From Steroidobacter gossypii (GTDB lineage Bacteria > Pseudomonadota > Gammaproteobacteria > Steroidobacterales > Steroidobacteraceae): a stretch of DNA of 64,000 nucleotides. The DNA lies in the NCBI RefSeq assembly GCF_016801985.1, contig NZ_JAEVLS010000002.1, forward strand, positions 744,001 to 808,000, in the 5' to 3' direction. This document shows, one piece after another, positions 1 to 64,000 of this stretch (position 1 is its first letter; every line of letters starts with the position of its first letter). A program made the position numbers and the translations under genes. Below the pieces are notes generated by a model. It searched no databases. It was not told the DNA's origin and saw nothing but the letters and a program-made list of their open reading frames with translations.

Positions 1-564
1 GAGGGCCTGCTGCTGGTGTTCACGTTCCTTGCCACGCTGATCTTCGGCGTGATGACCGGGTTGTTCATGGGGGTGGTCGCGTCGATCCTGCTGTTCATCA
101 CGCTGAATACCCGGCCTTACACCGCCATTCTGGGCCGCCTGCCCAACACCAACATCTTCCGCAATGTCGAGCATTTCCCGGAAGGCGAGACCATGCCGGG
201 CCTGGTGATCCTGCGCATCGACGCGTCCTTGTACTTCGCCAACGTGGTGTTCCTGAAAGAGCGCATCCACGAGGTCTGTCGGACCTACCCGGGCGAGTTG
301 AAGGCGCTGATTCTCGACGCCAGCGCAGTGAACGACCTGGATTCCTCGGCGGACACGGCCTTGCATCAGCTGTCCGATGAGTTCAAGAAGAAGGGCATCA
401 CATTCTATATCGCCGGCGTGAAAGCGCCGGTGCGTCGGGTCATGCAGCGCTCGGGGCTGTACACCGCGCTCGGCGGCGATCATTTCTTTTTCACCATCGA
501 CGCGGCGGTTCGGCGCTTTCAGGAAAAGACCGGTGGGCTTGCGCGGCAGCGCCAGTCTTCTTGA
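1..564 (+). CDS. SulP-family anion transporter, C-terminal part (STAS domain)
   Basis: This reading frame is open from the first base, so the gene starts outside the window. About 35 hydrophobic residues remain from the last membrane segments, followed by a cytoplasmic STAS domain of about 110 residues. The STAS core reads ALILDASAVNDLDSSA, with the buried strand and the Asp-Ser turn usual in SLC26/SulP carriers. These proteins move sulfate, bicarbonate or dicarboxylates across the inner membrane, and the STAS domain is regulatory. The substrate cannot be deduced from this fragment. The stop lies about 30 nt before the next start on the same strand. Confidence 0.85.
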   Translation, partial: EGLLLVFTFLATLIFGVMTGLFMGVVASILLFITLNTRPYTAILGRLPNTNIFRNVEHFPEGETMPGLVILRIDASLYFANVVFLKERIHEVCRTYPGELKALILDASAVNDLDSSADTALHQLSDEFKKKGITFYIAGVKAPVRRVMQRSGLYTALGGDHFFFTIDAAVRRFQEKTGGLARQRQSS

Positions 565-592
565 GAATGGCGAGGTGAAGCGACCAATCGAA

Positions 593-964
593 ATGAATTG
601 CCCGTGCGGCTCGGCTCGGGAGTATGAGCGCTGCTGTGGACGTTGGCATCGCGGCGGGCTCGCGCCGGACGCTGAATCGTTGATGCGATCCCGGTACTCG
701 GCGTTCGTGCTCGCTAACGAGGAATATCTGCTCGCCACCTGGCATCCGACGAAGCGGCCCAACTCCATTACCTTCGACACAAATCAGAAGTGGCTTGGAC
801 TGAAAATCGTCGAAGCCACTTCGACAGGGGCGACCACCGCGGAAGTGGAGTTCATCGCCCGTTACCGCATCGGCGGCGGCTCCGCTGCGCGGTTGCACGA
901 GCGAAGCCGGTTCGTGAAGGAAGCGGACCGCTGGTGGTACGTCGACGGAGATATTCGCGCGTAG
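593..964 (+). CDS. YchJ-family protein with N-terminal SEC-C zinc motif
   Basis: The protein opens with MNCPCGSAREYERCC, a SEC-C type cysteine motif (CPCGS...CC) expected to bind zinc. It continues into the YchJ domain (LMRSRYSAFVLANEEYLLATWHP), which has an NTF2-like fold. The function of YchJ is unknown. The length of about 123 residues fits the family. I chose the ATG at 593 because family members begin right before the CPCGS motif; an in-frame GTG at 575 is the alternative. The gene ends 13 nt before the convergent stop of the manganese exporter gene. Confidence 0.8.
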   Translation: MNCPCGSAREYERCCGRWHRGGLAPDAESLMRSRYSAFVLANEEYLLATWHPTKRPNSITFDTNQKWLGLKIVEATSTGATTAEVEFIARYRIGGGSAARLHERSRFVKEADRWWYVDGDIRA

Positions 965-977
965 ACGACGGCGGCTA

Positions 978-1565
978 TCACATGCCGCCGAAGCCCAGTC
1001 CCAGACCCACCTTGAGCAAAATCAACGCGCCAAAGATCGCGAACAACGCAGCGGCGACGAACCGCATCTTGCTCAGAGGGAAACGCTTGGCGAGGTTTTC
1101 GCCGAGCATCACGGCGGGAATGTTTGCGACCATCATGCCGAGCGTGGTGCCAATGGCCACCGCGGTCAGGCTCGCGTACTTGGCGCCGAGCGCCACGGTC
1201 GCAAGCTGCGTCTTATCGCCCATCTCGGCCAGAAAGAACATCACCAACGTGGTGACGAAAGCGCCGTACTTCGTGGTGGGTTGCTCGGACTCGTCCAGCG
1301 TATCGGGAACCAAGGCCCAGCCGGCGAACGCAAAGAAGGCGAGCCCGAGGATCCAGCGCAAGACTTCGGGGTTGACGGTGGTGGCCACCCAATCGCCGGC
1401 GAGCGCGGCCAGCGCGTGATTGACGATGGTGGCCAGAAAAATGCCGGCGATGATGATCCACGGCTGCCTGCGAAAACGGGCGGCCAGGACGAACGACAGC
1501 AGCTGCGTCTTATCGCCCATCTCGGCGATTGCAACCATGCCGAGCGAGGTAACCAAGGCTTCCAC
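978..1565 (-). CDS. TMEM165/GDT1 (UPF0016) family manganese exporter
   Basis: A 195-residue inner-membrane protein with two copies of the family signature EMGDKTQL, one at the start of each half. This is the internal duplication diagnostic of the UPF0016/TMEM165/GDT1 family of divalent-cation (Mn2+/Ca2+) antiporters; bacterial members such as MneA export manganese. I chose the GTG at 1565 because GGAG lies six bases upstream and homologues start just before the first signature. An in-frame GTG at 1613 would extend the protein into the leader. A manganese riboswitch lies directly upstream, so induction by excess Mn2+ is expected. Confidence 0.9.
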   Translation of the reverse strand: MEALVTSLGMVAIAEMGDKTQLLSFVLAARFRRQPWIIIAGIFLATIVNHALAALAGDWVATTVNPEVLRWILGLAFFAFAGWALVPDTLDESEQPTTKYGAFVTTLVMFFLAEMGDKTQLATVALGAKYASLTAVAIGTTLGMMVANIPAVMLGENLAKRFPLSKMRFVAAALFAIFGALILLKVGLGLGFGGM

Positions 1566-1636
1566 GGATGACTCCAGGGGCCAGCGGCTCGAATACCCAT
1601 GACTTCGCCCCACCGCCGGCCCCGGCCGCGGGCAAA

Positions 1637-1737
1637 GTCAAAGGTCTCGCCTAGCTGATGCCGCCGACGCCATGGTCTTCGACCAAGTCTGTTGACGTCG
1701 GCTCCTTACGTTGCGTAAGGCGGCTACTCCCCAGTGA
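1637..1737 (-). promoter_or_regulatory. yybP-ykoY manganese riboswitch
   Basis: Read on the minus strand, the leader contains the two conserved blocks of the yybP-ykoY aptamer. GGGGAGTAG lies near the 5' end (about 1733-1724) and GCGAGACCTTTG near the 3' end (about 1650-1638). Between them lie paired arms, including CTTACG-caa-CGTAAG. The aptamer ends about 70 nt before the manganese exporter start. This class binds Mn2+ and turns on export genes. Boundaries are approximate. Confidence 0.88.
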
Positions 1738-1746
1738 CGGGGCGGG

Positions 1747-1775
1747 AAGATAGCGGGTCGGGCGGCGATACACAA
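1747..1775 (-). promoter_or_regulatory. Sigma-70-like promoter of the riboswitch transcript
   Basis: On the minus strand TTGTGT (1775-1770) and TATCTT (1752-1747) are separated by 17 bases. This would start transcription near 1740, just before the conserved 5' arm of the riboswitch. The placement supports the call more than the match quality does. Confidence 0.5.
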
Positions 1776-1851
1776 GCTGCCCGCGCCGCCGGGCCCGTCG
1801 ATCCGAGCGTTCCGCGAGTTCTCCGAGACAGAGTCGCTGGCGCTTGCTTCC

Positions 1852-3543
1852 TCAAGAGGAGCGTGACGGGTCGGTCAAAGGCTCGGCCAGGTCGTGCGGC
1901 GTCGAGACATGGCCCGCCGGCAGTGCTCCGGTCTGACGCTCGATCATGCGCCGGACGACCGGCAGGCCAGGGCCTTGGTGCAACTCACGCAGACGTTGCG
2001 GAATGTTTGCATCGTCCTGCGTCATGCGATTGTTGTGGCGGATGTATTCGAGCCAGGTCGGCGTTGTGAAGCGCTCGACCCAGACGTGCGGATCGGCCAG
2101 GTCTCGCAGCAGCATCCAGTTCATCGCGCCATCGCGCTTACGAATGCGCCGTCGCTCGGCCATGGTGTTCAAAAACTCGAGCACGTCCTCTTCACGAATG
2201 TTGTACTCGACGGTGATCACCACCGGGCCGGTGCGCGACTCGACAGGGACGGCGGTTTCCGGCGCCTGCCACAGGCGCAGCGGGTCCAGATTCAAGTCGT
2301 CTGTTTCGGAAAGGGGAATGCGAAGGCCCATGGCCGCGCAGATCAGCATGACGATGGCGGCCGCGACCATGGCGAGCAGTACTCCATCGCTCGCGGAGAT
2401 CACGCCCCACAACCAGCTGCCACCCGCCATGCCGGCGAACGTTGTGACTTGATACAAAGAGAGTGCGCGTGCGACGACCCAGCGCGGTGTCGACAGCTGA
2501 ACTGTCACGTTGAACGTCGATAGCGTCAGCACCCAGGCTGCGCCGGCGATCACCATCATCGGGACGGTGAGGGCGATGTACGGGCTGATTCCGGAAACAG
2601 CGGCCGCGATCGCGAAGGCGATGCAGGAGACTCGCGCCAGTCCTTCCGACGAAAGTCTCTGACGCAATCGTGCGCTACTCAAGGCGCCGCCGACAGCGCC
2701 AGCGCCGAACGCGCCGAGCAACAAGCCGTATGTCATCGGTCCACCGCCGAGGAGATCTCGTGCGATCAGCGGGAGCAGCGCCATCACGGAGCTGGCGCCA
2801 ATACCGAACACCGCGCCTCGGACCAGAACTCTCCTGATCCCGGGTGACATCGAAACGTAACGCAGGCCGGCCGCGATGGCGATGCCGAGCGTTTCTCGAG
2901 GAAGCAGTTGCGGTGGGCGAACCGGGCGCCAGCGGGTCAGCACCCAGATCAGCGGAATGTAACTTGCCGCATTCACCGCGAACGCCGCCGCCGCTCCTGC
3001 CCCGGCCACGATCGCGCCGCCGATCGCTGGGCCCACACTGCGCGCGATGTTGAACCCCATGCTGTTGATCGCGACCGCTCCTGCCAGATGCGATCTAGGC
3101 ACCATGTCGCCCACCGATGCTTGCCACGCTGGCCCGTTGAACGCCGCGCCACAGCCGATGAGAAATGTGAACAGCAGCAGCAGCCAAGGCGAGATCATGC
3201 CCAACCAGGCAAACACCGTGAGCGTGATCGAAACCAGCAGATTGAAAATCTGCGCTCCCAGCAGTACCTGCCGCCGATCCAGACTGTCGGCCATCGCGCC
3301 GGCGAACAGCGAGAACAACACGATGGGAAGCGCCACGGACGTCTGCACCAGCGCCACCATGTCGGCCGATTTCGCAATCGAAGTCATCATCCACGACGCG
3401 CCGACCGTCTGAATCAACCCACCCAGATTCGACAGCACGCTGGCGAACCAGATGGAGCGAAACACCGGAAAGCGGAACGGGGACAACGCCGAGACCGGCG
3501 GCGTGTCGTCGGCGGTGGAAGCGGAGGTGGCCTGGAGCATCAC
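1852..3543 (-). CDS. MFS transporter of the MFS_3 / enterobactin-exporter-like type
   Basis: A 563-residue protein with about 12 hydrophobic segments in the first 400 residues and the MFS loop signature ADSLDRRQVL between helices 2 and 3. A soluble C-terminal domain of about 130 residues follows (VVITVEYNIREEDVLEFL...), rich in Arg and resembling the small ferredoxin-like domain often attached to this subfamily. Relatives include EntS-type siderophore or drug exporters. The substrate is unknown. The gene stands alone; its stop is about 75 nt from the riboswitch promoter on the same strand and its start is about 47 nt from the sapC stop. Confidence 0.8.
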   Translation of the reverse strand: MMLQATSASTADDTPPVSALSPFRFPVFRSIWFASVLSNLGGLIQTVGASWMMTSIAKSADMVALVQTSVALPIVLFSLFAGAMADSLDRRQVLLGAQIFNLLVSITLTVFAWLGMISPWLLLLFTFLIGCGAAFNGPAWQASVGDMVPRSHLAGAVAINSMGFNIARSVGPAIGGAIVAGAGAAAAFAVNAASYIPLIWVLTRWRPVRPPQLLPRETLGIAIAAGLRYVSMSPGIRRVLVRGAVFGIGASSVMALLPLIARDLLGGGPMTYGLLLGAFGAGAVGGALSSARLRQRLSSEGLARVSCIAFAIAAAVSGISPYIALTVPMMVIAGAAWVLTLSTFNVTVQLSTPRWVVARALSLYQVTTFAGMAGGSWLWGVISASDGVLLAMVAAAIVMLICAAMGLRIPLSETDDLNLDPLRLWQAPETAVPVESRTGPVVITVEYNIREEDVLEFLNTMAERRRIRKRDGAMNWMLLRDLADPHVWVERFTTPTWLEYIRHNNRMTQDDANIPQRLRELHQGPGLPVVRRMIERQTGALPAGHVSTPHDLAEPLTDPSRSS

Positions 3544-3590
3544 GCAATCATAGCGCGATGCGGGTGAATTCAGGGTGTGGGACGCCGAAC

Positions 3591-4331
3591 TCAGTCTCTC
3601 AGCACCAAGTCGAGCTCACGGATCCTGGGATCCGACTGAGCATTGTGGAGCTGCTGCAATCGGTTGATTTGCGCCAGCGACGCCATCAGGATCGACAGGG
3701 CTTGCAGATAGCCTGCGCGATGAAGCCTCACGACCGACTCGGCGGGCAGGGAAGATTGAGCGCGGTCGCTGATGCTGTACAAGCCGCCAACGCGCGCTTC
3801 GGCGCCATCTTCCATGCGCAATATGACTTCCAGCGGCCGCACGAGCTGTAGCTGCGTCAACTCGTTCACGAACGCCCGCATGTCTTCGAAGTCCTGGCGC
3901 AGTTTGGAAAGTGCAGTGGCCAGTTGCTTAGCGTAGGGCGTGGGATCGCCAGCATCGTCGAACAGCCGATCGCCGTCGGGCACGCCGAACACCTCGCTGC
4001 GCTCGTCGATGGCCATGCCCAGCGCACCGGTAGCGCTGACAAAGAACGGGTAGCGCAACGAGTTCTGAGGAATGTACGTCGCATACCAATGCGAGCCGGC
4101 GACATACAGATTTCGACCTGGCTGAAAACCATACAAAGCGACGACGTTGAATTGACCTGTCTCGGTGTGCTTGAGCAAGGCCAACGGATAATCCGCGGCG
4201 GCGAGCGCGATCTCGCTCCAACCGAGGATGGCGTGTTGTTGCCGACTCGAGTGCGAGTAGTCCGGAAAGGCGCCGACGCGCAACGTACGGTGGCGGCTCG
4301 AATCGAGAGGCTGAGCGATGCATGTATCCAT
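3591..4331 (-). CDS. SapC-family protein
   Basis: The sequence carries the SapC-family pattern: LDSSRHRTLRV near the N terminus, then ADYPLALLKH, GRNLYVAGSHW and YIPQNSLRYPFF, followed by a C-terminal helical part. SapC proteins of marine and soil proteobacteria are typically encoded next to TonB-dependent receptors; their biochemical role is unknown. I placed the start at the ATG at 4331 because homologues begin just before LDSxxHR. In-frame ATGs at 4349 and 4418 exist, but 4418 would overlap the promoter proposed for the divergent receptor gene. The divergent layout suggests shared control. Confidence 0.8.
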   Translation of the reverse strand: MDTCIAQPLDSSRHRTLRVGAFPDYSHSSRQQHAILGWSEIALAAADYPLALLKHTETGQFNVVALYGFQPGRNLYVAGSHWYATYIPQNSLRYPFFVSATGALGMAIDERSEVFGVPDGDRLFDDAGDPTPYAKQLATALSKLRQDFEDMRAFVNELTQLQLVRPLEVILRMEDGAEARVGGLYSISDRAQSSLPAESVVRLHRAGYLQALSILMASLAQINRLQQLHNAQSDPRIRELDLVLRD

Positions 4332-4406
4332 ATGCGATTCGATGTCCATGATCAGCAGGCGCTGCGAGCACCGTAGCCCCGCGCTTGTGCGCGACGCAAG
4401 GCTCGC

Positions 4407-4434
4407 TTGATTAGTCATACAAATTAGTTACAGT
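4407..4434 (+). promoter_or_regulatory. Promoter of the TonB-dependent receptor gene
   Basis: TTGATT (4407-4412) and TACAGT (4429-4434) are separated by 16 bases, giving a leader of about 30 nt before the receptor start. The sequence is AT-rich compared with its surroundings. The match is moderate and is inferred by eye. Confidence 0.45.
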
Positions 4435-4472
4435 GAGCGGGCACGGATCACAACCACACGGACGGGGGATGC

Positions 4473-7250
4473 ATGAGAGCCAGGCAGCGCATCGTGTATG
4501 GATCGCGTATTGCTTCGTTCACTGGCGGCGGCCTGATCGTGCTGGCGGCCGCAGCGCCGAGCGAAGTGCTCGCCGCGCAAGCTTTGGAAGAAGTCGTCGT
4601 CACCGGCATCCGCGGCAGCTTGAGCGAGTCGGCGGAGATCAAGCACAGCTCGAATTCCATCCTGGACTCGATCAGCTCCGAGGACCTGGGAAAATTCCCC
4701 GATTCCAACGTTGCCGAATCCCTGCAGCGCATTCCTGGCGTCGCCATCGATCGCAGCGACGGCGAAGGTCGCTTCGTGACCGTGCGCGGCTTTGGGCCGG
4801 AGTTCAACAACGTGCTGCTCAACGGACGCACCTTCGCCAGCGACAACGAGGGTCGCGAGTTCAGCTTCGATCTGCTGGCGGCCGAGCTCATCGCGGGCGC
4901 GGACATCTATAAAAGCGCCGTGGCCAGCGTCCCCGACGGCGGCATAGGAGCCACGATCAACGTCAGAACGCCGCGGCCGCTGGACTTGGGAGGCTTCAAC
5001 GCCATCGTGTCTGGCAAGGGCATGTACGAGGAGGTGAGCGAGGACGTTGCGCCCCAAGGCTTCGCATTGCTGAGCGATGTCTTTGCCGATGGCAAGTTCG
5101 GCATACTCGGCGCGGTGTCGTATCAGGAGCGCAAGTCGCTCATCAATTTCATTCGCAACAGCGGCTACTTGCCGCGTTCCATCGTCGGGCCGCCCAGCGC
5201 GCCGCTCTTCACCAACGTATTCGCGCCCCGCAATCTGGATGTCGGTCAGGAGACTCAGGATCGCAAACGTCGCGGCGTCAACATCACCGCGCAGTACCGG
5301 CCGGCGGACGATCTCACTTTGACGCTCGACGGTTTGTACAACAAGTTTGACGTCGAGTCTTCGATGCGCTCGCTGGGCAGCTGGTTCGAACCGTCGAACT
5401 ACACCGCCGCGACCATTGACGACAATCGCACCGTGACCTCGCTGACCACCAATGGCAACGCCGACTTCATCGCGGAGGCGGACAATCGATATGTCACCAC
5501 GCGCGCACTCGGGTTCAACATGGAATGGCAGGCGAGTGACGCGATCGGCCTGGACGCCGACGTAGCATGGTCGGAGTCCGAGAACGATGCCGGTGGCAAG
5601 AACTATTTCACGGTGATTGGCGTGGCCACGCCGTACAGCTTCACTCAAGCCAGTGGCAGCGGATTTCCATCGGTGTTCGGCTATTCATCCAGCCTCACCG
5701 ATCCAAACGTCGGCCGCACGCACCTCGCGCAGCGCAGCGGAGATGATCAGCGAGAGCAGGTGGTCGAGTCCAAGCTGAAGCTCGAGTGGAGTCCGGAAGG
5801 CGATTTCCTTGAAGCCGCGCGAATCGGCGCGCTGTTGACGCGGCGAGAGAAGGAAACAAGGTCCATAGCGACCGATGGCAACATCACTTGCTTGTACTGC
5901 GGCTATCCCACGCTGACCGATCCCGGCCTGCTGCGCCCGTTGGATCTCGGCAGCTTCCTCGGCGGGGGCGGATCGGTGCCCAAGCGTTTTCAAACATATG
6001 ACCCCGAGGCTTACTTCGCATTTCTCGAAAGTGCCCAGGCGGCGGCGGCACTCGACGCGGCGAGGGGCGTGGCGCCAGGCACGAGCGCAGCCGCGCTGGC
6101 GCAGGCGGGTGGCTTCGTTGCGGTTCCTCAATCGAGCTCCTATAGCATCGACGAAGATGTGCTCGCGGGCTTCGTCGAGTTCGACTTCGGCGGAACATTG
6201 GGATCGATGCCATGGTTCCTCAACCTTGGCGTGCGCTACTCGCGCACCGAGATCGATGCCGCGGGTCAGCAGCTCGAACTGATCGACATTCTGCCGGTGG
6301 CGGGAGATCCGACGATTTACCAGGGCGTGTTCGCCAACGACGGCGATCCACAGCCGACGCGACGCAGCTCCAGCTATAACGACGTGCTGCCGAGCCTGAA
6401 CTTCAAGCTCGAGCTGACGCCCGAAATCGTCGGCAGGTTCTCGGCATCGCGAACGCTCAGTCGTCCTCAGGTGCAGGACCTCGCGCCTCGCACGAATATC
6501 GACACGCTGCGGCCGGCGAGCCTGGCGGCGAGCGGCGGCAATCCGGATCTGAAGCCGTACACTGCCGACAACTACGATGTTTCGCTGGAATGGTATCCCG
6601 ACAGAACCACCATGCTCAGCGCCGCCTTGTTCTACAAGGATGTGAAAGACTTCATCGTGCAAACGCGCGCCGACGAAACATTCACTATCATCAACTCGGG
6701 CAACTTGCCGGTCGGCGGCTTGATCACGGGCCCGAACGAAGCCAGGTTCAGTGTGCGTCGACCGCGCAATCTCGATAATGCGACGGTGCGTGGCGCGGAG
6801 TTGAACCTCGTCTACTCATTCACGAATTTGCCGGGCTGGCTGAGCGGATTCGGCACGCAGCTCAATGCGACGTTTGTCGAAAGCAATGTGGCCTTCGCAC
6901 CCGAATCCGATACGGTGTCGTTTGCGCTGGAAGGTCTGGGCGACTCGCGCAATGCGACCTTGTTTTACGAGTACCAACGGATTGGGGTGCGCGTCGCATA
7001 TAACTGGCGCGACGGATTTCTGGAGCAATTGGTCACTTCCGGTCAGGGCGGCGATCCCGTGTACCGTCGCACTTATGAGCAGATGGATTTGCGACTTAGC
7101 TTCATGCTCACCGACCAGGTTCAGACCTTTCTCGAGGGCACCAACGTGCTCGGCGAGGAGATCATCACCACCGGCCGCTTCGACAATCAGGTGCTCAGCT
7201 ATATCGACACCGGAGCCCGATGGGCATTGGGCCTGCGCGCGACGTTCTGA
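4473..7250 (+). CDS. TonB-dependent receptor, Xanthomonas/Caulobacter type
   Basis: A 925-residue outer-membrane receptor. A signal peptide (about residues 1-35) is followed by a TonB box-like EEVVVTG. Next comes the plug domain with LQRIPGVAIDR, VRGFGPEFNNVLLNGR and GGIGATINVRTPRPLD, and then a long beta-barrel ending in the usual terminal Phe (GLRATF). This subfamily of long receptors usually imports plant or algal carbohydrates or other large substrates by TonB energy. The nearby sapC is a common partner. The start is supported by a GGGGG stretch just upstream. The substrate cannot be told from sequence. Confidence 0.93.
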   Translation: MRARQRIVYGSRIASFTGGGLIVLAAAAPSEVLAAQALEEVVVTGIRGSLSESAEIKHSSNSILDSISSEDLGKFPDSNVAESLQRIPGVAIDRSDGEGRFVTVRGFGPEFNNVLLNGRTFASDNEGREFSFDLLAAELIAGADIYKSAVASVPDGGIGATINVRTPRPLDLGGFNAIVSGKGMYEEVSEDVAPQGFALLSDVFADGKFGILGAVSYQERKSLINFIRNSGYLPRSIVGPPSAPLFTNVFAPRNLDVGQETQDRKRRGVNITAQYRPADDLTLTLDGLYNKFDVESSMRSLGSWFEPSNYTAATIDDNRTVTSLTTNGNADFIAEADNRYVTTRALGFNMEWQASDAIGLDADVAWSESENDAGGKNYFTVIGVATPYSFTQASGSGFPSVFGYSSSLTDPNVGRTHLAQRSGDDQREQVVESKLKLEWSPEGDFLEAARIGALLTRREKETRSIATDGNITCLYCGYPTLTDPGLLRPLDLGSFLGGGGSVPKRFQTYDPEAYFAFLESAQAAAALDAARGVAPGTSAAALAQAGGFVAVPQSSSYSIDEDVLAGFVEFDFGGTLGSMPWFLNLGVRYSRTEIDAAGQQLELIDILPVAGDPTIYQGVFANDGDPQPTRRSSSYNDVLPSLNFKLELTPEIVGRFSASRTLSRPQVQDLAPRTNIDTLRPASLAASGGNPDLKPYTADNYDVSLEWYPDRTTMLSAALFYKDVKDFIVQTRADETFTIINSGNLPVGGLITGPNEARFSVRRPRNLDNATVRGAELNLVYSFTNLPGWLSGFGTQLNATFVESNVAFAPESDTVSFALEGLGDSRNATLFYEYQRIGVRVAYNWRDGFLEQLVTSGQGGDPVYRRTYEQMDLRLSFMLTDQVQTFLEGTNVLGEEIITTGRFDNQVLSYIDTGARWALGLRATF

Positions 7251-7349
7251 GCTTCGATGAGCTTGCGGGCGCGAGTTTCAGAGGCGTAGCATGTCTTGCG
7301 CATAGTTGAAGCCGAACGCTGTCCTGTTTCGATTCAGCGGGAGAGAGCG

Positions 7350-7982
7350 ATGGCAGATCCGGTCGCGTGGCGCCTTTCTGGCGACTACTTCGAGAACTGC
7401 AGTTGCAGCGTGGTATGCCCCTGTCTCGTGTCGGCGGGTCCGCCGTTGAGCGCGCGACCCACCGAGGGCTTTTGCAACGTCCCGTTGATCTTTCATATCG
7501 AGAGTGGCCACTACGACGAGGTCGTGCTGGATGGCCTGAATGTGCTGGTGGTTCTTCAGGCACCCGGTGTGATGGCGGAGGGAAATTGGTCACTGGCCAC
7601 TTACATCGATGAGCGCGCCGATGACAAGCAGACCGAGGCGCTGGCTGCGATCTTCAGCGGTGCTGCCGGAGGCCCGATGGCGGCGTTCACGCCGCTGATC
7701 AGCAAGAATCTCGGCGTGACCAAGGTGCCCATCACCTTCAAGATCGACGGCAAGACGCGGTCCGCGGAGATTCCGGGCATCCTGCACATGTCCGTGGATC
7801 CCTTGCCGACCATGCATCCGAGCGGGGAGATGCGGGTGAATCTCGGCCATCCGGTTCGTCCTGACGAGATGGTGCTGGCGGTCGGCGCCGCCGGCAGCAC
7901 ATTCAGCGATCGAGGGACACGTTGGGACAATTCAGGCAAGAACGGCCTCTACGCAGCCATCCAATGGTCGAATCTGTCGTGA
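7350..7982 (+). CDS. DUF1326 domain-containing protein
   Basis: A 210-residue soluble protein matching DUF1326. It opens with WRLSGDYFENCSCSVVCPC, the conserved cysteine cluster of the family, followed by the GFCNVPLIFHIESGHYD region. The cysteine pattern suggests metal binding, but no function is established. I chose the ATG at 7350 because GGGAGAGAG lies just upstream and the domain begins immediately after. The upstream receptor gene ends about 100 nt before. Confidence 0.75.
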   Translation: MADPVAWRLSGDYFENCSCSVVCPCLVSAGPPLSARPTEGFCNVPLIFHIESGHYDEVVLDGLNVLVVLQAPGVMAEGNWSLATYIDERADDKQTEALAAIFSGAAGGPMAAFTPLISKNLGVTKVPITFKIDGKTRSAEIPGILHMSVDPLPTMHPSGEMRVNLGHPVRPDEMVLAVGAAGSTFSDRGTRWDNSGKNGLYAAIQWSNLS

Positions 7983-8060
7983 TCGTCTGCTAGCGACGCC
8001 CGATCGGAAGGATTACGCTGCCGACGCGACGAGAGGATCGCTCCGAATGGATGGTGCTGG

Positions 8061-8951
8061 ATGCGACGGCTGTTACACGGACTGCTGGTATTGCTCGCAT
8101 TTTCCTGCCATGCCGATGACACGGCGGGATATCAGGAATGGCTGAAGTTCAAGCAGGCCATGCAGGCGGAAGCCGGCGGGCCGACGGGCATGTATGCAAT
8201 TCAGGACATGATCGAGCTGGGCGCGGGCGAAAGCGCTCATCTGCCGGCGAGGCAATCTGCGGAGAAGAAAGACAACCTGCGCTGGTTGAAAAAGCCGGCA
8301 TCGGCAGCGCTCGCCATAGTGAAATTTGCCGATCAGCGCGCCATCGTCAGCGGACCAGGCATTCAATCGACCGATCTGTTGCAAACCCAGGGCAAAGCGG
8401 TGCCGTTGGGCGATGGGCTCGCGGTCAAAGGCACGCTGTTGCGAGACAAGACACTGAAGCTCTGGCTCTACGATGCCAACTTACCCGCGAAACGGAATTT
8501 CAAACAGCTCGACTTCTATCCGTACGATCCGCGCGGCCGCATCACCGGCCGCTTTCGACGCAACGAGCAGCCAGTCGCGGTGAGCTATCTCGATTCGCGC
8601 GACCAGGCCGGCACCATGTACGAAGTCGGTGTGATCGAGGCGACCATCGAAGGCAAGCAGTACGATCTGAAGACCGTCAGCTACAAGAATCGATGGAAGG
8701 AGATCGATTTCCTGCTGTTACTGTTACGTGACGGCACGTCGGGCAAGACGACCTACGGCGGTGGCCGGGTCGTCGAAATCGCCATTCCCAAAGGCGCGCC
8801 GCCGGCGTCGGTCACCTTTGACCTCAATCTGGCGTACAGCTTTTTGTGCGCGCACTCCGAGTTCTACAACTGCCCCTTGGTGCTGACTAATCGGGTCGGC
8901 GTCGAGTTGCCGTTCGGAGAAAAGTTTCCGCCGCAGATGAGCAATCAGTGA
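8061..8951 (+). CDS. Secreted DUF1684 protein
   Basis: A 296-residue protein with a short signal peptide (RRLLHGLLVLLAFSCHA). The C-terminal half carries the DUF1684 signature: LLLLRDGTSGKTTYGGGR, then the DLNLAYSFLCAHSEFYNCPL segment with its paired cysteines, and a final Asn/Pro-rich stretch. Family members often act beside peptidases or hydrolases, but the activity is unknown. The gene is followed after about 70 nt by a secreted hydrolase on the same strand, so the two may be co-transcribed. Confidence 0.72.
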   Translation: MRRLLHGLLVLLAFSCHADDTAGYQEWLKFKQAMQAEAGGPTGMYAIQDMIELGAGESAHLPARQSAEKKDNLRWLKKPASAALAIVKFADQRAIVSGPGIQSTDLLQTQGKAVPLGDGLAVKGTLLRDKTLKLWLYDANLPAKRNFKQLDFYPYDPRGRITGRFRRNEQPVAVSYLDSRDQAGTMYEVGVIEATIEGKQYDLKTVSYKNRWKEIDFLLLLLRDGTSGKTTYGGGRVVEIAIPKGAPPASVTFDLNLAYSFLCAHSEFYNCPLVLTNRVGVELPFGEKFPPQMSNQ

Positions 8952-9021
8952 GCCATCGCCGTTCCGATTTTTGCTCCCGTCTCTATAAACCCGTCGCGGG
9001 TTCGATGCATCGGATCCGTTC

Positions 9022-10122
9022 ATGAGGCAGCAACAACGAGACTCCGCGGTTCATTGGGTGGCGTGGACAACACTTCTGTTGGGACTGACATTCAGCGTCT
9101 GCTCGCCAGGACAGGAGGCGCCGAGCGCCACGCCCGTACCATGGAGCGCGCCAGCGTCCGTGAGCGTGGTGGAAGAAGAAAGGACTTTCGAGAATGAGGA
9201 AGCGACGCTCAGCGGAACGCTCTACGTGGCTCGAGATCGCAAGCCCCAGTCGGCCATCGTCGTGACGCATTCAGCCGCCGCCGCACAACGCGATCTACCG
9301 CTTTATCAGCATTTGAAACAGATGCTTCCCGCGCTTGGCATTGCCGTCTTCATCTACGACAGGCGGGGCAGCGGCAAATCGGGCGGCGATCTGCGAACCA
9401 GCGACTACGCGATGCTCGCTGACGACGCCATTGCCGCCGTTCGAATGCTGAAGACCGATTCGCGTATCGACTCACGACGCGTTGGAATCTGGGGACTCAG
9501 CCAGGGCGGCTGGCTGGCGCTTCTGGCCGCATCGCGCAGTTCCGAGCCCGCCTTTGTCATTTCTGTGTCGGCGCCGCTGGTGACTCCGGACGTACAGATG
9601 ATGTTCCGCTCCATCAACAGTCTGCGCGTGCATGGTTACCCGCAGGCCGAGATCGACCAGATGATCGCAACTCGCAAAGCTGTGGATGACTACATGCGCG
9701 GCTCCGGTGATCGCGCGACCGCTCAGCGCCTGGTCGATGCGGCGAAGATCAAGCCCTGGTTCAAGCTGCTCTACATGGGCGAGACGGTGACGGACCGCGC
9801 GACCTCGCGCTGGCGTAAGGAGATCGAGTTCGATCCACTGAAAACGCTGGAGGGCGTCAAGATCCCGGCGCTGGTGATTTTTGGAGCCGCAGATCCTGTC
9901 GTGCCAGTTGACGTTTCAGTGAAGCGGCTGCGAGCCGCGCATCCGAAGCTCGACATTGCGGTCATCGCCGGCGCTGATCACGCAATGCAATTGTCAGTGC
10001 CCGTGCAGGTTCAGATGGATCCCGCCCGCACTCTCGAGGAAGCGCCGCAAGCGGCGGAGTACTTCGCGATCCTCGCCAGTTGGCTGACGGAGCACGCATT
10101 GACCACCTCGATCGGGCGCTAG
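9022..10122 (+). CDS. Exported alpha/beta hydrolase
   Basis: A 366-residue protein with an N-terminal export segment (about residues 12-30) and an alpha/beta-hydrolase fold. The nucleophile elbow is GLSQGG (Ser nucleophile), the acid loop FGAADPVVP and the histidine GADHAM, so a complete triad is visible. YDRRGSGKSGGDL marks the oxyanion region. Closest families are S33-type peptidases and acyl esterases; the substrate is unknown. The stop is directly followed by the promoter proposed for chrA. Confidence 0.82.
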   Translation: MRQQQRDSAVHWVAWTTLLLGLTFSVCSPGQEAPSATPVPWSAPASVSVVEEERTFENEEATLSGTLYVARDRKPQSAIVVTHSAAAAQRDLPLYQHLKQMLPALGIAVFIYDRRGSGKSGGDLRTSDYAMLADDAIAAVRMLKTDSRIDSRRVGIWGLSQGGWLALLAASRSSEPAFVISVSAPLVTPDVQMMFRSINSLRVHGYPQAEIDQMIATRKAVDDYMRGSGDRATAQRLVDAAKIKPWFKLLYMGETVTDRATSRWRKEIEFDPLKTLEGVKIPALVIFGAADPVVPVDVSVKRLRAAHPKLDIAVIAGADHAMQLSVPVQVQMDPARTLEEAPQAAEYFAILASWLTEHALTTSIGR

Positions 10123-10123
10123 C

Positions 10124-10154
10124 TTGACCTGCACCCAAGGGCAAGCCGTATAGT
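10124..10154 (+). promoter_or_regulatory. Candidate metal-responsive promoter of chrA (19-bp spacer)
   Basis: TTGACC (10124-10129) and TATAGT (10149-10154) are 19 bases apart, an over-long spacer typical of MerR-family-activated promoters. The spacer carries an imperfect dyad, CTTGACC at 10123-10129 and GGGCAAG at 10139-10145. No merR-type gene is adjacent, so the regulator is unknown. Confidence 0.4.
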
Positions 10155-10195
10155 GGAGTCGTGCAGCGCTGAAGCGCGCGGGATGACACTCACTC

Positions 10196-11464
10196 ATGGC
10201 TCCAGACCCAAGACGTGCAAGCGTAGGCACCGATGAGACGATAACAACCAGTCTGGACCGGGCGCCGCAGGAAGCCTTGAGTGCGCTGTTCCTGAGGTTC
10301 TTGAAATTCGGCGCCATGGCGTGGGGTGGCCCCATGGCGCAGATCGCCATGCTGCGCCGATCGCTGGTTGAAGAACAACACTGGGTTTCCTCGGAGCACT
10401 TCAACCGCATTCTGGCGCTGTATCAGGTGCTGCCGGGACCGGAAGCGCACGAGATGTGTGTGTATTTCGGCACTCTGGCGCGCGGCCGCATCGGAGGTTT
10501 GCTCGCAGGCCTCGGATTCATGCTGCCGGGCTTCCTGCTGATCCTGGTATTGTCGTGGGCGTATTTTCATCTGGGTCTGGACCTGCGCGGCAATCTGTCG
10601 CTGTTGTTTGCAGCAGCGCAAGCGGCGGTGATCGCGCTCATCGTCCGTGCCGTTCATCGAATCGGCAGCCATGTCCTGCTGAATCCATGGTTATGGGGCA
10701 TCGGTGTAGGCAGCTTCCTCGGGCAACTCATGGGCGTGCACTTCGCCGTGCTGTTGACGTGCGGCGGGCTCATCTATTTCATCCAGCGCTTCAACCCGAC
10801 ACTGACCGTCGTCCTGCTGGTGCTTTGCTTTGCCGGACTCGTAGGCAGCTATGGGATCTACGGCTTGTTCGATTCATCGCCGCTGACGCAGCCCGTCGTG
10901 GTCGACGCGCTTGGCTCCGAGGCCTTACGGCAAGCCTCTCTGGCAGCACTGTTCTGGTCGGGGCTCAAAGCCGGCTTGCTCACGTTTGGTGGCGCGTACA
11001 CGGTCATTCCATTTCTGCAGCGGGATGCGGTGTCTCAAGGCGCATGGATGTCGAACGCGCAGTTCATGGACGGCATCGCGTTATCCGGATTGCTGCCGGC
11101 GCCGCTGATCATTTTCTCGACGTTCGTCGGCTATGCGGGCGGGGGGCTGGCGGGAGCCATCGTGATGACGGTCGCGATCTTTCTTCCGGCGTTCGTGCTT
11201 CCCATCCTGATCCACGAGCCGCTCGATCGTCTGCTCCACGATACTCGCATCCGAGATTTCCTGGATGGGATCACCGCCGCAGTGGTCGGCCTGATCGCCG
11301 GAACCGCTGTGGCCTTACTGATGGCGGCTGTGAAGGATGCCTACACTGCCGCGGTGTTCCTCGTGTCCGCCGGGCTGCTGTTCTATTCGAATCACAGGCT
11401 GATCGTGCCGCTGGTCATCGCCGGCGCCGCGGTCGTAGGTGCTTTTGCGATGGCAGTCACTTGA
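10196..11464 (+). CDS. chrA: Chromate transporter, two-domain CHR family
   Basis: A 422-residue inner-membrane protein with both CHR domains. The N-terminal half has FLKFGAMAWGGPMAQIAML and YQVLPGPEAHEMCVYFG; the C-terminal half repeats the pattern (LLTFGGAYTVIPFLQ, ALSGLLPAPLIIFSTFVGY). The PGP and GG motifs are hallmarks of long-chain CHR proteins that export chromate by proton antiport. Some CHR proteins have other anion substrates, so chromate is the family default and not proven. A promoter with a 19-bp spacer lies just upstream. Confidence 0.88.
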   Translation: MAPDPRRASVGTDETITTSLDRAPQEALSALFLRFLKFGAMAWGGPMAQIAMLRRSLVEEQHWVSSEHFNRILALYQVLPGPEAHEMCVYFGTLARGRIGGLLAGLGFMLPGFLLILVLSWAYFHLGLDLRGNLSLLFAAAQAAVIALIVRAVHRIGSHVLLNPWLWGIGVGSFLGQLMGVHFAVLLTCGGLIYFIQRFNPTLTVVLLVLCFAGLVGSYGIYGLFDSSPLTQPVVVDALGSEALRQASLAALFWSGLKAGLLTFGGAYTVIPFLQRDAVSQGAWMSNAQFMDGIALSGLLPAPLIIFSTFVGYAGGGLAGAIVMTVAIFLPAFVLPILIHEPLDRLLHDTRIRDFLDGITAAVVGLIAGTAVALLMAAVKDAYTAAVFLVSAGLLFYSNHRLIVPLVIAGAAVVGAFAMAVT

Positions 11465-11595
11465 GAAAGGCGTGCGACTTGAAATTCCGGGTCGCGTCGC
11501 CATCGAGGGCGCTATACAGTAACGATATGGGCGCGCGGCTTCGGTGGGCGGCACGCGCCGACATCAGCCCACGGCAACCAAAGGAGGTGATCCAA

Positions 11596-11667
11596 GTGGC
11601 ACATTTAAACGTTGGCTCGGCCGCGTCTCTAGGGGCGCTGGTTGGTAGCGAGGTTCATCGGCGTTAG
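11596..11667 (+). CDS. 23-codon ORF behind a perfect 16S-complementary ribosome-binding site
   Basis: AAGGAGGTGATCC (11581-11593) matches the full 13-nt complement of the 16S rRNA 3' end. It lies directly upstream of a GTG start at 11596, with eight bases between AGGAGG and GTG. The peptide begins VAHLNVGSAASLGAL and ends in VHRR. An in-frame ATG at 11527 would give 46 residues but has no ribosome-binding site. I do not recognise the peptide. The extreme ribosome-binding site is the reason for listing it. Confidence 0.4.
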   Translation: MAHLNVGSAASLGALVGSEVHRR

Positions 11668-11701
11668 TCGGTGCCTCTTGCTGGCCAGGAGGCCATAGAG
11701 G

Positions 11702-11776
11702 ATGCGCGCAGGCTTTCGTCACGCGCGCGACCGGGTCCAACGGATGGACGCTCCGATGCAGTTGCCGTGCGGATGA
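11702..11776 (+). CDS. 24-codon ORF with AGGAGG site
   Basis: AGGAGG (11687-11692) stands nine bases before an ATG that opens a 24-residue Arg-rich peptide starting MRAGFRHARDR. It lies in the same small transcription unit as the 23-codon ORF, 34 nt downstream. A six-codon ORF overlaps its stop as ATGA. No homologue is known to me; translation is plausible from the site alone. Confidence 0.33.
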   Translation: MRAGFRHARDRVQRMDAPMQLPCG

Positions 11777-11809
11777 CCTTGGTTCGCACGTAGTTTGCTT
11801 CGAGCAGGG

Positions 11810-11844
11810 ATGGCGGAGTTCGCAAGGACTCCGCCATTTTCTTT
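11810..11844 (+). terminator. Intrinsic terminator of the small plus-strand unit
   Basis: A perfect 10-bp stem ATGGCGGAGT/ACTCCGCCAT (11810-11819 with 11828-11837) with loop TCGCAAGG is followed by TTTTCTTT. The T-run lies on the plus strand, so it terminates transcription coming from the chrA side. It may also protect the 3' end of the convergent lasso mRNA. Confidence 0.85.
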
Positions 11845-11847
11845 GGT

Positions 11848-13686
11848 CTATGCGGAGTCGCTAAAACTCCAGCGCCGCAGCCACGCCTCGGTACTGAGGT
11901 GCTCCCCGATGATCTCCGCAGCGGCCGGGCTCAGGCCGACGTTGGCGCCGGTGAGTGCAGCCTCGACTTTGCGCCGATCCAACAGCTGATGTTCGATAAG
12001 TTGTCCCTCGAGCATCAGCTCCCTGACGAACTCCAGGTTGTTTTGTAACAGGACGTTCATGGCCACGCCGATCGAGCCCTTGCGACGTCGCTGCACGACT
12101 CTTGAAGGGAGCACGTCCATGAATGCCCGACGCTCCAGAGCGCGGTCCCAACCGGCCGCGGTGTGCATGTAAACGGGAATCTGCAAGCACAGATCCACAA
12201 GCGGCTGCGATATCAACGGGCAAACGTACTCCGGATCTCCGCGCTCGGCGAAGGGAGAATAGAAATAGACGCCGTAGCCGCGCATCTGATACAGGTGTCG
12301 CAACTTCGCCGGAGGAAGCCGTCCACGAGTCGCAGTGTATCGGTGCCAGAAGAAGTCTGGTTCGTTCGCTGCCGCGCGAAGTACGTCTGGGCTGACCACC
12401 GAACGTTCACGGACGGACTTGACCATCTCATCGACACGAGCGATGGGAAGCAAAGCCCGACAGGCCTGCCACAGGACCGACCCCAGCGACAGGTTGTCCA
12501 TGCGGGCGATCGAAAGCGCTAGATCGAAGCATCCATTCGTCCCGAAGTGTGCGCGCATCTGATCCGCCAATGCGAGAGGGACAGGTCCTTGGTAGAAGAC
12601 GGCATCGCCGCCAACGCCAGTAAAGTAGGCAGCCGCGCCCGTGTCCTGCGCGAGCTTTCGTTCGACTTCTTGCGTCAGCGTTCGGTAGATGAGGCCGAGT
12701 GGCACAGTCGTTCTGGCGCAATCGAGCATGCCACGCAAATCGTGCGCCGGACTTTGCGACGGGCGCTCGATGAGTTCGCAGTCATGGCCGCTCAATGCGA
12801 GGCGAGCGAAGAAGCGCTCGTCGGAGTTCACACCCGCCAGGCCGTAGTAGTTCAAGCAGGTGATCCGTGGGCGCGATGGAGCCGAGGCCAGGCAGTGAAG
12901 CAGTACCGATGAATCCAGCCCTCCGGAAAGCAGATGCACGATCCGTGGATACCTGCTTGCCCACGCCGTAACCACCTGTTCGGTGCGTGCGCGAACGTGT
13001 CGGGTACTTTCTTCGATGCTGTTGGGCCACTCGCGACGGGCGATGCTCACGGGGTCCCACAATTGTCGACTGGCCGTGATCTTGCCATCGCGCAGCTCGA
13101 TGCATTCGCCTGGATGAACCTGGCTGATCTCCCGGAGTCCGGTAGCTCGGCTCTGTGGGTCCGCGCAGCAGAGATGGCGAGCGATGTAGTGCCAGTCGAT
13201 GGTGCAGCCATCGAGCCCGGCCATGCGCGCATCGTCCGCCCAGGAGAAGAAGATCAACAGGTTTGAAATCGCTGCGTAGTAACACGGCAAAACGCCGGTC
13301 GGATCTCGCAGGACCCGCAGCGTCGAGTTGCTGGTGGAGCAAATGAACGAGACGTAGCGTCCCCAGTAGCGATCGACCAGGTGCGTTCCGCCGCTGGCAA
13401 CGATTCGATCCGACTCCGACTCGGAGAGCTGCACTCGAGCGCCGGGCTCGCGTTCCAGCGTCGCACAATCGAACAAAGTACCCAGCACGAGGCCGTCGCC
13501 TCTCGGGAAGGCGATACTCTCGGTCGATGGCGGCCGCAAACCGGTGAGATACACGCGCAAGCCAGGGACATCCATCGCGGTGGTCCATCGATCCGATGAG
13601 CACTCAAGGCGACGCTCAAGCTCGCGTGCGTTGATGCGCGCGCTCTCGCTGCGTGGATCCCATGTCGCGGCAAGAAAGCGGAACAT
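11848..13686 (-). CDS. Lasso peptide cyclase (asparagine-synthetase homologue, C protein)
   Basis: A 612-residue protein with the lasso C architecture. The N-terminal glutaminase-like domain has lost the catalytic Cys2 (it starts MFRFLAATWDP, a typical lasso C start). The C-terminal asparagine-synthetase domain carries the ATP-pyrophosphatase loop SGGLDS at residues 254-259. The enzyme activates the ring Asp/Glu side chain of the precursor as the adenylate so that the core's N terminus closes the macrolactam. The frame is open further upstream, but the ATG at 13686, 14 nt after the B gene's stop, matches homologue starts. It is the last gene of the A-B-C cluster. Its stop faces the small plus-strand unit. 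Confidence 0.9.
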   Translation of the reverse strand: MFRFLAATWDPRSESARINARELERRLECSSDRWTTAMDVPGLRVYLTGLRPPSTESIAFPRGDGLVLGTLFDCATLEREPGARVQLSESESDRIVASGGTHLVDRYWGRYVSFICSTSNSTLRVLRDPTGVLPCYYAAISNLLIFFSWADDARMAGLDGCTIDWHYIARHLCCADPQSRATGLREISQVHPGECIELRDGKITASRQLWDPVSIARREWPNSIEESTRHVRARTEQVVTAWASRYPRIVHLLSGGLDSSVLLHCLASAPSRPRITCLNYYGLAGVNSDERFFARLALSGHDCELIERPSQSPAHDLRGMLDCARTTVPLGLIYRTLTQEVERKLAQDTGAAAYFTGVGGDAVFYQGPVPLALADQMRAHFGTNGCFDLALSIARMDNLSLGSVLWQACRALLPIARVDEMVKSVRERSVVSPDVLRAAANEPDFFWHRYTATRGRLPPAKLRHLYQMRGYGVYFYSPFAERGDPEYVCPLISQPLVDLCLQIPVYMHTAAGWDRALERRAFMDVLPSRVVQRRRKGSIGVAMNVLLQNNLEFVRELMLEGQLIEHQLLDRRKVEAALTGANVGLSPAAAEIIGEHLSTEAWLRRWSFSDSA

Positions 13687-13700
13687 CGATCGATGCGCGG

Positions 13701-14420
13701 TCAAACGACCATGATGGGCGTGAACAACGCCACGCGGTCGAGGGTATCGTTGAGTACGGCCTCTCCATCTTGCAACCAGCAGTGAGCCCCGAACGGGGCC
13801 TGGCGAACGCCGAATACCCACCGTGGCTGCCAACCGAAGCGCCCCAGAAAGTACAGCAGCGTCAGGGACTGAAACAAACACCGTTGGTGGCCGCTGAACA
13901 CGAACGGCCGCAGCCAGTAGAAATCCTCCAGTAGTGATGCGAGGTCGGCGTCGGGTCGAGAGTCGCCGCGGCGTTTCGCAATCTTGTGTGTGATGTGTTC
14001 GATCGATTGGAAGCGAAGCGCGGCCTTCGCTTTGATCGTGGACCAGATCATCGCCGGCAAGTAGCACTCGGCACGTTGCCAGGTCGATGCAGGGGGTTGT
14101 GGAATGAGCTGGGGTTCGGGTATCAATGCCCGGCGGGGCGTAGGAATGCTCGCGGGCGTTGCGGCTTTTCCGTGTGATGGCGTTCTGGTCAGGATGCCCT
14201 GCGCGATCAAGTCATCGATGATCCCGTCCGCGGTCTGCGGCGACAAACTGCGATCTGCTGGCGGCGTGCTCGCAGCGGGCCAGCCCGGAACTCGTCTCGC
14301 GAGCAGCTGGGTTTGGTGCCTGGGAAGTGCGAGATACCGATTCCGCTTGAGGTCGAGCAGGACCACATCGGGAACGCTGCAGATGAAGATGTGCGGCTGC
14401 AGGTAAAGCGGCGGTTGCAT
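13701..14420 (-). CDS. Lasso peptide B protein: fused leader-binding RRE and transglutaminase-like protease
   Basis: A 239-residue protein with two parts. Residues 1-80 are PqqD-like, the RiPP recognition element, with VVLLDLKRNRYLAL as the expected beta-hairpin. Residues about 115-239 form the B2 protease (Transglut_core3), with Cys181 (HQRCLFQSL), His213 (FGAHCWLQ) and Asp225 (AVLND) as the likely triad and the usual FTPIMVV end. It binds the leader and cuts it off. I placed the start at the ATG at 14420; a GTG at 14450 would put an 18-bp palindrome inside the gene. It lies between precursor and cyclase genes. Confidence 0.9.
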   Translation of the reverse strand: MQPPLYLQPHIFICSVPDVVLLDLKRNRYLALPRHQTQLLARRVPGWPAASTPPADRSLSPQTADGIIDDLIAQGILTRTPSHGKAATPASIPTPRRALIPEPQLIPQPPASTWQRAECYLPAMIWSTIKAKAALRFQSIEHITHKIAKRRGDSRPDADLASLLEDFYWLRPFVFSGHQRCLFQSLTLLYFLGRFGWQPRWVFGVRQAPFGAHCWLQDGEAVLNDTLDRVALFTPIMVV

Positions 14421-14430
14421 GGCGACGCGG

Positions 14431-14448
14431 GCGGCGCTCGAGCGCCGC
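14431..14448 (-). repeat. Perfect 18-bp palindrome between lasso A and B genes
   Basis: GCGGCGCTCGAGCGCCGC is perfectly self-complementary and lies in the gap between the precursor stop and the B start. It can form a strong RNA hairpin without a following T-run. A hairpin here would favour accumulation of the precursor mRNA over the enzyme genes, as described for other proteobacterial lasso operons. The role is inferred. Confidence 0.7.
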
Positions 14449-14473
14449 ACACGTTCGGTTCGTTACCGGCCCA

Positions 14474-14617
14474 TCAACACTCGTTGCCCCACCACGTCTT
14501 GTTTGCTTCGCAGCCCGCGGGGTTGAATTCGTGATCGCGACCGCCGATACCCTTTGTTTCTTCAGTGACGGTACCGAGCTCCAGTGGCTGCTCGAGCGAC
14601 ATCTCGTTGACCTGCAT
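14474..14617 (-). CDS. Lasso peptide precursor (A peptide), 47 residues
   Basis: A 47-codon gene with AAGGAGG six bases before the ATG at 14617. The leader (about residues 1-22) begins MQVNEMSLEQPLELG and ends TVTEETK, giving the conserved Thr at position -2 and the PLxLG element recognised by B proteins. The core (residues 23-47) starts GIGGRDHEF and ends TWWGNEC. Gly1 and Glu8 would form an eight-residue macrolactam. The tail contains Cys14 and Cys25 and the bulky pair Trp20-Trp21. Position directly before the B and C genes supports the call. Related tail-disulfide lasso peptides are known, but I do not recognise this core. Confidence 0.88.
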   Translation of the reverse strand: MQVNEMSLEQPLELGTVTEETKGIGGRDHEFNPAGCEANKTWWGNEC

Positions 14618-14648
14618 GGCGAACCTCCTTGTGCGTTACGCGTCGCCG

Positions 14649-14677
14649 ATCTCAACGGACGAGGCATTTATTGTCAA
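14649..14677 (-). promoter_or_regulatory. Promoter of the lasso operon
   Basis: A consensus TTGACA (14677-14672 on the minus strand) is 17 bases from a weaker -10, TGAGAT (14654-14649). It would start transcription about 24 nt before the precursor ATG. It lies in the gap after the sulfatase gene, so the cluster can be expressed independently. Confidence 0.5.
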
Positions 14678-14729
14678 GCAATGTACGAGCAGATCGATTT
14701 CAGATTGCCTGTGCGGAGGCGGGTTTGGA

Positions 14730-16532
14730 TTACAGCAGTTCGTCGGACGCCATCGCGGACTCGATCTGATCGAAGTAGCGTAGGTGCGCGAGCGCGGTCG
14801 TTGTCTCGCTCGGGGCGTCGCAGCTGCAGTTCCAAACTTCCTGGCGCCGGATTTCTTGCAGAAGGTTGAAATACGCGACGTCGCGGATGCCTGCGCGTTC
14901 GAGCACGACAGCCGGCAGGAACCACGATGGGTGATCGTCGGTGCGCACTTCGTCGGAGCCGTTGTCGAGGAGCAGCCACGGCACGGCCTGTTCTTCAGGC
15001 CGCCTGCCATTCTGGAACGGCACTTGCGCAAACACTCGATTGAGCGGCGGCATATGATCGCTGTAGACGAGCAATAGCGTTCGGCGCTGCCGCGATTCGA
15101 CGAAATCGATCAACCGGGCAAGCTGCTGGTCGGTGGCCTGAACCATGGCCATATAAGTTTGCAGAGCCGACTGTGTCGTAGCATCCAACCCGGCGATTTG
15201 AATCTCGGGTCGCTCATTCGACGCCAGTGGCACATCGTCATAGGGGCCGTGATTCTGGATGCTGATCGCCATGATCATCTGCGGCGCGCCATCGTCGTCC
15301 ATCTCCGCCATGACGCGCTCTACCAGCGCTGCATCGCTCACATAGTGACCATGGCGCTCGGCGCCATCGAAAGCCGGGCCATTGATGAAGCGGTCGAAGC
15401 CCATGGCTCGGAACGCGTCGTTGCGATTCCAGAACGCGCCGCCGTTGGGATGGAGCGCCAACGTTCGATAGTCGCGCGCTTTCAATTCGCGCACCAAGCC
15501 GGGAATCTCCGAGCGCCTGAGCTGCAGATAGGGATATCTCACGCGTGCGAACGCGGCGAGCGGCAATCCGGTGAGCACCTCGAACTCGGTTCGAATCGTG
15601 CCGCCGCCGAACGTCGGGACATGCAGATTCCCGGACCAGCCGCGGCTCATGGCGGCGCGCAAGCGTGGAAGGGCATCGTAGTCGACGCCGGCGAGACGGC
15701 TCGGGTCGAACAGCGATTCACTCTGGAAGATGATGATGTCGGGAAGTTCGGTTCGCTCCACCGCTGCAACGGGCAGCGGAGCGAGCAGGCTGCGATCGTG
15801 AAGGACGCGACGCGCTTGCTCGAGGTTGACTGAATCTGGCGAGTCGTCGGCCAACTCCCAATAGAACAGCAGCATGTTGGTGATGATGCCCGTGCGCGCA
15901 GCGCTGTCGCGAGGCGCCCACGGCTCGAACTCCAGATTGCCGGCGTTGTAAATCACTTTCCACGGAGCGCTGCCGTGGGCGAGCGAAATCGCCAGAACAA
16001 CTGCCGCCAATGCGATCGCTCCACGCGAACGACCTTTCAAGAACTCGATGGTCGGCTCCCTGCGGACCAGCAACAGCGTCACGGACAATGTCAGGATGGC
16101 AAAACACAGCTGCATTCGTGAGCTGGCGAGATACTGCGCGAAGAACGAGTAGCTCACGCCGAGTGTTTTCAAGAAACGAAAGTCGTCGGGCAGCAACGGC
16201 GTGGCCAGCTCCTGCATCTTCAGATGGTTGACGAAGTACACGGCGCCCAATGCGAGGACGGTCAGCCAGTTTGACAGAAGAAGCCGTCGCGTGATCACCA
16301 GGAAGGCGGCATTGAGAATCAGCACGGGTAACAAGTTCAGCGCGGCCAGCCCCCAGATGCGTGGTGTCGACAAGGTCAATGGCCAGGGCAGGGCCGGGTC
16401 GAGCCAGCACAGCAGCAGCACGTACGCCAATGGCGTGATCCACAGGGCGTACTTGATCGCACCGCTTGACCAAACCGATCCTGGATGGAGTGCCGCGGAA
16501 GCAGGGTTGGAGTTTGTTTCGTAACGGTTCAC
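14730..16532 (-). CDS. LTA-synthase-like membrane sulfatase (phosphoglycerol/phosphoethanolamine transferase type)
   Basis: A 600-residue protein with four to five membrane helices in the first 200 residues and a periplasmic sulfatase-fold domain. The catalytic Thr312 sits in GGGTIRTEFEVLTG, the LTA-synthase form of the nucleophile motif. Metal ligands are suggested by QSES at about 270 and YSDHMPP near the C terminus. In Gram-negatives this family adds phosphoglycerol or similar groups to periplasmic glycans or lipids; the substrate is unknown. The GTG start overlaps the stop of the upstream OmpA gene as GTGA, so translation is probably coupled. Confidence 0.82.
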   Translation of the reverse strand: MNRYETNSNPASAALHPGSVWSSGAIKYALWITPLAYVLLLCWLDPALPWPLTLSTPRIWGLAALNLLPVLILNAAFLVITRRLLLSNWLTVLALGAVYFVNHLKMQELATPLLPDDFRFLKTLGVSYSFFAQYLASSRMQLCFAILTLSVTLLLVRREPTIEFLKGRSRGAIALAAVVLAISLAHGSAPWKVIYNAGNLEFEPWAPRDSAARTGIITNMLLFYWELADDSPDSVNLEQARRVLHDRSLLAPLPVAAVERTELPDIIIFQSESLFDPSRLAGVDYDALPRLRAAMSRGWSGNLHVPTFGGGTIRTEFEVLTGLPLAAFARVRYPYLQLRRSEIPGLVRELKARDYRTLALHPNGGAFWNRNDAFRAMGFDRFINGPAFDGAERHGHYVSDAALVERVMAEMDDDGAPQMIMAISIQNHGPYDDVPLASNERPEIQIAGLDATTQSALQTYMAMVQATDQQLARLIDFVESRQRRTLLLVYSDHMPPLNRVFAQVPFQNGRRPEEQAVPWLLLDNGSDEVRTDDHPSWFLPAVVLERAGIRDVAYFNLLQEIRRQEVWNCSCDAPSETTTALAHLRYFDQIESAMASDELL

Positions 16533-18796
16533 GGGCGATGGCTGGCTGGCGTCGTATTCGTGGCAGTGAGGTCAGCTGGTTTGGGAGCGTGCGTCGGACA
16601 CTTCGGGATCACGGGTTCGTCCGCGAGCTCCTGGTCAAATTCTCCCTCCATCAGAATCTCGACGCGTCGATTCAACTGCTGCGCCTCGCTCGCGGCGGCG
16701 AAGCTCATCGGCCTGCGTTCGCCGACGCTGACGACTTCGATCGGCACGCGGCGCAGGCCGGAAGAAATGAGCGTCCGTCGCACTTCGCGAGCGCGTTTCA
16801 ATGCGAGCGTTTCGTTATAACGGCAGGTTCCCACGGAGTCGCTGTGGCCGACCACGACGATTCGCGCGGGCCGCGCCTGGCGCAAGCGTTGTGCAAGCTT
16901 TGAAGTCGCTCGACGAACCGGTGCACGCAGCCCCGCCTCATTGAAACAGAAATGCAGCGAGGGGCCTTGGCGCACCAGCAAAGGGTCCGAGTAGGTCGCC
17001 AACGGCGTCTGTGCGGATGTCGTTCCATCCCAGGCCGCGGCATCGGTTTCGGCGCGTCGCTGGAGAGAAGAGGGCAGCGAGCGTTGCCTCTGCTCCAGCA
17101 CGTCCGACGTCATGGCTGCGACACCACTGTCGGTGCACGTGTCCTCCAGAAGCTGACGAGCCTGCTCGAAGTCTGGCGGTGGCCGCAGCCCGGTGGCGGG
17201 ATCGATCGGCTTGCGCAAGCGATGCGACAGCAGCGTCAGGCGCATGGCCGCGCCCAGGGCCGTATGGCCAAACTGTTGTGCCGTCATCTCCAGCGGCGCG
17301 ATGTCATCGCGCTCCCCGATGCGCCCACCGAAATACAACAGGCGGCCGATGTCATTTGCCAGTTGGCCGTCGGCGTCCAGCAACGGTTGGAGTGCTTCGC
17401 GGTCTTGGTCCGTCGTGGGAGCGGTGACGGAAATCTGCAGCGGCTCGCTCATGATTTCTCTTTCTGACGGTCCGAGTTGCAGGCGCGCGCGAAGTTGATA
17501 GTCGCCGGGGGCCGGAAAGGTCCAGCCATCCTGACCGTAATAGACAGGAACGGTTTGCTCGGTCTGCGCGCCCGGCGGCAGCAGGGCGTCCTCATCGTTG
17601 GTGGGCTCGAAGAAGCTCATGGGTTGCAGTGTCTGCCATTCTTCAGCGCCGGCCTCGCGATAGTCGAACGTCAACATGCCATAGCGGGGGTTCAATCGCC
17701 CCACGATGGGCAGCGCCTCCTCGCCGCGGTTCGTCACCATCACCCGCACTCCGACCGGATAGCCCAGCGGATAGGGCGCCGGCTGGGCTTGCAAGCGGAT
17801 TTCAGCGAACGGGACTTCTTCGTCTTGTTCCGTATTCGCATCGGGCTCTGCCGCCGCGGCTGTGGGCAGCAGCATCAATCTCTTCAACCTGCGCATCGCC
17901 ACTCCCCAGCGTGAACGGTCCTCCAGCGCGGGAACCTGCTCCCGCACGTCCTCGCACTCGGTGGGTGACACCCGCCGATGTGCAAACGGGGAATTGTCGG
18001 GCCCCGGCAGCACTTCGCGCGGAGCCGCGGTTTGAAAAAAACGGATGGTCTGCGGGCTTAGTTCCATCAGCGGTGGCTCGATCAGGCGCCAGCCACGCTT
18101 TTGCTGCTCCGAGATGCAGCGGGTGGGGGCTTCCAGCGTCAGGCGCCCATCCAGCATCTGGGCGGCATCCGCGTGGTCCCTGTTCAATGCGTGCAACAAC
18201 TCGTGCACGAAGGTCCTTAGCTGCAGAGTGCCGATGAGGGTTGGCGCATGTTCGCGGAAGAATCGCTCGGTGGTCCTCGGTGCGACGGCGAAACCCTCGC
18301 GGCCCGCGGTATCGAACATGATCCCGAACAATTCCTCGCCATTGTCGGCGATCAACGAATTCACGAACAACGCATACAGCGAGGCGTCCACGCCTTGCGT
18401 GGGGTTGCTGCGCCAGGCCGTGACGAACTGGAACAGGTCGGCCCGATCGAGCGGGCCGCTTTCCGGATCATAGGGCAGCCCGGTCTGGTCCACGCCGGGT
18501 ATCAGCTCGATGCCGCCGCCTCGCATGATGGATTCGAGCGACACCGGATTGTCGGTCTCGGCCACCTCGAAACTGATGGGCTCGACCTGCCCCAGCGCAT
18601 CGATCTCCAGCGCCACCGAATAGCGCTGGCGCGCGCAACTCGGTCGGTCGCATTCGTCCGCCGGCCAGAACATGGCCCACAGCAGCAGCACTCCGGCTGC
18701 TGACGCAATCACAGCGAGCGCATACCAGGCCGCCTTGCGGCCCCGACCGGCGTCGCCGCCGGCGGGCGCCGGGCTTTCGTCGTTTGCTCCCGTCAT
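16529..18796 (-). CDS. Membrane-anchored protein with metzincin-like motif and C-terminal OmpA domain
   Basis: About 755 residues from the ATG at 18796; a GTG at 18871 would add 25 residues. One membrane helix (about 24-44) leads to a periplasmic region. HELLHALNRDH (residues 198-208) has the HExxHxxxxxH zinc spacing of metzincins, with Asn where Gly is usual. A beta-rich middle region follows, then an OmpA-like peptidoglycan-binding domain (VVVGHSDSVGTCRYNETLALKRAREV). The family is not recognised as a whole. Its stop overlaps the sulfatase start, so the two genes probably act together in the envelope. Protease activity is inference. Confidence 0.7.
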   Translation of the reverse strand: MTGANDESPAPAGGDAGRGRKAAWYALAVIASAAGVLLLWAMFWPADECDRPSCARQRYSVALEIDALGQVEPISFEVAETDNPVSLESIMRGGGIELIPGVDQTGLPYDPESGPLDRADLFQFVTAWRSNPTQGVDASLYALFVNSLIADNGEELFGIMFDTAGREGFAVAPRTTERFFREHAPTLIGTLQLRTFVHELLHALNRDHADAAQMLDGRLTLEAPTRCISEQQKRGWRLIEPPLMELSPQTIRFFQTAAPREVLPGPDNSPFAHRRVSPTECEDVREQVPALEDRSRWGVAMRRLKRLMLLPTAAAAEPDANTEQDEEVPFAEIRLQAQPAPYPLGYPVGVRVMVTNRGEEALPIVGRLNPRYGMLTFDYREAGAEEWQTLQPMSFFEPTNDEDALLPPGAQTEQTVPVYYGQDGWTFPAPGDYQLRARLQLGPSEREIMSEPLQISVTAPTTDQDREALQPLLDADGQLANDIGRLLYFGGRIGERDDIAPLEMTAQQFGHTALGAAMRLTLLSHRLRKPIDPATGLRPPPDFEQARQLLEDTCTDSGVAAMTSDVLEQRQRSLPSSLQRRAETDAAAWDGTTSAQTPLATYSDPLLVRQGPSLHFCFNEAGLRAPVRRATSKLAQRLRQARPARIVVVGHSDSVGTCRYNETLALKRAREVRRTLISSGLRRVPIEVVSVGERRPMSFAAASEAQQLNRRVEILMEGEFDQELADEPVIPKCPTHAPKPADLTATNTTPASHRP

Positions 18797-19119
18797 GCTG
18801 GTGGATCGGCTGGGTATCGGGCACAAAGCGTACCACCTCGGCCGGGGGCCGAGCCGATTCGCATTCTCCACTTAGATAGGATCGAATTCATCACCCGATG
18901 GATTCCGATTGATCAAACGTCGCGGCGACGTTGAGTACATATCTCCCGCATGGAGGAGCGTTCAGTGCCACCCCATGACTCAAGCGCTGGTTCGCCGGGA
19001 TTGTTTCCGATGCAGTTCTGGGCACGCTGATTCCAGCCGCGTCCCGCTCGTACAAGATGATTCAACGGGAGTTCTCGACCATGGCATCTCCATAGCCACT
19101 TTTTCGGCGGAGAAGCGTC
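18797..19119 (+). other. Intergenic region, no gene seen
   Basis: This divergent gap lies between the OmpA-domain gene and a secreted hydrolase. I see no convincing ORF, RNA or repeat. A GGAGAAG ribosome-binding site lies at its right end, just before the hydrolase ATG. Confidence 0.4.
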
Positions 19120-19917
19120 ATGAAGAACACACCCATCCTTGCGGCCGTCGTTGCAGCGGCTGCGCTCAATACCACAGCGCACGCGCAGTCACCATCCGCG
19201 ACGTCCAGCGGAAGTCCGGCGAAGAACGTCGTGCTGGTGCATGGCGCGTTTGCGGACGGCTCCGGCTGGCGCGGGGTCTATGACGAGCTCACCAAGAAAG
19301 GTTACCGCGTCACCATCGTGCAGAACCCGCTCACTTCGCTGGCCGATGACGTTGCGGCAACCGACGCTGCACTCGATCGCCAGAACGGCCCCACCATTCT
19401 CGTCGGCCATTCGTGGGGAGGAACGGTCATCACCGAAGCGGGCACGCACAAGAATGTAGTGGGCCTGGTCTACGTTTCCGCGCTCGCGCCCGATGCCGGC
19501 GAGTCGACGGCACAGCAGTATCAGGGCTTCGCAGCCACACCTGAGTTCGTGATCGAAACGCACAAGAACGGCTTCGGCTATCTGAGCCTGGAGAAGTTCA
19601 AAGCCGGCTTTGCCCACGACGTGAGCGACGCGGATGCGGCGTTCATGCGCGATTCGCAGGTGCCGATCAACATGTCGGTGTTCGAAACCAGGCTCAAGAA
19701 TGCAGCCTGGCGAACCAAGCCCAGCTGGGCAGTGATCGCCACCGAGGACAAGGCATTCGACCAGGCGATGCTGATCCATATGGCGGAACGCATCGGAGCG
19801 AACATCACCAAGGTGTCGGCCAGCCATGCGGTCTTCATGACACAACCCAAGGTGGTCGCCGGCACGATCGAGCGTGCCGCCAAAGAAGCAGCGCTGAAGA
19901 TGAAGCAAAAGTCGTGA
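19120..19917 (+). CDS. Secreted alpha/beta hydrolase (esterase-like)
   Basis: A 265-residue protein with a signal peptide ending in AHA (about residue 22). The fold markers are VLVHGAFADGSGW, the nucleophile elbow GHSWGG and the catalytic histidine in SASHAVF. Close families include small exported esterases and the hydroxynitrile-lyase/pyrethroid-hydrolase group. The substrate is unknown. The ATG is preceded by GGAGAAG. It stands alone between two oppositely oriented gene groups. Confidence 0.85.
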   Translation: MKNTPILAAVVAAAALNTTAHAQSPSATSSGSPAKNVVLVHGAFADGSGWRGVYDELTKKGYRVTIVQNPLTSLADDVAATDAALDRQNGPTILVGHSWGGTVITEAGTHKNVVGLVYVSALAPDAGESTAQQYQGFAATPEFVIETHKNGFGYLSLEKFKAGFAHDVSDADAAFMRDSQVPINMSVFETRLKNAAWRTKPSWAVIATEDKAFDQAMLIHMAERIGANITKVSASHAVFMTQPKVVAGTIERAAKEAALKMKQKS

Positions 19918-19987
19918 GGTGGTTGGTTCGCGAATCGCGCGCGGCCCGGAGGGCCTGCGAAATCATGCGGACGACAGATGAAACGAG

Positions 19988-20503
19988 CTAGTTCATAGCA
20001 GAGTCGCTATAGCTCGTCGTCTGTGCAAACTCATCGACGCTGCCGTCGGGTTTGTATGCTACGCGGGTTCGGCTGATCTCGACGTGGTCGGGCAGGTAGC
20101 GGTAGACGGTCACACCGATGATGCGCTCGCCGGCATACGTGTACTCGCGCAAAGGTTTCTTGAAGCTGATGCTCGCGGGATCCTTGTCGATTTCAGCGAT
20201 CACCTTGCCGCTGCCATCCGTGACGAATTCCAGCAGGTCGTTGGCGGGAGAGACGGCCAGCGCCGCGAGCCTCGGGTCCGCTGGCGGCGTCGAGTCGTGT
20301 CGTGATTGTCCAACGGGGTCGGGCGGCGCGAAGGTGCCGCCCGATGAAGTCGCATCGGAGCGCACATTCGGAGCCAGTGAGGCCGAGCCCGCTTGAGGAG
20401 TCGATGCGGGCGCCTCGGTGTTACGGTCCGCCGAGTTCAGATAGAGCGCGCCGGCGATGATCGCCCCGAGAGCGATCGTTCCGTAAAGGGTCGGCTTGTT
20501 CAT
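19988..20503 (-). CDS. Small exported protein of unknown function
   Basis: A 171-residue protein with one N-terminal hydrophobic segment (PTLYGTIALGAIIAGALYL) and a Pro/Ala/Ser-rich linker. A folded C-terminal part follows (about 95-171) with a repeated beta pattern (EYTYAGERIIGVTVYRYLP). The ATG at 20503 overlaps the stop of the giant lipoprotein gene as ATGA, indicating translational coupling. The frame is open further upstream, but that part lies inside the lipoprotein gene. I do not recognise the family. It may be a partner of the lipoprotein. Confidence 0.7.
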   Translation of the reverse strand: MNKPTLYGTIALGAIIAGALYLNSADRNTEAPASTPQAGSASLAPNVRSDATSSGGTFAPPDPVGQSRHDSTPPADPRLAALAVSPANDLLEFVTDGSGKVIAEIDKDPASISFKKPLREYTYAGERIIGVTVYRYLPDHVEISRTRVAYKPDGSVDEFAQTTSYSDSAMN

Positions 20504-23500
20504 TGCGCAGTGAACATCAGATTGTCGATCCAGGCGTCGCCACTGACGTCGTAGTGAATCTCTTTCACGTAGCGGAACTCGATGTCGTGCAGCCCCGCCG
20601 GCACTGTGATGGTCACCAGATTCCACTGATTACCGCCGGGGGCGCTGCCCACTGCGGTTCCGTCGAGGAAGACAGACAACCTGCTACAGCAACCGTGGGC
20701 GTCGACCTTGGCCTGGAAGCTCAGTTGCCCGGCCACGAAGTAACCTCTGAAGCGCGTGCTGACGATCTGATTGTTGCCGGGGATCGTTGCGCTCTTGTAG
20801 CTCGCCGAGCCGTGCCAGGCGGTGGTCGGATCGATAGCCCAGCCGGCGTTACTCAGAGCCGGCGTCGCCCAGGCGGCGAGGGCCGGGTCGTTCTCGAAGG
20901 ACTCGCTGTAGCTGGTCAATGGCTGGGGTAATGCGGCCGGATCGGCGGGATCGCCGCCATAGAGAACTTCGTCCAGGTCGTTGAAGCTATGGCCGTCGGT
21001 GTCCCGGTCCCAGGGGTCGGTCAGGTGCGTGATGACTTCGGCGTAGTCATCGAGCCCGTCGCCATCGCTGTCGATATGCGACGGGTTGGTGGAGTGGCTG
21101 ACGATCTCCTGCTGATCGGTCAGGCCGTCGCCATCGGTGTCAATCAGCGCCGGGCTCGAGTGATGTTGATATTCCGTTTGGTTGCTGACGCCGTCGCCGT
21201 CCAGATCCAACAGCGCATCCGCAGGGTTCGAATCGCTCAGCCCGTACAACTGCTCCCACCAGCGCGGCAGCGTGTCGCTGTCCTGATCGTAGAAGGGCAA
21301 TCTCACGAACGCTGTCGCGCCATTCACCACATGCACCAGATAAGCCTCCGTGGCTCCGAATGTCAGCGCGACGGGCTGGCCTGCATACTGGTAGCTGGCG
21401 AGTACGGCGAAGCTTTGCGCATCTCGGATCTCCACCCGGTCATTGACGTCGAGGTCGATCAGCAGATTGTCGAGCCAGCGCGCGTCCTTGATCGAGCGGC
21501 CCAGCGAGGCCGCGAATCGCATGGTCTGCTGGAAAAAGAGATCGCCGCTGCCCAACACCACGTATTTGCCATCCCCCGAGGTGCGGATCGGAACTTGACT
21601 CGGGAAGTCGCCGTGATACGGCGTCTCACCGGCCGAGGTGATTGCGCCGGTGGCCTGGTCGATGACTTCGTAGTGCAGATCATTCGGGCTCATGCCATCC
21701 CGGAAAAAATACACGCGCGAGCTGACGGGATCCCAGGCGTAATCGCGCGACACTTGATTCCAGTCGGCCCGATCCACGATGGCGCCACTCTGGTCGATCA
21801 CATAATGGGTGGCCCACGCGCCGCTGGGATCCTGGGCCAGCATATAGTTGCCGACAGAGACGAGGCCGCCGACGCCCATCGCTAGGTTCACGTACGGCGT
21901 CTCGATTCCGCTGCTCGAATTCAAATCGATATAACGAATCGCGCCGGTGCTGTAGCCGAGATACAGACGCTGATGCGCGCTCGAGTAGGCCATCTTGGTC
22001 GGCGCGAGCGTGGTGAAGCCCTGGTCGAGGCCGACCAGATAGGGATTCAGGTACGCGCCCGAGGCCATCGACCAGCGATAGACGCGTCGATTGGCGCTGC
22101 TGAGCAGATAGATCGTGTCGCCATGAGTTACGACTTGATCCGGCACGTAGTTCGGGATGGTGGCGCTGTAGTCGCAGTTCACGCCATCGCCGTGGGAGAG
22201 AAGATAGCAGGCCGCGTCATGCGGATAAGCGTCCAGGGTCAATCCCGTCGTGCTGTCGCTTTGCGTTCGGCCCGCGTTCCACGCGTCGGGATGGCCGTCG
22301 CGATCGGTATCGACCGAGGCGGCGCGATCGAGCGGGAAGGCGTCCGAGGTGTTCGGAACGCCGTCGCCGTCGCTATCGTCGCTGGGCACGTAGATATGGA
22401 ACTCCACGGCGCCGTTGTTGACGACGAGCAGCGCCATGCGTGTATCCGAGCCTAAGATACGCAGCGCCTGGCCGGTGAAGGTCAGTTGCTCGAGCGTATG
22501 CAGATTGGCGCCCAATCGACGCAGCACCGTCTGGTTGGACGCGCTCGTCAGTGTCACCAGCGAGCCGTCCGCAAACCAGCGCGCGTCGGCAACCTGCATG
22601 CCGATCGAGCCTGCCCACGTCAACCCGTTCTGATTGTAGATATCCCCGCTGCCGAGCAGGACATACTGACCGTTCGCGGACACGCGGATCGGCGGCTGAA
22701 TGTTGTACGAGCCGTGATAGGGCGTCTCACCCTCGGAAGTGATCTGGCCGTTGCTCTGGTCGATGACTTCGTAGTGCAAATCATTCGGGCTGATGCCGTC
22801 GCTGAAGAAATAGACGCGCGAAGTTGTTGGATCCCATGCGTACTCCCTGGAGTAGTAGTTCCAATCCGCGTTGGCCACGAGGGCGCCGGTACTACTGAAC
22901 ACATAGTGCGTCGCCCATGCGCCGCTGCCATCCTGCGCCATGACGTAGTTGCCCGCGGCCGCCAGGCCGTCGACAGCCCTCGCCGTGTTGGCAAACTCGA
23001 CTTCTGCTCCGTTGCCGGCGGCCACATCGATGTACCTGATCGCGCCGGTGGTGTACCCGAGATACAAGCGCTCATGCGAGCTCGAGTACACCATCTTGGT
23101 CGGCGCAATAACGCCGAAGCCCTGGTTGATGCCCACCACGAACGGATTGAGATAACGCCCGCTCGCGATCGACCAGCGATACACGCGTTTATTGGCGGTG
23201 CTCAACAGGTAAATGGTATCGCCGTGGCTGACCACCTGATCCGGCGCGTAGCTGGGGATGGTGGCGCCGTAGTCGCAGTTCACTCCGTCGCCATGCGAGC
23301 CGAGGTAGCAGGCCGAGTCCTGCGGGTAGGCGTCGAGCGTCAGGCCCGTGGTGCTATCGCTCTGAGTGCGGCCGGCGTTCCAGGCGTCGGGATAACCGTC
23401 GCGATCGGTGTCGACGGAGGCGGCGGCATCGAGCGGAAAGGCATCCTGCGTATTGGTCACGCCGTCGCCATCGCTGTCGTCATTCGGAACGTAGATGCTG

Positions 23501-24759
23501 ATGCGAACCGCCTCGCCGTTTACGACGATCACCGCCATCTTCGCGTCCGTGCCTACGATGCGAACGCCTTGGCCGGGGTAGGTCCGCTGTTCGACATTCG
23601 TCAGGCGCTCGCCGCTCAGACGACGCAGCGTGGTCTGGTTGTCCGCGCTCGCCAGCGTCACCAATGATCCATCGGCGAACCAGCGCGCATCGGTGATCTG
23701 CGAGCCCAACGAGGCGATCCAGGTCAGGCCGTTCTGGTTATAGATGTCGCCACTGCCGAGCAGAACGTGCTGGCCGCCGTTCGAGACGCGAATCGGCGGT
23801 TGAATCGAGTAGGCGCCGTGATAGGGCGTTTCCCCCGCGGAGGTGATCTGGCCCGTCGCCTGATCGATGACTTCAAAGTGCAGGTCATTCGGGCTGGTGT
23901 GGTCCCGGAAGAAGTACACGCGCGAGGTGGACGGGTCCCATGCGTATTCCCGTGAGGGGTAGCTCGAATACCAGCTGCCGCCCTGGTTCGTCACGCGGCC
24001 GGAGGCATCGAGCACAGTGTGTGGGCTGCCTGGGCTCTGGGCGAGCAGATAGTTGCCAACGGCCACCAGACCGCCCGTGCCCGATACGTTCGCGAACGGA
24101 ACAAGCGCTTTGCTGTCCGAAGTCACATCGATGTACTGGATGGCGCCGGTGTTGAGGCCGAGGTACAGGCGCTGATGAGCGCTCGAATACGCCATCTTGG
24201 CCGGCGTCGGGCCATTGGAGCCGACGACATAGGCATCCAGATAGCGCTCTTCGTTGAGCGACCAGCGGAACACCAGGCCGTAGCTGTTGTTCAACAGGTA
24301 GATGACGTCCTGGCCGTCGAACGCCACGCTGTCGGGAACGTAGTCGGGCACTTCCGAGACCACTTCGAACTCGACGGTTGCGGAACCCACGGTGAGACGA
24401 ACCACCGTTGCGCGCGAGTAGTCCGTCGAGACGCGTGCGCGAATCGTGAGTGACTGGCCTTCGCTGATCGTTCCGGCGCTGCTGGTGAAGGCTCCGCCGT
24501 TGATGGAGTATTCGCCCTCCGTGATGCTGATCGGGACCGGCGCCGAAATGCCGGTGATGGTCACGCTGTGGGAGGTGACCGATGAGCCGCGCGTCGCATT
24601 GCCGACTTTTTGGAATTCGAATGCGTTGGGGGTCGTGTCCACAGGTGGCGGATTGCCGGGGCCACCGCCGTTACCACCACCACCTCCGCCTCCGCCGCAG
24701 CCCGCTGCGAGCAGACACAACAGTCCCGCTATCACCCAACGTGATACTTGTTTATGCAC
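20500..24759 (-). CDS. Giant surface lipoprotein with three repeated beta-propeller-like modules
   Basis: A 1419-residue protein. It has a lipobox (LLAAGC, Cys21), a polyglycine stretch and an Ig-like segment (about 45-135). Three large modules follow at about 139-425, 503-791 and 871-1158, each with IYLLN/S, AYSSxHxRLYLG, REYAWDP, VYFF and SPNDLHYEVIDQ, suggesting blade repeats. They are joined by thrombospondin-3-like calcium motifs (DDSDGDGVTNTQDAFPLD). A further DxDGDG cluster lies at about 1155-1270, and a C-terminal jelly-roll-like domain ends the protein. The role is probably surface binding or adhesion; the ligand is unknown. A small exported protein gene overlaps its stop. Confidence 0.85.
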   Translation of the reverse strand: MHKQVSRWVIAGLLCLLAAGCGGGGGGGGNGGGPGNPPPVDTTPNAFEFQKVGNATRGSSVTSHSVTITGISAPVPISITEGEYSINGGAFTSSAGTISEGQSLTIRARVSTDYSRATVVRLTVGSATVEFEVVSEVPDYVPDSVAFDGQDVIYLLNNSYGLVFRWSLNEERYLDAYVVGSNGPTPAKMAYSSAHQRLYLGLNTGAIQYIDVTSDSKALVPFANVSGTGGLVAVGNYLLAQSPGSPHTVLDASGRVTNQGGSWYSSYPSREYAWDPSTSRVYFFRDHTSPNDLHFEVIDQATGQITSAGETPYHGAYSIQPPIRVSNGGQHVLLGSGDIYNQNGLTWIASLGSQITDARWFADGSLVTLASADNQTTLRRLSGERLTNVEQRTYPGQGVRIVGTDAKMAVIVVNGEAVRISIYVPNDDSDGDGVTNTQDAFPLDAAASVDTDRDGYPDAWNAGRTQSDSTTGLTLDAYPQDSACYLGSHGDGVNCDYGATIPSYAPDQVVSHGDTIYLLSTANKRVYRWSIASGRYLNPFVVGINQGFGVIAPTKMVYSSSHERLYLGYTTGAIRYIDVAAGNGAEVEFANTARAVDGLAAAGNYVMAQDGSGAWATHYVFSSTGALVANADWNYYSREYAWDPTTSRVYFFSDGISPNDLHYEVIDQSNGQITSEGETPYHGSYNIQPPIRVSANGQYVLLGSGDIYNQNGLTWAGSIGMQVADARWFADGSLVTLTSASNQTVLRRLGANLHTLEQLTFTGQALRILGSDTRMALLVVNNGAVEFHIYVPSDDSDGDGVPNTSDAFPLDRAASVDTDRDGHPDAWNAGRTQSDSTTGLTLDAYPHDAACYLLSHGDGVNCDYSATIPNYVPDQVVTHGDTIYLLSSANRRVYRWSMASGAYLNPYLVGLDQGFTTLAPTKMAYSSAHQRLYLGYSTGAIRYIDLNSSSGIETPYVNLAMGVGGLVSVGNYMLAQDPSGAWATHYVIDQSGAIVDRADWNQVSRDYAWDPVSSRVYFFRDGMSPNDLHYEVIDQATGAITSAGETPYHGDFPSQVPIRTSGDGKYVVLGSGDLFFQQTMRFAASLGRSIKDARWLDNLLIDLDVNDRVEIRDAQSFAVLASYQYAGQPVALTFGATEAYLVHVVNGATAFVRLPFYDQDSDTLPRWWEQLYGLSDSNPADALLDLDGDGVSNQTEYQHHSSPALIDTDGDGLTDQQEIVSHSTNPSHIDSDGDGLDDYAEVITHLTDPWDRDTDGHSFNDLDEVLYGGDPADPAALPQPLTSYSESFENDPALAAWATPALSNAGWAIDPTTAWHGSASYKSATIPGNNQIVSTRFRGYFVAGQLSFQAKVDAHGCCSRLSVFLDGTAVGSAPGGNQWNLVTITVPAGLHDIEFRYVKEIHYDVSGDAWIDNLMFTAQ
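21286..22149 (-). repeat. Lipoprotein module repeat 3 (without linker)
   Basis: Third copy (residues 871-1158). It keeps the module but lacks the calcium-linker tail, and diverges in its last third where a different DxDGDG array takes over. Confidence 0.7.
22156..23253 (-). repeat. Lipoprotein module repeat 2
   Basis: Second copy (residues 503-868) with the same order of motifs. The linker AWNAGRTQSDSTTGL is identical to that of copy 1. Confidence 0.75.
23260..24345 (-). repeat. Lipoprotein module repeat 1
   Basis: First copy of an about 1.1-kb unit (residues 139-500 of the lipoprotein) comprising the propeller-like module, the DSDGDG calcium motif and the AWNAGRTQSDSTTGLTLDAYP linker. The copies stay in one reading frame. 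Confidence 0.75.
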
Positions 24760-25210
24760 GCCCGCTGACCCTTATGTTTTGTTGGCGTTCCGAACCTTAT
24801 GCTGCAAGTGTATCAGCGGGCTGGATCGGCCGTTCGAGCGAATGTATAACGACATAATGCGGCCGATACATCTGCCTCAGTGTGGCCGCGCGTTAGATGT
24901 TTTGAAGCGCCAGCGGAGCTCCGGGAGGAGTGGATCGCGGCGGCGCCAATTTCGCTTGAACGCCGCGGCGATTCCGGATCTGACTGGCCGAGCATCGATC
25001 ACACGGAAATGCACCCGCCGACCGTCGTAGACGAAAGCGGCCGGAAAAGATCTAACGCGGACGCCGGCGCATTTCTTGCCCCCTGGAAGTACTTCTGTCA
25101 ATCTTCGAGCCGAGGCGCCAATACAAACAAAAGGCGGCCCTCACGATCATCTCAGCGGTCCTTAGATAACTAACAAGAGAGCGGGCGGAATGCTCGCAGG
25201 GAGTTGAAAC
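24760..25210 (+). other. Divergent intergenic region, no gene supported
   Basis: A 451-nt gap between the giant lipoprotein gene and a lipoprotein pair on the opposite strand. It probably holds both promoters. Short ORFs are present but none has a good ribosome-binding site or recognisable sequence. CAGGGAG precedes the ATG at 25211. Confidence 0.4.
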
Positions 25211-25846
25211 ATGTTGATGGGAAGGCGCCTCATGCGGGTGCTGCGCATCTGCGCGGCTGTAACTTTCATCGCGTTCTCTACCAGCGGCTGCGTGACGGCC
25301 TACGTCGACGGCGGGCTGCAGAAGGCGAGCGTCGCGGACGTTCGTAAGCCGGCGCGCCCCACAGATGTCCAGCTGTTGTTTCAATTCCAGAGCAAGGGCA
25401 CGGCAAACGCGAAGGCGACTGACATCTTGAAGAAAGATGTGACCGAGGTGATTACCGCGTCGGGCCTGTTTGCCACGCTAGGCCCCGATCCGTCACTCAG
25501 CGGCGCGATCCTCAGCGTGACCATCAACAACGTTCCCATCACCGATCAGGGCGACGCGGCGGCCAAGGGCTTCGCGACCGGCCTGACTTTCGGCCTGGTC
25601 GGCAGCGCCGTCACGGACGGCTACATCTGCACAATGGAATATCTGCCGCCGGGGGCGACCAACAAGGTCACCACCACCAGTCGTCATGCGATCCACGCAA
25701 CCATGGGAGCGAAGGGCGCGCCGCCTAACGGCATCAAGGCCAAGAACCTCGAAGAAGCCGTACACACGATGACACGCCAGATCGTCCTAGAGGGGCTGAA
25801 GCATCTTTCCGCCGATCCGGTGTTCGGCCCGCAGGAGGCTTCATGA
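25211..25846 (+). CDS. Lipoprotein of unknown function (first of a pair)
   Basis: A 211-residue protein with a signal peptide and lipobox FSTSGC (Cys at about 27). The mature part has VQLLFQFQSKGTAN, a Gly-rich hydrophobic stretch (AAAKGFATGLTFGLVGSAVTD) and a C-terminal amphipathic helix. The Gly-rich stretch could insert into membrane. I do not recognise the family with confidence. The stop overlaps the start of the next lipoprotein gene as ATGA, so the two are translationally coupled and probably work as a pair in the outer membrane. Confidence 0.75.
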   Translation: MLMGRRLMRVLRICAAVTFIAFSTSGCVTAYVDGGLQKASVADVRKPARPTDVQLLFQFQSKGTANAKATDILKKDVTEVITASGLFATLGPDPSLSGAILSVTINNVPITDQGDAAAKGFATGLTFGLVGSAVTDGYICTMEYLPPGATNKVTTTSRHAIHATMGAKGAPPNGIKAKNLEEAVHTMTRQIVLEGLKHLSADPVFGPQEAS

Positions 25847-26415
25847 GCGCGAAATATCTATTGGTGCTGCTGGCCGCTTTAGCGCTCACCGGCTGTGCCA
25901 CCGGCCCGATCGGCGCGCATCAGTCAAGCATGGAGACGGTCCAGACGTTGCGCCAATCGAACATGGCCGCGGCATCAGTCGGCGAGTTCGTGCCGGCTCC
26001 CACTTTGCAGGCTGCACGCGACAAGAGCGTCAGCGTTCGCGGCAGCTCACTGAAGTCTCCGTCAGCGAACTCGTTCTCAGCGTACCTCCGGGACTCCCTC
26101 ATCCAGGACCTGCGCTCGGCTGGAAAGTACGACCCCGCTGCGGGCACCGTGATCACCGGACAGCTCACGCAAAACGAGCTCAATGCCGCGGGCTTTTCGA
26201 AAGCTGACGCGACGGTCGGCGCCAAATTCGTCGTCACTCGCGGCGGCGCGAGCATCTATGACAAGTCGATCAGCGCCACTCACGAGTGGGAATCATCGTT
26301 CATCGGCGCGATCGCGATCCCGGAAGCCATCAATCAGTACACGCAGATGTACTCGCGACTGCTGGATAAGCTGTTCGCGGATGAGGAGTTCAAGAAGGCG
26401 GTGGCCGCCAATTGA
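25843..26415 (+). CDS. Lipoprotein of unknown function (second of a pair)
   Basis: A 190-residue protein with lipobox LALTGC (Cys18). The mature region contains FSAYLRDSLIQDLRSAGKY and VITGQLTQNELN, a pattern seen in several poorly characterised outer-membrane lipoproteins that oppose each other in dimers. A terminator-like hairpin follows about 10 nt after the stop. It overlaps the upstream lipoprotein gene by four bases. No function is assigned. Confidence 0.75.
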   Translation: MSAKYLLVLLAALALTGCATGPIGAHQSSMETVQTLRQSNMAAASVGEFVPAPTLQAARDKSVSVRGSSLKSPSANSFSAYLRDSLIQDLRSAGKYDPAAGTVITGQLTQNELNAAGFSKADATVGAKFVVTRGGASIYDKSISATHEWESSFIGAIAIPEAINQYTQMYSRLLDKLFADEEFKKAVAAN

Positions 26416-26425
26416 TCTGACTTGA

Positions 26426-26452
26426 CCGGCGCGCAGTTCGGCTGCGCGCCGG
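26426..26452 (+). terminator. Hairpin after the lipoprotein pair
   Basis: An 11-bp perfect stem CCGGCGCGCAG/CTGCGCGCCGG with loop TTCGG. The following bases (GTCTTGG) are only weakly T-rich, so termination is plausible but not certain. Confidence 0.6.
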
Positions 26453-27222
26453 GTCTTGGATAACGCACGCAGCCAGATCTGAGCGTGCTTTTCCAGAGAT
26501 TTCGCGAACCGATTAGCCATCCGTCGAATAGCGAAAGCGATGGTAGCAGCGGCAATCCTCCGAGTGCGCGACGGGTCTGACTTACGCGCGATTTGGGAAA
26601 TGAGTCTAAGTACGTTTCCGCGGAAACGTTTCTGCTTTCTACTGCCTGCCGTGAATATCGCGCTTCTGCGCCACCCCACTACGTGTTTCTATAGCGTGTG
26701 TACCTGGCTGTACAAGCGGTGCGCCGAGATTTCTCTCATCATTGCTTTCGCCATCGGCCTGTCGGGGTCGCTTTGCACTGCCAGCATGAGGGAATTCAAA
26801 TCTGCCTCGTTGTTCACCCTGCGCAGGCAATACAAAAATGCGCCGTAACGCCAGTGTTCGGGTGATTTTACTGGCCTGGAGCGGGTTCCATACCGTCTTC
26901 GCAAGCTGGAGAACTGAAGATGCATCAGCTCTCCTGTCATCAGTCCGGTGGTAAACCATGCGCGGGGGAATCGGAGCGCTCTGCGAAGCCTGCGCTCTAT
27001 CTCTTGCTGCCTCATCGTCCAGATGATATCGGAACTGCCGAAGTTACTAGCGCCGATCTATGGCGGCGGCGACCGTCTGCTCTCGCTGGATTGCTGGAGT
27101 CGTAGTAGGGCGTCACGGACTGTGCGAAGCGCGATTGGACGTACGCGTTCATCTCCATCGCGAGCCAACTGAACCCGCCGAGGACTGGTAGTTCTTCTTG
27201 ACTGTCCTCGGACGAAAAAGGA
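26453..27222 (+). other. Low-information region left of the integrated element
   Basis: About 770 nt that would have lain downstream of ssrA before the element inserted. It holds one plausible small minus-strand ORF (26689-27015) and a hairpin CCGAGGAC/GTCCTCGG at 27178-27211 next to the left repeat. That hairpin may be a remnant of the original region after ssrA. No other gene is supported. Confidence 0.4.
26689..27015 (-). CDS. Hypothetical small protein
   Basis: A 108-residue, Arg-rich ORF (MRQQEIERRLRRALRFP...) with a mixed amino-acid composition unlike a simple high-GC shadow. It starts in an ATGA overlap with a second short ORF upstream whose N terminus is only a translation of the att repeat. 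No family is recognised and no clear ribosome-binding site is seen. It could be a real small gene or a decayed remnant. Confidence 0.3.
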   Translation of the reverse strand: MRQQEIERRLRRALRFPRAWFTTGLMTGELMHLQFSSLRRRYGTRSRPVKSPEHWRYGAFLYCLRRVNNEADLNSLMLAVQSDPDRPMAKAMMREISAHRLYSQVHTL

Positions 27223-27238
27223 GATGGTGGAGGCGGCG
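27223..27238 (+). repeat. Distal att repeat of the ssrA-inserted element
   Basis: Copy of the 3' end of tmRNA (GATGGTGGAGGCGGCG), with no ssrA gene attached. It lies 155 bp before the integrase start. A short palindrome GTCCACCGTGGAC follows at 27238-27250. Confidence 0.8.
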
Positions 27239-27393
27239 TCCACCGTGGACACGTAGCAGCCTGTCGCACCTCATTGCATGAAGCCCTAATTTTCTAGGAC
27301 CTTCAGCTTGTCTCCCGTTCTCTCCCGTCTCAGCTTGTTGCAACCAATGGCCGATGCTATGTTGGGTATGTCGTTGGGGTCAAGAGTTCGGTC

Positions 27394-28641
27394 ATGCCCA
27401 AGAAAGCGCGGGAGTTATCAGCGCTCGAAGTGAAGCGATCGAGCAGAGAGCTGGGCTTTCACGCTGTCGGTGGCGTCGCTGGGCTTCATCTGGCCGTCAC
27501 CTCTGATTCGGCAGCGTCTTGGATTCTCCGCGTAGTCATTGGCGAAAACCGGGCCGACTTGGGGCTGGGTTCGTACCCAGAGATCGGGCTCGCCCAGGCG
27601 CGTGATAGAGCTCGTGAGGCGCGCGAGCAGATCCGAGGTGGCATCGACCCACGGCAGGCCAAGAAAGCGGCAGCGTTGGCACTACGTGCGGCCACAGCGC
27701 GCGCGCTGACTTTCGAAGCAGCAGCGAAGGCCTGCCACATCGCCAAAGTGAGCGAGTTCCGGAACTCCAAGCACAAGGACGACTGGATCAACTCGCTAGA
27801 TCGCTACGCTTTTCCGGACCTGGGTTCGGTTCCCGTCGCTGAGATCGACTTGCCCCATTTGGTGAAGGTGCTGGGGCCGATTTGGACGTCGAAGACCGAG
27901 ACCGCGACGCGCGTCCGTCAGCGCATCGAGTCGGTACTCGCCTGGGCAACCGTTAACAAGTTTCGCACTGGAGACAATCCCGCACGCTGGAAAGGGAACC
28001 TTGAGCACGCACTCCCAAAGCCCGCGAAGGTTCGGAAGGTCGCACACCACCCCGCGCTCCTGTGGCAGGAGGTCGGCGGCTTCATGGCGGATCTTCGGAA
28101 GAGAGAAGGCATGGGCGCCCGAGCACTGGAGTTCGCCATCCTGACGGCGGCACGCTCCGGAGAGGTCCGAGGCGCCACCTGGGATGAAATCGACCTGAAA
28201 GCGAAGCTGTGGACTATCCCGGCCGGGCGGATGAAAGCTGGCAAACAGCACCGCATCCCGTTGTCGGAGCCCGCGCTGAAGCTGCTGAAGGCGCTGCCGC
28301 GCTTTGACGGCTCGCCGTACGTGTTCGCGGCCGCACGTGGCGGGATGCTCTCCGACATGAGCCTCAGTGCCGTCACGCGCCGCATGGGGCTCGATGTTGT
28401 TCCTCACGGCTTCCGGAGTTCGTTCAAGGACTGGTGCCGCACATCGACGGCATATCCAGATGAAGTATCGGAGCTGGCGCTGGCGCATGTGAACAGTGAT
28501 GCCACTCGGGCCGCATATGCTCGCGACGAGTTGCTGCCCCAACGTCAGCGGCTCATGACTGACTGGGCGAAGTATTGCACCACTGTGCCGCGCACGGCGG
28601 CGCAGGTGGTGGTACCCATCAGGCGGGCTAAGTCACGATGA
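27394..28641 (+). CDS. Tyrosine recombinase, P4-type integrase
   Basis: A 415-residue protein with an N-terminal arm-binding domain (residues about 1-90; LGLGSYPEIGLAQARDRAREAR is typical of P4-like integrases) and a core-binding domain. The catalytic domain keeps Arg254 (AARSGEVRG), His338 and Arg341 (HGFR), His365 (LAHV) and Tyr375 (AAYARDE). All key residues are present, so it should be active. Integrases of this family use tRNA or tmRNA genes as targets, which fits the repeats. Its stop overlaps the next gene by four bases. Confidence 0.95.
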   Translation: MPKKARELSALEVKRSSRELGFHAVGGVAGLHLAVTSDSAASWILRVVIGENRADLGLGSYPEIGLAQARDRAREAREQIRGGIDPRQAKKAAALALRAATARALTFEAAAKACHIAKVSEFRNSKHKDDWINSLDRYAFPDLGSVPVAEIDLPHLVKVLGPIWTSKTETATRVRQRIESVLAWATVNKFRTGDNPARWKGNLEHALPKPAKVRKVAHHPALLWQEVGGFMADLRKREGMGARALEFAILTAARSGEVRGATWDEIDLKAKLWTIPAGRMKAGKQHRIPLSEPALKLLKALPRFDGSPYVFAAARGGMLSDMSLSAVTRRMGLDVVPHGFRSSFKDWCRTSTAYPDEVSELALAHVNSDATRAAYARDELLPQRQRLMTDWAKYCTTVPRTAAQVVVPIRRAKSR

Positions 28642-29222
28642 CAGCGGTCGATGATCGGCGCCCGAACTGGGCCAAGTGGCGTTTCGTGCCAGATGTTGAG
28701 ATCTGGGAGGGCGTCGCCTTGTCGCTCAATATCGAGCCGGACAAGGTGAACCACCACCCGCACGGATGGATGGCAGATGCTCATCTTTTCCTGGAGTCAG
28801 AGGAGTTCAACGACCGTATATTCGTGCTTAAGCGAAACCGGGAGCTTCGTCGGACGGCGGTAAGCCTGGACGACCCGGTGCACAGTGAAGTAAGTCTTTC
28901 CGAGTTCGCCGCCTATGCACTGTCGGTAGGTTGGAAGATTCCGGATGAACTGAAGGGAATGGCAGTGGCTCACGTGCTGACTGAGCCGCGTACCACGGAT
29001 CTACGCGGCAGTCCTCCCGATCCCATCAACGAGTCGGCAGCTACAAAGACTCGAAGGGCCACGGCAGTCAGCGCTGAGAGAAGGCGCGCCCGGAATGCTC
29101 AACGAGACCGCCGTATCCATGATCTGTACGCGGCCGGCAAATCGCGCAAGGAAATTTCGCGTGAAGTGGGCTTGAGCGATTCGCAGATTGGTCGCGTGTT
29201 GAGTCGTTCAAGGCCATCGTAA
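28638..29222 (+). CDS. Island protein with C-terminal helix-turn-helix
   Basis: A 194-residue protein whose start overlaps the integrase stop as ATGA. The first 110 residues have no recognised domain (WRFVPDVEIWEGVALSLNIEP). A basic linker is followed by a C-terminal helix-turn-helix (IHDLYAAGKSRKEISREVGLSDSQIGRVLS) of the resolvase/sigma-factor type. It could regulate integration or excision with the integrase. The function is inferred only from the HTH and operon position. Confidence 0.7.
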   Translation: MTAVDDRRPNWAKWRFVPDVEIWEGVALSLNIEPDKVNHHPHGWMADAHLFLESEEFNDRIFVLKRNRELRRTAVSLDDPVHSEVSLSEFAAYALSVGWKIPDELKGMAVAHVLTEPRTTDLRGSPPDPINESAATKTRRATAVSAERRRARNAQRDRRIHDLYAAGKSRKEISREVGLSDSQIGRVLSRSRPS

Positions 29223-29356
29223 GGACCGCGCGTGGGGGCGCCTACGCGCATTTCCGCGCACATGCGCGCTCGTGCATGGACGTGCGTCTATTGCAGCGAG
29301 ACACCGCACGCTAGTCTGGCTCCTCATCGCGCCACGGTGCGCAGAGGTGACCAACA

Positions 29357-29539
29357 GTGCAGCAGTATCTCAGTGACGCGCAGCTCGCCGAGCGATACCA
29401 CGTTAGCCGTTCCACTATCTGGCGATGGACCAATCGCGATCTCTTGCCCAAGCCCGTCCAGCTCTCACCGGGCACCACTCGCTGGCGCAAAGACGAGATT
29501 GAACGTCACGAGGCGACCAAACAGCAGAGTGCTGCGTGA
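29357..29539 (+). CDS. AlpA-like / excisionase-type DNA-binding protein
   Basis: A 60-residue protein with a winged-helix MerR-like motif (YLSDAQLAERYHVSRSTIWRW, then LPKPVQLSPGTTRWRKDEIE). It matches the AlpA family found beside P4-type integrases, where it activates integrase expression or directs excision. The GTG start is preceded by AGAGGTGA. The stop overlaps the next gene start (TGATG). Confidence 0.85.
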   Translation: MQQYLSDAQLAERYHVSRSTIWRWTNRDLLPKPVQLSPGTTRWRKDEIERHEATKQQSAA

Positions 29540-30000
29540 TGCGCGACCACGGAGCGGCGCGCCGGCCTGCGATGACCAACGTCATAAAGCTCCCTTCCAA
29601 CCGCGGGGAGGGTGAGCCAGGCTTATTCCTCGTCTCGCCCGGCGAGTACGACGCGGTCTATATCCGCTACGTTTGCTACAACGGGATATTCGGCAAGACA
29701 CAGCAGAAGGTTCGCCTCGACTTCAGGCTTCTTGAGAGCCCCGGCATCACGTTATCTCGCTGGTATCGGGTGACTCACTCCCGAGGACGCATTGCCGCCT
29801 ATAACAGCAGCGATATCGTCCGTGAGCTGTCCGTCGCGTTGAGGCAGCGTGTGCGGCGTGACCGGATTCCGATCGCCAGCTTGGCCAACATGGTTTTGCG
29901 AGTGAGGGTGCACACCGTCACCAAGAACCGTGACCAGAAGCATCTCCACGAGATCAACCAGTACAGCGTGATAGCCGAACTGCTGGGAAGGTCGCAATGA
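29539..30000 (+). CDS. Hypothetical island protein
   Basis: A 153-residue protein; an internal ATG at 29572 would shorten it by 11 residues. The sequence is rich in beta-type stretches (AVYIRYVCYNGIFGKTQQKVRLDFRLLE) and basic segments, suggesting a nucleic-acid-binding fold, though no motif is diagnostic. It is coupled by a TGATG overlap to the AlpA-like gene upstream. No function assigned. Confidence 0.65.
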   Translation: MRDHGAARRPAMTNVIKLPSNRGEGEPGLFLVSPGEYDAVYIRYVCYNGIFGKTQQKVRLDFRLLESPGITLSRWYRVTHSRGRIAAYNSSDIVRELSVALRQRVRRDRIPIASLANMVLRVRVHTVTKNRDQKHLHEINQYSVIAELLGRSQ

Positions 30001-30281
30001 TGCTCCCTTGCCAGTACCAGCTCCAACTCCTGAACCTGCTCCTGCCTGTCATGCTCTTTGTGCCTTGTGCTTCAGGAGCTTGCGAGCCGCGCTTGGACAA
30101 ACCGAATCGGCCTATGCAGCAACGGGCCGACACTCAGCAACTGATGCTGCCGGCCCGGGTGATACGGGAGCGGAGTCGCATTCGCATCGTATCACTCGGG
30201 TTTCGTCATTTCATCGGGGCGAGCGTATCTCGGCTTCAGAGAATAATCAGCTATGGCAGCAGATCACCGGAAGGCTGGTAA
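29997..30281 (+). CDS. Possible small exported protein
   Basis: A 94-codon ORF starting in an ATGA overlap with the preceding gene. The N terminus is hydrophobic (LQLLNLLLPVMLFVPCASG), like a signal peptide; the rest is basic and unrecognised. It overlaps the next gene by 29 nt. Evidence is the overlap and the N terminus only. Confidence 0.3.
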   Translation: MMLPCQYQLQLLNLLLPVMLFVPCASGACEPRLDKPNRPMQQRADTQQLMLPARVIRERSRIRIVSLGFRHFIGASVSRLQRIISYGSRSPEGW

Positions 30282-30912
30282 GTCGAAGCCGGCCGCCACA
30301 TCTAGTAACGTTCTGAAGATCGCGGCGGAACCAGGCATCGAGGAAACCGCGATGCTTTCGAAGGTCGTACTGCGGCCGAGCGTAAAGGCGGCGGCAACAA
30401 TCCAGGCGTTCGCTCAGCCAGCTTGGGGCGAGCTGGATCTAACAACTCTCGCTGACGAACTGTCGGCTCAGATTGGCACGGTGACGAGGGGTGACCTGCA
30501 GCGGGCCGAGGCGATGCTGATCGCACAGGCCCATACACTGGAAGCGCTCTTCCACGAGTTGGCGCGCCGGGCGGGGCTCAACATGGGGCAGTATCTGCAG
30601 TCCGCGGAAACCTATATGCGTCTCGCGCTCAAGGCGCAGAGTCAGTGTCGAGCGACGCTGGAAACGCTCGCGGCCATCAAGAATCCCGCGTCCGTTGCCT
30701 TCGTGCGCCAAGCCAACATCGCTCACGGACCGCAGCAGGTGAACAACGTACCGTCGCCGGCTGCCTCGCGCGCGCGGGAATCTGAAATTGCGCCGAACGA
30801 ACTATTGGAGGGGACCGATGGCAAACGGTTGGACCTTGGAGCGCCGTCAGCGGCAGGCTCTGCTGATTCGCCGTTGGAAACCATGGGAGCAATCGACGGG
30901 CCCAAAGAGTGA
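30253..30912 (+). CDS. Hypothetical island protein (first of an overlapping pair)
   Basis: A 219-residue protein, mostly helical (LQRAEAMLIAQAHTLEALFHELARRAG, GQYLQSAETYMRLALKAQSQCRATLETL), with a disordered C-terminal tail. From memory, similar proteins occur with the next gene's product in other proteobacterial islands; their function is unknown. The last 95 nt overlap the following gene in another frame. Confidence 0.65.
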   Translation: MAADHRKAGKSKPAATSSNVLKIAAEPGIEETAMLSKVVLRPSVKAAATIQAFAQPAWGELDLTTLADELSAQIGTVTRGDLQRAEAMLIAQAHTLEALFHELARRAGLNMGQYLQSAETYMRLALKAQSQCRATLETLAAIKNPASVAFVRQANIAHGPQQVNNVPSPAASRARESEIAPNELLEGTDGKRLDLGAPSAAGSADSPLETMGAIDGPKE

Positions 30913-31018
30913 GCAAGGTAAGGCGCTCATCGCACACAACGCTTACAAGGGCGGGCAGAGACTGACACTTCGCTTCTTGTCCAGAGTGTTACGAAGGCAG
31001 AAGCAAGTGATTGAATAG
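30818..31018 (+). CDS. Small basic island protein (second of the pair)
   Basis: A 66-residue protein, MANGWTLERRQRQALLIRRWKPWEQSTGPKSEQGKA..., with the TGPKSEQGKA pattern I associate with a widespread small family of unknown function. GGAGGGG precedes the ATG at 30818. It lies partly inside the upstream gene in a different frame; both frames look protein-like, so the overlap is probably real. Confidence 0.65.
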   Translation: MANGWTLERRQRQALLIRRWKPWEQSTGPKSEQGKALIAHNAYKGGQRLTLRFLSRVLRRQKQVIE

Positions 31019-31040
31019 ACGCCCGCTTGCGAGCGTGCGG

Positions 31041-31697
31041 TCATCTCGCCGGCGCAATCTTTGCCAGCTTGCATTGGATGAAAGCCGACAGGTAATTGTC
31101 CATAGCCAGGATCGACACATAGAACTCGCCGGAGGTCTCACGTGTTAAGAAGGAATCTTGTCGAGCCGTCTCATGGGCCGACAGCTCCCTCAGCGACAGC
31201 TGCAGGTCGCTCACGTCGGAAATGATGTTGGCCGCGCGGTTCAATTTATTCGCTTCTTCGCTGGCATAGATGCTTAGATCGGCGTTGTGGTTCCCATCAA
31301 GCCAAGCCTTGCCCGTGCTGTCACGATTAAGTAGCAGGAGGTCGAGCTTAGCGCGGACCTGAGACAACTCGCCTCTGGCTTTCCAGACGTAGTATAGGCG
31401 CCTAGATGCTAGGCTTTCTTGTCGGCGGTAGGTCGAATCGTGAGGGTGATTCGAGCCCAGTTCATCTCGATGGTTGCGAAACAGCGCTTCCGATTCTGCC
31501 GACAGATATCTTTCTTCCTCGGGCGGAACATTCGGCAGAATACGATCGAAGAACTGCAAGGTTGCTTTGATTCTATCGATGGATGAGTCATCTGCGTACT
31601 TGCAGCGTCCCTCGATGATTGATGATGTGCCGACCGCTTCTCCATTCGCTCTGCTGCTGGTAAGCACAATGGCGAGGGCGAGATATACCTTCCACAT
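31041..31697 (-). CDS. Hypothetical exported protein
   Basis: A 218-residue protein with a signal peptide (VYLALAIVLTSSRANG) and a mature part rich in charged helices (RRLYYVWKARGELSQVRAKLDLLLL, ANIISDVSDLQLSLRELSAHE). No family is recognised. Its orientation opposes the preceding island genes, and it may be an independent cargo gene. A 61-codon GTG ORF (31892-31707) upstream is too weak to list separately. Confidence 0.6.
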   Translation of the reverse strand: MWKVYLALAIVLTSSRANGEAVGTSSIIEGRCKYADDSSIDRIKATLQFFDRILPNVPPEEERYLSAESEALFRNHRDELGSNHPHDSTYRRQESLASRRLYYVWKARGELSQVRAKLDLLLLNRDSTGKAWLDGNHNADLSIYASEEANKLNRAANIISDVSDLQLSLRELSAHETARQDSFLTRETSGEFYVSILAMDNYLSAFIQCKLAKIAPAR

Positions 31698-31930
31698 GGC
31701 TGTTTCTCATTCGGTGTTGCGATAGCGAAACGGATTCATGCAGCGCGCGAAGCTGCACTGTCCTCGTCGACCATAAGGGTAGTCGGTTATCGTGTGAAAT
31801 CTGAGCACCGCATCCCACTTCAACATCAGGGTATCTTGTGGGGGCTTGATGAGGATGTATCGATGAATAGAAGAAGCCCCGGCCGCGAGCACCAGGGCGA
31901 TTGCCGTCGAGACTGAGGCAGATGATTCCG

Positions 31931-32308
31931 CTATTTGCCAGCAGTGGATTTGTCCTCCAGCAGATCGAGAATCCTGACGACAAAGCGTTGCTGTGTCTTC
32001 GACAGCGCCATCAGGCGCTCCGCGTGGCGGATCGCGCGATACGACAGTCGTCGCTTGGGATCGTGCACCGGCCGCGCCATGCCGATCAGTTGTTCGATCG
32101 GGACGGCAAACACTTTGGCAAGCCTTGCGAGAATGAGCACCGACACTCGACGCTCGCCCAGTTCGTAGGCAAACACCGCTTGCTGCGAAACGCCGAGGGC
32201 TCGCGCAAGCTCGGCCTGCGTGTACCCTCGGGATTTTCGCAGAAAGGAGATATGCGCACCGAGCGCCTTGAAGTAGTCACGGGATTCGGCACGAATGCTG
32301 TTATTCAT
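31931..32308 (-). CDS. XRE-family transcriptional regulator
   Basis: A 125-residue protein with an N-terminal helix-turn-helix of the Cro/CI type (LRKSRGYTQAELARALGVSQQAVFAYELGERR) and a short C-terminal helical part. It is the last gene of a four-gene minus-strand run joined by 4-nt overlaps. It may repress island genes or act as an antitoxin-like regulator of the two small upstream genes; this is inference. Confidence 0.85.
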   Translation of the reverse strand: MNNSIRAESRDYFKALGAHISFLRKSRGYTQAELARALGVSQQAVFAYELGERRVSVLILARLAKVFAVPIEQLIGMARPVHDPKRRLSYRAIRHAERLMALSKTQQRFVVRILDLLEDKSTAGK

Positions 32309-32565
32309 CGCATGCCTCCAGTGCCAGCAGATCCAGCGTCGCGATGTGCTGCTCGAAGCGCGATAATCGCAGCGAGCGCATCGGAGATATCGATCTCCAC
32401 ATCCCCGGCATAGTTCGCCGTGTACTGCGCACAGATCAGCAGCGCGTTCGTCTTGTGCAACTGACCCAGCTCCGCGTCTATGCCGGCTTTGATCTGCTTG
32501 CAGCGCTCCGCTGCCGCGCTCTGCTTAGTGCATGTTGGCTGCACTGTGATGTTGTTGCGGCTCAT
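32305..32565 (-). CDS. Small hypothetical island protein
   Basis: An 86-residue protein (AERCKQIKAGIDAELGQLHKT, then DISDALAAIIALRAAHRD), mostly helical. It overlaps the XRE gene by four bases downstream and the 78-residue gene by four bases upstream, so it belongs to the same operon. Function unknown. Confidence 0.6.
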   Translation of the reverse strand: MSRNNITVQPTCTKQSAAAERCKQIKAGIDAELGQLHKTNALLICAQYTANYAGDVEIDISDALAAIIALRAAHRDAGSAGTGGMR

Positions 32566-32798
32566 GGCTGCACTCCCGGATCGCAGCCAAGCTCGCGCAG
32601 TTTCGCTTCGAGTCCCCCAATACGCTCCAGGCTGCGCACGACCAGCAGCACGAGCGAGTTCAGCGCTTCAGCGGCGCGGGTTAGGCGGAACTTCAGTGCA
32701 CCTTGCTCGGGGCCGCATGCCTTGGCCGATGCCCGTAGCACGATCGCCGTGGCACGTGCTTCGGCGATCTCCCTGACGATTCCTGGGGAGGCGTTCAT
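32562..32798 (-). CDS. Small helical island protein
   Basis: A 78-residue protein with long helical stretches (ALKFRLTRAAEALNSLVLLVVRSLERIGGLEAKL), probably an oligomeric coiled-coil-like protein. It overlaps neighbours on both sides by four bases in the XRE operon. Function unknown. Confidence 0.6.
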   Translation of the reverse strand: MNASPGIVREIAEARATAIVLRASAKACGPEQGALKFRLTRAAEALNSLVLLVVRSLERIGGLEAKLRELGCDPGVQP

Positions 32799-32920
32799 GC
32801 GTCACCGCGCTTGGCGACGAACGCCGAACAGTGGCTAGTGCCGCCGAGAGGTGGACACGAAACGTCGATCTGGAAGTAGAGACGACCCCGATCCAGCCGG
32901 GGGATAATGGGCGCAGCCAT
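32795..32920 (-). CDS. 41-residue island protein, first gene of the XRE operon
   Basis: A short gene with AAGGAG eight bases before its ATG at 32920. Its stop overlaps the next gene as ATGA. The peptide begins MAAPIIPRLDRGRLYFQIDV and contains two cysteines. The ribosome-binding site and the overlap support it despite its size. Function unknown. Confidence 0.6.
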   Translation of the reverse strand: MAAPIIPRLDRGRLYFQIDVSCPPLGGTSHCSAFVAKRGDA

Positions 32921-33100
32921 TGCGTTGACTCCTTGAAAGTCACCGTGGTGGTCAGGCCGGGCCGGGTGCTCGTAACACTCGGTTCGGCCGCTTCATACCG
33001 CGAGCGCGGACGCCCGCAGACTGGCAGCACAAACCAGGATGTTGGAGAGGATGTTGGGTACCGCGCAGAGATGCGCATAACCAACTGATTTTCAAGGAGG

Positions 33101-33116
33101 GATGGTGGAGGCGGCG
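33101..33116 (+). repeat. att repeat at the 3' end of ssrA
   Basis: Copy of GATGGTGGAGGCGGCG that forms the 3' end of the intact tmRNA gene. It marks the right boundary of the integrated element. Confidence 0.85.
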
Positions 33117-33454
33117 GGAATCGAACCCGCGTCCGCAAGCACTACGCTACAGGACCTACATGCTTAGCCCATTCTTTGTATCTCGCCGTGCGCTACCCGA
33201 AGGGCAGGGAAGACGCACGACCAGCTGCAGAGCGTTTTAACGAGGCGGCCTGGAGCACACCGACTCGCGAGCTTGTGAGCGCGTCCCCCAATCTGGATGC
33301 ACAAGCACATACCAGGCGGAGGTTAGGCGGGATTAAGCCGCCAGAGCGTAGTTGTCGTCGTTTGCAACTATAAGTTTGTAAGCAGTTTAAGGAGTTACCT
33401 ACAACTCCGCATGCACCTGGAGTTTCGCCACCCACGTCGAAGCCGGTCGCCCCC
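33103..33454 (-). ncRNA. ssrA: Transfer-messenger RNA (tmRNA)
   Basis: A one-piece tmRNA of 352 nt. The 5' end GGGGGCGACC pairs with the 3' CGCCTCCACCA to form the tRNA-like acceptor, and the T-arm GGGTTCGATTCCC is intact. The tag reading frame starts at GCA 33365-33363 and encodes ANDDNYALAA, ending in TAA at 33335-33333. With SmpB it rescues stalled ribosomes. The 3' end serves as the attachment site of the neighbouring element. smpB lies about 2.3 kb away. Confidence 0.97.
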
Positions 33455-33534
33455 ACAGGTGTCGCCACTCTCGGCAACGGTCGGTAGTGTAAGGCCAAAC
33501 GCCAGGATCACAAGGGCGCCAGGTCACTAAACCC

Positions 33535-35637
33535 TCATTGATTCGAGCGCAGCGTCACATAGGCGCGCAGTGCTTCGGCGTCGGCGGCGCTCAGAACCGA
33601 GGAAAAGCTGATCATGCCGCGGTCCTTCAAGATGCCGTCGAGCACGACCGACTTCCAGGCTTCGCCGTCGCGAGCGAAGGCGGACCAGCGAAGGTCGGGG
33701 ATAACGCCGCCGCCCACGGCGCCAGCGCCGTGGCAGCGAGAGCAGTGATCGTGGAAGATGCGAAAGCCGGTGGCGGCCGTGGCGTCGTCGCCGACACGAG
33801 GGATGGGCTGAAGCTGCACGACAGGTTCGACCGGTTCGGGCAGCCGACCGGTGCCGCCGAGTTTGAACGCCAATACTCGACTGCGGTTCACCGCGAGGCT
33901 GCCGCGGCGACTCGCTTCACCAGCGACATTGGGATACACGCCGCCCCAGCCAGCGACGACCGCGACGAATTGCTCATCGCCCACGCGATAAGTAACAGGC
34001 GCTGCGACGATCCCGGTCTGCGCCGGCGAGGACCAAAGCAACTTGCCATCGCGCGCATCGTAAGCATTGAACAAACCGACGGCGTTGCCTTGAAACACCA
34101 AGCCGCCTGCCGTGGACAGCACGCCGCCATTCCATGGGCCTGGATGCTCGACGCTCCAGACTTCCTTCTGCTTGATCGGATCCCACGCACGCAGGTAGCC
34201 ACGCACGGGAACGTTCGCCGCGGCTTTGTCGGATTGCGTCATTCGGGTGCGAGTCGGATCGACGCCGGTGTTGAACCCGACAGGCGAGGGCTTGAAGCCC
34301 GGCCGATCGATGTACGCGTACATCAAATCGTTCACCGGGATGTATACCAGTCCGGTCTGCGGACTGAACGACATGGGGTGCCAGTTGTGCGAGCCGAGCG
34401 CGCCGGGCATCGCGAACCACGCCTTGTTCGGATCCGGATAGCGCGCGTCGGGATTCTCGATCGGGCGACCGGTCGCGAGGTCCACCTTGCTGGCCCAGTT
34501 GATCGTGGCGTAAGGCTCCGCCGAGAGGAGCTTGCCGTTGGCTCGATCCAGCACATAGAAGAATCCATTCTTCGGCGCCTGCATCAGCACCTTGCGAGTC
34601 TCGCCCGCGATGCTCACATCGGCGAGCACGATGTGTTGGGTGGCGGTGTAGTCCCAGGTTTCGCCGGGCGTCGTTTGATAGTGCCAGACGTATTCGCCGG
34701 TATCCGGCCGCAGCGCCACGATGGACGACAGAAACAAATTGTCGCCGCCGCCGGGGCTGCGAATCTTCTGATTCCAGGGCGAGCCGTTGCCCGTGCCGAT
34801 GTACAGCAGATCGAGCTCGGGATCGTAGGCCATCGAATCCCACACGGTGCCGCCGCCACCGAGCTTCCACCATTCTCCCTTCCAGGTCTTTGCAGCATCG
34901 GCGAGCGCTGGATGCTCGAAGCCCTGCGACGGATCGCCAGGCACGGTGTAGAAGCGCCAGAGCTGCTTGCCGTCACGAACGTCGTAAGCGGTGATGTAAC
35001 CGCGAACGCCGAACTCTGCGCCGCCGTTACCGATGATGACTTTGCCTTTCACGACGCGAGGCGCGCCGGTGATCGTATAAGCCTTCGTTTGATCCACGGT
35101 GACGACAGACCAGACTTCCTTGCCTGTCGCGGCGTCGATGGCAATGAGTCGCCCATCGAGCGTGCCGACGAACACTCGACCGTCCCACGCAGCGACGCCG
35201 CGATTCACCACGTCACAACACGCCTTTGCGCCGACTTCTCCAGGAACTTGCGGATCGAACTGCCACAGAAGTTTGCCGGTGCGTGCGTCGATCGCCTGCA
35301 CCTTGCTCCACGCGCTGGTCGAGTACATCACGCCGTCGATGACGAGCGGCGTTGCTTCTTGTCCGCGCTTCGTGTCGAGATCCAGCGACCATGCAAGGCC
35401 GAGTTGCCCGATGTTCTCGACTGAGATCTCGGTGAGCGGCGAGAAGCGCTGTTCAGAATAAGTGCGGCCGTGACTCAGCCAATTGCCAGGGTCCTGGTCG
35501 GCATGCACGATCCTCGCGGCATCGACCTGCGCGGCGGAGAGCGAGTCGGCGTTTGCCACCGGCGGAATGGCCGGCCGGCTGCATGCGGCGCACGTAACAG
35601 CGAGTATCCATCCGATGGCAATGGCTCGTGTGATCAC
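33535..35637 (-). CDS. PQQ-dependent quinohemoprotein dehydrogenase
   Basis: A 700-residue periplasmic enzyme. A signal segment with a possible lipobox (VTCAAC) is followed by an eight-bladed PQQ propeller with several WxFD-type blade motifs. The vicinal Cys pair is in GAKACCDVV, and the C-terminal cytochrome c domain has heme motif CSRCH and a downstream Met ligand region (DRGMISF). Such type II alcohol dehydrogenases oxidise alcohols or related compounds and feed electrons through the heme. The substrate is unknown, and PQQ synthesis genes are not in the window. The GTG start at 35637 follows GGGGGA. Confidence 0.9.
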   Translation of the reverse strand: MITRAIAIGWILAVTCAACSRPAIPPVANADSLSAAQVDAARIVHADQDPGNWLSHGRTYSEQRFSPLTEISVENIGQLGLAWSLDLDTKRGQEATPLVIDGVMYSTSAWSKVQAIDARTGKLLWQFDPQVPGEVGAKACCDVVNRGVAAWDGRVFVGTLDGRLIAIDAATGKEVWSVVTVDQTKAYTITGAPRVVKGKVIIGNGGAEFGVRGYITAYDVRDGKQLWRFYTVPGDPSQGFEHPALADAAKTWKGEWWKLGGGGTVWDSMAYDPELDLLYIGTGNGSPWNQKIRSPGGGDNLFLSSIVALRPDTGEYVWHYQTTPGETWDYTATQHIVLADVSIAGETRKVLMQAPKNGFFYVLDRANGKLLSAEPYATINWASKVDLATGRPIENPDARYPDPNKAWFAMPGALGSHNWHPMSFSPQTGLVYIPVNDLMYAYIDRPGFKPSPVGFNTGVDPTRTRMTQSDKAAANVPVRGYLRAWDPIKQKEVWSVEHPGPWNGGVLSTAGGLVFQGNAVGLFNAYDARDGKLLWSSPAQTGIVAAPVTYRVGDEQFVAVVAGWGGVYPNVAGEASRRGSLAVNRSRVLAFKLGGTGRLPEPVEPVVQLQPIPRVGDDATAATGFRIFHDHCSRCHGAGAVGGGVIPDLRWSAFARDGEAWKSVVLDGILKDRGMISFSSVLSAADAEALRAYVTLRSNQ

Positions 35638-35803
35638 CTGGTCCCCCGATTCGATTGGTCCGCGAGCGATTTATCTCGATCGCCGAGGAGCTGCCATCAT
35701 CGGAACAGACGATTCGGGATCGATGCGATGTGCGGCGACCTTAGCGCCGGCCGCTGTTCGGCGACAACGCTAGCGAGGGTAGTCGAGGAGTTTTTGTGGG
35801 TAG

Positions 35804-36280
35804 TCAGCGTTTCGAATGTTTCATCAAGCGCGACTTCTCGCGTTGCCAGTCGCGGTCCTTGGACGTGGCGCGCTTGTCGTGTTCCTTCTTGCCCTTGGCC
35901 AGGCCGATGCGCAGCTTGGCGCGGCCCGCCTTCCAATACATTTCAAGCGGCACCAGGGTGTAGCCCTTGCGCTCCACCGCGCCGACCAGCCGGCTCAGCT
36001 CGGCACGGTTCAGCAACAGCTTGCGCGTGCGGATCGGGTCGGGAATGACATGCGTCGAGGCGGTGGGTAGGGCAGAGATGTGCGCGCCGAAGATAAAGGC
36101 CTCCGCGTTCTTCAGGAACACGTACGCCTCCTTCAGCTGCACGCGACCGGCGCGCAGGCTCTTGACCTCCCAGCCCTGCAACGCCATGCCCGCTTCGTAA
36201 GTCTCCTCGATGAAGTACTCGTGGCGCGCCTGGCGGTTCTCGGCGATGGTCGGATTGTCGTTGGCTTTCTGCTTGCTCAT
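35804..36280 (-). CDS. smpB: SsrA-binding protein SmpB
   Basis: A 158-residue protein of the usual length. It shows the OB-fold motifs [30 protein letters not shown] and QLKEAYV, and ends in a basic tail ([16 protein letters not shown]) that enters the ribosomal mRNA channel. It delivers tmRNA to stalled ribosomes, and ssrA is close by. The gene is divergent from ratA. Confidence 0.96.
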
Positions 36281-36309
36281 AGAGGGCGCGGATTGTACCG
36301 TGCCGGCGC

Positions 36310-36747
36310 ATGCGCGAAGTAACTAGAAGTGCCCTGGTCCCATATTCCGCCGAACAGATGTTCGCGCTGGTCGAGGACATTGAGCAGTATCCGCAATTCG
36401 TGCCGTGGATTTCCGCGGCCAAAAAGCTCGAGAGCACGCCGGATCAAGTCACCGGCCGGCTGGAAATGCACAAGGCCGGCGTGCGGGAGTCGTTCACCAC
36501 GCGCAATTTTCTGAAACGTCCCACCGAGATGTTAATGACGCTGGTCGACGGTCCTTTCAAGACCTTCGAGGGTCGCTGGACGTTCACGCCGCTGGGCGAC
36601 CGCGGCGTCAAAGTCGGGCTCAGCATCCGCTTCGAATTCGCCAACGCCATGCTCGGCATGCTGTTGTCGCGCACCTTCGAGAAGAATTGCGGCGAGATGA
36701 TCGATGCGTTCGTCGATCGCGCCCGCGCCATCTATGGAAAAAAGTGA
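36310..36747 (+). CDS. ratA: RatA/COQ10-family START-domain protein
   Basis: A 145-residue START-like protein ([24 protein letters not shown], then [17 protein letters not shown]) of the RatA/COQ10 family. In E. coli RatA has been described as an inhibitor of 70S assembly, while relatives bind ubiquinone; the true role is debated. The order smpB / ratA-rnfH / bamE is standard in this class. It overlaps rnfH by 14 nt. Confidence 0.88.
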
Positions 36748-37045
36748 GCTGCTGCGCATCCGCGTGATCTACGCGCTGGCGGATCGGCAGGAGAGTGTGG
36801 ATCTGCAACTGCCGCCGGGCACCTCGTTGACCGAGGCGGTCGAGCGATCCGGGCTGTTGCAGAAGTTTCCAGAAGCGGCGGCCCGTCCGCTGGAATGCGC
36901 AATTTTCGGGCGGGCAGTGCCGTTGACCTACGAGCTGCGCGATGGGGATCGCATCGAGATTCTGCGGCCGTTGCTCGTCGATCCGAAGCAGAGCAGGCGC
37001 GCTGCGGCGGAGCGCAGCCGCGCCGAAGCGCAACGTCGAAGATAA
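36734..37045 (+). CDS. rnfH: RnfH-family (RatB) ubiquitin-like protein
   Basis: A 103-residue beta-grasp protein (LLRIRVIYALADRQESVDLQLPPG, RPLECAIFGRAVPLTYELRDGDRIEILRPL) with a basic C-terminal tail. It overlaps the end of ratA by 14 nt, so the two are coupled. Its biochemical function is not established. I chose the ATG at 36734; an earlier in-frame start lies within ratA. Confidence 0.87.
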   Translation: MEKSELLRIRVIYALADRQESVDLQLPPGTSLTEAVERSGLLQKFPEAAARPLECAIFGRAVPLTYELRDGDRIEILRPLLVDPKQSRRAAAERSRAEAQRRR

Positions 37046-37046
37046 G

Positions 37047-37421
37047 TTATTTCGCCGCGGCGGTCTTGACCGTCGGCTTGGTGGTGTCCGTGGGCTTCTC
37101 GATGCGCTCCACCTTGTCGGCCGCATCGAAATACACAATGAAGTGCCGCTTGCGCGCCTCGGTCCAGCGCCCGCGCTTGAGGTAGTAAACGTAGTCCCAG
37201 CGCGTGTTGACGAACGGGTCCGCCACCATTGGCGTACCGAGCAGCGATCGCACCTGGACGCGGGTCATGCCCACGGCCACCCGATCGATGTCCTCGGTAT
37301 CGAGGAAGTTGCCTTGTTGAATATCGATGCGGTGGACGCATCCTGTCAGGCTGGCGCCTGCCATCAGGACTGCGAGCAGCGAGGCGAGAATCCGCACGCG
37401 GAAGAGGTTGGTCAGTGTCAT
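37047..37421 (-). CDS. bamE: Outer-membrane assembly lipoprotein BamE
   Basis: A 124-residue lipoprotein with lipobox SLTGC and the BamE/SmpA core (GNFLDTEDIDRVAVGMTRVQVRSLLGTP, TRWDYVYYL). It is a component of the BAM complex that folds outer-membrane beta-barrels. It converges with rnfH (1 nt between stops) and is divergent from fur. Confidence 0.94.
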   Translation of the reverse strand: MTLTNLFRVRILASLLAVLMAGASLTGCVHRIDIQQGNFLDTEDIDRVAVGMTRVQVRSLLGTPMVADPFVNTRWDYVYYLKRGRWTEARKRHFIVYFDAADKVERIEKPTDTTKPTVKTAAAK

Positions 37422-37532
37422 TTCGGAGTGGAGCCAGCGGCGCAGCTGCGAGATAATGCGCCCGGATGATACTCAAAAGCGATCGATCTCGCAGCGGGAC
37501 GCTCGCCGACGTTCGATCTGAGGACCAAGCAC

Positions 37533-37970
37533 GTGGAAACCAGCGATTTGCGCAAGGCCGGGCTCAAAGTCACGCTGCCTCGTATCAAAATTCTCGAGAT
37601 TCTCGGCACGGCCACGCCGCGACACATGAGTGCGGAAGACATCTACAAGCACCTGCTCGAATCCCATGAGGATATCGGCCTCGCCACCGTGTACCGCGTC
37701 CTGACGCAGTTCGAGGCCGCGGGGCTGGTCACGCGTCATCACTTCGAGGGCACCACGGCGGTGTTCGAGCTCAACGAGGGCCAGCACCATGACCACATCG
37801 TCTGCTTAGGCTGCGGTCGGGTGGAAGAGTTCATGGATGCCGGCATCGAAGAGCGTCAACGCCAGGTGGCGGCCCGCCTGAAGTACGAGTTGAAGGATCA
37901 TTCCATGATCCTGTACGGCTATTGCAGCCGCCCGGATTGCCCGGCCCGCAACGTCAAAAATCGCAATTAG
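37533..37970 (+). CDS. fur: Ferric uptake regulator Fur
   Basis: A 145-residue regulator with a winged-helix domain (TLPRIKILEILG, GLATVYRVLTQFEAAGLV) and a metal-binding dimerisation domain with HHDHIVCLGCG and CSRPDC. It represses iron-uptake genes when loaded with Fe2+. The GTG start at 37533 matches family starts. bamE lies divergently, the usual neighbourhood. Confidence 0.95.
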   Translation: METSDLRKAGLKVTLPRIKILEILGTATPRHMSAEDIYKHLLESHEDIGLATVYRVLTQFEAAGLVTRHHFEGTTAVFELNEGQHHDHIVCLGCGRVEEFMDAGIEERQRQVAARLKYELKDHSMILYGYCSRPDCPARNVKNRN

Positions 37971-38037
37971 GCGCCTTTCGGCCGCCATTTCGAGCCATCC
38001 GGCAACCGGTGCGACTGCTGCCGGACTGGGACCCCAG

Positions 38038-39801
38038 CTAGCGCCGAGCCGGCTTCTTACGCGCGGGCGCGGCGTCTTTGGCCGGAACCTTGGAGGGTCC
38101 CGCAGACGCTTTAGCCGAGCTCTTCGAAGGCGCCGGCCGAAGCATCTCCGCCGCGTGTTCCCGTGCCTTATCGGTCACATTGATGCCGCCCAACATGCGG
38201 GCAATTTCTTCTACCCGCTCATCGGCCGTCAGGGGATGGAGAGCAGTGCGCGTGGTCTTGCCGTCAGTGAGCTTGGTGACGCGCACGTGCGCGTGTGCTT
38301 GGCTCGCGACCTGGGGCAGGTGAGTGACGCACAGCGCCTGAGCTCGTTCACCGAGGGTACGCAGCTGGCGGCCGACAATTTCAGCCACGCCGCCGCCAAC
38401 ACCGGCATCGACTTCGTCGAACACCAGACAGGCCAGCGAACCGGCGAGGGCGTCGGTCTGAACGGCGGCCACCTGAATGGCCAGGCTGATGCGTGACAAT
38501 TCGCCTCCAGAGGCGACCTTGGCGAGCGGGCGAGGCGGCTGACCCGGATTGGCGCTGACCAGGAATTCGATGTCGTCCGCGCCGTTCGCTCCGGCGGACT
38601 CGGCCGCCCGCGCATCGATCTGAAACTTGCCCCCTGGCATGCCGAGCGTCTGCATCAGCGCGCTGATGCTTTCGCCCAGGCTCTTTGCGGCCGATTTGCG
38701 AGCCGCAGACAATTTGGCGCATGCGGCGCTGAATTTGCGCTGTGCTTCTTCCAGGCGCTTTTCGATCTGCGCCATCGACGCTTCGAGCGAATCGAGGCGC
38801 TGGAACTCCTGCCGCAGCTCCGCTTGCAGACCGAGCAGACCGCCGATCTCGATGCGATGTTTGCGGGCGATCGACTCCATTGCCGCGAGCCGCTGCTCCA
38901 CCCATTCCTGTCGCTGCGGATCGGCATCGAGATCGGACTCGTAGCGCTCGACCGCCTCGACGCCTTCGCGAAGCGCGATCAGGCTTTCTTCGATCAGCTG
39001 CGCCATCGGAGCGAACTTCGGGTCCAGCTCTCCAACGTGTCGCGCTGTCGTGAGCGCGCGTGAGATCGCCTGTTCGGCACTCACATCCTCGGCTTCGCGC
39101 AACAGCTGGATGATCTCTCTCGCACCCGATGCGAGTCGACCACGCTGTGACAAGCGCTGCCGTTCGCTGCTCAATTCTTCGCCTTCACCTTCCTTGAGAT
39201 CGAGCGCCTCGAGCTCGCTCAAGTGATAGCGCAGCAGTTCGAGCCGCGCTTCGCGATCCTGTGCGGACGCCGCCGCGCGATCGCGTTCATCTTTCACTTG
39301 CGACAGAGTGCGCCAGGCTTCAGAGACGGCGCTGAGCAATTCGCGATGCTCGCCGCTTTGATCGAGCAGCTCACGTTGCGCCGAGCGTCGCACCAGCGAT
39401 TGATATTCCATCTGACCGTGCACATCGACGAGCGTCTCGCCGAGTTGCCGCAGAGATTGCACGGGCATGGCTTGTCCGTTCACGTACGCGCGCGAGCGAC
39501 CGTCGGACGAGATCACCCGACGCAGCACGCACTCGCCTTCATGTTCGATGGACTGCTCGGATAACCACGCGTGCGCGGCGGCGTTCTTCTCGATTGCAAA
39601 CGTCGCTGAGACTTCAGCGCGTTCCGCGCCATGACGAACGACCTCGGCGCCAGCACGCCCGCCGGCCGCGAGCAGCAGCGCATCGACCAGAATGGACTTG
39701 CCCGCGCCGGTCTCGCCCGTCAGCACGGTCAAGCCCGGGCCAAGCTCCAGCTCGACCGCGTCGATGATGGCAAAGTCGCGGATCTGAATATGAGTGAGCA
39801 T
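38038..39801 (-). CDS. recN: DNA repair ATPase RecN
   Basis: An SMC-like protein of 587 residues. It has the N-terminal Walker A GETGAGKS, a central coiled coil, the ABC signature LSRISLAIQVAA preceded by GGE, and Walker B LVFDEVDAGVGG. It acts in recombinational repair of double-strand breaks. I chose the ATG at 39801 (MLTHIQIRDFAIID). The C terminus carries about 30 Ala/Lys/Pro-rich residues beyond the usual length. nadK lies 19 nt upstream of its start on the same strand. Confidence 0.94.
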   Translation of the reverse strand: MLTHIQIRDFAIIDAVELELGPGLTVLTGETGAGKSILVDALLLAAGGRAGAEVVRHGAERAEVSATFAIEKNAAAHAWLSEQSIEHEGECVLRRVISSDGRSRAYVNGQAMPVQSLRQLGETLVDVHGQMEYQSLVRRSAQRELLDQSGEHRELLSAVSEAWRTLSQVKDERDRAAASAQDREARLELLRYHLSELEALDLKEGEGEELSSERQRLSQRGRLASGAREIIQLLREAEDVSAEQAISRALTTARHVGELDPKFAPMAQLIEESLIALREGVEAVERYESDLDADPQRQEWVEQRLAAMESIARKHRIEIGGLLGLQAELRQEFQRLDSLEASMAQIEKRLEEAQRKFSAACAKLSAARKSAAKSLGESISALMQTLGMPGGKFQIDARAAESAGANGADDIEFLVSANPGQPPRPLAKVASGGELSRISLAIQVAAVQTDALAGSLACLVFDEVDAGVGGGVAEIVGRQLRTLGERAQALCVTHLPQVASQAHAHVRVTKLTDGKTTRTALHPLTADERVEEIARMLGGINVTDKAREHAAEMLRPAPSKSSAKASAGPSKVPAKDAAPARKKPARR

Positions 39802-39820
39802 CTTCGCTGTAAGAGAAGGT

Positions 39821-40735
39821 TTATTCCGAGGTTGGGTAGGGGGCGGTGCGGTCCCCGCGACCCCAGCGCAGCTTCGAGCGCAGCGTGCGATAGTAATCGT
39901 GATCGGCCGGATGCAGGAGGGTGACATTCTCGGCAGCCGGTTCGACGATCAGTCGGTCGCCTTGCGACAGCGCGCCCAGCGACACACCGTCGCAGGTCAC
40001 CTGGCCGTTGCTGTCCGGTCGATCGAGCAGACGAACCTCGATGACCGAACTGCTGCGAACCACGATGGGCCGATCCGACAGAGTGTGCGGGCAGATCGGT
40101 GCGAGCACGACGGCGTCCAAGCCCGGATACAGAATCGGGCCGCCGCAGGAGAGCGCGTAAGCCGTCGAGCCGGTAGCGGTGGCGATGACCAGGCCATCGC
40201 CGCCGTGTGTGTTCACGTAACGCCCGTCGATGTAGGTCTCGAAATCGAGGATGCGACCGGTCTGCCACTTCTGCAGCACCACGTCGTTCAGGCCGTTGCA
40301 GTGGCGGTCAGGCACGCCGGGCGAGATCAAGGTCGCTTGCAGCATCGCGCGCCGATCGGACACGTAGCGACCGGCGAGAATCTCATCGACGCGCGTGGTC
40401 AGCTCCGCGGGACCGATGTCCGCGAGGAAGCCGAGTCGCCCGCGGTTGATGCCGAGGACAGGGATGGTGCGCGGGGCGGCGAGTCGCGCCGCGTGCAGCA
40501 TCGAACCGTCGCCACCGACCGCGATCAGCAGGTCCGCCTGGGCGCACAGCTCCGATTCAGCAAGCCGCTCGACCTTGGCTTCGCGATAGTCGACGCTGGT
40601 CGCCGCATCCACCAGCACGCGCCGGCCGCGGCTGTGCAGATGAACGGCCAGGACCTGCAATGACTCCACCACACGGGCGTCTCGCGTGTTGCCGATGATG
40701 GCGATGGTTTGGAACGGTTCAGGCGCTGCAGGCAT
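39821..40735 (-). CDS. nadK: NAD kinase
   Basis: About 304 residues with the catalytic GGDGSMLHAAR, the NTHGGDGLVIATATGSTAYALS block and QVTCDGVSLG. It phosphorylates NAD to NADP. The ATG at 40735 fits homologue length; an ATG at 40774 with GGGA six bases upstream is the alternative. It precedes recN closely on the same strand and is divergent from hrcA, the common arrangement. Confidence 0.94.
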   Translation of the reverse strand: MPAAPEPFQTIAIIGNTRDARVVESLQVLAVHLHSRGRRVLVDAATSVDYREAKVERLAESELCAQADLLIAVGGDGSMLHAARLAAPRTIPVLGINRGRLGFLADIGPAELTTRVDEILAGRYVSDRRAMLQATLISPGVPDRHCNGLNDVVLQKWQTGRILDFETYIDGRYVNTHGGDGLVIATATGSTAYALSCGGPILYPGLDAVVLAPICPHTLSDRPIVVRSSSVIEVRLLDRPDSNGQVTCDGVSLGALSQGDRLIVEPAAENVTLLHPADHDYYRTLRSKLRWGRGDRTAPYPTSE

Positions 40736-40874
40736 GGGTGCGGTTTGTAGCACGGACTCATGGCGGCCAGCCATGCGAATCCCGTTGTGACCCGGCGACG
40801 CGTCCCCAGATAGGGTACAAGACCCCCATTCGCAGCGATCTTCGGGCGACCTTCCGGCTCGTAGGACTGTCTGC

Positions 40875-40903
40875 TTGACAGCGTCCCGCGCGCTGCTTAG
40901 CTT
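40875..40903 (+). promoter_or_regulatory. Promoter of the hrcA operon
   Basis: TTGACA (40875-40880) and TAGCTT (40898-40903) are 17 bases apart, about 75 nt before the hrcA start. I saw no CIRCE inverted repeat (TTAGCACTC/GAGTGCTAA) nearby and no clear sigma-32 promoter. Confidence 0.5.
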
Positions 40904-40979
40904 CTTTTGGACAGCGGGTCAGCGCACTGCGGATGGGCGTGAAATAACCTTCTGTCACATAGGTTTGCCCACGAACCGA

Positions 40980-42047
40980 ATGATGCACACGCAGACTCAC
41001 GACGAAACCCTGAATGAACGTTCCCAGCAACTGCTGAGGTTGCTGGTGGAGCATTACATTCGCGACGGCCAACCGGTCGGCTCGCGCACGCTATCGCGCG
41101 ACATGGGCTTGAACCTGAGCGCGGCCACCATCCGCAATGTCATGGCGGACCTGGAAGAGCTGGGCTTCGTCACTTCTCCGCACACCTCCGCCGGCCGCGT
41201 GCCCACCGACAAGGGCTATCGGTTCTTTGTCGATACCTTGTTGAAGTATGAGCCGCTCGACGACGAAAAGATCGCGGCCATCCAGTCGCGCTTCGGCGAG
41301 CACGGCGCCGATCACAAGGCGCTGGTCGCGGCGGCTTCGCAGATGCTCTCCAGCGTCACCCGGCTCGCCGGCGTGGTGACCTTGCCGCGCCAGAGTCATT
41401 CCTCGCTCAGTCAGATCGAGTTCGTGCCGCTGTCCGATAACCGCGTGCTCGCGGTCATGGTCGTGAACGGCCGTGAAGTGCAGAACCGTATCGTGCAGCT
41501 GGACCGTCACTACAGCGGCGAAGAGTTGCGCCGCGCCTCGAACTATCTGAATCAGGAGTTCGGCGGCAAGGAGTTGAGCGCGGTGCGCGAGCATCTGCTC
41601 AGCAGGATGAAAGAAACGCGCGAATCGTTGAACCAGGTCATGCTGGATGCGATCCATCTCGCGCAGCACGTGGTGATGCCGCAGTCCTCCGGCGGCTCTC
41701 GCATGGAATACGTGATCGCCGGCGAAACCAACCTGATGAACTTCGCCGAGCTGTCCAACGTCGAGAAGCTGCGCCGTCTGTTCGAAGCGTTCACGCAGCA
41801 GCGGGACATCCTGCATCTGCTCGACCAGAGCCTGAAGGCCGAGGGCGTGCAGATCTTCATCGGCCAGGAATCCGGCTACACCATCCTGGACGACTGCAGC
41901 GTGGTCACCGCGCCCTACACCCTGGATCAGGAAGTGGTGGGTGTGCTGGGGGTCATCGGCCCGACCCGCATGGCCTACGAGCGCATCATTCCCATCGTCG
42001 ATATCACCGCGAAGCTGCTCGGCTCCGCCTTGAATTCCCGCTCCTGA
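40980..42047 (+). CDS. hrcA: Heat-inducible transcription repressor HrcA
   Basis: About 355 residues: an N-terminal winged helix (RDGQPVGSRTLSRDMGLNLSAATIRNVMADLEELGF), the SAGRVPTDKGYRFFVD motif and a GAF-like dimer region with IFIGQES near the C terminus. HrcA represses chaperone genes by binding CIRCE and needs GroEL for activity. It heads the hrcA-grpE-dnaK-dnaJ group. Twin ATGs at 40980 and 40983 are both possible starts. Confidence 0.95.
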   Translation: MMHTQTHDETLNERSQQLLRLLVEHYIRDGQPVGSRTLSRDMGLNLSAATIRNVMADLEELGFVTSPHTSAGRVPTDKGYRFFVDTLLKYEPLDDEKIAAIQSRFGEHGADHKALVAAASQMLSSVTRLAGVVTLPRQSHSSLSQIEFVPLSDNRVLAVMVVNGREVQNRIVQLDRHYSGEELRRASNYLNQEFGGKELSAVREHLLSRMKETRESLNQVMLDAIHLAQHVVMPQSSGGSRMEYVIAGETNLMNFAELSNVEKLRRLFEAFTQQRDILHLLDQSLKAEGVQIFIGQESGYTILDDCSVVTAPYTLDQEVVGVLGVIGPTRMAYERIIPIVDITAKLLGSALNSRS

Positions 42048-42250
42048 GCCGCCATCCCTTGCGCGCCTGAACCGGCACGCCGGCCCCCGACCGATCGCCT
42101 TGTCCATCGATTGGGGTGTCGCCGCGCGCGGTCGGGCATGAGGTCGGCCGCCCAATCAGGCAGAATGCCGCCCCTTTAATAAACCGCGTCCCCCAGCTCG
42201 CCCATGGGCCAGGGGATCGACCCCATTTTGCGACAGGAGAACGACAGGTC

Positions 42251-42778
42251 ATGAGCATGCCCAACGAGCAGGATCGCCCCGCGAACGGGCCGGGGGTGGA
42301 GGGAACCGCTGAGGCTGGCGCCGTGGATCTGCAGGCCGCGCTGGCTGCCGCCGAGGCCCGGGCCCTGGAAAGCCGCGACCTGTATATGCGCGCTCTGGCC
42401 GAGATGGAGAATATCCGCAAGCGTGCAGCGCGCGATGTCGAGCAGGCTCACAAGTACGCCGTTGACCGCTTCGCCAACGATCTGATCGGCGTCAAGGACA
42501 GCCTGGAGCTGGGGCTGCTGGCCGCCGGCGATGCGCAGACCCTGCGCGCCGGCACCGAGGCCACGCTGAAGCAGCTGACCAACGCCTTCGAGAAGAACGG
42601 TCTGACCGAGATCGACCCGCTGGGCCAGCAGTTCGATCCCCAGCAGCACGAGGCCATGGCCATGCAACCCTCGGCCGAGCATGTCCCCGACAGCGTGACC
42701 CAGGTGGTGCAGAAGGGCTACGCGCTGAATGGCCGATTGCTGCGCCCCGCGCGCGTCATCGTCGCCAAGGCGCCCTGA
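42251..42778 (+). CDS. grpE: Nucleotide exchange factor GrpE
   Basis: A 175-residue protein with an acidic N-terminal tail, a long helix (YMRALAEMENIRKRAARDVEQAHKYAV) and the C-terminal beta domain (VVQKGYALNGRLLRPARVIV). It releases ADP from DnaK. I chose the ATG at 42251 after CAGGAG. The longer open frame upstream has no support. Confidence 0.95.
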   Translation: MSMPNEQDRPANGPGVEGTAEAGAVDLQAALAAAEARALESRDLYMRALAEMENIRKRAARDVEQAHKYAVDRFANDLIGVKDSLELGLLAAGDAQTLRAGTEATLKQLTNAFEKNGLTEIDPLGQQFDPQQHEAMAMQPSAEHVPDSVTQVVQKGYALNGRLLRPARVIVAKAP

Positions 42779-42940
42779 GGCCGCGAGGCGCGCCGGGCCT
42801 TGTAAATCATCCGGGGATCCGCAGATAGCGCAGCAAGACAGCCGGTTGACGAGCCCAGTTAACGAACTTTGGCTCCAACAGGCCAGATTTACAGACATTC
42901 AAGACACAACTAACGGAAATTTCGCAGGAGACATTTGGCC

Positions 42941-44872
<1,932 letters not shown>

Positions 44873-44882
44873 GCAATCCGCC

Positions 44883-44930
44883 GGGCCTGGCAGACAGATC
44901 TAGATCTGTCTGTTGGGCCCGAGTGTTTTT
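44883..44930 (+). terminator. Hairpin with T-run between dnaK and dnaJ
   Basis: An almost perfect inverted repeat (GGGCCTGGCAGACAGATC paired with GATCTGTCTGTTGGGCCC) at 44883-44920 is followed by GAGTGTTTTT. It may terminate part of the transcripts after dnaK and so keep DnaJ lower than DnaK. Confidence 0.7.
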
Positions 44931-44996
44931 CGGTGGCGTGATGCCCGCGTGGGCAGGCATCATGCCCGGCAGTCTGGGTGGGGTCCTTTTCCGCTA

Positions 44997-46130
44997 ATGT
45001 CCAAGCGCGACTACTACAAGGTGCTCGATGTAGCCCGCACGGCCACGGAGGCCGAGATCAAGAAGGCTTATCGCCGTCTGGCGATGAAGTATCACCCCGA
45101 CCGCAATCCCAACGACGCGGAAGCCGAAGAGAAATTCAAGGAGGCCAAGGAGGCCTACGAAGTGCTGACCGACGCGCAGAAGCGCGCCATCTACGATCAG
45201 CACGGCCACGACGGGCTGGCGGCTCGTGGCGGCGGTGGCGGCGGCTTCAGCGCCTCCGACGCGTTCAGCGACATCTTCGGCGACGTCTTTGGAGATATTT
45301 TCGGCGGCGGTCGTCGCGGCGGACGTCAGCAGGTGTTCCGTGGCGCCGATCTTCGTTACGACCTCGAGCTCGATCTCGAGCAGGCCGTGTTCGGCCATTC
45401 AGCGGATATCGAATTCACCACGCTCGCCGAATGCGAGCCGTGCTCGGGCTCGGGCGCCGCGCCTGGCTCCAAGCCCGTCACCTGCGACACCTGTAACGGC
45501 GCGGGCCAGGTCCGCATGCAGCAGGGCTTCTTTGCCGTTCAGCAAACCTGTCCGCGTTGCAAAGGCCGCGGCCAGATCGTCAGTCAGCCGTGCGATTCCT
45601 GCCTCGGGCAGGGCCGGATCCGCCAAAAGAAAAACCTCAACGTCAAGGTCCCGCAGGGCGTCGACAACGGCGATCGCATCCGCCTGACCGGCGAAGGCGA
45701 GGCCGGGCGCAACGGCGGGCCGCCGGGCGATCTCTACGTCGAGATCCGCGTGCGCGAGCATCCTATTTTCGAGCGCGACGGCAGCCATCTTTCTTGTGAA
45801 GTGCCGGTGAGCTTCACCACAGCGACGCTCGGCGGGACGGTCGAAGTCCCGACGCTGGGCGGCAATGTTGAATTGAAGGTGCCGAGCGAGACGCAGTCCG
45901 GCCGCGTGTTCCGTTTGCGAGAGAAGGGCGTGAAGCCCGTGCGTGGCGGGCCGACGGGCGATCTGTTCTGCCGCGTCGTGGTCGAGACGCCAGTGAACCT
46001 CACCGAAGAGCAGAAAGAGCTGCTGCGAGCGTTCGACGCTTCCATGCAAAACAGCCGCCGCAGTCACAGCCCGCGCGAGAGCACCTGGCTCGATGGCGTG
46101 AAGCGTTTCTTCGACACCATTCGTAACTAA
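44997..46130 (+). CDS. dnaJ: Co-chaperone DnaJ (Hsp40)
   Basis: A 377-residue type I J-protein: J-domain with HPD ([10 protein letters not shown]), Gly/Phe-rich region, four zinc motifs ([32 protein letters not shown]) and the substrate-binding C-terminal domains. It stimulates the DnaK ATPase. I placed the start at the ATG at 44997 ([10 protein letters not shown]); the longer frame upstream runs through the hairpin and is not supported. Confidence 0.97.
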
Positions 46131-46161
46131 CAATCCTCCCTCGCAGACCGGGCCGCAACTG

Positions 46162-46974
46162 ATGGCGCAACACTCTTTGCAGATCGCCGTGTTCGGCGTC
46201 AGCGGCCGCATGGGTCGTGCATTGCTGACGGCGATCGATGAAGCAAAGGCGACAGCGCTCGGCGGCGCTACTGCATCGAGCAACAGTCGCTGGTTGGGCA
46301 AGGACGCGAGCGAGGCGGGCGGCGGCGCTAAGCGCAATGTGCCGATCGAATCGGATCCCGCGCTGGCATTGCGCAACGCGCAGGTGGCGATCGATTTCAC
46401 GCTGCCCGAAGCGACTTCCGTGAATCTTGCGGCGTGCGTCCGCGCCCGATGTCCCATCGTCATCGGAACCACCGGTCATGATGAAGCGGTGCGAGCCGAG
46501 ATCGCCGCGGCCGCCAGGCAGATTCCCATCGTGATGGCGCCCAACATGAGTCTCGGCGTGAACCTGCTGCTGAAGCTGGTCGAGCTGGCCGCCGCCAAGC
46601 TGGACGCGGACTACGATATCGAAGTGTTCGAGGCGCATCATCGAAACAAGAAAGATGCGCCTTCAGGCACGGCGCTCGCGCTCGGCGCCGCCGCGGCTCA
46701 AGGCCGTGATGTCAAATTGGCGGAGGTGGCGGAGCACGCCCGTCACGGCAACACGGGCGTTCGCCCACGAGGCTCCATCGGCTTTTCGGTGTTTCGCGGC
46801 GGCGATGTTGTGGGCGACCACACCGTCACGTTTGCCGGTATTGGTGAGCGAATCGAGCTGACACACCGCGCCAGCGATCGCCTCGCATTTGCGCGGGGCG
46901 CGGTCAAAGCCGCCCAGTGGCTGGCCGGCCGCACGCCGGGCCTGTATTCCATGCAGGACGTGCTCGGTCTGTAA
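46162..46974 (+). CDS. dapB: 4-hydroxy-tetrahydrodipicolinate reductase
   Basis: A 270-residue reductase with the dinucleotide-binding GVSGRMG and the catalytic EAHHRNKKDAPSGTA motif. It acts in the diaminopimelate branch that supplies lysine and peptidoglycan. It follows dnaJ by about 30 nt on the same strand and precedes carAB, the order common in this class. Confidence 0.95.
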   Translation: MAQHSLQIAVFGVSGRMGRALLTAIDEAKATALGGATASSNSRWLGKDASEAGGGAKRNVPIESDPALALRNAQVAIDFTLPEATSVNLAACVRARCPIVIGTTGHDEAVRAEIAAAARQIPIVMAPNMSLGVNLLLKLVELAAAKLDADYDIEVFEAHHRNKKDAPSGTALALGAAAAQGRDVKLAEVAEHARHGNTGVRPRGSIGFSVFRGGDVVGDHTVTFAGIGERIELTHRASDRLAFARGAVKAAQWLAGRTPGLYSMQDVLGL

Positions 46975-47024
46975 CACACGCTTCGCTCCACTGGCCTTTA
47001 ACTCCACTGGGCGGCCCCCAGTCT

Positions 47025-47055
47025 GGGTCAGGCGAGTGACAGACCCGCGTTTTTT
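47025..47055 (+). terminator. Putative terminator after dapB
   Basis: GGGTC (47025-47029) pairs with GACCC (47042-47046), and a nested GTCTG/CAGAC alternative exists. A T-run follows at 47050-47055. It would separate dapB from carA transcription. The stem is short. Confidence 0.5.
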
Positions 47056-47189
47056 GCTTTCATGACTTGAGCGACTCGCGTACACTTCCATCTTCAGCAC
47101 GCGGTGAAAACACTTGTGGCGGGATCGGGCCTTGAAAGCCCATCTCGTCTTCCGCATGCGTGTCTGAAACAGCTGACATCGGGAGCTTC

Positions 47190-48395
47190 ATGAACCACTC
47201 CGAACACGTTGCCGCTGTACTGGCGCTCGAGGACGGCACCGTTTTTCACGGCCGGTCCATCGGAGCCAAGGGCAACACGACGGGCGAGGTGGTGTTCAAC
47301 ACCGCCATGACGGGCTACCAGGAAATCCTCACGGACCCGTCCTATTGCAGACAGATCGTTACTCTCACTTATCCGCACATCGGCAACACCGGCGCCAATC
47401 CGGAAGACCTGGAGGCGCCGGCCGTGTATGCGGCAGGTCTGATCATTCGCGATCTGCCGGCCCTGCATTCCAACTGGCGCGCCTCCGAATCGCTGGAGAG
47501 CTTTCTTCAGCGCGGCAAGGTGGTCGCCATTGCGGACATCGACACTCGCAAGCTGACTCGCATTCTGCGAGAGAAGGGCGCGCTGGCCGGTTGCATCATG
47601 ACCGGCGAGAAAGCCGATCCGGTGGCTGCGGTGCATGCGGCCCGCAAATTCCCCGGCTTGAAAGGCATGGACCTGGCCAAGGTCGTGTCCACCAAGCGGG
47701 TGTATCAATGGAACGAAGGCACCAACTGGGGCGAGCACAACGGACCGAAGTCACGTCCGGGACAGCGCGTGCACGTGGTCGCGTACGACTACGGCATCAA
47801 GCGCAACATCCTGCGTTGCCTGGCCGATCACGGGTGCCGCGTGACCGTGGTGCCGGCGCAGACGCCAGCGGAAAAAGTGCTGGCCATGAATCCCGAAGGC
47901 ATCTTTCTGTCCAACGGCCCCGGCGATCCGGAGCCGTGCACCTACGCCATCGAGGCGATCAAGCGATTCCTCGAGACCGACATTCCGGTGTTCGGCATTT
48001 GCCTGGGCCATCAGCTGCTGGGCCTGGCGAGCGACGCCAAGACCGTGAAAATGAAGTTCGGCCATCACGGCGCCAATCATCCGGTGCTCGACACCAGCAG
48101 CGGCCGCGTGCTGATTTCCAGCCAGAACCACGGCTTCGCGGTCGACGAGAGCACGCTTGGCCCGAATGTGAAAGTGACTCACAAGTCGCTGTTCGACGGC
48201 TCGTTGCAGGGCATCGAGCGCACCGACCGGCCGGCGTTCAGCTTCCAGGGCCATCCCGAGGCCAGCCCCGGCCCGCAGGATGTCGGGCAGCTGTTCGCCA
48301 AGTTCACCGCCATGATCCACGAGCGCCTCGCTCAGCAGGTCGGTACCAAAAGCACCGCCGCGAACGATACCGGCCGTCGCGCCGCCGAAGGTTGA
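47190..48395 (+). CDS. carA: Carbamoyl-phosphate synthase, glutaminase subunit
   Basis: About 401 residues. The N-terminal CPSase domain ([14 protein letters not shown]) is followed by a class I amidotransferase with nucleophile Cys in [11 protein letters not shown] and His/Glu in QGHPEASPG. It supplies ammonia to CarB for arginine and pyrimidine synthesis. I chose the ATG at 47190, preceded by GGGAGC; a TTG/GTG-type extension at 47160 is possible. Confidence 0.96.
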
Positions 48396-48407
48396 TTCAC
48401 ACTTCAC

Positions 48408-51400
48408 ATGCCCAAGCGTACTGACCTCCAAAGCATCCTGATCATCGGCGCCGGCCCGATCGTCATCGGCCAGGCGTGCGAATTCGATTATTCCGGCGCG
48501 CAGGCCTGCAAGGCGCTCAAGGAAGAGGGCTATCGCGTCATCCTGGTGAACTCCAATCCGGCCACCATCATGACCGACCCGGAGTCCGCCGACGCCATCT
48601 ACATCGAGCCCATTCACTGGCGCACGGTGGAGCGCATCATCGCCAAGGAACGTCCCAGCGCGTTGCTGCCCACCATGGGCGGCCAGACGGCGCTCAACTG
48701 CGCGCTCGATCTGGTGCGCGAAGGCGTGCTGGAAAAATACGGCGTCGAACTCATCGCCGCGTCCCGCGAAGCCATCGACATGGCTGAAGATCGAGAGAAA
48801 TTCCGCAATGCCATGCGCGAGATCGGTCTGGAGTCGCCCCGTTCGAAGATCGCGCACAGCATGGATGAGGCGCTGGCAGTGCAGGCCGAGATCGGCTTTC
48901 CCACGATCATTCGTCCTTCGTTCACCATGGGCGGCTCGGGCGGCGGCATCGCCTACAACCGCGAAGAGTTCGTCACCATCGTCGAACGCGGTCTGGACGC
49001 TTCGCCGACTTCGGAAGTTCTGCTGGAAGAATCCGTCATCGGTTGGAAAGAGTACGAGATGGAAGTGGTCCGCGATCGCGCCGACAACTGCATCATCATC
49101 TGTTCCATCGAAAACCTCGATCCGATGGGCGTGCACACCGGCGACTCGATCACGGTCGCGCCGGCGCAGACGCTGACGGACAAGGAATATCAGATGATGC
49201 GCAACGCCTCGATCGCGGTGTTGCGCAAGATCGGCGTGGAGTGCGGTGGCTCGAACGTGCAGTTCGCGCTCAATCCCGCCGACGGCCGTATGCTGATCAT
49301 CGAAATGAATCCGCGCGTGTCGCGCTCGTCCGCGCTCGCCTCGAAGGCCACTGGCTTCCCGATCGCGAAAGTGGCCGCCAAGCTCGCAGTCGGCTACACG
49401 CTCGATGAACTGAAGAACGACATCACCGGCGGCGCCACGCCGGCTTCGTTCGAGCCGACCATCGATTACGTGGTCACCAAGATCCCGCGCTTCACGTTCG
49501 AAAAATTCCCGGGCGCGAACGATCGGCTCACGACGCAGATGAAGTCGGTGGGCGAGGCCATGGCAATGGGTCGCACCTTCCAGGAGTCGCTGCAGAAGGC
49601 GCTCAGGAGCATGGAAGTGGGCACCGACGGACTCGATCCGTTGCTCACCTTGCCGATCGCCGAAGAACAGATGCACAAGCTGCGCGAAGAGCTGCGCATG
49701 CCCGGGCCGAATCGCCTGCGCTACGTCGGCGATGCGTTCCGCGGCGGTCTGTCGTTCAACGAAGTGCAGTCGCTGTCGCGCATCGATCCCTGGTTCCTCG
49801 CCCAGATCCACGACATCGTGCTCGAGGAGCAGAAGGTGCAGGAACAAGGCCTCGAAGCCTTGACCCGCGATCGTATGTGGCAGCTCAAGCGCAAAGGCTT
49901 CTCCGATCGTCGTCTCGCGACGCTGGTTGGCGTCGACGAAGCGAGCGTGCGTCGTAAGCGCATCACCATGGGCATTCGCCCGGTGTTCAAGCGTGTCGAC
50001 ACTTGCGCCGCCGAGTTCTCGACATCCACGGCGTACATGTATTCGTCGTACGACGAGGAGTGCGAAGCCAATCCGACCGACCGCAAGAAGATCATGATTC
50101 TGGGCGGCGGTCCGAATCGCATCGGACAGGGCATCGAGTTCGACTACTGCTGTGTGCACGCGGCGCTGGCGCTGCGCGATGCGGGCTACGAGACCATCAT
50201 GGTCAACTGCAATCCCGAAACGGTATCGACCGACTACGACACTTCGGATCGCTTGTACTTCGAGCCGCTCACGCTCGAAGACGTGCTGGAAATCATCGAT
50301 AAGGAAAAGCCGGTAGGCGTGATCGTGCAGTACGGTGGCCAGACGCCGCTGAAACTGTGCCGCGCGCTCGAAGCGGCAGGCGCGCCGATCATCGGCACCA
50401 CGCCGGACGCCATCGACGTGGCCGAAGACCGCGAGCGCTTCCAGCAACTGGTGCAGCAGCTGAATCTGAAGCAGCCGCCGAATTGCACGGCGCGCACCGA
50501 AGAGCAGGCCATCAGCATGTCGAAGACCGTGGGCTTCCCGCTGGTGGTGCGGCCTTCGTACGTGCTCGGCGGGCGCGCCATGGAAGTGGTCTTCAACGAA
50601 GACGACCTGCGCACCTACATGACCGATGCGGTGAAAGTGTCGAACGACAGCCCGGTGCTGCTGGATCGCTTTCTGGATCAGGCCATCGAGGTCGACGTCG
50701 ATGCGATCTGCGACGGCGAGGACGTCTATATCGGCGGCATCATGGAACACGTCGAGCAGGCCGGCGTGCACTCGGGCGACTCCGGTTGCTCGCTGCCGCC
50801 CAACAGCCTGTCGGCCGAGGTCCAGGCCGAACTGAAGGAACAGACGCGCAAGCTCGCCCGGGGCTTGAAGGTGGTCGGTCTGATGAACATCCAGTTCGCC
50901 ATCCAGAGCGGCATCGTCTACATCCTCGAAGTGAATCCGCGCGCCTCGCGCACCGTGCCGTTTGTTTCCAAAGCGACCGGCGTGCCGCTGGCGAAAATGG
51001 CCGCGCGCGTCATGGCGGGCGCCAAGTTGAAAGATCTCGGCTTGACCGAAGAGCGCGTGCCGAAGTTCTTCGCAGTCAAGGAGTCGGTGTTCCCGTTCGC
51101 CAAATTCCCCGAAGCCGATCCGATCCTCGGACCGGAAATGAAATCCACCGGCGAAGTGATGGGCACCGGCCGTTCGTTCGGCGAAGCCTATGCCAAGGCG
51201 CAGCTCGCCTCCGGCGTGATTCTGCCGACTCGCGGCGTTTGTTTGCTCAGCGTGCGCGACCGCGACAAACCGGCAGCGGTGCAACTGGCGCGCCGCCTGG
51301 TCGCGCAGGGCTTTGAAATCGTTGCAACGTCTGGCACCGCGGAAGCCATCAGCAATGCGGGAATTCCATGCCGCACAGCGAATAAGGTGCGTGAGGGTCG

Positions 51401-51677
51401 CCCTCACATCGTGGACATGATAAAAAACGACGAGATTTCGCTGATCGTCAATACCACCGAAGGCAAGCAGGCCATTTTCGAATCGCGCTCCATTCGGCGC
51501 GAAGCGGTCCACAAGCGCGTCACGTACTACACGACTGTGGCGGCCGGACTGGCAACCTGCGACGCCATTGCCCACATGAATGAGGTCGACGTGAACCGAC
51601 TGCAGGATCTGCATCGAGAGATCGCGCAACAAGCCGGCTATGACACTGCGGTGAAGGCTGTGGAGATCGCATCGTGA
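48408..51677 (+). CDS. carB: Carbamoyl-phosphate synthase, large subunit
   Basis: A 1089-residue enzyme with two ATP-grasp halves. The first starts [21 protein letters not shown] and the second [22 protein letters not shown]-terminal MGS-like allosteric domain ([32 protein letters not shown]) binds effectors. It lies 12 nt after carA and overlaps greA as GTGA. Confidence 0.98.
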
Positions 51678-52150
51678 AGCGGCTGCCGTTGACATTGAAA
51701 GGCGCCGAGAAATTGCGCGCCGAGCTGAAACGTTTGAAGAGCGAGGATCGTCCGCGCGTGATCCAGGCGATTGCCGAGGCGCGCGCCCATGGCGACTTGA
51801 GCGAGAACGCGGAATATCACGCCGCGCGTGAGCAGCAGAGCTTCATCGAAGGACGCATCAAGGATATCGAGTCGCACCTGTCGAACTCGGAAATCATCGA
51901 TGTGGCGTCCATGCCGGCCACCGACAAAGTGGTGTTCGGCGCCACCATCGATCTGGAAGACGAGGACACCGGCAACAAGCTGCTGTATCAGATCGTCGGC
52001 GACGCCGAGGCCGATATCAAACAAGGCCTGATCTCGGTGTCGTCGCCCATCGCGCGCGCCCTGGTCGGCAAGTCCAAGGGCGACGTCGTGGATGTGGTTG
52101 CGCCCAACGGCACCAAGAGCTACGAGATCGTCGAAGTCCGTTATTTGTAA
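51674..52150 (+). CDS. greA: Transcript cleavage factor GreA
   Basis: A 158-residue factor with an N-terminal coiled coil whose tip carries [16 protein letters not shown], the catalytic Asp/Glu segment, and an FKBP-like C-terminal domain. It rescues backtracked RNA polymerase. The GTG start overlaps carB by four bases, the usual carAB-greA layout. Confidence 0.96.
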
Positions 52151-52213
52151 CGCCGCCGGGGTTGTTCGTTCGTAGCTTGTCGCCGGCCCGGAAATTCAGA
52201 GATCAACGGCAGC

Positions 52214-52675
52214 ATGGTCACTACGGAACCGGCCGCTCGGGTCGCGCCGCGCAAGTGGCTCGATTTCAGCGTCACATTTCTGGTCACGCTGTGGGCCGGC
52301 TCGCTATGGACCGTGTGCGGCATCGTCGCGCCCCAATTGTTCGCGACGCTGCCGGAGCGGCGCCTTGCAGGGCAGATGGCGGCCCGGCTGTTTCATATCG
52401 AGACCTGGTTGGGCGTCGTGATCGCCATCGCATTGATTGCGCTGTTGGCCGCGCGTAAGGCCTTCGCCAGCAGCAAAGCGGTGCTCTGGCTGATTGTGTT
52501 GACCGCGGGCGCGCCGCTCGCGAGCGAGCTGATCCTGGGCCCGATGATGGATGCGGCCCGAAGCGCGAACGACATGGCGCGCTTCGGCATGCTTCATGGT
52601 GTTTCCGCCGCGCTGTTTTTTATCGCGTGTGTGAGCGCGCTGGCGCTGGTCTGGAAGACCCGGCAGGCCGCGTAG
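52214..52675 (+). CDS. DUF4149 inner-membrane protein
   Basis: A 153-residue protein with four hydrophobic helices (VTFLVTLWAGSLWTVCGIVAPQLF, WLGVVIAIALIALLAA, WLIVLTAGAP, LFFIACVSALALVW), matching DUF4149. Family members often lie between greA and yhbY in gammaproteobacteria. Function unknown. It converges with yhbY, with three bases between the stops. Confidence 0.8.
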   Translation: MVTTEPAARVAPRKWLDFSVTFLVTLWAGSLWTVCGIVAPQLFATLPERRLAGQMAARLFHIETWLGVVIAIALIALLAARKAFASSKAVLWLIVLTAGAPLASELILGPMMDAARSANDMARFGMLHGVSAALFFIACVSALALVWKTRQAA

Positions 52676-52678
52676 CAG

Positions 52679-52990
52679 CTAGTCCGCCGGCAAGATGATT
52701 TTCGGCTTGTCCTTGTGCGGGCGATAGAACACACCCACGTTGCCGATCCGCTGCACCAGGGCGCTGCCGCTTTGTTTGGCCAGTTCGGCGAGAATGGTGT
52801 CGCGCTCGTCGCGATCGCCGACGCGGGCTTTGACTTTCACCAGTTCGTGCGCGCCGAGCGCAATGTCGAACTCCTTCGCGACCGCAGGCGACAAGCCGGA
52901 CGAGCCGATGAGAATGACAGGTTCCTTACCGTGGGCGAGGCCGCGCAGGTACTTCTTTTGCTTTTCGGAAAGCTGCTGAATCGTAGGCAT
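52679..52990 (-). CDS. yhbY: Ribosome-assembly RNA-binding protein YhbY (CRM domain)
   Basis: A 103-residue CRM/YhbY protein (LSEKQKKYLRGLAHGKEPVILIGSSGLSPAVAKEFDIAL, HELVKVKARV) with the GxxG loop seen as SSGLSP. It binds pre-50S particles. The start overlaps the divergent rlmE start by two bases, so their promoters must lie within the opposing genes. Confidence 0.93.
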   Translation of the reverse strand: MPTIQQLSEKQKKYLRGLAHGKEPVILIGSSGLSPAVAKEFDIALGAHELVKVKARVGDRDERDTILAELAKQSGSALVQRIGNVGVFYRPHKDKPKIILPAD

Positions 52991-53612
52991 GGCTAAGCGT
53001 ACTAAATCGAGCCGGCAATGGCTCGCCGAACATGAGAGCGATCCGTACGTGAAGCAGGCCCGGCAGGCCGGCTATCGCTCGCGCGCCGTGTTCAAGCTCG
53101 ATGAGATTCAGCGCACCGACCGGCTGATTCGGCCCGGCATGACCATCGTGGATCTGGGCGCGGCGCCGGGTGGCTGGAGCCAGCTGGCGGCCAAGCTTCT
53201 GCAGGGCAGAGGGCGGATCGTGGCGCTGGACATTTTGCCCATGGACGCCATCGTCGGCGTCGATTTCCTGCAAGGCGACTTCGCCGACGATGCGGTCCTG
53301 GAACAATTCGAACAAATGCTCGGCGGCGAGCGAGCGCAGCTTGTAATGTCCGATATGGCCCCAAATACCACGGGCATCGCCGACGTGGACCATGACCGTT
53401 CGATGCATCTGGTTGAACTGTCGCTGGATTTCGCCCGCAAACACCTGGCCCCCAAGGGCGATTTCCTGGTCAAGGTGTTCCAGGGCCGGCACTTCCAGCC
53501 GTTCGTGAAGGAGCTCAGAAACAGCTTCACGACGGTCAAAGTGCGAAAACCGCCAGCCTCGCGCCAGCGAAGTCCGGAACTTTACCTGCTGGGGCGCGAC
53601 TTTAAGGCTTAA
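52989..53612 (+). CDS. rlmE: 23S rRNA 2'-O-methyltransferase RlmE (FtsJ)
   Basis: A 207-residue SAM-dependent methyltransferase with [11 protein letters not shown] (cofactor loop), SDMAPN and LVKVFQG, showing the K-D-K-E catalytic set. It methylates U2552 of 23S rRNA. It is divergent from yhbY and followed by ftsH, the standard order. Confidence 0.96.
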
Positions 53613-53779
53613 GCTGGTCCGTTTCAGGTTTTGGCTTGCTTTTCGATTGCAGCGGATCAGGAAGTCGGTTATGGCGCGTCCCGGTCCGGTGGTGTAGTGT
53701 CAATCTGCGCCTACTTACTTATTCCAGGCTGCTGCCATTGTCCGAGGTCAAAAAGGACGCGGCGCACGAGGATGGGACT

Positions 53780-55705
53780 TTGAACGACCTAGCCAAGAAC
53801 ATCGTACTCTGGATCGTCATCGCCGTGGTGGTGGCCACGGTGGTCAGCAATTTCAGCGCGCGATCCGGCGGAGTACAGGAGATGCCGTACTCCACCTTTC
53901 TGCAGCAGGTGAAGGACGGCGGCATCGCCGAAGTCACCTTGAACAAGACCACCGACGTGATTCGCGGTGTGCGCACCAATGGCGAGCAGTTCACGGTCAA
54001 CAATCCCGAGACCGAGAACTCCGACCTGATCGGCACGCTGCTCGACAACAATGTGAAGTTCTCGGGCGCGGCGCCGGAGCGGCAGTCGTTCCTGATGCAG
54101 CTGTTCATTTCTTCCTTCCCCATCCTGCTGCTGATCGCGGTGTGGGTGTACTTCATGCGTCAAATGCAGGGCGGCGCCGGCGGCAGGGGGGCCATGTCGT
54201 TCGGCAAGAGTCGCGCACGCCTGCTCGGCGAGGACCAGGTACAGGTCACATTCGCCGATGTCGCAGGCGTGGATGAAGCCAAGGAAGAAGTGGTCGAGAT
54301 CGTCGAGTTCCTGAAAGACCCGGGCAAGTTCCAGCGCCTGGGCGGCAAGATCCCGCGTGGCGTGCTGATGGTCGGCTCGCCCGGTACCGGTAAGACGCTG
54401 CTCGCCCGCGCCATCGCCGGCGAAGCGAAAGTCCCGTTCTTCACCATCTCCGGTTCCGACTTCGTCGAAATGTTCGTCGGCGTGGGCGCGAGCCGCGTGC
54501 GTGACATGTTCGACCAGGCGAAGAAGCACGCTCCGTGCATCATCTTCATCGACGAAATCGACGCCGTCGGTCGCCATCGTGGCGCCGGCCTGGGCGGCGG
54601 TCACGACGAACGTGAGCAGACGTTGAACCAGCTGCTGGTCGAGATGGATGGTTTCGAGGGCACCGAGGGCGTGATCGTCATCGCCGCCACCAACCGTCCC
54701 GACGTGCTGGATCCGGCGCTGCTGCGTCCGGGCCGTTTCGATCGTCAGGTCGTGGTGCCGCTGCCGGACGTGCGTGGTCGCGAGCAGATCCTGAAAGTTC
54801 ACATGCGCAAGCTGCCGCTCGCCGAAGACGTGAAGCCGCAGGTGATCGCGCGTGGCACGCCGGGCTTTTCGGGCGCGGACCTCGCCAACCTGGTCAACGA
54901 AGCTGCGTTGTTCGCCGCTCGCGCCAATCGCCGCACGGTGACCATGGACGAGTTCGAGCGCGCCAAGGACAAGATCATGATGGGCGCCGAGCGCCGCTCC
55001 ATGGTCATGGACGAGCAGGAGAAGAAGCTCACCGCGTATCACGAGGCGGGTCACGCCATCATCGGCTTGACGGTGCCCGAGCACGACCCGGTCTACAAAG
55101 TCACGATCATCCCCCGCGGCCGTGCGCTGGGCGTGACCATGTTCCTGCCGGAAGCCGATCGTTACAGCACCAGCAAGCGTCGGCTCGAGAGCCGCATCAG
55201 CACGCTGTTCGGCGGTCGTATCGCCGAAGAGATCATCTTCGGACCCGAGTCGATCACGACCGGCGCCTCCAACGACATCGAGCGCGCGACTGAAATCGCT
55301 CGCAACATGGTCACCAAGTGGGGCCTGTCGAACAAGCTCGGCCCGCTGACCTACAGCGAAGACCAGGGTGAAGTGTTCCTGGGTCGCCAGGTCACGCAGC
55401 ACAAGCAGGTGTCGGATGTCACCGCGCACGCCATCGACGAGGAAGTTCGTTATCTGATCGACACGAACTACAAGCGCGCCAAGGACATTCTCGAGACCAA
55501 CCTCGACAAGCTGCACAAGATGGCTGACGCGCTGATCAAGTACGAGACCATCGACGAGATCCAGATCAAGGACATCATGGAAGGCCGCGATCCCAAGCCG
55601 CCCGCGGGCTGGGACGACAGTGGCGCGCCGTTCGGCGGCAACGGCAAGGGCCGCGACCGCGAGAAGGGCGAGGCCCCGATCGGCAAGCCCGCCAGCCAAC
55701 ACTGA
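53780..55705 (+). CDS. ftsH: ATP-dependent zinc metalloprotease FtsH
   Basis: A 641-residue membrane AAA protease. Two N-terminal helices flank a periplasmic domain. Walker A GSPGTGKT, the pore [14 protein letters not shown], the second region of homology and the zinc site HEAGH are all present. It degrades membrane and regulatory proteins. I chose the TTG at 53780 after GAGGA because the protein then starts [11 protein letters not shown] like homologues; the open frame extends upstream without support. A terminator follows. Confidence 0.96.
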
Positions 55706-55740
55706 GCTAGTAGTTAGCTGTTGGCAGGAAGGAGTTAGAG

Positions 55741-55764
55741 AAGAGGCGCGGCAACGCGCCTCTT
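55741..55764 (+). terminator. Intrinsic terminator after ftsH
   Basis: A perfect 10-bp stem AAGAGGCGCG/CGCGCCTCTT with loop GCAA, followed by TCCGTTT. It separates ftsH from folP. Confidence 0.75.
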
Positions 55765-55795
55765 TCCGTTTATGCGACCTGACAAGAACCCAATC

Positions 55796-56707
55796 ATGGC
55801 TGGCAATGCAGCTCTGACCAACAGCCAACTGCCAGCAGCCAGCTACTTGCGTTGTGGCCGTCACACGGTGGATCTGTCCTCGCCCATCGTGATGGGCATC
55901 CTCAACGTCACGCCGGATTCGTTTTCCGACGGCGGACGGTTCGTCGACGTGTCGCGAGCGCTCGAACATGCGCAGCGCATGATCGAGCAGGGCGCGGGCA
56001 TGATCGATGTGGGCGGTGAGTCCACACGGCCTGGCGCCGCCGATGTCAGCGAGCAAGAGGAGATCCGCCGGGTCGTGCCGATCATCGAAGCGCTCGCCGC
56101 TCGCACTTCCATTCCCATCTCCGTCGACACCAGCAAGGCCGCCGTCATGACCGCAGCCGTCTCGGCCGGCGCGAGCCTGATCAACGACGTGAGGGCGCTG
56201 CGGGAGCCGGGCGCACTTGAAGCCGCCGCCCGCACCAACGCCGGCGTCTGTCTCATGCACATGCAGGGGCAGCCGCGAACCATGCAGCACGAGCCACGTT
56301 ATGACGACGTGGTCGAAGAGGTCGCCACCTTTCTGGAACAGCGCGTCGGGGCATGCCTGACCGCCGGCATCGACCGTGAGCGACTGGTGCTCGACCCGGG
56401 CATCGGCTTTGGCAAGCGGCTCGAACATAATCTCTCGTTACTGGCCCATCTGCCGCGCCTGGGCCGTCCAGGGCCGAACCAGGGACTGCCCCTGCTGGTC
56501 GGGGTGTCCCGCAAATCCATGTTCCAGACGCTGCTGGGGCGGCCTGTGGAGCAGCGCCTGGCCGGTGGCCTCGCGGTCGCGACCGCCGCCGTGCTCGCCG
56601 GGGCTGCTATCCTTCGCGTCCACGACGTAGCCGAGACGCTCGACGCAGTGAAGGTGGCCCACGCCCTACGCGCCGCCGGCTACTCCCGACCAGTCAGTAG
56701 TCACTAG
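55796..56707 (+). CDS. folP: Dihydropteroate synthase
   Basis: About 303 residues with NVTPDSFSDGG, the VGGESTRPG pterin site and VLDPGIGFGK. It condenses p-aminobenzoate with the pterin pyrophosphate in folate synthesis. The start is uncertain: ATGs at 55772 and 55796 and a TTG at 55847 are in frame. The first 17 residues or so are encoded by a repeat-like sequence that resembles intergenic DNA, so a downstream start is possible. glmM follows after 16 nt. Confidence 0.93.
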   Translation: MAGNAALTNSQLPAASYLRCGRHTVDLSSPIVMGILNVTPDSFSDGGRFVDVSRALEHAQRMIEQGAGMIDVGGESTRPGAADVSEQEEIRRVVPIIEALAARTSIPISVDTSKAAVMTAAVSAGASLINDVRALREPGALEAAARTNAGVCLMHMQGQPRTMQHEPRYDDVVEEVATFLEQRVGACLTAGIDRERLVLDPGIGFGKRLEHNLSLLAHLPRLGRPGPNQGLPLLVGVSRKSMFQTLLGRPVEQRLAGGLAVATAAVLAGAAILRVHDVAETLDAVKVAHALRAAGYSRPVSSH

Positions 56708-56723
56708 TCACTTCGAGGTTACT

Positions 56724-58073
56724 TTGAGCCGTAAATACTTTGGCACCGATGGCGTGCGAGGCCGCGTTGGCGAGCATCCGCTGACAGTGGAATTCGCCTT
56801 GAAGCTGGCCAGCTCGGCGGCGCGCGTGCTCGCGCCCAACGGCGGCACGGTGCTGGTGGGCAAGGACACTCGCATCTCGGGCTACATGTTCGAATCGGCG
56901 CTCGAGGCGGGCTTCGTCGCTTCGGGCGTGAACGTGATGTTGATCGGCCCGCTGCCCACGCCGGGCATCGCCTATCTCACCAAACGTTTCGAATGTGACT
57001 TCGGCGTGGTCATCAGCGCCTCTCACAATCCGTACGAAGACAACGGCATCAAGTTCTTCGATCGTAACGGCGGCAAGCTGTCCGACGAGATCGAAGCGCA
57101 GATCGAGCAGTACCTGGACGATCCGCCGGTGACGCGCAGTTCGAGCGAACTGGGTAAGGCGGCGCGCGTCGACAAGTCGCGCGTGCGTTATCAGGAATTC
57201 GCCATGAGCACCGTGCCGGGCCTGGATCTGTCGGGTTTCAAGCTGGTGATCGATTGCGCCAACGGCGCCGGTTACAAAGTGGGGCCGCGGATCCTCGCGG
57301 ATCTCGGCGCGGAGATCGTGCCGATCGGCTCCTCGCCGAATGGCCGCAATATCAATCTGAACTGCGGCTCCACCTCGCCGGGCCTGTTGCAACTCACGGT
57401 GCCGGGCGTGCAGGCGCAGGCAGGCATCGCGCTCGACGGCGATGGCGATCGGCTGGTGATGGTCGACAACCTTGGGCGCACCGTGGATGGCGATCAACTG
57501 CTGTACATCATCGCGCGAGCTCGCAAGAGTAAGGGCCTGCTGAAAGGTCCGGTGGTCGGCACCGTCATGAGCAACCTCGGCCTGGAACATGCGCTGCAGA
57601 AAGAGGGCATCGAGTTCCGTCGCGCCAAGGTCGGCGATCGCTATGTGATGGAATTGTTGAAAGAGACCGGCGGCACGCTGGGCGGCGAGACCTCGGGTCA
57701 CCTGCTGTGTCTCGATCACACCACCACCGGCGACGCGTTGATCAGCGCTCTGCAGGTGCTGGCCATTATGAAAGAAACCGGCAGCAGCCTGGCGGAGCTG
57801 GCCGCGCCGATGCCGCGCTATCCGCAGGTGATGCAGAACGTGCGCGTCGCGAAGAAAATCGATCCGTTCAGCTCGCCGCAGATCGCCGAAGCAGTGGCGA
57901 AGGCCGAGAGCAAGCTGGCCGGCAACGGTCGGATCGTGCTGCGTCCCTCGGGCACTGAACCCGTGATCCGTGTCATGGTCGAAGGCAGTGACGAGAAGCT
58001 GGTGAAGGAAATCTGCCGGGATCTGGCCGCCATCGTGGCCGCGTCCGCCGAACAGAAGGTGGCGGTGGGTTGA
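56724..58073 (+). CDS. glmM: Phosphoglucosamine mutase
   Basis: A 449-residue phosphohexomutase with the phosphoserine loop ISASHNPYEDNG, metal site DGDGDR, sugar loop GETSGH and the C-terminal phosphate loop RPSGTEPVIR. It makes glucosamine-1-phosphate for UDP-GlcNAc. The start is a TTG at 56724 with GAGG upstream. It follows folP as in most gammaproteobacteria. Confidence 0.96.
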   Translation: MSRKYFGTDGVRGRVGEHPLTVEFALKLASSAARVLAPNGGTVLVGKDTRISGYMFESALEAGFVASGVNVMLIGPLPTPGIAYLTKRFECDFGVVISASHNPYEDNGIKFFDRNGGKLSDEIEAQIEQYLDDPPVTRSSSELGKAARVDKSRVRYQEFAMSTVPGLDLSGFKLVIDCANGAGYKVGPRILADLGAEIVPIGSSPNGRNINLNCGSTSPGLLQLTVPGVQAQAGIALDGDGDRLVMVDNLGRTVDGDQLLYIIARARKSKGLLKGPVVGTVMSNLGLEHALQKEGIEFRRAKVGDRYVMELLKETGGTLGGETSGHLLCLDHTTTGDALISALQVLAIMKETGSSLAELAAPMPRYPQVMQNVRVAKKIDPFSSPQIAEAVAKAESKLAGNGRIVLRPSGTEPVIRVMVEGSDEKLVKEICRDLAAIVAASAEQKVAVG

Positions 58074-58152
58074 AGCGCCACCCGGCCGCTTCCTTTTGAT
58101 TGCATTCGGGTTTGATTTCGGAAGAGGGCGCCGCTAAGCTTCCGCGCCCTTT

Positions 58153-58213
58153 GCAGGGGCGGCCCGATGGGCCGACGCAGGGGCGGCCCGACGGGCCGAC
58201 GCAGGGTGGCCCG
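58153..58213 (+). repeat. Tandem GC-rich repeat before tpiA
   Basis: Two 24-bp copies (GCAGGGGCGGCCCGATGGGCCGAC and a one-base variant) at 58153-58176 and 58177-58200, followed by a partial third. Each unit contains GGCCCG and GGGCC arms and can form a small hairpin, giving a structured leader just before tpiA. Confidence 0.7.
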
Positions 58214-58236
58214 AACCCCAACTGTGGAGGTACGCG

Positions 58237-58995
58237 ATGCGCCGGCCATTCATTGCCGGGAATTGGAAGATGCACGGCTCGCGCGCGGAGAACGCGGAGC
58301 TGATCGAGGGGCTGCTGCTCGGCTTGCCGGCGCAGACACACTTCGATATCGCCGTCTGTCCGCCCAACGTGTACCTGTGGGAAGTGGGGCGGCTGCTGAA
58401 GGACTCGATCGTGAAACTGGGCGCGCAGTCGGTCTGCGCTGAGGCGATCGGAGCATTCACGGGCGAAGCTTCGGCGGCCATGCTGAAGGATGTCGGTTGC
58501 ACGTATGTGATCGTGGGCCACTCCGAGCGGCGCACGATTTATCGCGAGGACGACGCGCTGGTGGCGCGCAAGTTTCTCGCGGCGCAGTCGCAGGGTCTGA
58601 TCCCGATCCTCTGCGTCGGCGAAACGCTGGAGGAGCGGGAGAAAGGGCAGACCATGCAAGTGGTCTCCCGGCAGTTGAAAGCCGTGTTGGATGTCGCTGC
58701 CCCAGGCGCGCTCCAGCAGGCGGTGCTTGCATACGAGCCGGTCTGGGCGATCGGCACGGGCAAAAATGCGACGCCGGCCCAGGCGCAGGAAGTTCACGCA
58801 CATATTCGCGCCGAGGTGGCGGCTCGTGATGCTAATATCGCGGCCGGTTTACGGGTGCTCTATGGCGGCAGCGTGAAAGCCGGCAACGCGAAGGAGATCT
58901 TCGCCATGCCGGACGTCGACGGTGGACTGATCGGCGGCGCGTCGCTGAAAGCGGATGAGTTTCTGAAGATCTGCGCCGCGGCCCAAAGTCATTGA
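58237..58995 (+). CDS. tpiA: Triose-phosphate isomerase
   Basis: A 252-residue TIM barrel with catalytic Lys in GNWKMHG, His in IVGHSERR and Glu in AYEPVWAIGTG, plus the phosphate loop YGGSVKAGN. It interconverts DHAP and glyceraldehyde-3-phosphate. GGAGG lies before the ATG. It sits between glmM and secG. Confidence 0.97.
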   Translation: MRRPFIAGNWKMHGSRAENAELIEGLLLGLPAQTHFDIAVCPPNVYLWEVGRLLKDSIVKLGAQSVCAEAIGAFTGEASAAMLKDVGCTYVIVGHSERRTIYREDDALVARKFLAAQSQGLIPILCVGETLEEREKGQTMQVVSRQLKAVLDVAAPGALQQAVLAYEPVWAIGTGKNATPAQAQEVHAHIRAEVAARDANIAAGLRVLYGGSVKAGNAKEIFAMPDVDGGLIGGASLKADEFLKICAAAQSH

Positions 58996-59063
58996 CGGCC
59001 ACTTGAAGTGGCTGCTCGAGCGAGCCGGTCTGAAACAGGCGCATTGAATCGGAATTGAATCGT

Positions 59064-59480
59064 ATGAACTGGTTACATTCGGCGGTGGTGATTGCTCACC
59101 TGTTGTTCGCCGCGGCCATCGTAGCGCTGGTGTTACTGCAGCGGGGCAAGGGCGCCGATGCGGGCGCCGGCTTCGGCGCGGGCGCGTCGGGCACTGTGTT
59201 CGGTGCTCGCGGCTCGGCGTCGTTCCTGTCGCGCACCACTGCGACTTTGGCGGTGCTGTTCATCGCTACCAGTTTGACGTTGGCGTATCTCGGCGGTCGC
59301 CCCGGCGAGGCGCCGAAGAGTGTGATCGATCGAGTGAACCTTCCGGACAGTGCTCCGGCGTTGCCTTCGGCCACGCCCGCGGCGCCGGCGGCGAACACCG
59401 ATCAAGCGGTCGAATTGCCTCGCGAGCCGGCTCCTCAACCGGCCCAGCAAACGCAGGGCGAGCCGACCCAACAACAGTAA
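59064..59480 (+). CDS. secG: Preprotein translocase subunit SecG
   Basis: A 138-residue protein with two membrane helices (LHSAVVIAHLLFAAAIVALVLL and TATLAVLFIATSLTLAYL) and the LQRGKGADAGAGFGAGASGTVFGARGSASFLSR linker typical of SecG. The C terminus is extended and rich in Ala, Pro and Gln. It assists SecYEG export. The order tpiA-secG-tRNA-Leu matches E. coli. Confidence 0.94.
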   Translation: MNWLHSAVVIAHLLFAAAIVALVLLQRGKGADAGAGFGAGASGTVFGARGSASFLSRTTATLAVLFIATSLTLAYLGGRPGEAPKSVIDRVNLPDSAPALPSATPAAPAANTDQAVELPREPAPQPAQQTQGEPTQQQ

Positions 59481-59534
59481 CATTTGTTCGGGCGGGCACC
59501 GTCCCGGCGAGCGTTTGGCGAAGTCGTTTTCAGT

Positions 59535-59619
59535 GCGGCTGTGGTGGAACTGGTAGACACGCTACTTTGAGGTGGTAGTGGAGCAATCCGTGGAGGTTCG
59601 AGTCCTCTCAGCCGCACCA
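59535..59619 (+). tRNA. leuU: tRNA-Leu (anticodon GAG)
   Basis: An 85-nt class II tRNA. The acceptor GCGGCTG pairs with CAGCCGC, and the encoded end is ACCA. The anticodon stem CTACT/GGTAG encloses loop TTGAGGT, giving GAG. The variable arm is long, and the T-arm is GGAGGTTCGAGTCCTCT. It sits between secG and nuoA, as in E. coli. Confidence 0.96.
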
Positions 59620-59644
59620 GTTTCTCGGCTTCTTTAGGGTTCCA

Positions 59645-59667
59645 TGCCTTCTTGGCCGAAGAAGGCA
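59645..59667 (+). terminator. Hairpin after tRNA-Leu
   Basis: A perfect 9-bp stem TGCCTTCTT/AAGAAGGCA with loop GGCCG lies about 25 nt after the tRNA. The sequence behind it is only moderately T-rich, so it may terminate or act as a processing signal. Confidence 0.5.
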
Positions 59668-59756
59668 GCCTTCGTGCAATTCTTATAGAACCCTTTTTGG
59701 ACCGTCCTGATACAATGCGCGCCGCCGCCGGACCCGGCGCGTCAGCAGCTTACGCG

Positions 59757-60113
59757 ATGTTGCAAAACTACGTTCCCATCCTCATTTTCCTGGGCGTGGC
59801 CGGCGTGCTCGGCTCAGTGCTCATCGGTCTGGGCTTTTTGCTCGGCCCTCGCAAGCCTGACGCCGAAAAGCTCTCCGCCTACGAGTGCGGCTTCGAGGCT
59901 TACTCCGATACGCGCATGAAATTCGACGTGCGCTATTACCTCGTCGCCATTTTGTTCATCGTCTTCGATCTGGAAATCGCCTTCCTGTTTCCCTGGGCCG
60001 TGGCGCTCGACGCCGTCGGCATGGTCGGGCTCGCCGCCATGGGCATTTTCCTGCTGATCCTGGTGGTGGGCTTCGTCTACGAGTGGAAAAAAGGGGCTCT
60101 GGAATGGGATTGA
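59757..60113 (+). CDS. nuoA: NADH-quinone oxidoreductase subunit A
   Basis: A 118-residue membrane subunit with three helices and the conserved [36 protein letters not shown] segment. It forms part of the membrane arm of complex I near the quinone site. I placed the start at the ATG at 59757 ([11 protein letters not shown]). It overlaps nuoB by ten bases. Confidence 0.95.
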
Positions 60114-60607
60114 CTGCTCCCACAGCCGAGACACCGGACGCCGCGGTAACACAGCGCGGCTTCATGACGACAACGGTCGATTCGCTGGTCAACTGGGCTC
60201 GCACCGGTTCGATGTGGCCGATGACGTTCGGCCTGGCTTGTTGCGCGGTGGAGATGATGCATGCGGGCGCGGCCCGTTATGACCTCGATCGCTTCGGCGT
60301 GGTGTTCCGACCCAGCCCGCGCCAGTCCGATGTGATGATCGTGGCCGGCACGCTGGTCAACAAAATGGCCCCGGCGCTGCGCAAGGTTTACGACCAGATG
60401 CCCGAGCCCCGCTGGGTGATTTCGATGGGCTCCTGCGCCAACGGCGGCGGCTACTACCACTACTCGTACGCGGTAGTGCGTGGCTGCGACCGCATCGTGC
60501 CGGTCGATGTGTACGTGCCGGGTTGCCCGCCCAGCGCCGAAGCACTGCTGTACGGCATCCTGCAATTGCAGAACAAGATCCGTCGCACCAGCACGATCGC
60601 GCGGTGA
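60104..60607 (+). CDS. nuoB: NADH-quinone oxidoreductase subunit B
   Basis: A 167-residue subunit binding the terminal cluster N2 with the tandem cysteines in [11 protein letters not shown], plus SCANGGG and the [12 protein letters not shown] motif. The start at 60104 overlaps nuoA. A terminator-like hairpin lies between nuoB and nuoC. Confidence 0.96.
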
Positions 60608-60624
60608 GCGCGCGTCGTATTCAT

Positions 60625-60651
60625 GCCCGCTGATGGCGGGCTTTGGTTTTT
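60625..60651 (+). terminator. Terminator-like hairpin inside the nuo operon
   Basis: A 6-bp perfect GC stem GCCCGC/GCGGGC with loop TGATG is followed by TTTGGTTTTT (60642-60651), just before nuoC. It looks like an intrinsic terminator or attenuator. The stem is short. Confidence 0.55.
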
Positions 60652-60663
60652 AGCGAGTACGGG

Positions 60664-61371
60664 ATGAGTTCACGTATCGAGACATTGGCCTCGCGATTGT
60701 CGGCGCGCTTCGCTCAAGAGCTGCGTGCGCTGCCGGCGTTGCCGGGCGACGTAGCGTTCGAAGTCGACGCAGCGAATCTGCTCGCGGTGTGCAAGGAGCT
60801 GCGCGACAACGCCGACTTCGGCTTCGAGCAGCTGATCGATCTGGCGGGCGTCGACTATCTCGACTACGGCCGCGAGGAGTGGAACACGCTGGGCTCTACC
60901 GCCACTGGTTTCAGTCGCGGCGTGAATCGCATCAAGGAGACGGTCGGCGAGCCGCAGAACAAGCGCTTCGCGGTGACTTATCAACTGCTGTCGATCTCCA
61001 ACAACTGGCGCCTGCGACTGCGCAGCTTCACTGATGAAGGCGAGCCGCCGGTGATCGATTCCGTAGTCGAGATCTGGAGCGGCGCCAACTGGTTCGAGCG
61101 CGAAGCATTCGATCTGTACGGCATCATGTTCCGCAATCATCCGGACCTGCGCCGCATCCTCACCGACTATGGCTTCATCGGTCATCCGTTCCGCAAGGAC
61201 TTCCCGCTCATCGGCAACGTCGAAGTGAAGTACGACACCAACAAGGGTCGGGTCGTCTACCAGCCGGTAAGCATCGAGCCGCGCACCCTCGTGCCTCGCG
61301 TGATTCGCGATGACAACCGTTACGACCAGGTGCTGAAAGAAGTGCCGGTCGGCGCCGCCGCGTCGCGCTGA
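60664..61371 (+). CDS. nuoC: NADH-quinone oxidoreductase subunit C
   Basis: A 235-residue subunit with the signature [40 protein letters not shown]. It is the 30-kDa type subunit of the peripheral arm, separate from nuoD here (fused in E. coli). I chose the ATG at 60664; a TTG at 60643 lies in the hairpin T-run. Confidence 0.95.
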
Positions 61372-61388
61372 GGTCGTCGAGATCAGCC

Positions 61389-62642
61389 ATGGCAGACATT
61401 CATAACTTCACGCTCAATTTCGGCCCGCAGCATCCTGCCGCCCACGGCGTCTTGCGCCTGGTGCTGGAGATGGAAGGCGAGGTCATTCAGAAAGCCGACC
61501 CGCACATCGGCCTGTTGCATCGGGCCACCGAGAAGCTGGCTGAGTCCAAGCCGTTCAATCAGTCCATTCCGTACATGGACCGTCTCGACTACGTGTCGAT
61601 GATGTGTAACGAGCATGCCTACGTGATGGCCATCGAGAAGCTGCTCGGCATCAAGGTGCCGGAGCGCGCTCAATACATTCGCGTGATGTTCGACGAGATC
61701 ACCCGCATCCTGAATCACCTGATGTGGCTCGGTGCGCACGGGCTCGATATCGGCGCGATGACCGTCTTCTTGTACGCATTCCGCGAGCGCGAAGACCTCA
61801 TGGATGTGTACGAAGCGGTGTCGGGCACTCGCATGCACGCCGCTTACTATCGTCCGGGCGGCGTGTATCGCGAGCTGCCGGAGAGCATGCCGAAATATCA
61901 GCCCTCGAAGTGGCGTTCGCAGGCCGACGTGTCGCGCCTCAACGAGCGTCGTTCCGGCAGCATGCTCGATTTCATCGACGACTTCTGCGCGCGCTTCCCC
62001 GCCAACGTCGACGAGTATGAAACATTGCTCACCGACAACCGCATCTGGAAACAGCGCACGGTGAACATCGGCGTAGTGTCGCCGGAGCGGGCGCTGCAGC
62101 TGGGCTTCACCGGCCCGATGCTGCGCGGCTCGGGCATCGAATGGGATCTGCGCAAGAAGCAGCCCTACGAGGTCTACGACCGCATGGAATTCGACATCCC
62201 GGTGGGCGTGAACGGCGATTGTTACGACCGTTATCTGGTGCGCGTCGAGGAGATGCGTCAGTCGAACCGCATCATCAAGCAGTGCGTCGACTGGCTGCGT
62301 AAGCATCCTGGGCCGGTGATGCTGGAGGACCACAAGGTCTCGGCGCCCAAGCGCGAAGAGATGAAGGGCGACATGGAATCGCTGATCCATCACTTCAAGC
62401 TGTTCACCGAAGGCTATTGCGTGCCTGCCGGTGAGACCTACGCCGCCGTCGAAGCGCCCAAGGGCGAGTTCGGCATCTATCTGGTGTCCGACGGCGCCAA
62501 CAAACCTTATCGCTTGAAGTGCCGCGCACCGGGCTTCCCGCATCTGGCTTCGCTCGAGGAGATGGTCAAAGGCCATCTGCTGGCCGACGTGGTGGCGGTG
62601 ATCGGCACGCAGGACATCGTATTCGGGGAAATCGACCGGTGA
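61389..62642 (+). CDS. nuoD: NADH-quinone oxidoreductase subunit D
   Basis: A 417-residue subunit with [16 protein letters not shown], which lines the quinone pocket, [22 protein letters not shown] and RAPGFPHL near the C terminus. It overlaps nuoE as GTGA, showing coupled translation. Confidence 0.97.
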
Positions 62643-63259
62643 CTAGTTACAACCCTCCATCCGGGCACGAACCCGCTCCTGGCGGTCGGCAGACCGGACA
62701 TGACGGCGGCAAGAGCGCGCCCGGACCCGGCGAGCCGGATTCCGGCACGGTCGGTCACGGCGCGCCTCACGGCGCCAGCAGTGTGCTGTCCGAGCACGCG
62801 CGCCACGAGATCGATCACTGGCTGACCAAGTTCCCGCCGGACCGCAAGCGCTCGGCGGTGATCGCCGCGTTGCGCGCCGTTCAGCACGACATCGGTGGCT
62901 ATCTCACCAAGGAAGCGATGGATGCGGTCGCCGAGTACATCGGCCTGCCGCCGATCCAGGTGTACGAAGTCGCGACCTTCTATTCGATGTTCGAGACCAA
63001 GCCGGTCGGCCGGCACAGCATCTCGGTGTGCACCAACATCTCCTGCATGTTGTGCGGCGGCGAGGAAATGCTGTCGCACGTCGAGAAGCGGCTCGGTATC
63101 AAGGTGGGCGAGAGCACGCCGGATGGCCGCTTTTTCCTGAAGCGCGAGGAAGAATGCCTCGCCGCTTGTAACAACGCGCCGATGATGATGGTCGATCACG
63201 TGTACTACGAGAATCTCACGCCCGAGAAGATCGACGAGATTCTCGATCGTCACAAGTGA
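62639..63259 (+). CDS. nuoE: NADH-quinone oxidoreductase subunit E
   Basis: A 206-residue subunit with the [2Fe-2S] cysteines in [12 protein letters not shown] and [11 protein letters not shown]. The GTG start at 62639 overlaps nuoD by four bases. The first 40 or so residues are Gly/Pro/His-rich and not part of the usual NuoE fold; an internal GTG before [12 protein letters not shown] could be the real start. Confidence 0.94.
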
Positions 63260-63295
63260 TCGTTCGCAGCGCGCTCAACGATAGCCATCGCCAAC

Positions 63296-64000
63296 ATGAC
63301 TGACGAATCCAACAAACTCGTGCTCGGAAAATATCCGAGCAACTTCGTCTGCTTCGCGACGCTCGGCATGGAGCGTCCGTCGTCGATCGAGACCTATCGC
63401 AAGACCGGCGGCTACGAAGTGTGGGAGCGAATCCTGCGCGAGAAGACGCCGAAGGAAGAGATCATCGAACAGGTGAAAGCTTCCGGTCTGCGTGGTCGCG
63501 GCGGCGCGGGCTTCCCGACGGGTATGAAGTGGAGCTTCATGCCGCGCAATGCGCCGGGCCAGAAGTACGTGGTCTGCAACTCGGACGAGAGCGAGCCTGG
63601 CACCTGCCACGATCGCGACATCCTGCGCTACAACCCGCACGCGCTGATCGAAGGCATGGCGATCGGCGGCTACGCGATGGGTGCGACGGTCGGCTACAAC
63701 TACATCCGCGGCGAGTTCCTGGATGAGCCGGTGCCGCGCTTCGAAGAAGCGTTGAAGGAAGCTTATGCCGCGGGTCTGCTCGGCAAGAATCTGCTGGGCT
63801 CGGGCGTGGACTTCGATCTGTATGCGTTCGTCGGCGCGGGTGCGTACATCTGCGGCGAGGAGACTGCGCTGCTGGAATCGTTGGAAGGCAAGCAGGGCCG
63901 GCCGCGTTTCAAGCCGCCGTTCCCGGCGAACTTCGGCTTGTATGGCAAGCCGACCACGATCAACAACACGCAGAGCTATGCGTCGGTGCCGACCATCCTG
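63296..64000 (+). CDS. nuoF: NADH-quinone oxidoreductase subunit F (partial)
   Basis: The first 235 residues of the NADH-binding subunit, running off the right end. It shows [17 protein letters not shown] (NADH/FMN site), [25 protein letters not shown] and [16 protein letters not shown]. It passes electrons from NADH through FMN into the iron-sulfur chain. The frame is open to the last base. Confidence 0.95.

Follow-up and report, generated by a model that had tools for sequence, protein, structure and literature searches.

A minimal three-gene locus of Steroidobacter gossypii predicted to make a lasso peptide with a cysteine pair

Introduction

The biosynthesis of lasso peptides follows a route that is established for the class: an RRE binds the leader of a precursor peptide, the leader is cleaved, an acid is activated, a lactam is formed and the peptide is threaded. 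In Steroidobacter gossypii, a preliminary description of one stretch of DNA (64,000 nucleotides of contig NZ_JAEVLS010000002.1, positions 744,001 to 808,000; hereafter the window) pointed to a short gene placed directly before B and C genes, and proposed that the three make a new lasso peptide. This locus raises the question of how the product of such a bare A-B-C set would be exported, taken up and turned over.

Results

The three genes and their lasso motifs

All three genes lie on the minus strand in the A-B-C order, and the ORFs and the sequence agree with the preliminary description, as do the lasso motifs that it named. Gene A (14474..14617; assigned by its ORF, a leader matrix and Pfam) encodes a lasso precursor of 47 amino acids, and the Shine-Dalgarno sequence AAGGAGG (14624..14630, minus strand) stands six bases before its ATG at 14617. 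The leader, residues 1-22, ends in TVTEETK with Thr at -2, whereas the core, residues 23-47, is GIGGRDHEFNPAGCEANKTWWGNEC, in which Gly1 comes first and Glu8 is the sole acid within positions 7-9. A therefore has what is expected of a lasso precursor, being short and having Thr at -2, a small first residue and an acid within core positions 7-9. The earlier reading of the leader end and the core start holds. A has a leader-matrix score of 31.3, compared with 11.7 for the next-best ORF of the window (the matrix was trained on 23 leaders, that of A being one of them), and a match to PF24178 Subterisin (21.4 bits, E 2.5e-4) that covers residues 13-32 only and does not reach the cut-off of 27. The score against NF033522 benenodin, 14.3 bits, likewise stays below its cut-off of 33. 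The three genes have G+C contents of 57.6% (A), 62.5% (B) and 61.7% (C), the window as a whole having 62.2%. The preliminary description proposed that A is short enough to escape default gene callers; the minimum ORF length of a common caller is 90 bases, which the 47 codons of A exceed. The accessible text of PMC12670498 reports that antiSMASH left one Steroidobacterales precursor unannotated as such.

Gene B (13701..14450, minus strand; assigned by NCBIfam, alignment, a structural model and a profile) encodes a leader peptidase with an N-terminal RRE. It starts at GTG 14450 or ATG 14420, and homologues fit ATG 14420 better. The protein exceeds the cut-offs of both NCBIfam NF033537 lasso_biosyn_B2 (72.3 bits, cut-off 33) and PF13471 Transglut_core3 (61.6 bits, cut-off 26). 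Its catalytic residues are Cys181, His213 and Asp225, numbered from ATG 14420; Cys181 and His213 are invariant across 15 aligned B proteins and Asn224 nearly so, while the Asp that follows Asn224 is present in the window B and changed in some relatives, such as those of loci L065, L067 and L068. Pfam reports no RRE domain in B. A profile built from the 15 sequences matches TfuB1 (6jx3) over residues 3-78 with an E value of 0.0087, and an AlphaFold2 model (pLDDT 89.6, pTM 0.86), in which the N-terminus folds into three strands and two helices, has 5v1v, the complex of TbiB1 with its leader, as its first PDB match (probability 0.91; E 0.073, an E value that alone is not significant). Neither match is strong singly, and together these two modest matches support an RRE in B, so that the protein is consistent with the RRE-fused Cys-His-Asp protease that had been proposed and with the transglutaminase-like leader peptidases of lasso loci.

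Gene C (11848..13686, minus strand; assigned by Pfam, alignment and a profile) encodes an asparagine-synthetase-like macrolactam synthetase of 612 amino acids, and its ATG at 13686 lies fourteen bases beyond the B stop. It scores 56.6 bits against PF00733 Asn_synthase (cut-off 21) and carries SGGLDS, as expected of an ATP-dependent lasso cyclase with the SGGxDS motif. SGGLDS is common to all 11 aligned C proteins, and other invariant columns are also shared with the ten relatives. The scores against the cyclase-specific models fall below their cut-offs (NF033561, 92.4 versus 300; NF033535, 63.4 versus 525), and the profile of C matches hydroxyamidotransferase, beta-lactam synthetase and asparagine synthetase B.

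Surroundings of the locus

A 15-pair hairpin with a T-rich tail (11807..11840, plus strand) sits in the gap that separates C from the convergent chromate-transporter gene. It is terminator-like for transcripts of the plus strand; no T-run follows it on the minus strand. A scan for sites of the sigma-70 type found no promoter-like site within 11400-15000, and Rfam at the gathering threshold gave no match in the lasso locus. A hairpin in the A-B intergenic region (-27.2 kcal/mol, z -1.13) is within chance, as 30 of 200 shuffles fold equally well. Elsewhere in the window, a manganese riboswitch (1570-1744, minus strand), scoring 85.3 bits against a cut-off of 45, stands where the same-strand ORF 978-1613 begins. 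Also between the chromate-transporter gene and C, at 11580-11595 on the plus strand, is the element AAAGGAGGTGATCCAA, which occurs once in the whole assembly and is followed directly by a GTG ORF of 23 codons (11596-11667); we take the first 14 bases of this element to resemble the full complement of the 16S rRNA 3' end.

Relatives of the upstream sulfatase gene occur in four of 13 other genomes of the genus. At the three of these four loci that were compared, the sole other window gene with a match is 1852-3543, in L106 (tblastn, E 1e-10). For the chromate-transporter gene, one of the 13 gives a match, at 36%. Because this neighbourhood is barely conserved, an empty-site comparison could neither show nor date an insertion.

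Partner genes and the other lasso loci of the genome

Ten partner queries, drawn from four of the loci L065-L098, included an isopeptidase, three receptors, FecI, FecR, an ABC transporter and one gene adjoining L066. At least one of them has a match in 33 of these 34 loci, the exception, L071, being a 12.3 kb piece, whereas at E 1e-8 none of the ten finds a counterpart in the window. This applies to the ABC transporter of L065, as a D gene, and equally to the isopeptidase of L067 and the receptors of L065, L067 and L080. The window does encode a receptor at 4473-7250, which is of the TIGR01782 type (669.5 bits, cut-off 310) and adjoins a SapC gene; no STN domain is reported in it.

One explanation of this arrangement is a decaying or silent cluster from which the genes for receptor, regulator and transporter have disappeared and which now gives little or no product. 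The missing partner matches fit this explanation, as do the lack of a near relative within the genus and of a sigma-70-like site around the locus. However, A, B and C are intact and keep their motifs, catalytic residues and a strong Shine-Dalgarno sequence, and we therefore regard silence as unlikely, although it is the alternative that deserves the most weight.

We favor a functional cluster whose product is handled elsewhere. The host genome of 7.1 Mb holds four lasso B genes above the cut-off. The locus on contig C27 contains A, B and C genes together with an Atxe2-type isopeptidase (471.5, above the cut-off of 400), a TonB receptor with an STN domain, FecR and FecI. The locus on contig C31 contains A, B and C, a TonB receptor and FecI/FecR, and an ABC transporter is encoded on the opposite strand. 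Since the partner genes not found in the window are each present at another lasso locus of the same genome, handling in trans is likely, and export, uptake and turnover would likely proceed via proteins of these other loci or via general ones. The cluster is slightly unusual in this respect, because genes for transport, uptake and peptide cutting are not adjacent to it, and also because its core has a cysteine pair.

Two further observations concern these other loci. A 13-base tandem repeat of 12.6 copies (L065:10985-11146) separates A from B at the C31 locus. The third locus, at C22:494 kb, has an Ala1 precursor (L066:10861-10962, AHWHGTL...PTTSP) that is much like one of Xanthomonas codiaei (L141:5057-5212, AHSHGTL...PTTSP), and its C protein groups with the Xanthomonas codiaei C; the likeness of both suggests transfer between genera.

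The predicted product

From the genes, their motifs, their homology and the modest RRE matches, we infer that the three genes very probably make one lasso peptide with a Gly1-Glu8 ring, handled in trans or by general proteins. The RRE of B would bind the leader of A, and B would cut after Lys-1, with Thr at -2. C would then activate Glu8 and condense it with the Gly1 amine into an eight-residue macrolactam ring, through which the tail would thread with Trp20 and Trp21 as the likely plugs. Cys14 and Cys25 could form one disulfide, and as no partner gene was found in the window, export, uptake and turnover would most likely depend on proteins of the other loci or on general ones. The masses that had been calculated by hand are reproduced (2747.160 Da for the linear core, 2729.150 Da after loss of water and 2727.134 Da with the disulfide), so that a mass of 2727.13 Da is expected for the oxidised product. 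Threading cannot be read from sequence, and B and C might instead make an unthreaded branched-cyclic peptide that is no lasso, but both the enzymes and the precursor bear lasso motifs, which makes this outcome very unlikely.

Relatives of C and the position of the precursor

The core and the enzymes were both compared with those of relatives. The core of A was not found elsewhere in the 217 family genomes searched, and its string does not occur in the open-access papers that were searched for it. The precursor search gave matches at E values up to 1 in 49 of the 217 genomes, the own genome included; the best one outside the window has an E value of 0.029 and is read as chance. As to the enzymes, the best C protein among the 13 other genomes of the genus is 34% identical at full length and 36% over a part, which leaves no orthologue for gauging selection on the core. 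Matches to C at E 1e-100 or better are found in 14 of the 217 family genomes, again counting the own, at identities of at most 38%, and the nearest C proteins, with no more than 38% identity over their length, belong to other genera. A search of contigs with C alone yielded no relatives. An alignment-based search found at least 128 loci encoding a relative; among the best 80, identity over the full length does not exceed 36%, and values of 38% and 47% are reached on pieces only. The 47% piece, from L169, spans 130 C-terminal residues, over which ten aligned relatives show 35-44%. A phylogeny of 83 C proteins places the window protein on a long terminal branch (1.03) within a 37-row group that has a support of 100; its position beside L223 is weak (SH-aLRT 82).

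The preliminary description counted relatives of B and C without a small ORF at this position as evidence against its reading, and ten close loci (L079, L080, L081, L084, L086, L087, L092, L093, L095 and L224) literally answer to this. They leave the reading unrefuted because they have B, C and then a TonB-receptor gene, with the precursor convergent behind the receptor gene. Five of the ten cores fit GGxxGxKxDxGxGWQYx, and those of L093 and L224 nearly do. L169 is likewise of this convergent-precursor type, and such loci would escape a miner searching only before B. Five other loci, L082, L083, L219, L220 and L222, carry B, C, FecI and FecR without a TonB-receptor match, and no credible precursor turned up at any of them. 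Of these five, L222 is a contig of 5.4 kb, and in L082 the single precursor-pattern match lies inside C.

For a precursor directly before B there is precedent: in loci L065-L098, a matrix-scored precursor stands directly upstream on the same strand at 22 of 36 B genes (counted after removal of duplicate precursors, with some contigs incomplete). Moreover, when the dinucleotides of the 279-base intergenic region were shuffled 5000 times, an ORF with a Shine-Dalgarno sequence, Thr-2, Gly1 and D/E at core positions 7-9 arose on the given strand in 4 cases, and A is its one occurrence on both strands of the 64 kb. Given this precedent and rarity, the strong Shine-Dalgarno sequence and the wide lead in matrix score, it is hardly credible that A is a chance ORF and that the true precursor lies elsewhere, as in the ten close loci.

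Cysteine-bearing and Asp10 precursors

To place the cysteine pair, residues were counted in 78 precursors that have a matrix score of at least 15 and a Shine-Dalgarno sequence, the matrix having been partly trained on them. Cysteines occur in 11 of the 78, two in each (A of the window counted as L001). Both lie after residue 11, and so outside the predicted ring, in four, namely that of the window, two in L089 and one in L063; the remaining seven have one Cys among residues 1-7. A close relative, L081, has a precursor with Cys14 and Cys16 that is off the list solely through the Shine-Dalgarno filter as scored. In A, Cys14 and Cys25 are both outside the predicted ring 1-8, a pattern that, judged from these precursors, is uncommon and not unique to the window.

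In the same set, core positions 7-9 hold no acid in nine precursors, each of which has Asp10, counted from Thr-2. They come from L065 (11306-11407, own genome, C31), L027, L022, L071, L073, L075, L077, L078 and L116, eight of them within the genus of the window. Their cores, for example QWGLWPQYYD..., begin with Gln in seven, Glu in one and Asp in one. Either these cores would form a ten-residue ring, or cleavage would occur one residue later, with W, Y, F, I, S or Q first. Among the matches listed by a literature search, none was directly on ten-residue lasso rings or Gln1, and the accessible part of the metanodin paper mentions a relative whose ring starts with Gln (PMC12670498).

Discussion

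The closest known leaders are those of the Subterisin and benenodin precursors (PF24178, NF033522), with which A shares an LxLGxVTEETK-type leader, Thr-2 and Gly1 along the matching stretch 13-32, while scoring under both family cut-offs. In these families the precursor genes are accompanied by genes for an isopeptidase and a TonB receptor, neither of which is found beside A of the window. The closest C proteins, at up to 38% identity, are those of the ten B-C-TonB-receptor loci from other genera of the family, which differ in the convergent position of their precursor and in cores unlike that of the window. Metanodin (BGC 89, Steroidobacterales) also comes from an A-B-C lasso cluster of the same order according to the accessible text of PMC12670498, but it starts with Asn1, unlike the window core with its Gly1 and Glu8.

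Class IV lasso peptides, as presented in the accessible portions of PMC9266682 and PMC13352647, have one disulfide in the tail, and the examples LP2006, pandonodin and felipeptins have two cysteines outside the ring, as predicted for the window core. The product would thus be class IV-like if oxidised. The class IV clusters, as far as the accessible text of PMC9266682 describes them, hold A-D genes, whereas the window cluster shows no D. If Trp20 and Trp21 are the plugs, Cys14 would sit in the loop. We speculate that, with the Trp pair astride the ring, a disulfide between Cys14 of the loop above it and Cys25 of the tail below might create a further ring that passes through the first, so that a bare A-B-C set without a transporter would give two covalently interlocked rings instead of a disulfide confined to the tail; we consider such a topology improbable.

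In summary, the locus adds a core with a cysteine pair, unrecorded before, to the Steroidobacteraceae, a family rich in divergent lasso loci. Its minimal A-B-C set is directly expressible as a construct, and the locus could be used to test the in-trans handling of a lasso peptide that has no transport and uptake genes of its own.
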